Shown in pieces: positions 1-38,915 of a stretch of 38,915 bases of DNA; position 1 is the stretch's first letter; each line of letters opens with the position of its first letter. Both the position numbers and the translations under genes were made by a program. The notes under the pieces are model-generated. The model was not told the DNA's origin, searched no databases, and was given only the letters and a program-made list of their open reading frames with translations. This DNA comes from Flavobacteriia bacterium (GTDB lineage Bacteria; Bacteroidota; Bacteroidia; Flavobacteriales_D; Crocinitomicaceae): the NCBI GenBank assembly GCA_947446925.1, contig CANFHU010000026.1, forward strand, positions 1 to 38,915. The letters are read 5' to 3'.

Positions 1-479
1 AAAACTATTTGTGTAAATCCAGAACAATCTATACCAAAATTTGTTTTACCACCCCATAAATAAGGAGTATTCAAGTACGATTTTGCTAAAGTAAGTAGTT
101 TGATTTTAGCGAATTTGTAATTTGTTTCGAACACATCATTACCGATGTTAAACTTAGAAGAATTCGTAGTTGAAATAAACGCCCCCACTGGAAGTATCAT
201 TTTTCCGATAGGTGTTTTGATTTGGATGGATTTCGTGCAAATTTTCTGATTTAAACTCCAACTTTGCATTTCAGATTCCGTTAGATAAGCAATTTGTTTT
301 TCATCGATCCAACCTTCATAACCGTCCAAACGTGTTTTAATTTGAAGCCAATTGCTGTTTTTATCTAATATAGAAATTATTTCACCAAACAATAATTGAG
401 TCACTTGTTCGGCACTGTCTTTCATCTCCCCTCTTACCGGAGCAATAGAAACACGACAATAGGCGTATTGCATAGCCAT
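1..479 (-). CDS. NlpC/P60-family cell wall peptidase with N-terminal SH3-like region (3' end missing)
   Basis: Partial gene, cut by the left edge; about 159 residues are visible. Residues 1-65 look like a bacterial SH3 domain, with VRGE near 16 and GYEGWID at 53-59. A linker or second SH3-like part follows. The sequence then enters an NlpC/P60 domain with TPYLWGGK at 138-145 and DCSGFTQ at 151-157, where C152 is the expected catalytic cysteine; the His and third catalytic residue lie outside the window. Family knowledge: such enzymes cleave gamma-D-Glu to diamino-acid bonds in peptidoglycan peptides. No signal peptide is seen, so a role in recycling imported muropeptides (YkfC-like) is possible. 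The ATG overlaps the stop of the upstream DinB-like gene (TAATG), implying translational coupling. Confidence 0.88.
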   Translation of the reverse strand, partial: MAMQYAYCRVSIAPVRGEMKDSAEQVTQLLFGEIISILDKNSNWLQIKTRLDGYEGWIDEKQIAYLTESEMQSWSLNQKICTKSIQIKTPIGKMILPVGAFISTTNSSKFNIGNDVFETNYKFAKIKLLTLAKSYLNTPYLWGGKTNFGIDCSGFTQIV

Positions 480-1057
480 TAATTTTTCGGGAATGCACGA
501 TGATTCATCAAATTAACGGCTTGTTGAACATGTCGTTGGTTATGGTAAATCACAAATAAAAATGCATCTCCTACTCGTAGTCTAACAAATTTAGAAATAG
601 AAGTAGGTACTTTAGCACGTTGAATATTAACACTTTTAGCACTTTCTAAAATTTGCAATAACTCATTTTGGAATGCTTCAAAAATAGAAATATCATCCCC
701 TTTTACTAATTCTTTTTGATAAATTGGATTATAGGTTCTAGCCGCATTAAATTTACGTTTAACATTTTTTAATTGACCTAATTGCATGGATTTCCAAGCA
801 GACTTACCTAATGGGGAAGATATAAAATTAATTCTAGGTTCCCGAAAACGAGTTGCTGCTATTTTTTTGGAGAATGCAGGATGATAAAATGCTGCATATT
901 CATTTAAATGCGCAAAAATTTCTTTGATGGACCAAATGGATTCAGAAGGTTTCCACGTTAACTGAATATCTGAAAGTTTACTTAATTGTTTTTTAACAAA
1001 ATCAAGGTTTGATTTCGTGATCGATTCACTTTCTTGAAATAATTCAGCAGTTGTCAT
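479..1057 (-). CDS. DinB-like (DinB_2 superfamily) putative metal-dependent protein
   Basis: A 192-residue four-helix-bundle protein of the DinB/YfiT type. The visible signature is WKPSESIWSIKEIFAHL followed by a C-terminal YHNQRHVQQ. Counted from this start, the candidate metal-binding histidines are H50, H172 and H176. Family members include thiol transferases and uncharacterised damage-inducible proteins, so the substrate cannot be given. I chose the ATG at 1057. An upstream in-frame TTG at 1078 would add seven residues, but it overlaps a TACTTTTG box (1083-1076) that looks like the -7 promoter element. The stop overlaps the start of the NlpC/P60 gene. Confidence 0.82.
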   Translation of the reverse strand: MTTAELFQESESITKSNLDFVKKQLSKLSDIQLTWKPSESIWSIKEIFAHLNEYAAFYHPAFSKKIAATRFREPRINFISSPLGKSAWKSMQLGQLKNVKRKFNAARTYNPIYQKELVKGDDISIFEAFQNELLQILESAKSVNIQRAKVPTSISKFVRLRVGDAFLFVIYHNQRHVQQAVNLMNHRAFPKN

Positions 1058-1075
1058 ACACCCATTTTTATACTT

Positions 1076-1083
1076 CAAAAGTA
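1076..1083 (-). promoter_or_regulatory. Putative -7 box of the DinB-like/NlpC operon
   Basis: TACTTTTG on the minus strand matches the Bacteroidota -7 consensus TAnnTTTG. It ends 18 nt before the ATG at 1057. No good TTTG -33 element is seen at the usual distance, so this is a moderate call. Confidence 0.45.
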
Positions 1084-1122
1084 ATATATTTAGATTAGAA
1101 AAACGCTATTTTCAGACTAAAT

Positions 1123-2397
1123 TTATTGACCTACATAGACTTTCTTCGAAGGGTTTTTCATCGTGAAAATAAAGGAAGTTTTTGGCTCACGAATAATTTC
1201 CATTTTCCCTTCGATTTGTTGAATTAGTGCTTCAATCAACTCTAATCCAAACGTATTTTTATTCGTCGTTTCCACCCAAATACCATTATCCGAATAGGTA
1301 AAAACTAACGCGTCATTTTCCGTGTTTTTCATTGTAAAATGAATGACAAGTTCTTCGTTAGTACGTTTACCATGCTTAAGCGAGTTAGAAATCAACTCAT
1401 TAAATATCATAGCAATAGGAACGATAGGTTTTAACTTGGTTTTTTCAATATTAAAATCTAAATGTAATTTAATTTGATCATTTTCAATATGTGAATGTAT
1501 AATATCTCTTCCTAAACTACTGAAATATTCTTTTAAATTCAATTGCGACAAATCTTCCGCTTGATACATTTTTTCATGCACTAAAGAAATGGTAAGTATT
1601 CTATTAATTGCATCTTCAAATTGAACAATTGCGTCCGGGTTCGATAATTCCCTGGATTGCAAACGCAATAAACTGATAATTAACTGTAAATTATTTTTTA
1701 CTCGGTGATGTATTTCTTTTAACATAACCGTTTTTTCTTCATTTTGTTTCGAAATTGTTTGAAATTGTTCCTTCAAAATATCCGACGAAACCGCAATTTT
1801 TCGTGCTGCTAAAGAATTGGTAGAAAGTGTTACCCAATTAATATGCGTAAAGGTTAAAATTGCAATTGCCATGCTAATACAAATCTCCATTATATCCTCC
1901 ATTTTCAGCGGATGATAAAAGATGTAATCAATCTGATTTTCAATATTTAGAATGTAATAAATCTCTAAATTTAACGCATGAAACAAGGTAAATATTAACC
2001 CAAATTTTTTACCTAATGTCAAGAAAGCAAATAAAGCACTATTAAACATCCAAAGTCCTTCCACAATGTGTGGATTTTTGGGGTTTGCATACAAAGATGT
2101 GACTAACATCAATGCGCAAATAATGTTGCTTACAATCGAAGAATAATAATATTGTCCTGTTTTCTTGATATACGAATAGGAAATAAAACAAGCTATTCCC
2201 GCGATGCATGTAATAATAAATTTGGGAGGAGAAAAATAAACTAAGTTTAAAATACAAATAAAAAATAAAGCTAAAGTAATATAGCTAAACAACTTACATG
2301 TTAATATATATTTTGACTCCTCATAAATATCCTCTTTTTGGAGTGCCGGAACTTCAAAATATTTATGGATCGATTTTTTAATTATAGTCAGTATCAT
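1123..2397 (-). CDS. Membrane sensor histidine kinase, HisKA_2 type
   Basis: A 424-residue kinase. Residues 30-195 hold about six hydrophobic membrane segments (for example 36-54, 59-75, 86-103, 117-137, 170-190). A linker follows, then the HisKA_2 dimerisation motif KEIHHRVKNNLQ at 227-238; the phosphoacceptor is H230 or H231. The ATPase domain has an N box NELISNSLKHG at 333-343, a G1 box SDNGIW at 369-374, and FGLELI at 383-388. There is no recognisable periplasmic sensor domain, so the membrane part itself may sense the signal. No response regulator gene is adjacent; the nearest is 28 kb away (30196-30870), and pairing with it would be speculation. It is divergent from rocD. Confidence 0.9.
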   Translation of the reverse strand: MILTIIKKSIHKYFEVPALQKEDIYEESKYILTCKLFSYITLALFFICILNLVYFSPPKFIITCIAGIACFISYSYIKKTGQYYYSSIVSNIICALMLVTSLYANPKNPHIVEGLWMFNSALFAFLTLGKKFGLIFTLFHALNLEIYYILNIENQIDYIFYHPLKMEDIMEICISMAIAILTFTHINWVTLSTNSLAARKIAVSSDILKEQFQTISKQNEEKTVMLKEIHHRVKNNLQLIISLLRLQSRELSNPDAIVQFEDAINRILTISLVHEKMYQAEDLSQLNLKEYFSSLGRDIIHSHIENDQIKLHLDFNIEKTKLKPIVPIAMIFNELISNSLKHGKRTNEELVIHFTMKNTENDALVFTYSDNGIWVETTNKNTFGLELIEALIQQIEGKMEIIREPKTSFIFTMKNPSKKVYVGQ

Positions 2398-2448
2398 AAC
2401 GCTTATTTAACTAGGTAAAAATACAAAGCATTTACCTATAAATCTTAT

Positions 2449-2479
2449 TTTGAAGATCGAAGTAATTAACTTATCTTTG
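2449..2479 (+). promoter_or_regulatory. Bacteroidota-type promoter of rocD
   Basis: TTTG at 2449-2452, a 19-nt spacer, then TATCTTTG at 2472-2479. This matches the known Bacteroidota promoter (TTTG at -33, TAnnTTTG at -7) in sequence and spacing. It predicts a leader of about 43 nt before the ATG at 2527. Confidence 0.8.
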
Positions 2480-2526
2480 CCGGCGTTAAGAAAGCAGTTT
2501 TCTTACTCACTTTAAACTTTTATACT

Positions 2527-3804
2527 ATGATTACAATGGAAAGTAAAGCAGCTATGGAATTAATCCAATTAGAAGATAAATATGGTGCACATAATTATCA
2601 TCCACTACCTGTTGTGCTATCTCGCGGTGAAGGTGTTCACGTTTGGGATGTAGACGGTAAAAAATATTACGATTTCCTTTCTGCATACTCCGCTGTAAAT
2701 CAAGGTCATTGCCATCCAAAAATCATCGATGCAATGATTGAACAAGCGAAAACATTAACATTAACTTCACGTGCTTTTTATAACGATGTATTGGGTGAAT
2801 ATGAGCAATACGTGACAAACTATTTCGGTTTCGATAAAGTTTTACCTATGAATACAGGTGCAGAAGCCGTTGAGACTGCTATTAAATTATGTCGTAAATG
2901 GGCGTATGAAAAACGTGGTATTGCAGAAAATCAAGCAAAAATTGTAGTTTGTGAAAACAACTTCCACGGACGTACAACGACGATTGTATCTTTTTCAAAT
3001 GATCCAGACGCACAAAAAAACTTTGGTCCATTTACACCTGGTTTTATACGTATCCCATACAATGACACAGAAGCATTGGAGGAAGCAATGAAACAAGAGA
3101 ATGTGGTTGGATTTTTAGTAGAACCAATTCAAGGCGAAGCAGGTGTTTATGTTCCAGACAACGATTATTTATCTAAATGTCGTGCAATTTGTACTAAATA
3201 CAATGCTTTATTTATCGCTGACGAAGTTCAAACAGGAATTGCTCGTACTGGAAGTTTATTGGCAGTATGTGGCAATTGTTCTTGTGAGAAAAAATGTGAA
3301 AAACAAACAACCTATGCACAACCTGACATTTTAATTTTAGGGAAAGCGTTATCTGGTGGAGTTTATCCGGTTTCTGCAGTCCTTGCGAATGACGATATTA
3401 TGTTGGTTATTAAACCAGGTCAACACGGTTCAACATTTGGAGGAAATCCTATTGCTGCTAAAGTTGCAATGGCTGCATTAAAAGTTGTGGATGAAGAGCA
3501 ATTAGCTTTAAATGCACGTGAAATGGGAGAACTTTTCCGTTCCGAAATGAACCGAATTATTGCAAATACAGATTTAGTAGTAAAAGTTAGAGGAAAGGGA
3601 TTACTAAACGCAATCATTGTAAATGATACGGAAGATAGTTTAACCGCTTGGAATCTATGTGTTGCTTTAAAAGACAATGGGTTATTAGCGAAACCAACAC
3701 ATGGAAATATTATTCGTTTTGCACCTCCATTAGTGATCACAAAAGACGAATTGATGGAATGTGTTGCAATCATCGAAAAAACGATAACTGAATTCAAGAA
3801 ATAA
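2527..3804 (+). CDS. rocD: Ornithine aminotransferase
   Basis: A 425-residue class III PLP aminotransferase. It converts ornithine and 2-oxoglutarate to glutamate-5-semialdehyde and glutamate in arginine/proline metabolism. Motifs: [10 protein letters not shown] 109-118, EPIQGEAG 199-206, ADEVQTG 231-237 with the PLP-ring aspartate D232, and LGKALSGG 271-278 with Schiff-base lysine K273. The length fits the family. Unusual: between the PLP aspartate and lysine is an inserted cysteine cluster (C248, C251, C253, C257) that the eukaryotic and Bacillus enzymes, as I know them, lack. The start could also be M4, since MITM gives two ATGs. The gene has its own promoter and is followed directly by a strong terminator, so it is probably monocistronic. 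Confidence 0.93.
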
Positions 3805-3807
3805 TTT

Positions 3808-3832
3808 TAAAAGCCAGTTTTGCTGGCTTTTA
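3808..3832 (+). terminator. Intrinsic terminator of rocD
   Basis: Stem TAAAAGCCAG / CTGGCTTTTA (10 bp) with a 5-nt loop TTTTG, starting 4 nt after the rocD stop. The descending arm supplies the T run. Confidence 0.8.
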
Positions 3833-3848
3833 CAGTTTTATACATTTG
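3820..3848 (+). promoter_or_regulatory. Putative promoter of the phosphohexomutase-aroC operon
   Basis: TTG at 3820-3822, an 18-nt spacer, then TACATTTG at 3841-3848. The -33 element lies in the loop of the rocD terminator, so terminator and promoter overlap. The predicted leader before the TTG start at 3871 is about 18 nt. Confidence 0.6.
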
Positions 3849-3870
3849 TAATATTATTAAATAAGATATT

Positions 3871-5280
3871 TTGAGTACAAAAATTAAATTTGGAACTGAC
3901 GGTTGGAGAGCCATCATTGCAGAAGATTTTACAGTAGATAATGTAGCTCGTGTTGCACAAGCTACTGCTGTTTGGGTAAAAAAAAACAGTGATAACCCAA
4001 CAATTATTGTTGGTCACGATTGTCGTTTTGCTGGAGCATTATTCGTAGACACATGTGTTAAAATTTTCCTTCAAGAAGGTGTTCAAGTAAAAATGTCTAA
4101 AGGATTTGTGTCTACCCCTATGATTTCATTGGGAGCAAACAAATTAAACTGCGCATTGGGTGTTATCATTACAGCGAGTCATAATCCACCTGCATATAAT
4201 GGATACAAACTAAAAGCAGATTTCGGTGGACCACTTGCTCCAGAACACGTACAAGAAGTAGAGGATATGATTCAAGATACTATTTCCAACGATTATAAAG
4301 TTATTTCTATAGAGGATGCAATTGCATCTGGAAAAGTTGAAATCGTGGATTTAGAAACGATGTATGTGAAACATGTGGAAGCTAATTTCGACTTAGATGC
4401 AATTCGCAATTCGGGACTTAAATTTGTATATGATGCAATGTATGGTGCTGGTCAAAATGTAATGCGTCGTATATTACCAAATACTGAATTATTACATTGC
4501 GAAGCAAACCCTTCTTTTTACGGTCAAGCACCTGAACCAATCGCCAAAAACTTAAAAGAATTAGAAGCATTCATCAAAAATAATCCAGGAATTGCTTGTG
4601 GATTAGCGACGGATGGTGATGCAGACCGAATTGGTTTATATGATTCTAAAGGTGAGTTTGTAGATTCTCACCATATTATTTTATTGTTGATCCATTATTT
4701 AGTTAAACACAAAGGTATGTCTGGTAAAGTAGTTACTGCTTTCAGTGTAACGCCGCGTGTTGAAAAATTAGCTGCTTTATATAATTTACCACAAGAAACA
4801 ACCAAAGTTGGATTCAAAGAAATTGCTTCTAAAATGGTGGTAGAAGATGTATTAATAGGTGGTGAAGAATCCGGAGGAATTGCTGTAAAAGGTCACATTC
4901 CAGAACGTGATGGGATTTGGATGGGATTAATCATCTGGGAATATATGGCTAAATCTGGTAAGTCTTTAGAGGCTTTGATTGAAGAGGTATATGCTTTAGT
5001 TGGTGAATTCAAGTTTGAGCGAAACGATTTACATATCACAGAAGAACTGAAACAAAAAATCATTGCTAACTGTAAAGGCGATGCTTTCAAAACTTTTGGA
5101 GATTACGAAGTACGTGAGGTAAAAACTACAGATGGTTGGAAATATTTCTTTGATAATGAAAAATGGATGATGATTCGTGCATCTGGAACAGAACCTGTTC
5201 TTCGTACGTATGCAGAAGCACCAACTTTAGAAGAAGTAAGAAAAATATTGAGCCTAACAGAACAAACAATTTGTAATTAA
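3871..5280 (+). CDS. Phosphoglucomutase/phosphomannomutase family protein
   Basis: A 469-residue alpha-D-phosphohexomutase that interconverts hexose 1- and 6-phosphates. Motifs: catalytic phosphoserine loop [11 protein letters not shown] 101-111 (S103), metal loop ATDGDADR 246-253 (D248, D250, D252), sugar loop GGEESGG 330-336, and C-terminal phosphate loop RASGTEP. EESGG is shared by glucose- and mannose-phosphate enzymes, so the substrate cannot be settled. The start is TTG: it is the first in-frame start after the predicted promoter and gives the normal family N-terminus (IKFGTDGWR). The stop overlaps the aroC ATG (TAATG). Confidence 0.9.
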
Positions 5281-6350
5281 TGGCTGGTTCTAGTTACGGA
5301 ACACTTTTTACACTAACGACCTTCGGGGAATCTCACGGACCTGCCATTGGCGGCGTTATAGAGGGGTTCCCCGCTGGTTTTTTGGTTGATTTCGATACTA
5401 TTCAAACCGAACTCGACCGAAGAAAACCTGGACAATCAAAACTAGTAACCCAACGCAAAGAATCTGACAAAGTGCAATTTTTGTCTGGTATCTTTGAAGG
5501 TAAAACTACGGGTACCCCTATTGGTTTTATAATTCCAAACGAAGATCAAAAATCGAAAGATTACGATCACCTAAAAAACACTTTTCGTCCTTCGCATGCA
5601 GATTACACCTATGAGGCGAAATACGGTCACCGAGATTATACAGGTGGAGGTAGAGCAAGCGCACGAGAAACTGCATCTCGCGTTGTTGCTGGCGCACTAG
5701 CAAAACAATTTTTACTCAAACAGGGAATTACTATTTGTGCGTTTGTGGATCAAATTGGTAGTATCAAACTTTCTAAAGTGGAAATTGAAAACGCAGATTT
5801 ATCCAGAATTGAAGAAAATTTAGTTCGATGCCCAGATTTGGGTAAAGCGCAAGAAATGGAAAACTTGATAGCATCTATCAAAAAGCAAGGAGATTCTATC
5901 GGTGGAAGTATTTTCTGTAGAGTAACTGGAGTTCCTGCAGGTCTAGGAGAACCAGTTTTTGATAAATTACATGCAGAACTAGGTAAAGCAATGCTATCCA
6001 TTAATGCTGTCAAAGGATTTGAAATTGGATCTGGTTTTGGTAGTATTTCCATGCTTGGTTCGGAACATAATGATGCTTTTTCAGGATTAGGAAAAACAAC
6101 TACAAATCATAGTGGAGGAATACAAGGTGGAATATCGAATGGCATGCCTATCTATTTTAGAACTGCTTTTAAACCTGTCGCTACCATTGTTGCAGCTCAA
6201 AATTCAGTAGATTCATCTGGAAACCCAGTTATTGTTTCCGGAAAAGGTCGTCATGATGCATGTGTTGTACCAAGGGCAGTCGTGATTGTAGAAGCAATGA
6301 CAGCAATAGTATTATTAGACTTCTACCTTCGTCAAAAAGCAATTAATTAA
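5280..6350 (+). CDS. aroC: Chorismate synthase
   Basis: A 356-residue enzyme that makes chorismate from EPSP with reduced FMN, the last step of the shikimate pathway. Signature motifs: [10 protein letters not shown] 16-25, [18 protein letters not shown] 103-120 followed by [11 protein letters not shown], and near the C-terminus [13 protein letters not shown]. The length is typical. Its ATG overlaps the stop of the mutase gene, so the two are probably translated together. Its stop abuts, with no gap, the stop of the convergent LolE-like gene. aroK lies 14 kb away, so the pathway is dispersed. Confidence 0.96.
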
Positions 6351-7565
6351 TTATTGCAATCTGTTCTTGTATACCAAATATTTAACAGGAAAATAAGATG
6401 CAATTACGGAAAGCATAGAAACTAATGTGAGTACAAATACACCATCCTGTAATGTTAGTTCCATTGGAAAAGGTTGATTATCTGTATTTGGCAATACCAA
6501 CAAGTGTCCATAAATCTGCATTAAACAAACGGACACCCCTATTACAATTCCATATATCACTCCTTTAAAAGCGATTAATAAGCCTTCATAAAAAAAGATA
6601 CGGAAAATAAAAGATTCACTGGCACCAAAACTTTGTAATGTCCAAATATTTTTCTTTTTTTCAATATATAACATGGTTAAAGACGCAACTAAATTAAAGG
6701 CCGCAAGAATAAAGACAAAAACCAAGATTGCTATCACAATTAATTTTTCAGATTTACTGGTTTTGTAAATTAGTTCATTTTTCTCTAAATGAGTTTTGAC
6801 TTCAAATTTATCCCCTATTTTTTTTTGAATTTCTTCTTTTACCTTTTCTAAATCAGCAGTTGAATTGGTAGAAACATATACTGCAGTTATATCTTTCTCA
6901 TAACCTAACATGGAAGATGCAAGTGCTAGCGGTAATACGATATAAGATTCATTTACTTCTTTGTTGTAGTTAATTCTACCAGCAACATTCAAATTTTCTG
7001 TTCTAAAAGGATTTGAACTTACACTAACGCGCGCATCCCGTTTTGGAAAATAACATAATAACGTTTCGTGACCTGCATTCGTTGGTATGTATCCACCTAA
7101 TTTTTGAAGTAATAATGCACCTACAAGCGCTGTTGGAGAATTTTTTTCAGTCAAATGTGGAAAACCATCCACCATGTGTTTTTGCACATGAGCGATTTGT
7201 AAATAATTATCTTCCACACCAATCATTTTAGCGTTCACCCATTTTTTCTCATGGCGAAGAACCACAATTTCTTCCACTGCTTTACAAGTCAATTGGACAC
7301 CCGAAACAGATTTTATTGCTTTTAAATCGAGTGTGTTTTCATCAAATGTTTTACGTTGTTTAGAACGTATAATAATATCCGCGTCGAATTCAGAATATAA
7401 ATCTTCCACCATCGATTCAATACCATTGAATGCAGATATTAAAATCACAAGCGCTGCTGTAGTAACGGCAATACCAATTACAGAAATACGCGTAATTAAA
7501 TGAATTACGTTTTTCTTCTTTTTCGAAGACAGGTATCTACGTGCTATGAAGAATGGAACGTTAAT
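6351..7565 (-). CDS. LolC/LolE-type ABC transporter permease (FtsX domain)
   Basis: Inner-membrane permease of the lipoprotein-release family, 404 residues from the start proposed here. It has an N-terminal membrane helix at about 24-48, a MacB-like periplasmic domain, and a C-terminal FtsX domain with three helices (from SEKLIVIAILVFVFILAAF to the end). The usual N-terminus PFFIARRYLSSKKKKNVIHL is encoded upstream of the first in-frame GTG (7448), where an automatic caller would start and lose helix 1. No ATG, GTG or TTG is available there. The best-placed codon is ATT at 7565, giving Met-Asn-Val-Pro-Phe-Phe, 12 nt after the rbfA stop and in rbfA's frame. A rare ATT start, a sequence error or coupled initiation could explain this. 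The partner ATPase (LolD) is not in the window. Confidence 0.8.
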   Translation of the reverse strand: MNVPFFIARRYLSSKKKKNVIHLITRISVIGIAVTTAALVILISAFNGIESMVEDLYSEFDADIIIRSKQRKTFDENTLDLKAIKSVSGVQLTCKAVEEIVVLRHEKKWVNAKMIGVEDNYLQIAHVQKHMVDGFPHLTEKNSPTALVGALLLQKLGGYIPTNAGHETLLCYFPKRDARVSVSSNPFRTENLNVAGRINYNKEVNESYIVLPLALASSMLGYEKDITAVYVSTNSTADLEKVKEEIQKKIGDKFEVKTHLEKNELIYKTSKSEKLIVIAILVFVFILAAFNLVASLTMLYIEKKKNIWTLQSFGASESFIFRIFFYEGLLIAFKGVIYGIVIGVSVCLMQIYGHLLVLPNTDNQPFPMELTLQDGVFVLTLVSMLSVIASYFPVKYLVYKNRLQ

Positions 7566-7577
7566 AAGAAAGGAGTT

Positions 7578-7916
7578 TTATTTTTGGTTCAATAAATTTT
7601 GAATTTCCATAGCATAATCTAATGAATCATCAATTTTGAAGATTAATTCTGGAATTTTACGCATATTTTTCAAGCGTTTACCAACTTCTCCACGAATCTT
7701 TTTTGCGTTTTCATTGATTGAAGTTAATACTTCTTCTTTGGCTGGTCCACCGAAAACACTAACAAACACTCGTGCTAAGGACAAATCAGATGTTACACGC
7801 ACAACAGTTACAGAAACCATTGCTCCCAAACAGATTTCACGTGCATTTCGCTGAAAAAAAACAGATAACTCCTCTTGAATTACCCCTTCAATTTTATTTT
7901 GTCTTACTGATCCCAT
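7578..7916 (-). CDS. rbfA: 30S ribosome-binding factor A
   Basis: A 112-residue KH-fold protein. RbfA binds the 30S subunit during late 16S rRNA maturation and helps cold adaptation. Visible features: the start MGSVRQNKIEGVIQEELS, the core LSLARVFVSVFG, and RLKNMRKIPELIFKIDDSLDYA, which carries the family's typical kinked-helix region. The gene heads a two-gene unit with the LolE-like permease. A perfect TATCTTTG box ends 4 nt before the ATG, so the mRNA may be leaderless. Confidence 0.93.
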   Translation of the reverse strand: MGSVRQNKIEGVIQEELSVFFQRNAREICLGAMVSVTVVRVTSDLSLARVFVSVFGGPAKEEVLTSINENAKKIRGEVGKRLKNMRKIPELIFKIDDSLDYAMEIQNLLNQK

Positions 7917-7920
7917 GGTG

Positions 7921-7928
7921 CAAAGATA
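7921..7928 (-). promoter_or_regulatory. -7 box of rbfA, spaced for a leaderless transcript
   Basis: TATCTTTG on minus, then CACC, then the ATG at 7916. The transcription start expected from a -7 box falls at or next to the A of the start codon. Confidence 0.6.
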
Positions 7929-7999
7929 ATGATTTAATGAATCAATTGATTAATGTGAAAATGTAACAATGTATTAATTTGAAAATGCACGAAAATGAT
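7928..7999. repeat. Degenerate 24-bp tandem repeat, three units
   Basis: Three imperfect units start at 7928, 7952 and 7976. Units two and three begin AATGTGAAAATG and AATTTGAAAATG and end in TATT or GATT. They fill the space between the rbfA promoter and the ATPase stop. Function unknown. Confidence 0.5.
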
Positions 8000-9318
8000 T
8001 AATTATCTAATTTTATGTCTTCAATGGACAACCCTTTGTATTCAACAGAATAATCTGGACGTTGTGCTACTAATTTTTCAGCTTTACGTTTGAGTTGTTC
8101 TACATTTATTTTCTTTGGATTCATTTTAACCTCTACAAAAACCATTCTTTTTTCTAAATCATTTACTGCAACAATATCAATTTCATTCAGATTACCACGT
8201 TCCCAATATCGACCAACCTGATTGAAATTTTGATTTTTAAATTCATTTAAAAAATAGCGTTCTAGTATTGAATCTGCGTATACGGAATATTCATTTTCTA
8301 CGATCGTCTTAACATAGTTCAAATTTCCAATTTCGATTGCTGCTCGTTGTTTATAGAAATAACGAAACCAAAAATTCAAAAAGTTATCTTTGATAAAGTA
8401 TTTTACCAATCTTCCTCCATCCTTTGCAAAAATTGGTTTTACTTTCTCAATAATATTGTACACATTTTCCAAACGATCTAAATAGCCTCCAACTTCTCGT
8501 TCTAAAATGGATTCGATTTCAGGTCTTGCTGTTTTAGAACTAGCAATTAACGATAATATGGAAAAATAGGTGCCATACTCTTTTCCAAATTCTTCAATCA
8601 ATGCATTTTTACCCTCTTCTAAAAAATAGGAGTTGGCTGACAACATCGTTGATAACATCGTATCTTTTGTAAACGCCTTTTCTTGCACAAACATTTCTAC
8701 ATATTTTGCAACTCCACCTGTGTACATGTAAAAGCTTAATAAATCCTCAGCAACGTAATTTGATACATTATCGCGATAAATTTCTTTCAATGTTTTTACA
8801 GTAAACGGCTCTAAGCGTATCATATTTGTCGCGCGACCAAAAAGAGGTTCTTTCGCGTTTTCAAATATTTTATACATCATACTAAAAATGGAACCACAGA
8901 CAATAAAATTTAATTTACTTTCATTTTTATTAAGGTCCCAAATTCGTTGAATATCACTCATAATCGAAGGATTGATATTTTGAAATTCCTGAAATTCATC
9001 GATAATCAAAGTGAAATTCATTTTTTTGGAACGATACATCAAAAATTCAAACAGATGTGAAAACTGTGAAAATGAACCATAGATTTTCTCCTCCATTTTA
9101 CGTTCTATTTCTTCTTTAAAATCTAAACATAAAATTTGTTCATTTTTTCGTGATACAAAAAAGTATAAGAACACTGTATCCGAAACTGATTTTAACAACA
9201 AACTAGTTTTACCAATACGTCTTCTTCCCACGACATAAGTAAACTGCGCATTGCTTTTCGACTTCTCTACAATCGCATTTAATTTTGCTAACTCGTTTTC
9301 TCTATTATAGAATTTCAT
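7999..9318 (-). CDS. AAA ATPase with C-terminal DUF234 / PD-(D/E)XK-like domain
   Basis: A 439-residue protein of the archaeal-type ATPase family (PF01637 plus DUF234). Walker A GRRRIGKTS 31-39; Walker B FTLIIDEFQ 102-110 (D107, E108); sensor-1-like FIVCGS 138-143; a middle helical region; then a C-terminal nuclease-like core with NEIDIVAV 378-385 (D381) and FVEVK 394-398 (E396, K398). The E-x-D and E-x-K residues of PD-(D/E)XK folds are intact, so DNA binding or cleavage is possible. The cellular role of this family is not established. I chose the ATG at 9318, not the upstream ATG at 9366: the family N-terminus MKFYNRENEL begins there, and the -7 box (9345-9338) lies between the two. Upstream is a 15-bp-period palindrome array. 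Confidence 0.85.
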   Translation of the reverse strand: MKFYNRENELAKLNAIVEKSKSNAQFTYVVGRRRIGKTSLLLKSVSDTVFLYFFVSRKNEQILCLDFKEEIERKMEEKIYGSFSQFSHLFEFLMYRSKKMNFTLIIDEFQEFQNINPSIMSDIQRIWDLNKNESKLNFIVCGSIFSMMYKIFENAKEPLFGRATNMIRLEPFTVKTLKEIYRDNVSNYVAEDLLSFYMYTGGVAKYVEMFVQEKAFTKDTMLSTMLSANSYFLEEGKNALIEEFGKEYGTYFSILSLIASSKTARPEIESILEREVGGYLDRLENVYNIIEKVKPIFAKDGGRLVKYFIKDNFLNFWFRYFYKQRAAIEIGNLNYVKTIVENEYSVYADSILERYFLNEFKNQNFNQVGRYWERGNLNEIDIVAVNDLEKRMVFVEVKMNPKKINVEQLKRKAEKLVAQRPDYSVEYKGLSIEDIKLDN

Positions 9319-9337
9319 GACTTTACACTTTATAGCA

Positions 9338-9345
9338 CAAAGATA
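9338..9345 (-). promoter_or_regulatory. -7 box of the DUF234-type ATPase gene
   Basis: TATCTTTG on minus, 19 nt before the ATG at 9318. The expected -33 TTTG is absent; that area is occupied by the ATTAC-N-GTAAT repeats, so expression may depend on a protein bound there. Confidence 0.6.
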
Positions 9346-9349
9346 TGAA

Positions 9350-9405
9350 ATTATCGTAATATCCATTACCGTAATGCAAATTACAGTAATTTGAATTACG
9401 ATAAT
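9350..9405. repeat. Four 11-bp inverted repeats ATTAC-N-GTAAT at exact 15-bp period
   Basis: ATTATCGTAAT at 9350-9360, ATTACCGTAAT at 9365-9375, ATTACAGTAAT at 9380-9390 and ATTACGATAAT at 9395-9405. The two central copies are perfect palindromes about the central base; the outer copies have one changed position each. Spacers are all 4 nt but differ in sequence (ATCC, GCAA, TTGA), which argues for selection on the palindromes over simple tandem duplication. The array covers the -33 area of the ATPase promoter and ends at the TauE-like stop codon. Confidence 0.85.
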
Positions 9406-10205
9406 TATTTAAATAATTCTGAGACTAAAATTGAAATTCCCATGCATAAAATAAACAATCCAAAAAATGGCTTTAACTTTTCTCCTGGAATTTTTGTATT
9501 CATACGAATCCCCATCATAATCCCAATAATAGCGATTATAGAGAAAATAGACATATGCATCCAATCAATTCGCTGAAGACCATCGTGATCGACCGTAAAA
9601 CCAATTAACGAATTAATAGTAATAATTACTAAAGAAGTAGCAACAGCAGTTTTAACCGGTAATTTTGCCCAATTGGTTAAAACAGGAATAATTAAAAATC
9701 CTCCACCAACACCAATAATCCCGGTAATAAATCCTACTAGTAAACCTGCAATAATAATTTGAATACGATTAATTGTAAAATCAATACTAGTAGATTCAAG
9801 TGATTTATTTTTTATCATTGAAAAAGAAGCAAACAACATCATCACAGCAAAAAGTACTAATAATAGTGTATTTTTAGTAAGAGAAAAAGTAGCGGTTGAA
9901 AAAATAGTTTGTGGTATAAGTTGTAAAAAATATGTACGACTAACAACTTCCGAGAATATGGAAGAAAGTCCAAATAAGAGCACAAATTTCCAAGAAATAT
10001 TACCAAGTTTATAGTGTTTGTAGGAACCAATTAAACTAGTAAATCCAACGATAAACAAAGAATATGTAGTTGCTAGTACCGTATCTAAACCAAAAAGATA
10101 TACCATAATTGGTACAGTCATAGTAGAACCACCTGCACCTATTAAGCCAAGGGTTACTCCCATGAAAAGTGACAAAAAGTAACCAAAAAAATGCGCTAAA
10201 TCCAC
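9405..10205 (-). CDS. TauE/SafE-family membrane permease (putative sulfite/anion exporter)
   Basis: A 266-residue integral membrane protein with about eight helices in two related halves. Each half carries a glycine-rich signature: GLIGAGGSTMTVPIMVYLFG near residue 20 and GFITGIIGVGGGFLIIP near 158. Family members export sulfite, sulfoacetate or other small anions; the substrate cannot be read from sequence. It is the last gene of the aspartate aminotransferase to porT operon, 10 nt after porT, and its stop abuts the palindrome array of the ATPase gene. Confidence 0.88.
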   Translation of the reverse strand: MDLAHFFGYFLSLFMGVTLGLIGAGGSTMTVPIMVYLFGLDTVLATTYSLFIVGFTSLIGSYKHYKLGNISWKFVLLFGLSSIFSEVVSRTYFLQLIPQTIFSTATFSLTKNTLLLVLFAVMMLFASFSMIKNKSLESTSIDFTINRIQIIIAGLLVGFITGIIGVGGGFLIIPVLTNWAKLPVKTAVATSLVIITINSLIGFTVDHDGLQRIDWMHMSIFSIIAIIGIMMGIRMNTKIPGEKLKPFFGLFILCMGISILVSELFK

Positions 10206-10215
10206 CTAATAAAAT

Positions 10216-10944
10216 TTATTTTCCACCTTCAAATGTGACAGTGAAAATCCACGAGTTATTATACAAACTCGTAATAGGTTTAGAAACAGGACTCATATCC
10301 TGTACCAAAACATTTTGTAACCCTTGCGAATATTTAATTTCCAAACCTAATTTAAAGAATTCATTAAAAAATTCAACACCACCACCAAATTGGGCCATCC
10401 AATCTTTTTTTCGGATTTTAATAAAAGGGTCAATGTAATTCTGCGATTTATCTTCCATGGATTGTAGGTCGAGTGAAAATTGCATGCCTGTTACTGCGAA
10501 TGCGGTGAAATTTCCATAACGTAACGATCTAATTTGCAATAAAAGTGGGAAATCCACGTTGGATGAATTCACACGTTCTTCATTATACACTTCTTGGGTT
10601 TGATTCAGTTTTGGGGCAGAATAATATTGAATGACACGTTCTTGAAATGAAAAAGTAGGAATTAATCGTAAACGTAAAATAGGAGTCCCTAATTTGAGTG
10701 AAGCCAACAATCCAACTTGTGCGCCTGGAAGTGCTTGGGCTTGAATCGAACGAAAACCAAAATCTTTATATGCATTTAATGCGGGGGTAAAATTAAATCC
10801 CGTATAATTAAATCCCATTTGCACACCAAATGACAAAACTTCTTTGTCAAAGTTTTTATAATTTTCTAGGCGTTGATGTTGCGCACTAGAAAAGAAACTA
10901 ACAAAGACAACTACAATAACAAGAATTGATTTAAGAAAATTCAT
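10216..10944 (-). CDS. porT: PorT-family outer membrane beta-barrel protein
   Basis: A 242-residue protein with a signal peptide at about 1-21 (hydrophobic core ILVIVVVFVSFF, cleavage after SSA) and alternating beta-strand patterns ending in an aromatic strand (SWIFTVTFEGGK). Family knowledge: PorT/SprT is needed for the type IX secretion and gliding machinery of Bacteroidota. From memory, porT lies next to ubiE in this phylum, and here it follows ubiE by 26 nt, which supports the name. No other T9SS gene is in the window. A generic PorT-like barrel with another role remains possible. Confidence 0.8.
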   Translation of the reverse strand: MNFLKSILVIVVVFVSFFSSAQHQRLENYKNFDKEVLSFGVQMGFNYTGFNFTPALNAYKDFGFRSIQAQALPGAQVGLLASLKLGTPILRLRLIPTFSFQERVIQYYSAPKLNQTQEVYNEERVNSSNVDFPLLLQIRSLRYGNFTAFAVTGMQFSLDLQSMEDKSQNYIDPFIKIRKKDWMAQFGGGVEFFNEFFKLGLEIKYSQGLQNVLVQDMSPVSKPITSLYNNSWIFTVTFEGGK

Positions 10945-10970
10945 TCTCTTATAACGAAAATCAAACGGTA

Positions 10971-11702
10971 TTATTTTGTACCAGCGTAAATTGTTGCTAT
11001 TCCACCTGAAACCAACGTTGAAGAAATATCTTTATAACCTACTTTTGCTAAAATATTTTCAAAATCTTTACCCTCTGGAAAAGCAGCAACAGACTCTGGT
11101 AAATAGGTGTATGCATTACTATCCTTGGAGATGGATTTACCTAAAATTGGAATGATATTATTGGAATAAAATGCGAATAATTGTTTGATAGGAAATTTTT
11201 TAGGTTTGGAAAACTCCAAGATAATTAATTTACCCCCTGGTCGAACTACACGAAGCATTTCACCTAATCCTTTTTCCAGATTCTCGAAGTTTCGAACACC
11301 AAATCCAACGGTCAACCCATCAAAGTAATTATCCTCATATGGAATATCTTCCGAATCCCCTTGTTGCATCGTAATGATATGATCAACGCCTTTTTTCTTC
11401 ATTTTTACACGACCGTGTTCTAACATTCCAGAAGAAATATCTAAACCGACTATTTGTGTTGGTTTCAATACTAAACTTTCCAAGGCAAAGTCTCCTGTAC
11501 CGGTAGCAATATCTAAAATACGTGTTGGATGCACAGATCGAAGCATTTTCACTGCTTTTTTCCGCCATAATTTATCAATTCCCAAGGATAAAAAATGGTT
11601 TAAGAAATCATATTTTGCTGAGATATTATTAAACATTTCTGCTACTTCTTCTTTTTTGGATTTAGAAGCATCTCCGTACGGTTTTACTTGTTCTGCGCTC
11701 AT
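10971..11702 (-). CDS. ubiE: Demethylmenaquinone methyltransferase (UbiE/MenG)
   Basis: A 243-residue class I SAM methyltransferase. Motif [12 protein letters not shown] is at 62-72, followed by [11 protein letters not shown] at 84-94 and the family signature ending [15 protein letters not shown]. It methylates demethylmenaquinone to menaquinone, the expected respiratory quinone in Bacteroidota; a ubiquinone role is unlikely in this group, so menG is the apter name. The gene lies 5 nt downstream of the heptose kinase and 26 nt upstream of porT. Confidence 0.94.
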
Positions 11703-11707
11703 AGTAG

Positions 11708-12694
11708 TTAGTTCTTCTCGATGATTTGAATTTCTTCTATTAATTGATCTTTTTCAATACTTACAACTCCACTCTTTTCACACACCAATCCTCCAGCTAA
11801 ATTCGCATAAGCGGCTACTTTTTCAATCGGGAGTCCTATCGCCAAACAAAGTGTAGCAACACTAATTACCGTGTCTCCTGCCCCACTTACATCCGCGATT
11901 GTACGGATATGGGCAGGTATATAGATTTTCTCCACCGCGGATTTGATAAACACCCCATGTTCGGAAAGTGTAATAAATGTATTTTCGTTTTGTAGTTTAT
12001 CCTCTAATAGTAATACCGCGTTTTCAAATGCTTCTTTATTAGCAATATCGAAGTGCACATTCAACCCTTCTTTCAATTCTTTTAAATTAGGCTTAAATAA
12101 CGTAACTCCTTTATAAGCAAAGAAATTATCGCGTTTTGGATCTACTGTTGTTGGAATGTTTGCAATTTTACACAAATGTAACACCTCAGAGATTACGCGT
12201 TCAGTTAATACCCCTTTGTTGTAATCCTCAAAAATAAGTGCATCAATTCCAGATTGAATTAAGCCAGCTACTTTTTGAATTAATTGGTTTTCTTCCTCTG
12301 TGGATATCGGATCAATTTGTTCTGAATCTACACGTAATAACTGTTGGTTGTTTCCAATAATACGTGTTTTAACCGTTGTTTTACGGTATTTGCTCCGCAC
12401 TATCCCAGAAGAGTTCACATTTTCTTGATCAAAAATTTGAACCAACTCCTCCCCTTCGGAGTCATCACCGACTACCGAACAAATGATAGCCTCAGCACCT
12501 AAGGAAACAATGTTTAATGCCACGTTGGCAGCACCACCCAATCTGTTTTCTTTTTTAGATAAACTTACGATAGGAACAGGTGCTTCAGGACTAATACGTG
12601 TAACCGAACCAATCACATACGCATCCATCATGACATCCCCAAGGATAGCGATACGTTTGGATGCGAATTGAGAAAAAATATCTTGAATTTTCAT
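11708..12694 (-). CDS. hldA: PfkB-family kinase, probable D-glycero-beta-D-manno-heptose-7-phosphate kinase
   Basis: A 328-residue ribokinase-fold sugar kinase matching the N-terminal half of HldE/RfaE. Motifs: [12 protein letters not shown] 18-29, SPEAPVPIV 35-43, GGAANVALN 53-61, and ADVSGAGDT 267-275 with the catalytic aspartate D274. The nucleotidyltransferase half of HldE is missing, so a separate HldC would be needed to make ADP-heptose for lipopolysaccharide core. Its start directly abuts the upstream aminotransferase stop with no gap. ADP-heptose kinase is the best match, but another PfkB sugar kinase activity is possible. Confidence 0.87.
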
Positions 12695-13888
12695 TTATGC
12701 TAATTTCGCTAACGCTTCTTTTACACGTGTCATTGCTTTTACTAAGGTCTCTTCAGATGCAGCGTATGAAATTCGTATACAATTATTTGCACCAAAAGAT
12801 TCACCACTAACCAACGCTACCATTGCTTCACTTAACAAGTATAAACATAAATCGTGGGCGCTAGTAATTGTTGTATCCTTATATTTTTTTCCAATGAAAT
12901 AAGAGATATCTGGGAAAATATAAAAAGCACCTTCCGGTGTATTTGCTTTCACTCCAGGCATTTCTTTCAACATGCCAAGTACCAAATCTCTTCTGCTTTT
13001 AAAAGCTTTTATCATATCTTGTAAGACAGCAGGATCTGCTTTCATGGCTGCAATTGAAGCACGTTGCGCAATCGAACAAGTTGCAGAAGTAAATTGCCCT
13101 TGTACTTTATTACATGCGTCAGCAATTAACTTAGAAGCACCAATGTAACCAAGTCTCCAACCTGTCATCGCCCATGCTTTAGAAACTCCGTTTACCGTAA
13201 TTACTTGATCAAAAATTTCAGGGAATTGCGCTAAACTTTGGTGTTTACCTACAAAATTGATATGTTCATAGATCTCATCCGCAATTACAACTACTGATGG
13301 ATTTTTGACTAATACATCCGCTAAACCTCTTAATTCTTCTTGGCTATACAAAGAACCCGTTGGATTACAAGGGGAAGAGAATATCATCATCTTCGTTTTA
13401 GGCGTAATCGCTTCTTCGAATTGTTTCGCTGTGATTTTAAAATCGGTTTCTATACCAGCATGCACAATTACTGGAATACCCTCAGCAACTTTTACAATTT
13501 CGATATAAGAAACCCAATATGGAGCTGGGATAATCACTTCATCGCCAGGATTGATACAACTTAACACAGCATTTGCAATGGATTGCTTAGCACCAGTAGA
13601 AACAACAATTTGGTCTTTAGAATAGTCTAATCCATTGTCACGCTTGAATTTAAAAGAAATACTTTCTCTCAAATCATCGTAACCCGCAACAGGTGTGTAC
13701 ATCGTGTAATTTTGATCTAACGCTTCTTTAGCAGCATCTTTAATAAATTCAGGTGTAAAAAAATCTGGTTCACCTAAACTTAAAGAAATTACATCCTTAC
13801 CAGCAGCTTTTAATTCTCTTGAAATACGAGACATAGCAATAGTTGCAGACTCTTCCATTGCAAGCAAACGATCAGATAATTGTATCAT
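12695..13888 (-). CDS. Class I pyridoxal-phosphate aminotransferase, probable aspartate aminotransferase
   Basis: A 397-residue enzyme of the AspB-type (subgroup 1-gamma) family. Motifs: SLGEPDFFTP 37-46, STGAKQS 97-103, NPTG 175-178, D204 and Y207 in VIADEIYEHI, and Schiff-base lysine K237 in VNGVSKAWAMTGWRLGY, with R245 binding the PLP phosphate. Likely reaction: aspartate plus 2-oxoglutarate to oxaloacetate plus glutamate; related members also act on prephenate. It is the first gene of a five-gene minus-strand operon. A TAGTTTTG box (13923-13916) lies 27 nt upstream. Confidence 0.9.
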   Translation of the reverse strand: MIQLSDRLLAMEESATIAMSRISRELKAAGKDVISLSLGEPDFFTPEFIKDAAKEALDQNYTMYTPVAGYDDLRESISFKFKRDNGLDYSKDQIVVSTGAKQSIANAVLSCINPGDEVIIPAPYWVSYIEIVKVAEGIPVIVHAGIETDFKITAKQFEEAITPKTKMMIFSSPCNPTGSLYSQEELRGLADVLVKNPSVVVIADEIYEHINFVGKHQSLAQFPEIFDQVITVNGVSKAWAMTGWRLGYIGASKLIADACNKVQGQFTSATCSIAQRASIAAMKADPAVLQDMIKAFKSRRDLVLGMLKEMPGVKANTPEGAFYIFPDISYFIGKKYKDTTITSAHDLCLYLLSEAMVALVSGESFGANNCIRISYAASEETLVKAMTRVKEALAKLA

Positions 13889-13915
13889 AAATGTGAGTTA
13901 ATTCTTGTATATATA

Positions 13916-13923
13916 CAAAACTA
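13916..13923 (-). promoter_or_regulatory. Putative -7 box of the aminotransferase-hldA-ubiE-porT-TauE operon
   Basis: TAGTTTTG on minus, 27 nt before the ATG at 13888, matches TAnnTTTG. No clear -33 TTTG is seen. Confidence 0.45.
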
Positions 13924-14004
13924 AAAAATATTTGCTTGTAGTGTTATAAATTCAAGGATTATCTATGTTTTATTATCGTGTCAATTCAAAGGTGAAAACG
14001 TATT

Positions 14005-15639
14005 TTAATTTAGCATATACGTATGTTGAATAAGTGAATTATTGTCAATTTCCAACCATTGAAAAGCGTTTAAAGTTTCATTATAGATTAAATTATTCCC
14101 ATCACCAATGATTTTTCCATCAATTACAATTTGATTTTTATTGAAATTATGGTAAGCATAATGTAAGCCATTTTCACTTACTTCATATGTTCTAAAATCA
14201 TCATATTCAAAAGGACCAAACTTATTTTTTCCTTGGTTTGTTAGAATGAATCTTTTATTATTTTCCATAAGTGTATTTGCCTTATTTTCGATGTGTAAAT
14301 TGTAATCACGATGCAGACTATTTGCTTTTAACTCACTTAAATTTAACACTTTATCCTTGCAAAAAAATGTACTAAAATAACCATCTTTTTTCATGATAAT
14401 ATATTCATTATTAATTGCAGGAATTATTTCCAAAACGTGTTTATGTTGGGTAGCAACTCCATTCAAGTATAGTGTAGAATCAATTTTATCAATAAACATT
14501 AAATCATCATTATAGATAAATATCTTTCTGTCTCTAATTTCATTTTTATTCGATATAATTAATTGTTTATTCACTCCAGGAATAATTAACTTATTTTCAT
14601 CAATTGAATCTTCAAAAACTACAGGGAAATAGGATGAATACGCAGTTTGACAATTCCATGAAATCGATTTTTTAATTTCAGATTGTTTTACGTTATCAAA
14701 ATAACTGGTAAATAGATTTGAAAAGTTGCTTCCTTTTCTTACTAATGTCAGTACATTACCTTGATTGTTTTGATACTGAAAAATTTTATTGTGTTCCTTT
14801 GGATAATCTACATTATTTGAGACAATACACTCCGTCGATTTTCCATTAACTTGTTTGTAAATTGTATAGGATATAGAGCCATTTTTTAAGTAATATATGG
14901 TTGGACAATTTTTAAATTCATCTGTAATAATTTTGTTTTTAAAATTTAATTTCCAATAGTTTTTTTGTAATGAGATAGAATCTTTAAACCAAAAATGTTC
15001 AATATTCTTATTCGACATATATGATTCGGCTAATTTAGTATCTAAGTAAGGACCAAATAATTTATTGTTTAATAAAACAAAATGCTTTTGATTAGTATGA
15101 TATGCGATCATCACTCCGTTTTTATTATAAAAAACTTCCTTAATTTTAGTAAAAGGACCATATTTTATATTTGTCTTTAAATCTATATACGTTTCGCCTT
15201 TGACACTTTTAGTAATATAACCTTGTAGTATATGGGAATTATTTTCAACCACGAAAACTGGCCAAACACTTTCGAAAGGACCAATTTTTGTTCCATTCTT
15301 CAGTAATAAAGATTGTAATTTAGAATTGTTAACATACTCACTAATAACAATAACAGGCTCATTGTTAAAGAATCCACTATAAAATAAAAAAGGAACATCG
15401 TATTTTATATTTCCATTTTTACAATATGACCATTTGTTTGTAGTATCCGAAATATAAAACTCAACATCCACACTTTTATTCGTTACCATCATTTTGGATT
15501 CATTGTAAGGAAAAGTTTCTCCAGGTTTTAAAGTATAAATCTTCTTTTTAGTATGTTCTTTTCTCAAACTATCGACTACCTGGCCATAACTTGTACTGAT
15601 CAAAAACAAGAATAGCAAACTAACAACTTTTTTAATCAT
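14005..15639 (-). CDS. Secreted protein of unknown function with recurring GPF/GPY motifs
   Basis: I do not recognise this 544-residue protein. It starts with a clear signal peptide (MIKKVVSLLFLFLISTSYG, cleavage before Q). The mature part is rich in beta-strand, Asn, Lys and Tyr. A short motif [K/L][I/Y/F]GP[F/Y] recurs at about 120, 161, 196 and 475, each followed by a stretch ending in hydrophobic strands such as VMIAYHTNQKHFVLLN or LHYAYHNFNKNQIVID. This suggests a WG-like or propeller-like repeat protein. I used the ATG at 15639 because the longer ATG at 15675 adds twelve residues before the signal peptide. It lies downstream of two lysozyme-like genes on the same strand. No C-terminal type IX sorting domain is evident. 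Confidence 0.7.
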   Translation of the reverse strand: MIKKVVSLLFLFLISTSYGQVVDSLRKEHTKKKIYTLKPGETFPYNESKMMVTNKSVDVEFYISDTTNKWSYCKNGNIKYDVPFLFYSGFFNNEPVIVISEYVNNSKLQSLLLKNGTKIGPFESVWPVFVVENNSHILQGYITKSVKGETYIDLKTNIKYGPFTKIKEVFYNKNGVMIAYHTNQKHFVLLNNKLFGPYLDTKLAESYMSNKNIEHFWFKDSISLQKNYWKLNFKNKIITDEFKNCPTIYYLKNGSISYTIYKQVNGKSTECIVSNNVDYPKEHNKIFQYQNNQGNVLTLVRKGSNFSNLFTSYFDNVKQSEIKKSISWNCQTAYSSYFPVVFEDSIDENKLIIPGVNKQLIISNKNEIRDRKIFIYNDDLMFIDKIDSTLYLNGVATQHKHVLEIIPAINNEYIIMKKDGYFSTFFCKDKVLNLSELKANSLHRDYNLHIENKANTLMENNKRFILTNQGKNKFGPFEYDDFRTYEVSENGLHYAYHNFNKNQIVIDGKIIGDGNNLIYNETLNAFQWLEIDNNSLIQHTYMLN

Positions 15640-15694
15640 CTTATATATATCTATTAATAATTCATTTAGAAACAAGTTAATAAAAATCTATTAT

Positions 15695-16369
15695 TCAATC
15701 GGTTCCAAACTTCGTTTGTTTGTATTGAGTCGCTAACAAACCATACGAAGTACAGTTAATTGTATCTCGACCTGAAGGAAAGGCGCATTGAATTGACCAC
15801 CAACGTAAATCTTTATCCGATTTAGTAAATCCAAAGTTATATGCATTTGCAAGGTAAAACGTAAAATTCATGCCTAAATTATTATTTTGAAATCTTTTTT
15901 TCATGTATAAAACATATAAGCATACATATTCTATCTGCCATGTTTGATTCATGATTCGATTTAACCTCTTCTCCCTCATCTCCTTGACAGTATTTACTTT
16001 GTAATTAAAAGTAGGTAGTAAAAAACGATAGGATGTATCACTACTAACGATGCTATCTAGTTTTTCTAAAAAACTTGGTTTCATTTGAAAAAGACCTACT
16101 GAAAAATCAGCAAATCTACTCCCTTTATCCACATAAATAGTTGTTAATATATCGGTTTCGAAAGCATCTGAAACCTTATTAAATCGACAACATTCTGGAT
16201 AGACGATTGGTAAAACATCGGCTGCAGTCAATTGATATTTGGCGGCAATTTTTGAAACTTCTGCTTCTATTGAATTACAATATTGCATACCAAATTCAAA
16301 ATTAAGTCCCTGCCCAACTAATTGAAATGAAACAAATAAAAAGAAGATAGATATGTGAAACAAACGCAT
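15695..16369 (-). CDS. Secreted hypothetical protein, possibly lysozyme/transglycosylase-like
   Basis: A 224-residue protein with a signal peptide (MRLFHISIFFLFVSFQLVGQ). The mature part has VYPECCRFNK at 57-66 and SVGLFQMKPSF at 90-100. The second segment resembles the GLMQ-x-P motif of lytic transglycosylases, and E59 could be the catalytic acid. The Glu-to-motif distance is longer than usual, so this is only a suggestion. An in-frame ATG at 16447 would add 26 residues and overlap the lysozyme gene by 4 nt; the signal peptide supports the start at 16369. Its neighbour upstream is a T4-type lysozyme. Confidence 0.65.
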   Translation of the reverse strand: MRLFHISIFFLFVSFQLVGQGLNFEFGMQYCNSIEAEVSKIAAKYQLTAADVLPIVYPECCRFNKVSDAFETDILTTIYVDKGSRFADFSVGLFQMKPSFLEKLDSIVSSDTSYRFLLPTFNYKVNTVKEMREKRLNRIMNQTWQIEYVCLYVLYMKKRFQNNNLGMNFTFYLANAYNFGFTKSDKDLRWWSIQCAFPSGRDTINCTSYGLLATQYKQTKFGTD

Positions 16370-16443
16370 AAACAAAAATAAATTAATGTTTAAATGTTTA
16401 AATACTATTTGCTTCACAAAACGAAATAAACTATATAAATTAC

Positions 16444-16893
16444 TCAATCTACCTTAAAATACAAATCGGATTCCGCTTTTCTTCTTATTTCTAATCCCTT
16501 CAAAACTTTCCCTCCAGCATGTGTCCATTTCATAAATTCTTTTGCGATACTTGCATCGTTTGGATTGGCATTTACTTTTTTCAATAACGTAGATGATTTT
16601 AGGTTATAAATACCTAGATTATAAGCAAAAGAAACCAATGCATCGTATTGGTTTTGTGTCAATGGTTTCGTTACAATAATCTTTAATTTTTGTTCAATCA
16701 TCCCCAATTCTTTACGCAGCAATTCCTCTGCTTGTTCTTTGGTGATTGTTTCGGTCAACAAATGCTTTTCTTCCGCGGTGTCGATCAATGTTCCAAATCC
16801 AATCGTAGGTAAACCTACAGCGTCTTTATACATTTTTGCTCTGAAACCTTCAAATTGTTCAATAAGCAAAACGCCATTTTTGCCAGTTATCAT
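16444..16893 (-). CDS. T4-type lysozyme (glycoside hydrolase family 24)
   Basis: A 149-residue muramidase that hydrolyses the MurNAc-GlcNAc bond of peptidoglycan. The catalytic triad spacing matches T4 lysozyme exactly: E15 in FEGF, D24 in YKDAVG, T30 in TIGFGT (T4: E11, D20, T26). The rest follows the family, including the LTQNQYDALVSFAYNLG helix. It has no signal peptide, like phage endolysins, and no phage genes are nearby, so it is probably a long-domesticated phage-type gene, or reaches the wall by another route. A TATTTTTG box (16922-16915) lies 21 nt upstream. Confidence 0.92.
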   Translation of the reverse strand: MITGKNGVLLIEQFEGFRAKMYKDAVGLPTIGFGTLIDTAEEKHLLTETITKEQAEELLRKELGMIEQKLKIIVTKPLTQNQYDALVSFAYNLGIYNLKSSTLLKKVNANPNDASIAKEFMKWTHAGGKVLKGLEIRRKAESDLYFKVD

Positions 16894-16914
16894 ATTTATA
16901 TTTTAAGTTTAATA

Positions 16915-16922
16915 CAAAAATA
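16915..16922 (-). promoter_or_regulatory. Putative -7 box of the lysozyme gene
   Basis: TATTTTTG on minus, 21 nt before the ATG at 16893, matches TAnnTTTG. The -33 element is unclear. Confidence 0.4.
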
Positions 16923-16952
16923 TAAAGAATAATTAATCAGATAATCAAATGG

Positions 16953-17876
16953 TTATGAAAAATAACTAATCGGCACCACATTATCCAACTCATTAATATA
17001 CAATTCCAATTCTCCGTTTGGATTTGTTCTAAAATTGGTTTCGAATTTTACATTTTCCAGCCAATCATTTTGCGCATAAGAATGTTTTTGAACGATATCT
17101 TGCGAATAGGTTTCATCAAAGGTTTCAATAAGTATAAAAACTTCAGCATTTTTTAATTTTAATGTCGCCACATCCATTCCTGTTACCGGTGAATCTTCCG
17201 TTATTTTGTGTACAAGTGTCCATGTTAAAGGAAAAAAAGTAATGGTATCCACTTCTAAATTGAGTGGAAAATATTCTTTGATAAAATTATTAGCACCTAA
17301 CACTTTGTCCATAGCGATAAAAGCAGAAATTTTCGTTTTAAGCAAAACATTGTTTCTCAGGTTGACCGACTTAAACATTAGCGCTTGTCCGCCATCAAAA
17401 GGTGTTAGTATGATATTTTTAGAAAATCCAATTTTCGCATTTGGTTTAGAAAAACGTCCGTATAACAAACCTGTCGCAAGCGCAAAAGCCAATAAACCAA
17501 CAAACGCTTCAATCATAGCAACGATTTCTGCACCAATTCCATGGGGAGAAACTGAACCATACCCAACGGTAGTAAACGTTTGTGTCGAAAAGAAAAAAGC
17601 GCTGAAAAAAGCAGGTTGGTGTTCTGAAACACCTTTTAATTCTTCGATGCCAATCCCTAAGTAAATGCAGGTAAACAATACATTTACAACAATATAAATC
17701 AACAGAATAATTAGTAAGAATCTACCTAATGTAACATCCAATAGGTATTTATAATAATCTTGAAATTTAGTCAAACCGCCTTTTCGAACGATATTATAGG
17801 AACCATCTTGGTTCATCATGCGCTTCATCGGCTGTTGAAATTTGGAACCTAATCCAGGATCTTTCATTTTTTTCAT
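16953..17876 (-). CDS. Inward-rectifier-type (Kir/KirBac) potassium channel
   Basis: A 307-residue channel. Membrane helix 1 is at about 52-75, a pore helix leads to the selectivity filter TTVGYG at 102-107, helix 2 is at about 117-140, and a C-terminal beta-rich cytoplasmic Kir domain of about 165 residues follows. Family knowledge: KirBac channels pass potassium and are gated by ligands or lipids at the cytoplasmic domain. I chose the ATG at 17876, since the open frame reaches 18002 only through a non-conserved extension. TATTTTTG ends 4 nt before this ATG. An ATG at 17867 is an alternative. The gene is divergent from lemA. Confidence 0.9.
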   Translation of the reverse strand: MKKMKDPGLGSKFQQPMKRMMNQDGSYNIVRKGGLTKFQDYYKYLLDVTLGRFLLIILLIYIVVNVLFTCIYLGIGIEELKGVSEHQPAFFSAFFFSTQTFTTVGYGSVSPHGIGAEIVAMIEAFVGLLAFALATGLLYGRFSKPNAKIGFSKNIILTPFDGGQALMFKSVNLRNNVLLKTKISAFIAMDKVLGANNFIKEYFPLNLEVDTITFFPLTWTLVHKITEDSPVTGMDVATLKLKNAEVFILIETFDETYSQDIVQKHSYAQNDWLENVKFETNFRTNPNGELELYINELDNVVPISYFS

Positions 17877-17880
17877 TAGA

Positions 17881-17888
17881 CAAAAATA
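17881..17888 (-). promoter_or_regulatory. -7 box of the Kir channel gene, leaderless spacing
   Basis: TATTTTTG, then TCTA, then the ATG at 17876 on minus. Same 4-nt geometry as at rbfA, lpxD and the DUF4143-type ATPase gene. Confidence 0.5.
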
Positions 17889-17945
17889 CAGAAATGAATA
17901 AGAATTAGAAACATCTGCCATATTGGCGTTTATCTCATTTTGGCA

Positions 17946-17974
17946 TTTGGTTTGACTATATCCTCGTATATTTA
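17946..17974 (+). promoter_or_regulatory. Putative promoter of lemA
   Basis: TTTG at 17946-17949, a 17-nt spacer, then TATATTTA at 17967-17974 (one mismatch to TAnnTTTG). It lies 15 nt before the lemA ATG. Confidence 0.4.
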
Positions 17975-17989
17975 CAAAAAATTTAAACG

Positions 17990-18550
17990 ATGAAAAAATC
18001 AAACATTATTCTACTTGCTATTGGAGGTTTAGTAGTTATTTTATTCTTAATGTACCGTTCTACCTATAATACGGCAATTTCTTTACAAGAAACGGTAGAT
18101 GAATCTTGGGGAAATGTTGGCGCTACCTACCAACGTCGTGCAGATTTAATCCCTCAATTAGTTGCAACAGTGAAAGGTGCTGCACAGAATGAAGGTGACA
18201 TCTTAAAATCAGTAACGCAAGCAAGAGCTGGAATTGTAAACGCAAAAACTCCAGAAGATATGGAATTGATGGGTAAAAAAATCAATACAGCAATCAACTT
18301 AGCGTTTGAAGCGTATCCACAAATTCGTTCAACGGATAATTTTAGTGCATTACAAGCACAATTAGAAGGAACTGAAAATAGAATTAATAAAGCACGTCAA
18401 GATTACAACGAAACAATTAAAGCCTATAATTCTCACATTCGAGGCTTCTTTAATAGTATGTTTTTGAATGCTGCGACTTTCCCTAAGAAAACTCCTTTTG
18501 CAGCAGCGGCAGGAACAGAAGTTGCTCCAACCGTTGACTTTTCAAAATAA
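17990..18550 (+). CDS. lemA: LemA family protein
   Basis: A 186-residue protein with an N-terminal membrane anchor (residues 5-22) and a helical LemA domain. Signatures: YNTAISLQETVDESWGNVGATYQRRADLIPQL (about 26-57), LEGTENRINKARQDYNETI (about 123-141) and FFNSMFLN. The domain is predicted to lie outside the inner membrane. Molecular function is unknown. In many bacteria lemA is next to TPM-domain genes, as here, where two follow it on the same strand. An intrinsic terminator separates it from the first. Confidence 0.93.
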   Translation: MKKSNIILLAIGGLVVILFLMYRSTYNTAISLQETVDESWGNVGATYQRRADLIPQLVATVKGAAQNEGDILKSVTQARAGIVNAKTPEDMELMGKKINTAINLAFEAYPQIRSTDNFSALQAQLEGTENRINKARQDYNETIKAYNSHIRGFFNSMFLNAATFPKKTPFAAAAGTEVAPTVDFSK

Positions 18551-18566
18551 ATAAACTAAACAATAC

Positions 18567-18591
18567 AGGCGATTTAATCATCGCCTTTTTT
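18567..18591 (+). terminator. Intrinsic terminator or attenuator after lemA
   Basis: Stem AGGCGAT / ATCGCCT (7 bp) with a 6-nt loop and a following T run. It ends 12 nt before the next ATG, so it may set a lemA-to-TPM expression ratio by partial readthrough. Confidence 0.75.
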
Positions 18592-18602
18592 ATTCCTTTC
18601 AC

Positions 18603-19040
18603 ATGGCAGTAAAAGATTTTTTTTCAGAATACCAACAACAAGAAATAAGTAAATCCATCGAACTTGCAGAACTAAATACCTCAGGAGAAGTTCGTGTTCA
18701 TTTAGAAGAAACTTGTAAAATAGAACCTCTAAAACGAGCGATAGAAGTTTTTGAAAAATTAGCAATGCATCAAACAGAACAACGTAACGGTGTATTATTT
18801 TATGTTGCTGTGAAGGACAAAAAGTTTGCTGTAATAGGTGACCAAGGTATCAATGTTTTGGTAGAAGAAAATTTCTGGGAGGATGTGAAAACAGAAATGT
18901 TAAATCATTTTAAACTTTCCAAATTTTCGGAAGGCTTATGTAAAGGAATTGAGATGGCAGGTGAGAAATTAAAATTTCATTTTCCTTATCAAGCAGATGA
19001 TGTTAACGAACTTTCCAATGATATTTCATTCGGAGAGTAA
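18603..19040 (+). CDS. TPM-domain protein, soluble
   Basis: A 145-residue TPM-fold protein (TPM_phosphatase family) without signal peptide or membrane segment. The domain spans about 8-130 with the typical TSGEVRVHLEE strand near 26-36, RNGVLFYVAVKDKKFAVIGDQGI at 61-83, and a terminal helix FSEGLCKGIEMAGEKL. TPM domains are linked to photosystem repair phosphatases in plants and to unknown envelope roles in bacteria; a phosphatase activity here is not shown. It sits between lemA and the membrane-anchored TPM gene. Confidence 0.85.
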   Translation: MAVKDFFSEYQQQEISKSIELAELNTSGEVRVHLEETCKIEPLKRAIEVFEKLAMHQTEQRNGVLFYVAVKDKKFAVIGDQGINVLVEENFWEDVKTEMLNHFKLSKFSEGLCKGIEMAGEKLKFHFPYQADDVNELSNDISFGE

Positions 19041-19160
19041 TTTTTTGTTTTTGAATGAATCTTCTTCGTTCGACTGCAAAAAATAGTTTCTCATTTACTT
19101 CAGTAAACTCGAATCTATTTTTTTTGTCCGCCTCTAATATTCCTCCAAAAACAAAAAAAT
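19040..19160. repeat. Nested imperfect inverted repeat between the TPM genes
   Basis: Outer arms ATTTTTTGTTTTTG (from 19040) and CAAAAACAAAAAA (from 19146), middle arms CAAAAAATAG (19077-19086) and CTATTTTTTTTG (19115-19126), inner arms TTTACT (19094-19099) and AGTAAA (19102-19107). The left half contains CTTCTTCGTTCGACTGCAAA, shared in part with 28660-28679. It looks like a dispersed MITE-like or structured RNA element. Confidence 0.6.
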
Positions 19161-19192
19161 AGATAAATATTTTTAATTTATAATTTTTACTT

Positions 19193-19975
19193 ATGTTAAA
19201 ACACTTTTTTCTGTCCTTCTTTTTGTTGTTTTCTTTAACTGTATTTAGTCAGAATGGTATTCCAGATGCGCCAAATCCACTACGACTAGTAAATAATTTC
19301 TCTAAAGAATTTCCGAATTTTTTAAGTGCAGAAGAACAAGAATTACTAGAAAACAAACTAGTTTCATTTGCAGAATCTACTTCGAATCAAATTGTAATTG
19401 TAATTGTGGACGATTTGGCAGGATACGAACCTGCAGAATATGCATATGAACTTGGAGATAAATGGGGTGTTGGTCATGAAAAAGAAGATAACGGTATTGT
19501 CCTATTAATCAAACCTACCGGTGGGGCTGGTGAGCGTAAATTTTTCATTGCAACTGGGAAAGGATTAGAAGGTGCTATTCCAGATATTACTTGCCGACAA
19601 ATTGAAGACGAAGAATTAATTCCATACTTAAAAACGGGTGAATTTTACAAAGCATTAGACAATACGACGGATGTATTAATGAAATTTGCTAAAGGTGAAT
19701 ACAATTCTGTAAAATACGCTAAAAAGAAAGGTAAAGGAGCTAAATCAACAGCTATTGTTGTTCTATTAATCATCGCTTTATTCGTTTATCTTTTATCCAA
19801 AAAAGGTGGACGTGGTGGTCGTGGTGGAATGACTATGGGACCAGCAGGTTTCTTCTTTATGGGAAGTGGATTTGGAAGTGGTGGCGGATTTGGAGGTGGA
19901 AGTTCAGGCGGTGGTGGTTTTGGTGGATTCGGCGGCGGCGGATTCGGCGGTGGTGGATCTGGAGGAAGTTGGTAA
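19193..19975 (+). CDS. Membrane-anchored TPM-domain protein with glycine-rich tail
   Basis: A 260-residue protein. It has a signal peptide (1-19, ending TVFSQ), an exported TPM domain (about 33-165) with NQIVIVIVDDLAGYEP and GKWGVG-like segments (DKWGVGHEKEDNGIVLLI), one membrane helix at about 185-202, and a tail of about 55 residues that is almost only Gly, Ser and Phe. The same layout is seen in YgcG-like proteins. The upstream box is a weaker TAATTTTT ending 4 nt before the ATG. Function unknown; context with lemA suggests envelope stress or maintenance. Confidence 0.88.
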   Translation: MLKHFFLSFFLLFSLTVFSQNGIPDAPNPLRLVNNFSKEFPNFLSAEEQELLENKLVSFAESTSNQIVIVIVDDLAGYEPAEYAYELGDKWGVGHEKEDNGIVLLIKPTGGAGERKFFIATGKGLEGAIPDITCRQIEDEELIPYLKTGEFYKALDNTTDVLMKFAKGEYNSVKYAKKKGKGAKSTAIVVLLIIALFVYLLSKKGGRGGRGGMTMGPAGFFFMGSGFGSGGGFGGGSSGGGGFGGFGGGGFGGGGSGGSW

Positions 19976-19988
19976 AAAAATATAGAGC

Positions 19989-20044
19989 CGCAATGCATTG
20001 CGTATCTACTTATTATTACCAACGAGACGCCGTATACGGCGTCT
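19989..20044. repeat. Two adjacent REP-like palindromes, possible bidirectional terminator
   Basis: CGCAATGCATTGCG (14 bp, 19989-20002) and AGACGCCGTATACGGCGTCT (20 bp, 20025-20044) are both perfect palindromes. They lie between the convergent TPM and aroK genes. They resemble the GAGACGC-type palindromes dispersed in Bacteroidota and cyanobacterial genomes. As RNA, the second would form a very stable stem. Confidence 0.7.
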
Positions 20045-20059
20045 GTACAAAATGAAAAA

Positions 20060-20563
20060 TTATTTTTGAATTAAAGCAATTATTTTTTCTGGGGTTTGAG
20101 AAAATCGATCGGCGATAATGTTGGATTGCAGATATATTTCTCTGCGCTTTTCCATTGTCGTTTCAATGTATTCTAATAATTCTTCGTCCGATTTATGCGC
20201 TATAAGTGGTCGTGAATTCGTCGCTTGCTTGACACGTTGAAATAATTCTTTTGGTGTGCGTTCTAAATAAATCGTAGTACCTAGATGGTTTAAATTTTCC
20301 ATGAGATTGTTAAAACATGGTAAACCACCTCCCGTTGCAACAATTATATTTTCGGAAGGAATAAGTTCATCAATCAATTGTTTTTCAAGGAATCTAAAAT
20401 AAGTTTCTCCCCTAACCTCAAAAATTTCAGATACTTTAACTCCTTCTTTTTTTTCAATTTCTTGATCCGTATCTATCCACTGGTATCCTAATTTGGATGC
20501 CAATTTTTTAGCTAGTGTTGTTTTACCAGCCCCCATGAAACCAACGAGAAAAATATAAGACAT
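20060..20563 (-). CDS. aroK: Shikimate kinase
   Basis: A 167-residue P-loop kinase that phosphorylates shikimate at the 3-hydroxyl with ATP. Motifs: Walker A GFMGAGKT 8-15, DTD 31-33 with shikimate-binding D33, R57 in FRF, GGG 78-80, and lid arginine R118 in SRPL. The length is typical. It is the last gene of the lpxD - lpxC/fabZ - lpxA - rRNA methyltransferase block, 50 nt downstream of the methyltransferase. That gap contains three 7-bp ACGAGTN repeats. Confidence 0.95.
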   Translation of the reverse strand: MSYIFLVGFMGAGKTTLAKKLASKLGYQWIDTDQEIEKKEGVKVSEIFEVRGETYFRFLEKQLIDELIPSENIIVATGGGLPCFNNLMENLNHLGTTIYLERTPKELFQRVKQATNSRPLIAHKSDEELLEYIETTMEKRREIYLQSNIIADRFSQTPEKIIALIQK

Positions 20564-20571
20564 AGTGAGAG

Positions 20572-20592
20572 ACGAGTTACGAGTAACGAGTG
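20572..20592. repeat. Three tandem ACGAGTN heptamers
   Basis: ACGAGTT, ACGAGTA and ACGAGTG in direct succession between the rRNA methyltransferase and aroK. Probably a simple intergenic repeat; function unknown. Confidence 0.55.
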
Positions 20593-20613
20593 ACGGAAGG
20601 ATGGTTTTGGGTG

Positions 20614-22068
20614 TTATTCTTCAACAGGGATAAAATTGGGGTCTTTAATGAATTTCGTGATCGATTCTATGTGACTGGTGTGCGGAAATTGATCCACTAA
20701 ACTTAGTTTTTCTAGGATATACCCCATGCTTTGTAATGTTTCTGTATCACGTGCTTGCGTAGATGGATTACACGAAATATAAACGATACGATCGGCACCT
20801 AAATCGATTACTTTACGTAAAGTTTTTGGTGCAATACCAGCACGAGGAGGGTCTAGAACAATCGTACCAATCTTTCCTTTGTATTGAGGGTATTCGGATA
20901 AAAATTTTCCTACATCTGCAGCAAAAAACTGAATGCCTTCTACGGAATTACGGGCTGCATTTTTCTTTGCATCTTCAATCGCTTCTGCTACAATATCTAC
21001 CCCAATAATTTCTGCCGTATTTGCTCTTTTTGCAAGAATTTGTCCTATTGTACCTGTACCACAAAACAAATCCATTACTACTTTATTATCCAAGGCATTT
21101 CCTTCAAAAACATAATCTAAGGCTTTGTTATATAATAACTCTGCACTTTTAGGATTTGTTTGAAAGAAACTTTCCATACTTATTTCAAAAAACAGATCAC
21201 TTAATTGCTCAACTACTTTCCAGTCGCCAAACAGCAAGGTATTGGTTCCATTTTCGATTTTAGCGCGATCTGCAACATTATCATTTACGGTGTGTTGTAA
21301 ACCAGCTAATCGATTTCCAAGTAATTCTTGTAAGAATACGGAAAAAGCGTGTGCATCAAACTGTTCTATATTTTCCGAAGATGTCACCAAATTGATTAAC
21401 AATTGATCTTGGTAAAATGACTTTCGAACTACAATATGTCTGAAGAATCCTGTTTTTTTCGGTGGATGCCAAGCAGCCAATCCTGTTTTTTCTAAATATG
21501 TTCGAATTTGAACAAGTTTATTTTCCAATTCTTCGTCAAACAAACCACTTTCTTTATTCAAACTTTCTACTTTCCACCAGGTTCCTCTGCGTTTAAAACC
21601 AAGTGCAAAAGCATCATCTTTTTCTTCATTCAACACTAAATCATGTTCAATAGAAGAAAAACTATATTCCATTTTATTACGATAGTTGAACGTTAAGGGA
21701 GAAGTTATGTATTCATCAAAAATTTCTTCCACATTTTTCACATTCGCTATTTTACGAAATAAATCAAGCGTGGAAGTTTGTTTGTATTCTTGTTGAATTT
21801 CAATTGGAACAAATACATAAGGTGCCCCTGAAATTTCTTGGTAGGGTAACGCTACTTCTTGCGGTGAACGTTTTAGGATTTGTAATAATTTACATTCTAC
21901 ATATTTTTTACGTTTCTTTTCGATTCTTGCCTCTACTACCTGACCCGGGAAAGTATTTTCAACAAAAAACACTAAATCTCCATTTTCAGTAGCAACCTTA
22001 GCAATTCCTTTTCCACCAAACGCAAATGCAGAAATTTCTAGTTCTATTACTTGTCCTTTACCGTACAT
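20614..22068 (-). CDS. rlmD: 23S rRNA (uracil-C5)-methyltransferase, RumA/RlmD family
   Basis: A 484-residue TrmA/RumA-type enzyme. It has an N-terminal TRAM RNA-binding domain (about 1-65), a central domain, and a SAM methyltransferase domain with FFQTNP 301-306, DLFCGTGTIGQ 333-343, LDPPRAGI 405-412 and the nucleophile C433 in ISCNPSTQARD. Likely product: 5-methyluridine in 23S rRNA; U747, U1939 and tRNA U54 specificities cannot be told apart here. Unusual: the [4Fe-4S] cysteine cluster of E. coli RumA is missing. The corresponding stretch (75-96) has no cysteine. It lies 11 nt after lpxA. Confidence 0.88.
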   Translation of the reverse strand: MYGKGQVIELEISAFAFGGKGIAKVATENGDLVFFVENTFPGQVVEARIEKKRKKYVECKLLQILKRSPQEVALPYQEISGAPYVFVPIEIQQEYKQTSTLDLFRKIANVKNVEEIFDEYITSPLTFNYRNKMEYSFSSIEHDLVLNEEKDDAFALGFKRRGTWWKVESLNKESGLFDEELENKLVQIRTYLEKTGLAAWHPPKKTGFFRHIVVRKSFYQDQLLINLVTSSENIEQFDAHAFSVFLQELLGNRLAGLQHTVNDNVADRAKIENGTNTLLFGDWKVVEQLSDLFFEISMESFFQTNPKSAELLYNKALDYVFEGNALDNKVVMDLFCGTGTIGQILAKRANTAEIIGVDIVAEAIEDAKKNAARNSVEGIQFFAADVGKFLSEYPQYKGKIGTIVLDPPRAGIAPKTLRKVIDLGADRIVYISCNPSTQARDTETLQSMGYILEKLSLVDQFPHTSHIESITKFIKDPNFIPVEE

Positions 22069-22079
22069 CTATCTTATAA

Positions 22080-22856
22080 TTAAATCATTCCACGAATAAC
22101 TCCTTTATCAGAAGCTACAATAAAGTCAATGATTTCATCTCGGTATTTAGATGCAGGCATTGTATCTTTCACACATTCTATCCCTTTCGAGATATTATTA
22201 TTTTGCACGTAAATTATACGGTAAACATCCTCTATTTCACGTACTTCTACATCCGTCAATCCTCTTCTACGCAATCCAACAGAATTAACACCAGCAAAAG
22301 TCAAAGGTTCTCTAGCAGCTTTAATAAAAGGAGGGATATTTTTTCGAACTAAAGATGCTCCACCGATAAAGGTATGTGCACCGATATGAACGAATTGTTG
22401 TACCGCAACTTTGCCTTCTAATATCGCCCAATCATCAATTTGAACATGTCCTGAAATACCTACGTAGGATGCTAAAATTACATTATTCCCAATTTGGCAA
22501 TCATGTGCAACGTGCACATAGGTCATTAGTAAACAATTGGAACCAATTCTAGTAGACAATTTATCTTTCGTTCCACGATGAATAGTTACACACTCTCTAA
22601 TTTTGGTATTATCTCCAATTTCAACCGTTGTATATTCCCCTTCAAATTTTAGATCTTGCGGAACTACCCCAATTACAGCACCAGGGAAAATTTCACAATT
22701 TTTACCGATGCGAGTACCTGGATAAATTGTAACATTCGGATGAATACGAGTACCATCGCCAATAATCACATCTTCAAAAATTGTTGAAAATGAATCAACA
22801 ACAACATTTTCTCCCAATTTAGATTCTGGTGATACGCTGGATAATGGACTAATCAT
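22080..22856 (-). CDS. lpxA: UDP-N-acetylglucosamine acyltransferase
   Basis: A 258-residue left-handed beta-helix enzyme with many hexapeptide repeats (for example VIGDGTRIHPNVTIYPGTRIG). It catalyses the first step of lipid A synthesis, moving a hydroxyacyl group from acyl carrier protein to the 3-OH of UDP-GlcNAc. The family segment CVTIHRGTKD and a likely catalytic histidine in YVHVAHDCQIG are present, as is a C-terminal helical domain. It starts 1 nt after the lpxC-fabZ stop, fully within the lpx operon. Confidence 0.95.
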   Translation of the reverse strand: MISPLSSVSPESKLGENVVVDSFSTIFEDVIIGDGTRIHPNVTIYPGTRIGKNCEIFPGAVIGVVPQDLKFEGEYTTVEIGDNTKIRECVTIHRGTKDKLSTRIGSNCLLMTYVHVAHDCQIGNNVILASYVGISGHVQIDDWAILEGKVAVQQFVHIGAHTFIGGASLVRKNIPPFIKAAREPLTFAGVNSVGLRRRGLTDVEVREIEDVYRIIYVQNNNISKGIECVKDTMPASKYRDEIIDFIVASDKGVIRGMI

Positions 22857-22857
22857 A

Positions 22858-24258
22858 TTATTCTTTTTCTTTAATAACTTGTGCTAACATCGTTGCTTCG
22901 GAAGCTACTTGTCCGTTTACATACGCTGTCCCTTTCATATTTACTAATCCGCGACGAATTGGAGAAGTTAAAACCATTTCGATTACTAATGAATCACCAG
23001 GCATAACTTTTCGTTTAAATTTACATTCATCGATTTTCAAAAAGTAGGTAGAATATTTTTCTGGTTCATCTACTTGATTCAATGCAAAAATACCTCCAAC
23101 TTGCGCCATTGCTTCGATTTGAAGTACGCCAGGCATAACTGGATTTCCTGGAAAATGTCCTTGGAAAAATGGTTCATTCATCGTCACATTTTTGACACCA
23201 ATTACATTTTCTGGTCCCATTTCTATCACCTTATCTACTAATAAGAATGGATATCTATGCGGTAACATTTTTTCGATGGCATTGATATCAAAAAGAGGTT
23301 CTTTTGTTAAATCAAACTTACGACCTTCTGCTGCTTGTTTTTTGATTTGATCTTTCAATACTTTTGCAAAACGTACATTTCCGTAATGACCTGGACGTGC
23401 TGCTAAAATATGTGCTTTAATTGGTTTACCAACTAATGCTAAATCGCCAACAATATCTAATAATTTATGTCTAGCAGGTTCATTTTCAACACGTAACTTA
23501 GAACTATTTAAAACTCCAATACCATTATATTGAATTTTCAAACTTTCTTTACCTAGCAATTTTGCTAAACGATCTAAATCTTCTTGTTTTACATCTTCTT
23601 TGTCGACTAAAACAATTGCATTATCTAAATCCCCTCCTTTAATTAGGTTATTTTGAGCTAATACTTCTAATTCGCGTAAAAATACAAACGTTCTACAATG
23701 TGCAATTTCTGTTCTAAATTGTCCAAGATTGTAAATATTAGCATGCTGCGTACCTAACAACGGTGATTTATAATCCACCATTACAGTTAAACGGTACTCT
23801 TTATCTGGAATCGCTAAAAATTCAATCCCTTTTTCGATGTCTTCCCATGGAATATTTTCAGTCAACTCAAAATAATCACGAATAGCATCTTGTTCTTCGA
23901 ATCCAGTCACTTCGATTGCTTCCACAAACAACAAGGAACTTCCGTCCATGATTGGAATTTCAGGACCATCCACTTTTATAAGCGCGTTATCTACTTGCAT
24001 TCCGTAAAGTGCAGCAAGTATATGTTCGGTAGTATAAACACGTGCCCCGTTCGCCTCTAACGTTGTACCTCTGTCTGTAGCAACTACTAAATCAGCATCT
24101 GCTTTTATAATAGGTTGCCCTTCTAAATCTGTACGTTGGAATTTGTATCCGTGGTTTGCAGGTGCAGGACAAACTTCTAATGTCACTAATTTCCCTGTAT
24201 GTAACCCTACTCCTTTAAATTGAATAGCGCTTTTTAATGTTCTTTGTTTTTCAGCCAT
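22858..24258 (-). CDS. lpxC-fabZ: Bifunctional LpxC deacetylase / FabZ dehydratase fusion
   Basis: A 466-residue fusion. Residues 1-315 are LpxC, the zinc enzyme that deacetylates UDP-acyl-GlcNAc, the committed step of lipid A synthesis. Zinc ligands are H79 in TTEHILAAL, H264 and D268 in HKLLDIVGD, and H291 in RPGHYG is the likely general acid. Residues 325-466 are FabZ, a hotdog-fold 3-hydroxyacyl-ACP dehydratase with LPHRYPFLLVD 332-342 and FFQGHFPGNPVMPG 364-377 (H368), plus E382. The fusion is a hallmark of Bacteroidota and joins lipid A and fatty acid synthesis at the shared hydroxyacyl-ACP pool. Confidence 0.97.
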   Translation of the reverse strand: MAEKQRTLKSAIQFKGVGLHTGKLVTLEVCPAPANHGYKFQRTDLEGQPIIKADADLVVATDRGTTLEANGARVYTTEHILAALYGMQVDNALIKVDGPEIPIMDGSSLLFVEAIEVTGFEEQDAIRDYFELTENIPWEDIEKGIEFLAIPDKEYRLTVMVDYKSPLLGTQHANIYNLGQFRTEIAHCRTFVFLRELEVLAQNNLIKGGDLDNAIVLVDKEDVKQEDLDRLAKLLGKESLKIQYNGIGVLNSSKLRVENEPARHKLLDIVGDLALVGKPIKAHILAARPGHYGNVRFAKVLKDQIKKQAAEGRKFDLTKEPLFDINAIEKMLPHRYPFLLVDKVIEMGPENVIGVKNVTMNEPFFQGHFPGNPVMPGVLQIEAMAQVGGIFALNQVDEPEKYSTYFLKIDECKFKRKVMPGDSLVIEMVLTSPIRRGLVNMKGTAYVNGQVASEATMLAQVIKEKE

Positions 24259-24262
24259 TCGA

Positions 24263-25303
24263 CTAATCTTTACTTATATGTTTTAATTTCTGATCAAACT
24301 CTTGAATTTTCTGTAAAATGAACGGTAATTTACGGAACCCAAAATAGGATTTTTTAAAATCTTCAATTGGAATTGCTGGAGTTCCCATCAAAATACTTTC
24401 TTTTTTAACTGTATTTGGTACACCCGATTGCGAAACAATTTTAGTTCCATCTGCAATTGTTAAGTGTCCAGAAATACCTGCTTGTCCACCGACCATGACA
24501 TTTTTACCAATTTTCGCAGAACCTGCAACACCAACTTGTGCTGCCAAGGCTGTGTTTTCGCCTAATTCCACATTGTGCGCAACTTGTACTAAGTTATCCA
24601 ATTTCACTCCTTTACGAAGAATTGTAGACCCCATCGTTGCACGATCTATCGTGGAGTTCGCTCCGATTTCAACGTTATCTTCAACGATTACATTTCCGAT
24701 TTGAGGAACTTTTTTGAAAACACCATTTTCATCAGGCGCAAAACCAAATCCATCCGAACCAATTACTGCACCTGCATGAATGATACAATCTTTACCAATT
24801 GTACAATCGATATATACTTTCGCACCAGCGTGAATAATTGTATTATCCCCGATAGTTACATTATCACCTATAAATACATTTGGATAAATCTGTACGTTAT
24901 CTCCAATTACAGCATTACTTCCGATATATGCAAAAGCACCTAAATAAATTTCTTTACCGATTTTTGCAGTATCTGATATAAAACTTGGCTGTTCAATAAC
25001 CGGCTCTTTCGTACGCATTTGGTCGTAGAACTCTAACAATTGAGCAAAGCAAGCATACGCATCTTCCACCTTAATCAAGGTAAGATTTTCTGGTAATGGT
25101 TTACTTGGCGTGAATGTTGTATTAACAATACAAATCGATGAACCAGTAGAATATATATACTCTTCGTATTTTGTATTTGCAAGAAAGGAAAGTTTACCTT
25201 CCGATCCTTCTTCTATTTTTGCTAAGCCGTTTACTTTTACTTGTGAATCACCAATGATTTCACCAAGTATAATTCCAGCAATTTGTTCTGCAGAAAATTC
25301 CAT
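24263..25303 (-). CDS. lpxD: UDP-3-O-acylglucosamine N-acyltransferase
   Basis: A 346-residue enzyme with an N-terminal uridine-binding domain (about 1-100, including [13 protein letters not shown]) and a long hexapeptide-repeat beta-helix. The catalytic histidine is in [11 protein letters not shown]. It adds the N-linked hydroxyacyl chain in the third step of lipid A synthesis. It heads the operon lpxD - lpxC/fabZ - lpxA - rlmD - aroK, with 4 nt or less between the lpx genes. The box TAATTTTG ends 4 nt before its ATG, suggesting a leaderless mRNA for the whole lipid A operon. Confidence 0.95.
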
Positions 25304-25307
25304 ACTA

Positions 25308-25315
25308 CAAAATTA
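25308..25315 (-). promoter_or_regulatory. -7 box of the lpx operon, leaderless spacing
   Basis: TAATTTTG, then TAGT, then the lpxD ATG at 25303 on minus. It matches TAnnTTTG. Confidence 0.55.
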
Positions 25316-25379
25316 AAAAAAGATAAAGTGGGTATTAATTTGTCGATAATGAATTATCAACATACCTATTTTCATTAAA

Positions 25380-26063
25380 CTATTTACAATCGCTATTTTT
25401 CGGAAGATCTAAACGAATAATATCAATCCGATCTTTATACCACAAAGTATTCGCACCAATCTTTACATCTTGTTGATTTTCAAAATATAAGTAATGTGTT
25501 TTCGGATTGGATAATAAACGTGATTTTTGAAAATCTAGTTTACCATTCTTTTTTATCGCCTCAAAAAACTGCTTATTTTGGATCATTCCCAACGCATTTT
25601 GTTGACAAGTCAAACGTGCATTTGTATCTACATACACTAAATCCTTTTCGGCTGGAAAAAGAAGAAAAGTTCCTAAACCTTCTGTTGTAAGATTCACTTG
25701 CATGACATTTTTAGTTGCTTTTACAATTTCTGCCACGTAACTATCCTTTGGCAAAGCAAAATAAACAGACTTACCATCTTTGGAAAAATGGTATATTTTC
25801 GGATTCGATTTCGTACTACTTTTATCGAAATTCACTTTTGCATCACTTATAAATTTTGGTAAAGTATTAGCATTTAAACCTAATTGCTGCATTGATTTTT
25901 TATTCTTCTCTGAAACCACCACTACACGTTCAATCACGGATCCTTTGACACGATTTGCAGGTAACCAACTGCAACCACGCGCACCAAAAAAGAAAATAAC
26001 GATGATTAAACTTGGTATGAAACCAAATGAAAAGTATTTGAGTCTTCGTAAGAAAGTATTCAT
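25380..26063 (-). CDS. Membrane-anchored hypothetical protein, possibly DUF4258-related
   Basis: A 227-residue protein with one N-terminal membrane helix (about 11-27), followed by GARGCSWLPANRVKGSVIERVVVV, then an exported or periplasmic domain. The stretch SDAKVNFDKSSTKSNPKIYHF recalls small DUF4258-type proteins of Flavobacteriia that combine a membrane anchor with W/Y-LP-N-RV and VDFDKSN-like motifs, but this is from memory and tentative. C31 near the helix might be a lipid site, although no strict lipobox is seen. It is a single gene between the lpx operon and the divergent rho gene. Confidence 0.6.
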   Translation of the reverse strand: MNTFLRRLKYFSFGFIPSLIIVIFFFGARGCSWLPANRVKGSVIERVVVVSEKNKKSMQQLGLNANTLPKFISDAKVNFDKSSTKSNPKIYHFSKDGKSVYFALPKDSYVAEIVKATKNVMQVNLTTEGLGTFLLFPAEKDLVYVDTNARLTCQQNALGMIQNKQFFEAIKKNGKLDFQKSRLLSNPKTHYLYFENQQDVKIGANTLWYKDRIDIIRLDLPKNSDCK

Positions 26064-26130
26064 GGGTATATTTTTAGTGCGGTAAAGTTACTAATTCAAG
26101 TGCATCTTGGGATATTTTTTTTGACAAACC

Positions 26131-26160
26131 TTGCTCAATAAAAGATTATTATTAATATTG
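26131..26160 (+). promoter_or_regulatory. Putative promoter of rho
   Basis: TTG at 26131-26133, a 19-nt spacer, then TAATATTG at 26153-26160 (one mismatch to TAnnTTTG). It predicts a leader of about 78 nt, long for this window. Confidence 0.55.
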
Positions 26161-26167
26161 CATCACA

Positions 26168-26192
26168 GAAACAAATCTCGTTGTTTCTTTTT
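26168..26192 (+). terminator. Terminator-like hairpin in the rho leader
   Basis: GAAACAA (26168-26174) pairs with TTGTTTC (26181-26187) around the loop ATCTCG, followed by five Ts. It lies between the predicted rho promoter and the rho ATG. A role as an attenuator is inference; the stem is AT-rich and only 7 bp. Confidence 0.4.
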
Positions 26193-26242
26193 CAATCCAA
26201 ATCAACTAAAAATCACCATTATCTTATTCACTCGTTCAATCT

Positions 26243-28075
26243 ATGGATATTAAAGATTTAGAAGGTAAAAAACTTTCTGACTTACGTGTTATTGCACTTG
26301 CTGCAGGTCTAGAAAAAGCAGAGACATTAAAAAAATCAGAAATTATTGGCCAATTAACAAAACTAGCAGGTGGTGAAGAAACTCCTGCAACAGAAAATGT
26401 TAAACCAACACCAAAAAGCAAGACTACAGTAAAGAAAGTTACACCTCCTGTTGCTAAGGAAGATTTGTTTACACAAGAAGCATCGAACGTTCCTGCAGAT
26501 ACAAACAGTGAAGAAGTAAAACCGGTTAGTGAAGAAGTAAAACCGATTTTACGTAAAAAAACATATTTAAAAGAAAAACCTCGCAATCCAGAGGCAGTTT
26601 CAACAGTTAAACCAGAAGAGCAAACGGCTACCACAGTAGATAATGCAACTCCAGAAGTTGCTAGACCTGTTCGTAATAAACCAAACCCTCATAGAGATCG
26701 TATTAAACCAACAACAGAAGGGGACGCACAAACACCAGAAGTAAGAACTGAAAATACGAACGCTCCACGGCCACAACATAAAAACCAACAAAATCGTACT
26801 CCTCAAGGGGAAAGACCTAATCCGGGTGAAAACAATAATCCAAATCGCAACCGCCCGAATCCAAGTGATAACAACAACCCAAATCGCAACCGTCCGAATC
26901 CAAATCAACTTCCTGCAGAACCAGCAATTTCCAAAGAAGATGAAATTCGCTATGATTTAGCAGGTATTGTTAGTGCTGAAGGAGTATTAGAAGTGATACA
27001 AGAAGGTTTCGGATTTTTACGTTCTTCGGATTATAATTATTTACCATCTCCAGATGATGTGTATGTATCTCAAAGTCAAATTAAACATTACGGATTAAAA
27101 ACGGGAGATACCGTATTAGGAACGATTCGTCCACCAAAAGAAGGCGAAAAATTCTTCCCATTAGTAAAAGTAGATTCCATTAACGGTAGACACCCATCGT
27201 ATATACGTGATCGTGTGCCTTTCCAATATTTAACACCATTATTTCCAAACGAGAAGTTTATTCTAACTGGACATAAAGACGAAAGCATGTCGACACGTAT
27301 CATGGACTTATTTGCCCCAATTGGTAAAGGGCAACGAGGTATGATTGTAGCGCAACCAAAAACGGGTAAAACCATGTTATTGAAAGACGTTGCCAATGCG
27401 ATTGCTGCAAATCATCCAGAAGTTTACTTAATTGTGTTATTGATTGATGAGCGTCCAGAAGAGGTTACCGATATGGCACGAAGTGTAAAAGCGGAAGTTA
27501 TTGCTTCTACATTCGATGAGCCAGCAGAACGTCACGTGAAAGTTGCGAACATCGTATTGGAAAAAGCAAAACGTATGGTGGAATGTGGTCACGATGTGGT
27601 TATTTTATTAGATTCTATTACGCGTTTAGCGCGTGCTTACAATACTGTATCCCCTGCATCTGGAAAAGTACTTTCAGGAGGTGTGGATGCGAATGCATTA
27701 CACAAACCAAAACGTTTCTTCGGAGCTGCACGTAAAATTGAGAATGGAGGTTCACTTTCTATTTTAGCAACTGCCTTGACAGAGACTGGATCTAAAATGG
27801 ACGAGGTTATCTTCGAAGAATTTAAAGGTACTGGTAATATGGAGTTACAATTGGATCGTAAAATTGCGAACCGTCGTATCTTCCCAGCGATTGATATTAT
27901 TTCTTCCAGTACACGTCGCGACGACTTATTAGTTAAAAAAGAAGTATTACAACGTGTTCACGTATTGCGAAGACATATTGCAGATATGAATCCAGTGGAA
28001 GCAATGGAATTCTTAAAAGGACAAATGGATCATACTTTGTCAAATGAAGAGTTTTTAGCATCTATGAATAGATAA
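26243..28075 (+). CDS. rho: Transcription termination factor Rho with long disordered insert
   Basis: A 610-residue hexameric RNA helicase. It has a Rho_N helical domain (about 1-45), a low-complexity insert at about 46-230, a cold-shock RNA-binding domain (about 240-310, [16 protein letters not shown] onward), and an ATPase core with Walker [41 protein letters not shown] and the C-terminal [10 protein letters not shown] region. E. coli Rho is about 419 residues, so the insert adds roughly 190. The insert is rich in Pro, Asn, Lys, Glu and Arg and contains two near-identical [11 protein letters not shown] units. Long disordered inserts of this kind are known in Bacteroides Rho, where they promote condensation. 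DUF4199 follows after 4 nt. Confidence 0.97.
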
Positions 28076-28079
28076 TCAC

Positions 28080-28640
28080 ATGAAGAAAACAATCAAAATT
28101 GGTTTATTATTTGCGGCGGTTTGGATGCTGATTAAATTAGCATTTCATGCAACACTTCCAACAGAATCTACACTAAAAGTATCGGTATTCATTAATATTT
28201 TACTTTTATTGACCGCGATTGCTGTAGGATTGTTTTACCATAAAAAAGAGGAAGGATTTACCGAAGGGAATACCTTAAGTGATATCAAAGCAGCCATGAC
28301 TTCCGGTATCCCCTACACTATTTTGGTTTCTATTTTTATATACTTGTATTACAACAACATCAATCCAGACTTCAACAAGTTGCAAATTTCTGCAGCGAAG
28401 AAAACAATCGAACTTTCCTTGAATAATCCAGTGGAGTTGGCAAAAATTAAAACGCAAAACGAAGCATTTGAGGTGATGACAAAAGAAAAAATGTATCAAG
28501 AATTAGTAAAAGGACCTGAAAACTTTTACAAAGCCAGTTCTACTGCGTTGATTTCAATATTATCCTTAATGATGTTATCGACCGTGTATTCGATTTTGGT
28601 GACCGTAGTATATAGAAAAGTTTTAGTAAGAAAAATATAA
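28080..28640 (+). CDS. DUF4199-type membrane protein
   Basis: A 186-residue protein with four predicted membrane helices (about 5-22, 33-52, 77-92 and 155-178) and a soluble loop at about 93-150 (including the segment NPDFNKLQISAAKKTIE). This matches the layout of DUF4199, a Bacteroidota-specific family of unknown function. It starts 4 nt after rho, so it is probably cotranscribed with it; a functional link is unproven. Confidence 0.8.
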   Translation: MKKTIKIGLLFAAVWMLIKLAFHATLPTESTLKVSVFINILLLLTAIAVGLFYHKKEEGFTEGNTLSDIKAAMTSGIPYTILVSIFIYLYYNNINPDFNKLQISAAKKTIELSLNNPVELAKIKTQNEAFEVMTKEKMYQELVKGPENFYKASSTALISILSLMMLSTVYSILVTVVYRKVLVRKI

Positions 28641-28654
28641 GTGAAATAAAACTT

Positions 28655-28760
28655 GCTTTTTCTTCGTTCAACTTCAAAATTATTATTTTCATTTACTAGA
28701 GTAATCCCGATAATTATCGGGACAAATAACAATTTATTGTTTGCCTCAAAAAATCTAATT
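28655..28760. repeat. Dispersed intergenic repeat, second member
   Basis: Contains TTCTTCGTTCAACTTCAAAA and CATTTACTAGAGTAA, then a perfect 18-bp palindrome TCCCGATAATTATCGGGA (28705-28722), and ends TTTGCCTC. The order of blocks matches the element at 19060-19135 (TTCTTCGTTCGACTGCAAAA, CATTTACTTCAGTAA, CTCGA, GTCCGCCTC). It lies just outside the DUF4143-type ATPase unit. Confidence 0.6.
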
Positions 28761-28776
28761 TTCATTCCACTTATAC

Positions 28777-28820
28777 AAATTATCAAAACTTGTAAAATTT
28801 GCAAGTTTTGATAATTTAAA
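28777..28820. repeat. 44-bp palindromic direct repeat, copy 1 (3' side of the ATPase gene)
   Basis: Arms AAATTATCAAAACTTG (28777-28792) and CAAGTTTTGATAATTT (28802-28817), a perfect 16-bp inverted repeat with the 9-nt loop TAAAATTTG, plus AAA. Identical in sequence and orientation to copy 2 at 30074-30117. It abuts the stop codon of the ATPase gene with no gap and could also act as its terminator. Confidence 0.95.
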
Positions 28821-30056
28821 TCATAAAACACTGTTTTCCAACAACCAAATAAAAACATTTTTATGTATAATTCCGTTTCTATCTTGTGTAAAGGAATCAG
28901 TAGTCAATAAAAATTTGGGATAGTTATCGTTTATTTTCTCTAAAGCACTAAATTCTCTATTAATAGTAGATTCCGAAGATAATTGCCAAGCAACTTGGTA
29001 GTATTCAATTTCCCCAGTAGGTGTTTTACAAACAAAGTCAACTTCAGAATTCCTAGAAGTTCCGGTCCAAATTTTATTTCCTCTGCGTAAAAGTTCTAAA
29101 AAAACAATATTTTCAAGAATATGCCCTCGATCGGTAGTTCTTACTTTTCCAACCAACAAATTCATCAAACCACAATCTACTAAGTAATACTTTTCTTGCG
29201 TAGCTAATTGTTTTTTACCTTTTAAATCAAAACGATTCACTTTATAAAAGACAAAACTAGCTACTAAATACTCTAAATATTTTTCAACAGTAGCATGATG
29301 TATTGTTTGTCCATCTAATTTTAAGACGGAAGAAATATTGCTTGGAGAAAGTGGACTTCCGATATTGTTTGCTACAAATTTAGCCATGTTCGCAAATGCA
29401 CGTTTATCATTTATTTGATGGCGTTGGGTAATATCTTTTTCAATAATGGTTGTATAAATTGCATCTAGGTACTCTATAATTTTATCAAAACCACCTTCTC
29501 GTAATTCCACCCCTTTTGGCAAAGAAGTTTCCTTTACATAATCAAAAAATAAGACTTCAAAATTTAGGTATTTATTGTCTGTATCTATTTTTCTTGCTGT
29601 TAAATATTCTTTGAATGAAAAAGGTAAGATTGAAATTTCAATATACCTACCACTCAATAGTGTCGCCAATTCGCTACTCAATAAGAAAGCATTTGAACCA
29701 GTAATATATACATCTGTATTTTCACTCACAAAAAGTCCATCCACTAATTTCTCAAACTGAGGTATGTTTTGTATCTCATCCAAAAAAATATAATTTGGTT
29801 GATCCTTAGTAAGTTTCTCTTTTATTTCAAAATAGATATCTGACCAAGATTTATCCAAATAATTTTCTGGTAATTCAAAATTATAAAATTGGATTTGTTG
29901 ATTGGAAATTCCTTTTTCTACTAATTGTTCTCGGTAAATTTCTAACAAGGTACTTTTACCCGAACGACGTAAACCACTCACGACTTTAATTAGGTCCTTA
30001 TCTTTGTAAGCAAGCAATTTAGTTAGGTATTCTTTACGAAGTGTATAATCACGCAT
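28821..30056 (-). CDS. AAA ATPase (AAA_14) with DUF4143 domain, flanked by identical palindromes
   Basis: A 411-residue protein. It has an N-terminal ATPase with Walker A GLRRSGKST 28-36, Walker B YIFLDE 89-94 (D93, E94), sensor-1-like VYITGSNA 116-123 and LSGRYIEI 134-141 with a candidate arginine finger R137. A helical winged-helix-like middle follows (SPSNISSVLKLDGQTIHHATVEKYL), then the C-terminal DUF4143 nuclease-like fold with SEVDFV 337-342 (D340) and YYQVAW 352-357. The catalytic E-x-K position is Q-x-A, so nuclease activity is doubtful. Function of the family is not established; some members sit in toxin-like or mobile contexts. TATGTTTG ends 4 nt before the ATG. Identical 44-bp palindromes lie 17 nt upstream of the start and directly after the stop. 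Confidence 0.88.
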   Translation of the reverse strand: MRDYTLRKEYLTKLLAYKDKDLIKVVSGLRRSGKSTLLEIYREQLVEKGISNQQIQFYNFELPENYLDKSWSDIYFEIKEKLTKDQPNYIFLDEIQNIPQFEKLVDGLFVSENTDVYITGSNAFLLSSELATLLSGRYIEISILPFSFKEYLTARKIDTDNKYLNFEVLFFDYVKETSLPKGVELREGGFDKIIEYLDAIYTTIIEKDITQRHQINDKRAFANMAKFVANNIGSPLSPSNISSVLKLDGQTIHHATVEKYLEYLVASFVFYKVNRFDLKGKKQLATQEKYYLVDCGLMNLLVGKVRTTDRGHILENIVFLELLRRGNKIWTGTSRNSEVDFVCKTPTGEIEYYQVAWQLSSESTINREFSALEKINDNYPKFLLTTDSFTQDRNGIIHKNVFIWLLENSVL

Positions 30057-30060
30057 AAAG

Positions 30061-30068
30061 CAAACATA
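30061..30068 (-). promoter_or_regulatory. -7 box of the DUF4143-type ATPase gene, leaderless spacing
   Basis: TATGTTTG, then CTTT, then the ATG at 30056 on minus. The 44-bp palindrome starts 5 nt further upstream, over the spacer and -33 area, so a protein bound there would control this promoter. Confidence 0.6.
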
Positions 30069-30073
30069 TTAAT

Positions 30074-30117
30074 AAATTATCAAAACTTGTAAAATTTGCA
30101 AGTTTTGATAATTTAAA
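30074..30117. repeat. 44-bp palindromic direct repeat, copy 2 (5' side of the ATPase gene)
   Basis: Identical to copy 1, same orientation. Arms at 30074-30089 and 30099-30114. Beyond the repeat, 15 of the next 22 bases (30118-30139) also match the bases after copy 1 (28821-28842), which are the 3' end of the ATPase gene. Confidence 0.95.
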
Positions 30118-30169
30118 ACGTAAAATACTGATTATCAAATACAATTTATTTCGTAAATTATAACCTAAA

Positions 30170-30187
30170 TCCCGAAAGTTTTTGGGA
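30170..30187. repeat. TCCCGA-type imperfect palindrome
   Basis: TCCCGAAAGTTTTTGGGA; as RNA all nine pairs form if two G-U pairs are allowed. It lies 52 bp outside repeat copy 2, close to the 54 bp between copy 1 and the perfect TCCCGA palindrome at 28705-28722. It also follows the response regulator stop region and could act as a terminator. Confidence 0.55.
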
Positions 30188-30195
30188 CATAATCT

Positions 30196-30870
30196 TTAAG
30201 CTTCCCCTGCAAATAAGAATTTATTCGGACTTACTAATCCTGTTTTTACAGCATACATAACGATTCCGGCGGTATTTTTCACCCCTAATTTTGCCATGAT
30301 ATTTTTACGGTGGGTATTGATCGTATGCGTACTTAAAAATAAGATATCTGCGATTTGTGTATTCGTTTGTCCTTCAGCGATGTACTTGATAATTTCATTT
30401 TCACGTTCAGATAACAATACAGGTTCACACGAAAAAGACTCAAAATCAATATCTTCTACGTTAATGTGAGCTCGTTGAATTGTCTCTAAGATTTGTCCAC
30501 AAAAGAATTTATTTCCACGTTCTGTTTCTTTGATAGAATTAATGATTTCAGAAACATCACAATCTTTCTTGACATAACTTTGCACACCACAGCGCAATGC
30601 ATCCACGAGTGTTTGTGCACTTTGTTCCGGAGTAATTGCTACAAATTTAACCGAAGGAAATTTTTGCAGTACGTTTGGAATAATGTCGATGGTAAACCCA
30701 GGGGAAGTATAATCAATCAAGACAATATCTGCTCCAAAGTTTTGAATTTCGCTTAATAATTCCTCACTATTTCTAGCCTCACTAACAATTTCAAGTGTTT
30801 TATCCGTGTTTAAAATCGTTCGGATTCCAACTCGAATTAACTCGTTACTATCTGCAATTATTACCTTCAT
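30196..30870 (-). CDS. NarL/LuxR-family response regulator
   Basis: A 224-residue two-domain regulator. The receiver domain (1-120) has D7, phospho-acceptor D53 in VLIDYTSPG, T79 and K102 or K103. The C-terminal LuxR-type helix-turn-helix (about 152-215) carries LSERENEIIKYIAEGQTNTQIADILFLSTHTINTHRKNI. It binds DNA in response to phosphorylation. No kinase gene is adjacent, so it is an orphan here. TATATTTG (30902-30895) is a likely -7 box about 24 nt before the ATG. The divergent neighbour is the universal stress protein gene, a possible target. Confidence 0.92.
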   Translation of the reverse strand: MKVIIADSNELIRVGIRTILNTDKTLEIVSEARNSEELLSEIQNFGADIVLIDYTSPGFTIDIIPNVLQKFPSVKFVAITPEQSAQTLVDALRCGVQSYVKKDCDVSEIINSIKETERGNKFFCGQILETIQRAHINVEDIDFESFSCEPVLLSERENEIIKYIAEGQTNTQIADILFLSTHTINTHRKNIMAKLGVKNTAGIVMYAVKTGLVSPNKFLFAGEA

Positions 30871-30894
30871 TATTTAGAATGATTATAAGTAAGA

Positions 30895-30902
30895 CAAATA
30901 TA
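30895..30902 (-). promoter_or_regulatory. Putative -7 box of the response regulator gene
   Basis: TATATTTG on minus, 24 nt before the ATG at 30870. The -33 element is unclear. Confidence 0.4.
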
Positions 30903-31052
30903 GGAAGTCAATTTGGATAAAACTATGACTTAAGTTGTTTTTTGAAGAAAATTAGGGAATAGGATTTAGGAGCAAGTAAATAGCATTTATGAATTACTAG
31001 TTAAGAATTTAGAAATTTAGACTTTAAACTTTCCTATATTAATCAAGATAAC

Positions 31053-31064
31053 TGACTAAAGTCA
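31053..31064. promoter_or_regulatory. Inverted repeat TGACT-AA-AGTCA upstream of the Usp gene
   Basis: A 12-bp palindrome centred about 76 bp before the Usp ATG. Half-site TGAC-N4-GTCA spacing resembles Crp/Fnr-family operators. A related, longer palindrome with the same TGACT/AGTCA core lies at 32090-32110. Operator function is inference. Confidence 0.4.
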
Positions 31065-31134
31065 TTATTCCATCTGATTGCAATCACAATCTTAGGCAAA
31101 TAGTTTTCTGAACTTTGTAGAAAATGTTTAGACT

Positions 31135-31974
31135 ATGAAAAAGATACTTATTCCAACTGATTTATCCCCGAATGCAGGAAATGCAATTAAATATGCCTTA
31201 AACTTCAGTAAGAATTTTCCAGCGGAATTAGTTTTCTTGCATGCAACCCATCCTATGTTGGATTTACCCGACACTTCTTTGGAGTTTTATGATCCTATTG
31301 TATTTCAAGATGAGAAAGAACAACTAAAATACGTTTCTAGCAATCTAAAACAACTTTTTGAAGCGGAAAAGATAGACTTGGATAAATTAAATTATTCTAT
31401 TGAACTTCGTATTGGTTTTGCTGCGGACGAAATTATACGTGTTGGCAAGGAATTAGCATGTGATTTAATCATCATGGGTACGCAAGGCGCAACTGGACTA
31501 GGTAAATTATTTTTAGGAAGTATTACTTACTCTGTTATCAAGAAAACCGAAATTCCAGTTTTGGCAATACCATCCGAGTATGTTTTTAAAACAATCGATA
31601 AAATAGTTTTCGCGACCGATTACGAAGGTATTTCCAATAAAAAAACTCTCGCACCATTATTCGAACTTGCTAACACTTTCGATGCAAAAGTTCTAATGTT
31701 TCATGCGATAGAAGCAAAAGAACCAATTGCTGCATATATAGAAGAATTACAAGTTTGGAAAACAGAAAAGAATTTTCACCATGTAAAACATACAAACAGT
31801 ATTGCAACATGCGAAGATGTAACCCAGGGAATTATAGAATTTGCAGATGAAAACGATGCATCTATCATTGCTATGATTCCACATTCTTATAATTTCTTCA
31901 CAAACTTAATTCACAAAAGTAAAACGAAAGAAATTGCACTGGAAAGTAAGGTACCATTGTTGATACTTCATTAA
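31135..31974 (+). CDS. Tandem universal stress protein (two Usp domains)
   Basis: A 279-residue protein with two Usp domains. The first (1-145) begins MKKILIPTDLSPNAGNAIKYA and has an intact nucleotide loop GTQGATGLGKLFLGSIT at about 117-133. The second (about 150-279) starts DKIVFATDYEG and lacks the glycine loop (MIPHSYNFFTNLIHKSKT), so only the first domain should bind ATP. Usp proteins support survival under starvation, oxygen or redox stress. It is a single gene between divergent regulators and a repeat-rich intergenic region. Confidence 0.9.
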   Translation: MKKILIPTDLSPNAGNAIKYALNFSKNFPAELVFLHATHPMLDLPDTSLEFYDPIVFQDEKEQLKYVSSNLKQLFEAEKIDLDKLNYSIELRIGFAADEIIRVGKELACDLIIMGTQGATGLGKLFLGSITYSVIKKTEIPVLAIPSEYVFKTIDKIVFATDYEGISNKKTLAPLFELANTFDAKVLMFHAIEAKEPIAAYIEELQVWKTEKNFHHVKHTNSIATCEDVTQGIIEFADENDASIIAMIPHSYNFFTNLIHKSKTKEIALESKVPLLILH

Positions 31975-32003
31975 ATTACAAAAAGCAACCATAAAAATTG
32001 TTT

Positions 32004-32224
32004 TATTTTGACACAGAGTCCACAAAGTAATTTACACAAAGATCACTAAGAAGGTATTTTAGGTTAGTAAAGATTGAGGGCGCAGAGACTATTTTGACTT
32101 AGTCAAAATATATAAATTAGAAAAAATCAACTAGAAATAGTATAAAAAACTAGTCAATTAGACTTTAAACATCACTGAAACTTTGTGTTACTTAGTGTCT
32201 TTGTGTCCTCAGTGGTTAAAATCA
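32004..32224. repeat. MITE-like imperfect inverted repeat between usp and the HMA gene
   Basis: The left arm (about 32004-32050) contains ACACAGAGTCCACAAAG, TTTACACAAAG and ATCACTAAG. The right arm (about 32176-32224), read on minus, contains ACCACTGAGGACACAAAG, ACACTAAG and AACACAAAG. The arms are related in opposite orientation. The centre holds a 21-bp palindrome (32090-32110). No open reading frame is inside, so it looks like a non-autonomous dispersed element. Confidence 0.6.
32090..32110. promoter_or_regulatory. 21-bp perfect palindrome with TGACT-T-AGTCA core
   Basis: Ten-base arms TATTTTGACT and AGTCAAAATA around a single central T. It is 153 bp upstream of the HMA-domain gene and inside the MITE-like element. 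It shares its core with the repeat at 31053-31064. Either an operator or the centre of the element. Confidence 0.5.
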
Positions 32225-32263
32225 ACTTGAATTGTAATTAAATAATTATTAACTATCCATATT

Positions 32264-32545
32264 ATGAAAACAGAAACAATCTATATTGCAAATTTAAAAT
32301 GTGGGGGATGCGCCTCCACGATAACAAAAGAATTAGCTGAAATAGCAGGTGTGTCCAATGTAAAAGTGGATAACGAAACAGATAGTGTGGATGTAACGTA
32401 TGCTGAAACTGTGGAAAGATCGGAAATCGTTCACAAACTACACCACCTAGGTTATCCAGAGGCTACCGAAGAAAATGGATTATTACTGCAACTTAAGAGT
32501 TATGCAAGTTGTATGCTAGGTAGAATAAATAATCTAAAAAACTAA
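32264..32545 (+). CDS. Heavy-metal-associated (HMA) domain protein
   Basis: A 93-residue ferredoxin-like-fold protein with the metal-binding motif KCGGCAST at 12-19 (C13, C16) and the usual VSNVKVDNETDSVDVTY core. Family members bind Cu(I) or other soft metals as chaperones or sensors. The C-terminal extension of about 25 residues has one more cysteine (C83) and is not part of the domain. No metal ATPase or regulator gene is adjacent. A strong terminator follows. Confidence 0.88.
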   Translation: MKTETIYIANLKCGGCASTITKELAEIAGVSNVKVDNETDSVDVTYAETVERSEIVHKLHHLGYPEATEENGLLLQLKSYASCMLGRINNLKN

Positions 32546-32560
32546 GTAGGATTACTAAAC

Positions 32561-32600
32561 AACAACGGCTGTTAATTTTCATTGACAGCCTTTGTTGTTT
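32561..32600. terminator. Terminator between the HMA gene and convergent ltaE
   Basis: GGCTGT (32567-32572) pairs with ACAGCC (32585-32590), extended after one mismatch by AACAA with TTGTT, followed by a T run on plus. It separates two convergent genes. Confidence 0.75.
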
Positions 32601-32608
32601 TTATTAAT

Positions 32609-33631
32609 TTAATTCAATTGAATAGATTGAATCGCGTTACATGTTTGTGAAATATCCTCATCCGTAATATCTAGATGTACCACTAAACGTATCATTCCAT
32701 CTCCGAAAGAAGAAACAAGTATACCTTTCTCTTTAAGTTCCTGAATTACAACCTCTTTATGCGTTTCAATTTTCAAGCATACCACAACAATATTCGTTTC
32801 AACTGGAAAAACCTCTGAAACCCATGTTTGTTTCTGAAGCGTATCGCCAATTCGTTGAGCGCGTGTATGATCCTGTTTTAATCGGTCCACATTGTTTTTC
32901 ATGGCAAATAAACCACCTGCAGCGATAATACCCGCTTGACGCATCCCGCCACCCATTACTTTTCGGACTCTTCTTGCTTTGTGAATAAATTCTTTTGTTC
33001 CAAGTAATAACGATCCGACTGGAGCGCCTAATCCTTTAGATAAACATAAGGAAATTGAATCAAACTGCGCAGCATATACTTTAGGATCTACTTTATTCAC
33101 CGACAAAGCATTCATTAATCGTGCACCATCCAAATGTAGCGGCAATCCTTTTTCTTTACAAAAAGAAGCAATCTTTTTAATTTCTTCGAAATCATACACA
33201 GCACCACCACCGCGATTTGCAGTATCTTCCAAACTCACCAAAGCAGTTATCGGAAAATGAATATCATCCGCATTTACTGCTTTTTGTATTGTTTCTACGG
33301 TTAACCTACCACGACTTCCAGGTAATAATCGAACAGAAGCGCCAGAATTCTTTGCAATTCCACCTCCTTCGTATTTGTAGATATGACTTTCTTCGTGACA
33401 AATAACCTCTCCTCCAGGTTTCACATGTACATTAATAGCTATCTGGTTGGTTTGTGTTCCAGAACTACAAAAAAGTGCTGCTTCTTTACCAAAGTATGCC
33501 GCTACAAATCCTTGCAATTCATTCACCGTAGGATCCTCTTGAAATACATCATCCCCTACTGGCGCATTAAACATAAACTCCAACATTTCTTTTGTTGGTT
33601 TGGTCACAGTATCACTTCGGTAATCAATCAT
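32609..33631 (-). CDS. ltaE: Low-specificity L-threonine aldolase
   Basis: A 340-residue PLP enzyme (fold type I, beta-eliminating lyase family) that splits threonine or allo-threonine to glycine and acetaldehyde. Motifs: start YRSDTVTKPT, SSGTQTNQIA 56-65, H83 stacking on PLP in EESHIY, DGARLMNA 168-175 with D168, and Schiff-base lysine K199 in LCLSKGLGAPVGS. The length is typical. It lies downstream of tRNA-Leu on the same strand, separated by the tRNA terminator. Confidence 0.93.
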   Translation of the reverse strand: MIDYRSDTVTKPTKEMLEFMFNAPVGDDVFQEDPTVNELQGFVAAYFGKEAALFCSSGTQTNQIAINVHVKPGGEVICHEESHIYKYEGGGIAKNSGASVRLLPGSRGRLTVETIQKAVNADDIHFPITALVSLEDTANRGGGAVYDFEEIKKIASFCKEKGLPLHLDGARLMNALSVNKVDPKVYAAQFDSISLCLSKGLGAPVGSLLLGTKEFIHKARRVRKVMGGGMRQAGIIAAGGLFAMKNNVDRLKQDHTRAQRIGDTLQKQTWVSEVFPVETNIVVVCLKIETHKEVVIQELKEKGILVSSFGDGMIRLVVHLDITDEDISQTCNAIQSIQLN

Positions 33632-33658
33632 TTACATTTTTTTTTAGATTTTAAACAA

Positions 33659-33690
33659 AAAATCCATTTACCTTACGATAAATGGATTTT
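33659..33690 (-). terminator. Intrinsic terminator of tRNA-Leu
   Basis: A 12-bp perfect stem AAAATCCATTTA / TAAATGGATTTT with an 8-nt loop, 3 nt downstream of the tRNA 3' end; the minus strand ends in a T run. Confidence 0.85.
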
Positions 33691-33693
33691 ACG

Positions 33694-33775
33694 TGCCCAC
33701 GACTGGATTCGAACCAGCACACCTATTGGCACCACCCCCTCAAGATGGCATGTCTACCAATTTCACCACGTGGGC
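33694..33775 (-). tRNA. tRNA-Leu (GAG anticodon)
   Basis: An 82-nt cloverleaf on minus. Acceptor GCCCACG pairs with CGTGGGC plus discriminator A; the D arm contains AATTGGTAGA; the anticodon stem CCATC / GGTGG encloses loop TTGAGGG with anticodon GAG, reading CUC and CUU leucine codons. It has the long variable arm of class II tRNAs and a T arm CTGG-TTCGAAT-CCAG. CCA is not encoded and must be added. TACTTTTG (33794-33787) is a likely -7 box. Confidence 0.95.
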
Positions 33776-33786
33776 ATTTTTTTTTA

Positions 33787-33794
33787 CAAAAGTA
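33787..33794 (-). promoter_or_regulatory. Putative -7 box of tRNA-Leu
   Basis: TACTTTTG on minus, 11 nt before the 5' end of the mature tRNA. Confidence 0.5.
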
Positions 33795-33896
33795 AAATAA
33801 TTTTTGATTAATCGGCGATAAGAATGCACGACAATTAGGCAATTTTCAAAACGATTAATTCTCTGAAACATTACCGAAAAAAAACCTTTATTTCGT

Positions 33897-33904
33897 TATA
33901 TTTG
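33897..33904 (+). promoter_or_regulatory. Putative -7 box of the E1-SIMPL-cmk-uvrA operon
   Basis: TATATTTG, 17 nt before the ATG at 33922, matches TAnnTTTG. No TTG at the ideal -33 distance. Confidence 0.5.
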
Positions 33905-33921
33905 TAGAACAAAACAAGACG

Positions 33922-36366
33922 ATGGCAAACGACTCAATACAACTAGAAGAAAACAACGTGGACTTCAACACTTTTAAGCAAGAAGTTTTAAACGACTTTA
34001 AGTTAGCGTGTTTATCCCGAGAAACTTCCTTACTAGGTAGAAAAGAAGTACTTACAGGAAAAGCGAAATTTGGAATTTTCGGAGACGGAAAGGAACTTGC
34101 GCAATTAGCATTAGCAAAACAATTCCGTAAGGGAGATTTTAGATCTGGCTATTATCGCGATCAAACCATGGTTTTTGCTTTGGGTGAATTGACAATTAAA
34201 GAATATTTTGCAGGATTATACGCACACGCAGATGTAGATTTAGAACCAACTTCGGCTGGTAGACAAATGGGCGGGCATTTTGCAACACGAAATATTGACG
34301 AACAAGGGAACTGGGTGGATTTAATGCAACATAACAACATTGCTTCAGACATCTCACCAACTGCTGGTCAAATGTCACGTATGCTTGGTTTGGCGCAGGC
34401 ATCCAAAGTATACAAAGAGCATCCAACCTTGAAAAATGATCCTAACTTCAAAAAATTCACAAACGATGGAAATGAAATCGTTTTTGGTACTATTGGAGAT
34501 GCAAGTACATCCGAAGGGGTGTTTTGGGAATCTATCAACGCTGCTGGTGTATTACAAATTCCAATATTAATGTCGGTTTGGGATGATGGTTACGGAATTT
34601 CTGTTCCAACAGCAAAACAAACAACGAAAGGGAGTATCTCAGAAGTTTTAGCAGGTTTTCAACGTACGGAAGATAAACCAGGTTGGGAAATTATGACTAC
34701 AACTGGTTGGGATTACGCGCACATGGTAGAAACTTTTGAAAAAGCAGCATCTATTGTTCGTGAAGAACGAATTCCTGTTTTTGTGCATGTTAAGGAAGTT
34801 AATCAGCCACAAGGCCACTCTTCTTCCGGATCTCATGAGCACTATAAATCTGCGGAACGTTTACAATGGGAAAAAGATTTTGACTGTATTGCAAAATTCA
34901 AAGAATGGATTTTAAATTTCCAAGTTGAAGGCGATATTATAGCGACTACAGAAGAAATTGAAGCGCTAGAAAAAGCTGCAAAAGAAGAAGTACGTGATAT
35001 TAAAAACGCTGCATGGAAAGACTTTACGGATGATATTCGTAGAGATATTGACTCCGTATTACCTCTCTTAACCCAATTAGCAACCGAAACAAAACATACA
35101 ACTACGATTTTACAAAACATCGAACGTTTGAACAAAGAAAAAGATTTGTTACGTAAAGATGTTTATGGAATGGTTCGTACTTGTTTGCGTTTAGGCGCAA
35201 GTGATCATTGTCCAACTGCACCACAATTAGCAACTTGGGTAAAAGAAAAACTAGCGATGTGTCACGAACTTTATTCTACCCATATTTATTCAGAATCTTC
35301 GATGTCTGCATTACTGAAAGAGGAAGTAAAACCTATTTACGATGATGCAGGAACCATGATTGATGGTCGATTGGTTTTGAAAGAAAATTACCACGAAGTA
35401 TTTGCACGTTATCCAGAAACCTTAATTTTTGGGGAAGATGTTGGTGGAATCGGTGGTGTTAACAAAAGTTGCGAAGGATTACAAGCTGCCTACAGCGAAC
35501 TACGCGTTTTTGATACAGGAATTCGTGAAAACACCATTATTGGTCAAGGGATTGGAATGGCGATGCGAGGATTACGTCCAATTGCAGAAATTCAATATTT
35601 AGATTATTTAATCTATGCATTGCAAATCATGTCCGATGATTTAGCAACCTTACAATACAGAACTAAAGGTGGTCAAAAAGCACCATTAATCATAAGTACA
35701 CGTGGTCACCGTTTAGAAGGAATTTGGCATAGTGGTAGCCCATTAGGAATGATCGTTAACGCTGTTCGCGGAATGATAGTTTGTGTACCACGTAACATGA
35801 CAAAAGCAGCAGGGTTTTACAACACCTTACTTGCGAGTGATGATTGTGCTTTAGTTATTGAGCCGTTAAATGGCTACCGAACAAAAGAGAAACGTCCGAC
35901 CAACATTGGGGACTACCGCACACCAATTGGAATACCTGAAGTTGTACTAGAAGGAAGTGATCTTACTTTAGTTTCTTATGGCTCTACCTTTAATATTTGT
36001 GAGAAAGCTTGTCATATATTAAAAGAACATGATATTCATGTAGAATTAATTGATGTTCAGACAATTTTACCATTTGATATAAACCATCGCATTAAGCAAT
36101 CTTTGGAAAAAACAAATCGATTATTATTGGTAGATGAAGATGTAAGTGGTGGTGCTTGTGGATTTATGTTGGACAAAATCTTAACCGAACAAAAAGCATA
36201 TTTCACCTTAGATTCAGCACCAGTTACTTTAACATCTAAAGACCACAGACCTGCTTATGGATCCGATGGAGATTATTTCTCCAAACCAAACTTGGAAGAT
36301 ATTATCGAGAAAGTGATGGAAATTATGCATGAAGTAAATCCAACCAAATACCCAAAAATATACTAA
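33922..36366 (+). CDS. Fused alpha/beta E1 component of 2-oxoacid (branched-chain type) dehydrogenase
   Basis: An 814-residue thiamine diphosphate enzyme in which the E1-alpha and E1-beta subunits are one chain. The alpha part (about 20-400) has GYYRDQTMVFALG and the ThDP/Mg motif GDASTSEGVFWESINAA from 192. The beta part (about 485-814) has LIFGEDVGGIGGVNKSCEGL, DTGIRENTIIGQGIGMAMRG and the C-terminal transketolase domain LVSYGSTFNICEKA. It decarboxylates a 2-oxoacid and passes the acyl group to lipoyl E2. The fusion is typical of Bacteroidota and is usually annotated 2-oxoisovalerate dehydrogenase, feeding branched-chain fatty acids; pyruvate as substrate cannot be excluded. E2 and E3 are not in the window. 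Confidence 0.9.
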   Translation: MANDSIQLEENNVDFNTFKQEVLNDFKLACLSRETSLLGRKEVLTGKAKFGIFGDGKELAQLALAKQFRKGDFRSGYYRDQTMVFALGELTIKEYFAGLYAHADVDLEPTSAGRQMGGHFATRNIDEQGNWVDLMQHNNIASDISPTAGQMSRMLGLAQASKVYKEHPTLKNDPNFKKFTNDGNEIVFGTIGDASTSEGVFWESINAAGVLQIPILMSVWDDGYGISVPTAKQTTKGSISEVLAGFQRTEDKPGWEIMTTTGWDYAHMVETFEKAASIVREERIPVFVHVKEVNQPQGHSSSGSHEHYKSAERLQWEKDFDCIAKFKEWILNFQVEGDIIATTEEIEALEKAAKEEVRDIKNAAWKDFTDDIRRDIDSVLPLLTQLATETKHTTTILQNIERLNKEKDLLRKDVYGMVRTCLRLGASDHCPTAPQLATWVKEKLAMCHELYSTHIYSESSMSALLKEEVKPIYDDAGTMIDGRLVLKENYHEVFARYPETLIFGEDVGGIGGVNKSCEGLQAAYSELRVFDTGIRENTIIGQGIGMAMRGLRPIAEIQYLDYLIYALQIMSDDLATLQYRTKGGQKAPLIISTRGHRLEGIWHSGSPLGMIVNAVRGMIVCVPRNMTKAAGFYNTLLASDDCALVIEPLNGYRTKEKRPTNIGDYRTPIGIPEVVLEGSDLTLVSYGSTFNICEKACHILKEHDIHVELIDVQTILPFDINHRIKQSLEKTNRLLLVDEDVSGGACGFMLDKILTEQKAYFTLDSAPVTLTSKDHRPAYGSDGDYFSKPNLEDIIEKVMEIMHEVNPTKYPKIY

Positions 36367-36370
36367 ACAC

Positions 36371-37081
36371 ATGAAACACGTATTTTTCATTTTCAGTATC
36401 CTTTTAACTTCATTCTTTGGTTTTTCGCAAGTTACTTCAGTAGCACACGAAAAATCGTATATCGAAGTAGAAGGTTCTGCAGATACCTTGGTAGTTCCAG
36501 ACATGATTTACCTAAAAATAGAAATAGATGAGCGTATGGATGGAAAAACTAAAATTGCCATCGAGGACCAAGAAGAAGAAATGAAAAAAACGCTGATTGC
36601 GAATGGGATAAGTTTAGAGGATTTGAGTTTATCCGATGCCAACACAGACATCGTTCAAGTGAAATGGAAAAAACAAGTACTTTCCAAATCCAATTATCTG
36701 CTTAAGCTTTCTTCTGCAAAAGAAGTTGCAATGGTTTTTGAAAAATTAAATGAGATTAAAATAAACAACATTTACATTGATAAAGTAAACCATACTAAAT
36801 ACAATGCAATTGTTAAAGAAGTGGAAATTAAAGCTATTAAGAACGCAAAACATCGAGCGGACTATCTTTTGCATGCAATAGGAGAAACCGCAGGAAAATC
36901 ACTAATCATTCGTCAAAACAACAATCCTTATCCATACCCAGTTATGCGAACGCTAGCTGCACCAACCGCTATGCAATATGATGAAAATGGGAGTAGTGAA
37001 ATCAAGGTAGAACGTTTGGACATACAATTTTCGAAGATTAAAATTTCTTCCAACATCTACGTAAAATTTGAAGTAAAATAA
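36371..37081 (+). CDS. SIMPL (DUF541) domain protein, exported
   Basis: A 236-residue protein with a signal peptide (1-20, ending FFGFSQ) and a SIMPL domain from about 28 (SYIEVEGSADTLVVPDMIYLKIEI) to the end. These proteins form periplasmic or surface oligomers of unclear function. The middle has a long helix (VEIKAIKNAKHRADYLLHAIGETAG) typical of the family. It starts 4 nt after the E1 stop and ends 1 nt before cmk, within an operon, but a shared function with them is not evident. Confidence 0.85.
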   Translation: MKHVFFIFSILLTSFFGFSQVTSVAHEKSYIEVEGSADTLVVPDMIYLKIEIDERMDGKTKIAIEDQEEEMKKTLIANGISLEDLSLSDANTDIVQVKWKKQVLSKSNYLLKLSSAKEVAMVFEKLNEIKINNIYIDKVNHTKYNAIVKEVEIKAIKNAKHRADYLLHAIGETAGKSLIIRQNNNPYPYPVMRTLAAPTAMQYDENGSSEIKVERLDIQFSKIKISSNIYVKFEVK

Positions 37082-37082
37082 G

Positions 37083-37781
37083 ATGCAAAAACATAAAAAA
37101 ATCACCATTGCAATCGATGGATTTTCCAGTTGTGGAAAAAGCACTTTAGCGAAAGCGCTTGCATTTGAATTGGGGTATGTTTTTGTAGATACGGGTGCTA
37201 TGTATCGCGCAGTTACATTATTTTGTTTCCGTAAAGGTTTTGTTTCAAAAGAATCTGTAAATCAAAACGCTATCATCGATCACTTAAATCAAATTGAAAT
37301 CCATTTTGAACGAAATAAAGAAACTTCCAAATTGGAAATCTACCTAAATAACGAAGTGGTAGAACGAGAAATTAGAAGTTTGGAAATTTCCTCGTTGGTA
37401 AGTAAAGTAGCAAGTATCAAAGAGGTTAGACAGAAATTAGTTGTAGAACAAAAGAAGATGGGAGAAAAAGGTGGTGTAGTGATGGACGGTAGAGATATCG
37501 GCTCCGTAGTATTCCCAGATGCAGAATTAAAATTATTCGTAACTGCCTCTTCTGAAGTTAGAACAGACAGAAGATTTAAAGAACTACTTCCAACAGAACC
37601 TAACATCACTCGTGAAGAAATTCGTCAAAATTTAGAGGAACGTGATTATTTAGACTCTACGAGATCTGAAAGTCCACTTATACAAACAGAAGACGCAGTT
37701 GTTTTAGACAATAGCGACATCAATCAACAAGAGCAATTAGAATTAGCTTTAGAACTTGTAAGAACTCGTATGCATGGGTGA
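37083..37781 (+). CDS. cmk: Cytidylate kinase
   Basis: A 232-residue P-loop kinase for CMP and dCMP. Walker A DGFSSCGKST 12-21, VDTGAMYRAVT 35-45, and MDGRDIGSVVFPDA with the CMP-binding aspartate. The lid region (DRRFKELL onward) and the arginine-rich stretch REEIRQNLEERDYLDSTRSESPL follow the family. It overlaps the uvrA start by 8 nt. Confidence 0.95.
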   Translation: MQKHKKITIAIDGFSSCGKSTLAKALAFELGYVFVDTGAMYRAVTLFCFRKGFVSKESVNQNAIIDHLNQIEIHFERNKETSKLEIYLNNEVVEREIRSLEISSLVSKVASIKEVRQKLVVEQKKMGEKGGVVMDGRDIGSVVFPDAELKLFVTASSEVRTDRRFKELLPTEPNITREEIRQNLEERDYLDSTRSESPLIQTEDAVVLDNSDINQQEQLELALELVRTRMHG

Positions 37782-38915
37782 TAAATACATCCATATAAAA
37801 GGAGCCCGTGTCAACAATCTAAAAAATATAGATGTTAAAATACAACACGGGAAAATAACGGTTATCACTGGTTTATCTGGGTCCGGTAAATCTTCCCTTG
37901 CTTTTGACACTTTGTATGCCGAGGGACAAAGACGTTATGTAGAAAGTTTATCCTCTTACGCAAGACAATTTTTAGGAAAATTAGATAAACCTGACACAGA
38001 TTTCATCAAGGGTATATCCCCTGCAATTGCCATTGAACAAAAAGTAACCTCTACGAATCCTCGTTCTACCGTTGGTACATCTACCGAAATTTATGACTAC
38101 TTCAAAGTGCTTTTTGCGCGTATCGGAAAAACACATTCCCCAATTTCAGGGAAAGAAGTAAAAAAACATACAGTTACCGATGTACTAGAACACATTAAAG
38201 CACAAGAAGAGGGACAAAAAGTGTATTTACTTTCTCCGATTCACACGTTCCAGAAGTATGGCATTGAACGGCAGATTTCTCTATTAAAAGAGCAAGGATA
38301 TGCACGTATTTTTATTGCAGGAGAAGTACTTGATCTAGATGATGTTACTACAGACACTAACCATATTCAAGAAGCGAAAGTAGTTATCGATCGTTTTAAA
38401 ACTACCCAAGATGAGGAGGCGTTATTGCGCATCTCCGATTCTACCTCACTCGCTTTTTCGGAAGGTCATGGGAATTGTGAGATTTATTATCCTGACACCA
38501 ATGAAACCATCTATTTTAACAACCGATTTGAACTAGACGGTATAGAATTTACAGAACCAAGCGAACAGTTTTTTACATTTAATAATCCATATGGAGCCTG
38601 TAAGAAATGTGAAGGTTTTGGTTCTGTGGTAGATATTGACCCAAAATTAGTAATTCCAGATCCATCTTTGAGTGTTTATCAAGGTGCGATTGCTTGTTGG
38701 AAAGGAGAAACGATGGGGGAATATTTACGTGAATTAACCTTAAGTTCTACCAAATTTAATTTCCCAATACACCGACCAATAGACGAATTAACCACAGAAG
38801 AATACAATTTGTTGTGGACTGGAAATAAGTATTTCACCGGTTTAAATGCTTTTTTCGCTTTTGTAGAAACACAAACCTATAAAATTCAATATCGCGTATT
38901 GCTTTCTAGGTATCG
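37774..38915 (+). CDS. uvrA: Excinuclease ABC subunit A (3' end missing)
   Basis: Partial; about 380 residues before the right edge. UvrA is the damage-recognition ATPase of nucleotide excision repair. Visible: the N-terminal signature IKGARVNNLKNI, Walker A TGLSGSGKSS at about 33-42, AEGQRRYVESLSSYARQFLG, and the insertion region ending FNNPYGACKKCEGFG. Only one CxxC pair of the first zinc site is present; the other pair, expected about 20 residues earlier, is replaced by ELDGIEFTEP. The ATG lies within the end of cmk in another frame; no better start exists. Confidence 0.95.
   Translation, partial: MGDKYIHIKGARVNNLKNIDVKIQHGKITVITGLSGSGKSSLAFDTLYAEGQRRYVESLSSYARQFLGKLDKPDTDFIKGISPAIAIEQKVTSTNPRSTVGTSTEIYDYFKVLFARIGKTHSPISGKEVKKHTVTDVLEHIKAQEEGQKVYLLSPIHTFQKYGIERQISLLKEQGYARIFIAGEVLDLDDVTTDTNHIQEAKVVIDRFKTTQDEEALLRISDSTSLAFSEGHGNCEIYYPDTNETIYFNNRFELDGIEFTEPSEQFFTFNNPYGACKKCEGFGSVVDIDPKLVIPDPSLSVYQGAIACWKGETMGEYLRELTLSSTKFNFPIHRPIDELTTEEYNLLWTGNKYFTGLNAFFAFVETQTYKIQYRVLLSRY

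Follow-up and report, generated by a model that had tools for sequence, protein, structure and literature searches.

A promoter array of palindromes with a 15-bp period is a probable self-operator of a DUF234-type ATPase gene

Upstream of an ATPase gene in a 38,915-nt stretch of contig CANFHU010000026.1 from a Flavobacteriia bacterium (the whole stretch is referred to below as the window), four short palindromes follow one another at a step of 15 bp. We concluded that this array is probably a self-operator, to which the ATPase would bind through its winged helices as a row of dimers spaced by 15 bp, repressing its own gene. The array is linked to the gene, is placed at the promoter, keeps its 15-bp period in many branches despite changes of the palindromic word, and is absent elsewhere in the genomes searched.

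The features of the locus are compiled in Table 1. The step between unit starts is exact across all four units and the 4-nt spacers all differ (atcc, gcaa and ttga on the forward strand), just as the first-pass annotation had described. It had also taken all four units for ATTAC-N-GTAAT palindromes, which is correct for the inner two, both containing the exact ATTACNGTAAT, but not for the outer two, which are imperfect with one mismatch each. These outer units mirror each other, so that the whole array forms one larger palindrome. In coding orientation, the order is ATTATCGTAAT tcaa ATTACTGTAAT ttgc ATTACGGTAAT ggat ATTACGATAAT ttca TATCTTTG, followed by 19 nt and the ATG at 9318. The array is bounded by the stop codon of a TauE-like gene (9405–9407) and the ATPase start codon (ATG, 9318–9316), and base 9405 is common to the last unit and the stop codon. 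We call TATCTTTG a promoter box on the basis of TAnnTTTG, which we take to be the Bacteroidota −7 consensus. In the window the array lies upstream of this box at a distance of 4 bp, which places the usual −33 region within the array; the earlier suggestion that the array replaces the −33 element was thus borne out. The longest reading frame of the ATPase gene opens at an ATG within the array (9366; window 9318–9366), and automatic annotation may therefore extend such ATPases into their own operator.

Table 1. Coordinates of the array, the promoter box and the ATPase gene in the window.
Feature	Position	Strand	Basis
Four-unit palindrome array, proposed self-operator, 15-bp period	9350..9405	.	
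Outer unit ATTATCGTAAT, ATPase-proximal	9350..9360	.	
Inner unit ATTACCGTAAT	9365..9375	.	
Inner unit ATTACAGTAAT	9380..9390	.	
Outer unit ATTACGATAAT, mirror of first unit	9395..9405	.	
TATCTTTG, presumed Bacteroidota −7 type promoter box	9338..9345	-	sequence; consensus from general knowledge
ATPase_2 + DUF234 protein, 439 aa, PADLOC PDC-S27 match, proposed binder and target	7999..9318	-	
Presumed Walker A codons, GRRRIGKT, residues 31–38	9205..9228	-	
Predicted winged-helix domain, about residues 248–310	8389..8577	-	AlphaFold2 model, helices and strands read by eye
Predicted recognition helix, residues 277–286 (GGYLDRLENV)	8461..8490	-	model
DUF234 domain, conserved E379, D381, E396 and K398, PD-(D/E)XK-like	8116..8370	-	

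The encoded protein is COG1672-like, with matches to Pfam ATPase_2 (68.3 bits, cut-off 33.2) and DUF234 (49.1 bits, cut-off 22.5), and its gene is flanked by the TauE-like gene on one side and by rbfA on the other. The motif GRRRIGKT presumably represents Walker A. In an alignment of 47 sequences, the putative nuclease residues E379, D381 and K398 are invariant and E396 is nearly so. The AlphaFold2 model had a mean pLDDT of 90.9, and a winged helix was read in it between the ATPase and DUF234 domains. The top Foldseek matches were the archaeal ATPases 2fna (TM-score 0.53) and 2qen (0.56), of which 2fna was also matched by sequence; Cdc6/Orc1 DNA-binding proteins came next with low TM-scores of 0.33–0.39. 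Residues 2–420 matched the PADLOC profile PDC-S27 (E = 3.5e-46), which would assign the protein to a candidate defence family. PMC12988326 characterizes PDC-S27 as the fusion of an ATPase domain with a PD-(D/E)XK member and gives 3503 and 4562 detected systems; these ATPases are common in archaea and bacteria.

At E 1e-20 or better, the gene was present in 13 of the 240 genomes of the family that were searched. The upstream DNA of all 13 family loci was read: eleven (L006–L016) carry an array of the window motif, L017 (47% identity) has other words at the same 15-bp step, and no nameable array was found in the upstream DNA of L018 (28% identity). Three other carriers in the genus keep the four-unit array while the surrounding sequence differs; in the congener G034 (L009/L021), the outermost step is 14 bp, not 15. 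In other genera there are three units, TTAT-N-GCAAT n4 RTTAC-N-GTAAT n4 ATTGC-N-ATAA or close to it, located downstream of a TAnnTTTG box. A wide survey of one genome per species (84,980 species) yielded at least 579 relatives. The best 80 of these were kept and belong, by record titles, to Bacteroidota, Campylobacterota and a few other groups; 79 of them (52–91% identity, readable start) were scored, and L022, the same locus as L197, was left out, as the start of its gene lies beyond the contig end. Scored against the 28 positions of a model with three units at a 15-bp step, the roughly 200 bp of upstream DNA gave at least 23 matches at all 79 loci: 27 loci matched all 28, two matched 24 and two matched 23, and the best of 1580 shuffles reached 22. 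Spacers vary across these loci while the words are kept. At L105, the array is situated further out, at about −271 to −233.

Because the model was drawn from the same 79 loci, we also examined new loci, obtained by searching 395 genomes from the class; four with readable upstream DNA were outside the 79 and had not come up before. L195 scored 25 and L198 scored 23, the latter with a lag-15 z of 2.8 (rank 1 of 38) in the test described below. L199 scored 21 of 28 and has a perfect large palindrome, and the distant relative L200 scored 18, which is chance level. L194 is identical to L088 and was not counted as new. The first-pass annotation had named relatives that keep the gene and lose the array as evidence against its reading; such relatives were not seen, and close relatives with the gene keep the array.

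Single units are unremarkable in the window (46 matches with up to two mismatches, 39.5 expected). The genome-wide search proposed at first pass returned the phased pair ATTANNNTAAT-N4-ATTANNNTAAT at this array and nowhere else in the 3.15-Mb genome, and a reversed control gave no match. The inner pattern without mismatch was then searched in 392 genomes of the phylum, and occurred in the window genome and once in a long coding sequence of G513, a match that was set aside as chance. The carriers G432 and G476 in this sample were missed by the pattern since their words differ. With one mismatch allowed, the pattern was present in 48 of 50 genomes taken from the 80 carriers, in each of the 48 within 230 bp upstream of an ATPase, and all 30 match loci that were fetched lie 5–91 bp before an ATPase start. 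It occupies exactly one place in 42 of the 50 genomes; there are two, which overlap within a four-unit array, in G630 and G631, more than one in G642, G662, G667 and G671, and none in G672 and G677. The extra places precede further ATPase paralogues in G662 and G667 and fall within the upstream region of one ATPase in G671 and G642. When the pattern was reversed as a control, 7 matches were obtained, distributed over 6 of the 50 genomes. In G642 (L038, 2097–3978), a single ATPase gene is preceded by five separate arrays, about 16 units in all, over about 1.9 kb of DNA that contains no reading frame reaching 80 aa.

Tandem spacing as such would also arise in a plain minisatellite or by chance. 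This explanation was rejected, and we assign it a negligible probability: the array is unique in its genome, neither near-identical whole repeats nor occurrences at unrelated loci were found in the genomes searched apart from the one coding-sequence match, the words are kept among variable spacers in the 79 loci, and the score was unreached by shuffles while control promoters lack the 15-bp lag (see below). A terminal repeat of a mobile unit was rejected as well, as 42 of the 50 carrier genomes have a single array place and no second copy at the other end of the unit.

More divergent homologues, among them those of archaea, Fusobacteria, Vibrio and Bacteroides, revealed that the period is kept at 15 bp while the word changes in many branches. 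Relatives on plasmids (103 of 72,556 plasmid records at E 1e-20) often carry other words at the same step at 27–50% identity. Words at a 15-bp step are TTACTGTAA and TTACAGTAA in Vibrio, TTATAATAA and TTATCATAA in Arcobacter, ATTATTATAAT twice in Cetobacterium, GTTTCGGAAACAGCC then ATTTCGGAAAC in Bacteroides finegoldii, AATTATCATAATTAT then AATTATCATTAT in Methanocaldococcus jannaschii, and GTATAATACTCTCGA then GTATAATC in Rhodothermus. We further performed a motif-free lag test, in which the best 18-bp self-match in 150 bp of upstream DNA at lags of 8 to 45 bp was compared with shuffles. Lag 15 was the top lag in the 79 close loci (mean z 2.39, 51 above 2; next lag 0.40) and in 43 divergent loci (mean z 1.47, 17 above 2; next lag 0.39). 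For nine loci fetched after the idea had been formed, the mean z at lag 15 was 1.63 (next lag 0.62), with values above 2 in Haloferax (L185), Haladaptatus (L187), Halomontanus (L189) and Natronococcus (L190), with the words GAAATCTGGATTTCC, GAAATCTAGATTTCG and GAAACTTGGATTGCC; L186 reached 1.5 and L188 1.9, and L191, L192 and L193 were negative. Eighty control promoters of other genes gave a mean z of 0.05 at lag 15, with four above 2.

Ten loci had been left out of the 43 divergent ones (L100, whose start is unclear, L108, L109, L117, L127, L128, L133, L136, L141 and L144). Tested later, four of them (L117, L133, L141 and L144) had z above 2 and six did not; L133, L141 and L144 are copies or near copies of L106, L140 and L143. 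The upstream DNA of L111 is the same as that of L150, and both loci belong to the 43. In a phylogenetic tree of 59 proteins, loci with the 15-bp lag are located on both sides of the deepest split. The label is only weakly clustered on this tree, as low a value being reached by 25 of 500 shuffles; one reason is that the detector puts several visible arrays, e.g. L031, L148 and L186, below threshold. Lag 15 ranked first of 38 in 21 of 44 rows outside the close clade, some of these rows being near relatives. The question raised at first pass, whether other DUF234 ATPase genes have family-specific arrays of fixed period, was answered positively for all 79 close loci and for many, but not all, distant ones.

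Branches in which the lag test detected no 15-bp signal are the L122-type branch, L018/L191/L192 and L107/L110/L113. In the L122-type branch, the place of the 15-bp array is taken by inverted repeats with long spacing, TTTGGCCA or similar in sequence, which surround the −7 box. L005, L119, L120, L122–L128 and L130–L132 belong to this long-repeat branch, and many of the proteins start with MSxxNISGR. The second DUF234 ATPase copy of the window genome (G000) is also a member of this branch, with long-spaced inverted repeats AGCCAAAAC/TTTGGCT at its promoter.

Palindromic promoter sites would fit any dimeric regulator, and the ATPase gene might be controlled by an unlinked host transcription factor with the array as its operator. 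One TTAC-type word is shared by three paralogues of G667, which favours such a factor and counts against a word that follows the protein. However, TTACNGTAA is common to Bacteroidota, Campylobacterota and a 36%-identical Vibrio plasmid protein; the same word thus accompanies the ATPase clade across phyla, was found nowhere else in the 392 genomes except for the one coding-sequence match, and left no unexplained matches in the 50 carrier genomes. Moreover, paralogues in one genome can differ in word, as in the window genome and in G476. The latter has two copies with TTAAGATAA-type words and a third (L201) with a TTTCGCTGCTGCGAAA palindrome at the promoter, where the lag test gave no support for a 15-bp step (z 0.6). 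A global host regulator was rejected on the absence of the pattern elsewhere in the 392 and 50 genomes and on the differing words of the G476 paralogues, and we consider control by an unlinked host factor to be quite unlikely. Other words also occur on Bacteroides plasmids, and one of the homologues has TTTCGGAAA instead of TTACNGTAA. Gene neighbours vary among the loci whose neighbourhoods were viewed. Also in G476 (L154, contig C2, 318000–328500), two near-identical ATPase copies are separated by about 4.8 kb and differ little in their upstream DNA and array; the reading frames between them, named by eye, are small toxin-antitoxin-like and Fic-like ones.

In these comparisons the word follows the protein and not the host, which supports well the first-pass proposal of the ATPase itself as candidate binder. 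From this pattern and the predicted winged helix we infer that the ATPase would bind its own array through that domain. Since a palindromic row with a 15-bp step has two-fold axes 7.5 bp apart, one dimer per 15 bp would be the simplest reading. A rule by which a single acidic residue of the recognition helix reads the C of TTAC fitted L017 and L135 (T, with TTTC words). It was dropped because five loci break it: in L026, L036, L052, L068 and L089, D/E is replaced by N, S or K and the word is unchanged.

Placement relative to the promoter was counted in the 61 of the 79 loci that are outside Campylobacterota. The array starts 0–6 bp after TAnnTTTG in 36 loci, overlaps the box in one, and is upstream of it in seven; no exact TAnnTTTG box was found near the array in 17. 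A site at the gene's own promoter that is conserved with the gene, as found here, is characteristic of an autoregulatory operator. Since RNA polymerase would be blocked whether the array covers the −33 region or the start point, repression is likelier than activation.

In the same 36 loci the array is part of the leader, which would also suit a function as RNA, either as a terminator of the upstream TauE gene or as a hairpin in the ATPase mRNA leader. A strong hairpin is predicted, both for the window (z −6.5) and for three others (z −4.2 to −5.9). Covariation links mirror positions (4-34, 6-32 and 11-27), and Watson-Crick spacer pairs number 107 of 280 compared to about 81 expected (four spacer pairs in 70 of the 79 arrays). 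Yet the other 173 spacer pairs are not Watson-Crick, the array is upstream of the −7 box in the window and seven of the 61 other loci, the 1-nt centre of each unit cannot serve as a hairpin loop, and a fixed period with a changing word is not needed by an RNA. Covariation analysis yielded a dyad of the whole array. A consensus scan for sigma-70 promoters and terminators found no terminator but was uninformative, and a known RNA family was rejected, the best Rfam match having 20.8 bits compared to a gathering score of 100. We regard a role as RNA as improbable.

The congener G029 (L203/L219; genome 92% complete) retains a four-unit array, nearly intact and flanked by the same genes, TauE and rbfA, but no ATPase gene was found there. 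G031 (L204) has a decayed array remnant, and G032 (L205) has none. This picture fits gene loss with later decay, but also gene-independent use of the array or an assembly fault. An array without the gene is in line with a cis site that acts outside transcription, i.e. an iteron, partition or recombination site of the ATPase-nuclease, or a self-mark, as are the ATPase and nuclease-like domains of the protein, the five arrays in front of the L038 gene, and the 103 plasmid records with relatives, two of which are beside ParA or ParM genes. Against this, the array is in register with the −7 box in the 36 loci mentioned, and 42 of the 50 carrier genomes have a single array rather than a pair flanking the gene. 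The iteron-like array suggested at first pass found no support at the window locus, where the neighbours are TauE-like and rbfA and no replication or partition gene adjoins. Such a site has, in our estimate, a small probability.

We therefore favour the self-operator, at which oligomer formation, repression and a release signal would act as follows. The winged-helix domains would bind the half-sites as dimers in a row, and contacts between protein subunits would fix the dimer spacing at exactly 15 bp. The assembly would then cover the promoter and repress the ATPase gene. Release might occur by the ATP state or when the ATPase-nuclease engages elsewhere, e.g. with invading DNA, which is a guess. 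A broader rule is possible, and we put it forward tentatively as something that may well not hold: in archaea and bacteria, proteins of the PDC-S27 kind would bind their own promoters with one dimer per 15 bp, the word being free and the step frozen, which would give each copy a private address, and in the row an immune ATPase-nuclease would be at rest until engagement with foreign DNA releases it. With the arrays, each ATPase has a predicted DNA ligand, which opens its binding, oligomer size, ATP dependence and regulation to direct tests. A 15-bp step that stays frozen under a changing word would constitute a geometric constraint on the oligomer that can be used for modelling, and the arrays can be used for pairing specificity residues with DNA words.

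A second ATPase gene of the window, of the AAA_14/DUF4143 type (28821–30056, PADLOC PDC-S01), has a large promoter palindrome, TAAATTATCAAAACTTGCAAA-T-TTTACAAGTTTTGATAATTTA, at 30073–30115. Among its homologues, 15 of the 22 read (of 47 places) had promoter palindromes with arms of at least 14 pairs, given here as a raw count. Members of one clade have similar palindromes, and those of separate clades differ. Both ATPase families, DUF234 and AAA_14/DUF4143, may generally have self-operators.

In the open-access literature searched, we found no report of promoter arrays for DUF234/COG1672 ATPases and no proven function for PDC-S27-type ATPases. The window protein matches the model of the PDC-S27 candidate single-gene defence ATPases (PADLOC), and the passages of PMC12988326 consulted on them do not mention promoter arrays. 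Self-operators are of a known kind; new, as far as the open-access search shows, are the link to this ATPase family, an effector-like protein as self-regulator, and a step conserved between archaea and bacteria despite the change of word. The best structural matches, the archaeal AAA+ ATPases SSO1545 (2fna) and PABY2304 (2qen), have no operator that we know of. The Orc1/Cdc6 initiators matched in Foldseek (1fnn and 2qby, TM-scores 0.34–0.39) are AAA+ ATPases with a winged helix that binds repeated DNA boxes at replication origins; to our knowledge, they have no DUF234 domain and their origin boxes form no fixed 15-bp row. In toxin-antitoxin and defence autorepressors, an operator covers the promoter and the binder is encoded by the controlled gene. 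In contrast to those, the effector-like ATPase-nuclease would itself be the repressor here, and there is no separate antitoxin or regulator gene. DnaA is an ATP-binding oligomer that binds boxes in its own promoter and has many boxes in the genome, whereas the arrays described here were found, in the carrier genomes searched, only upstream of these ATPases.
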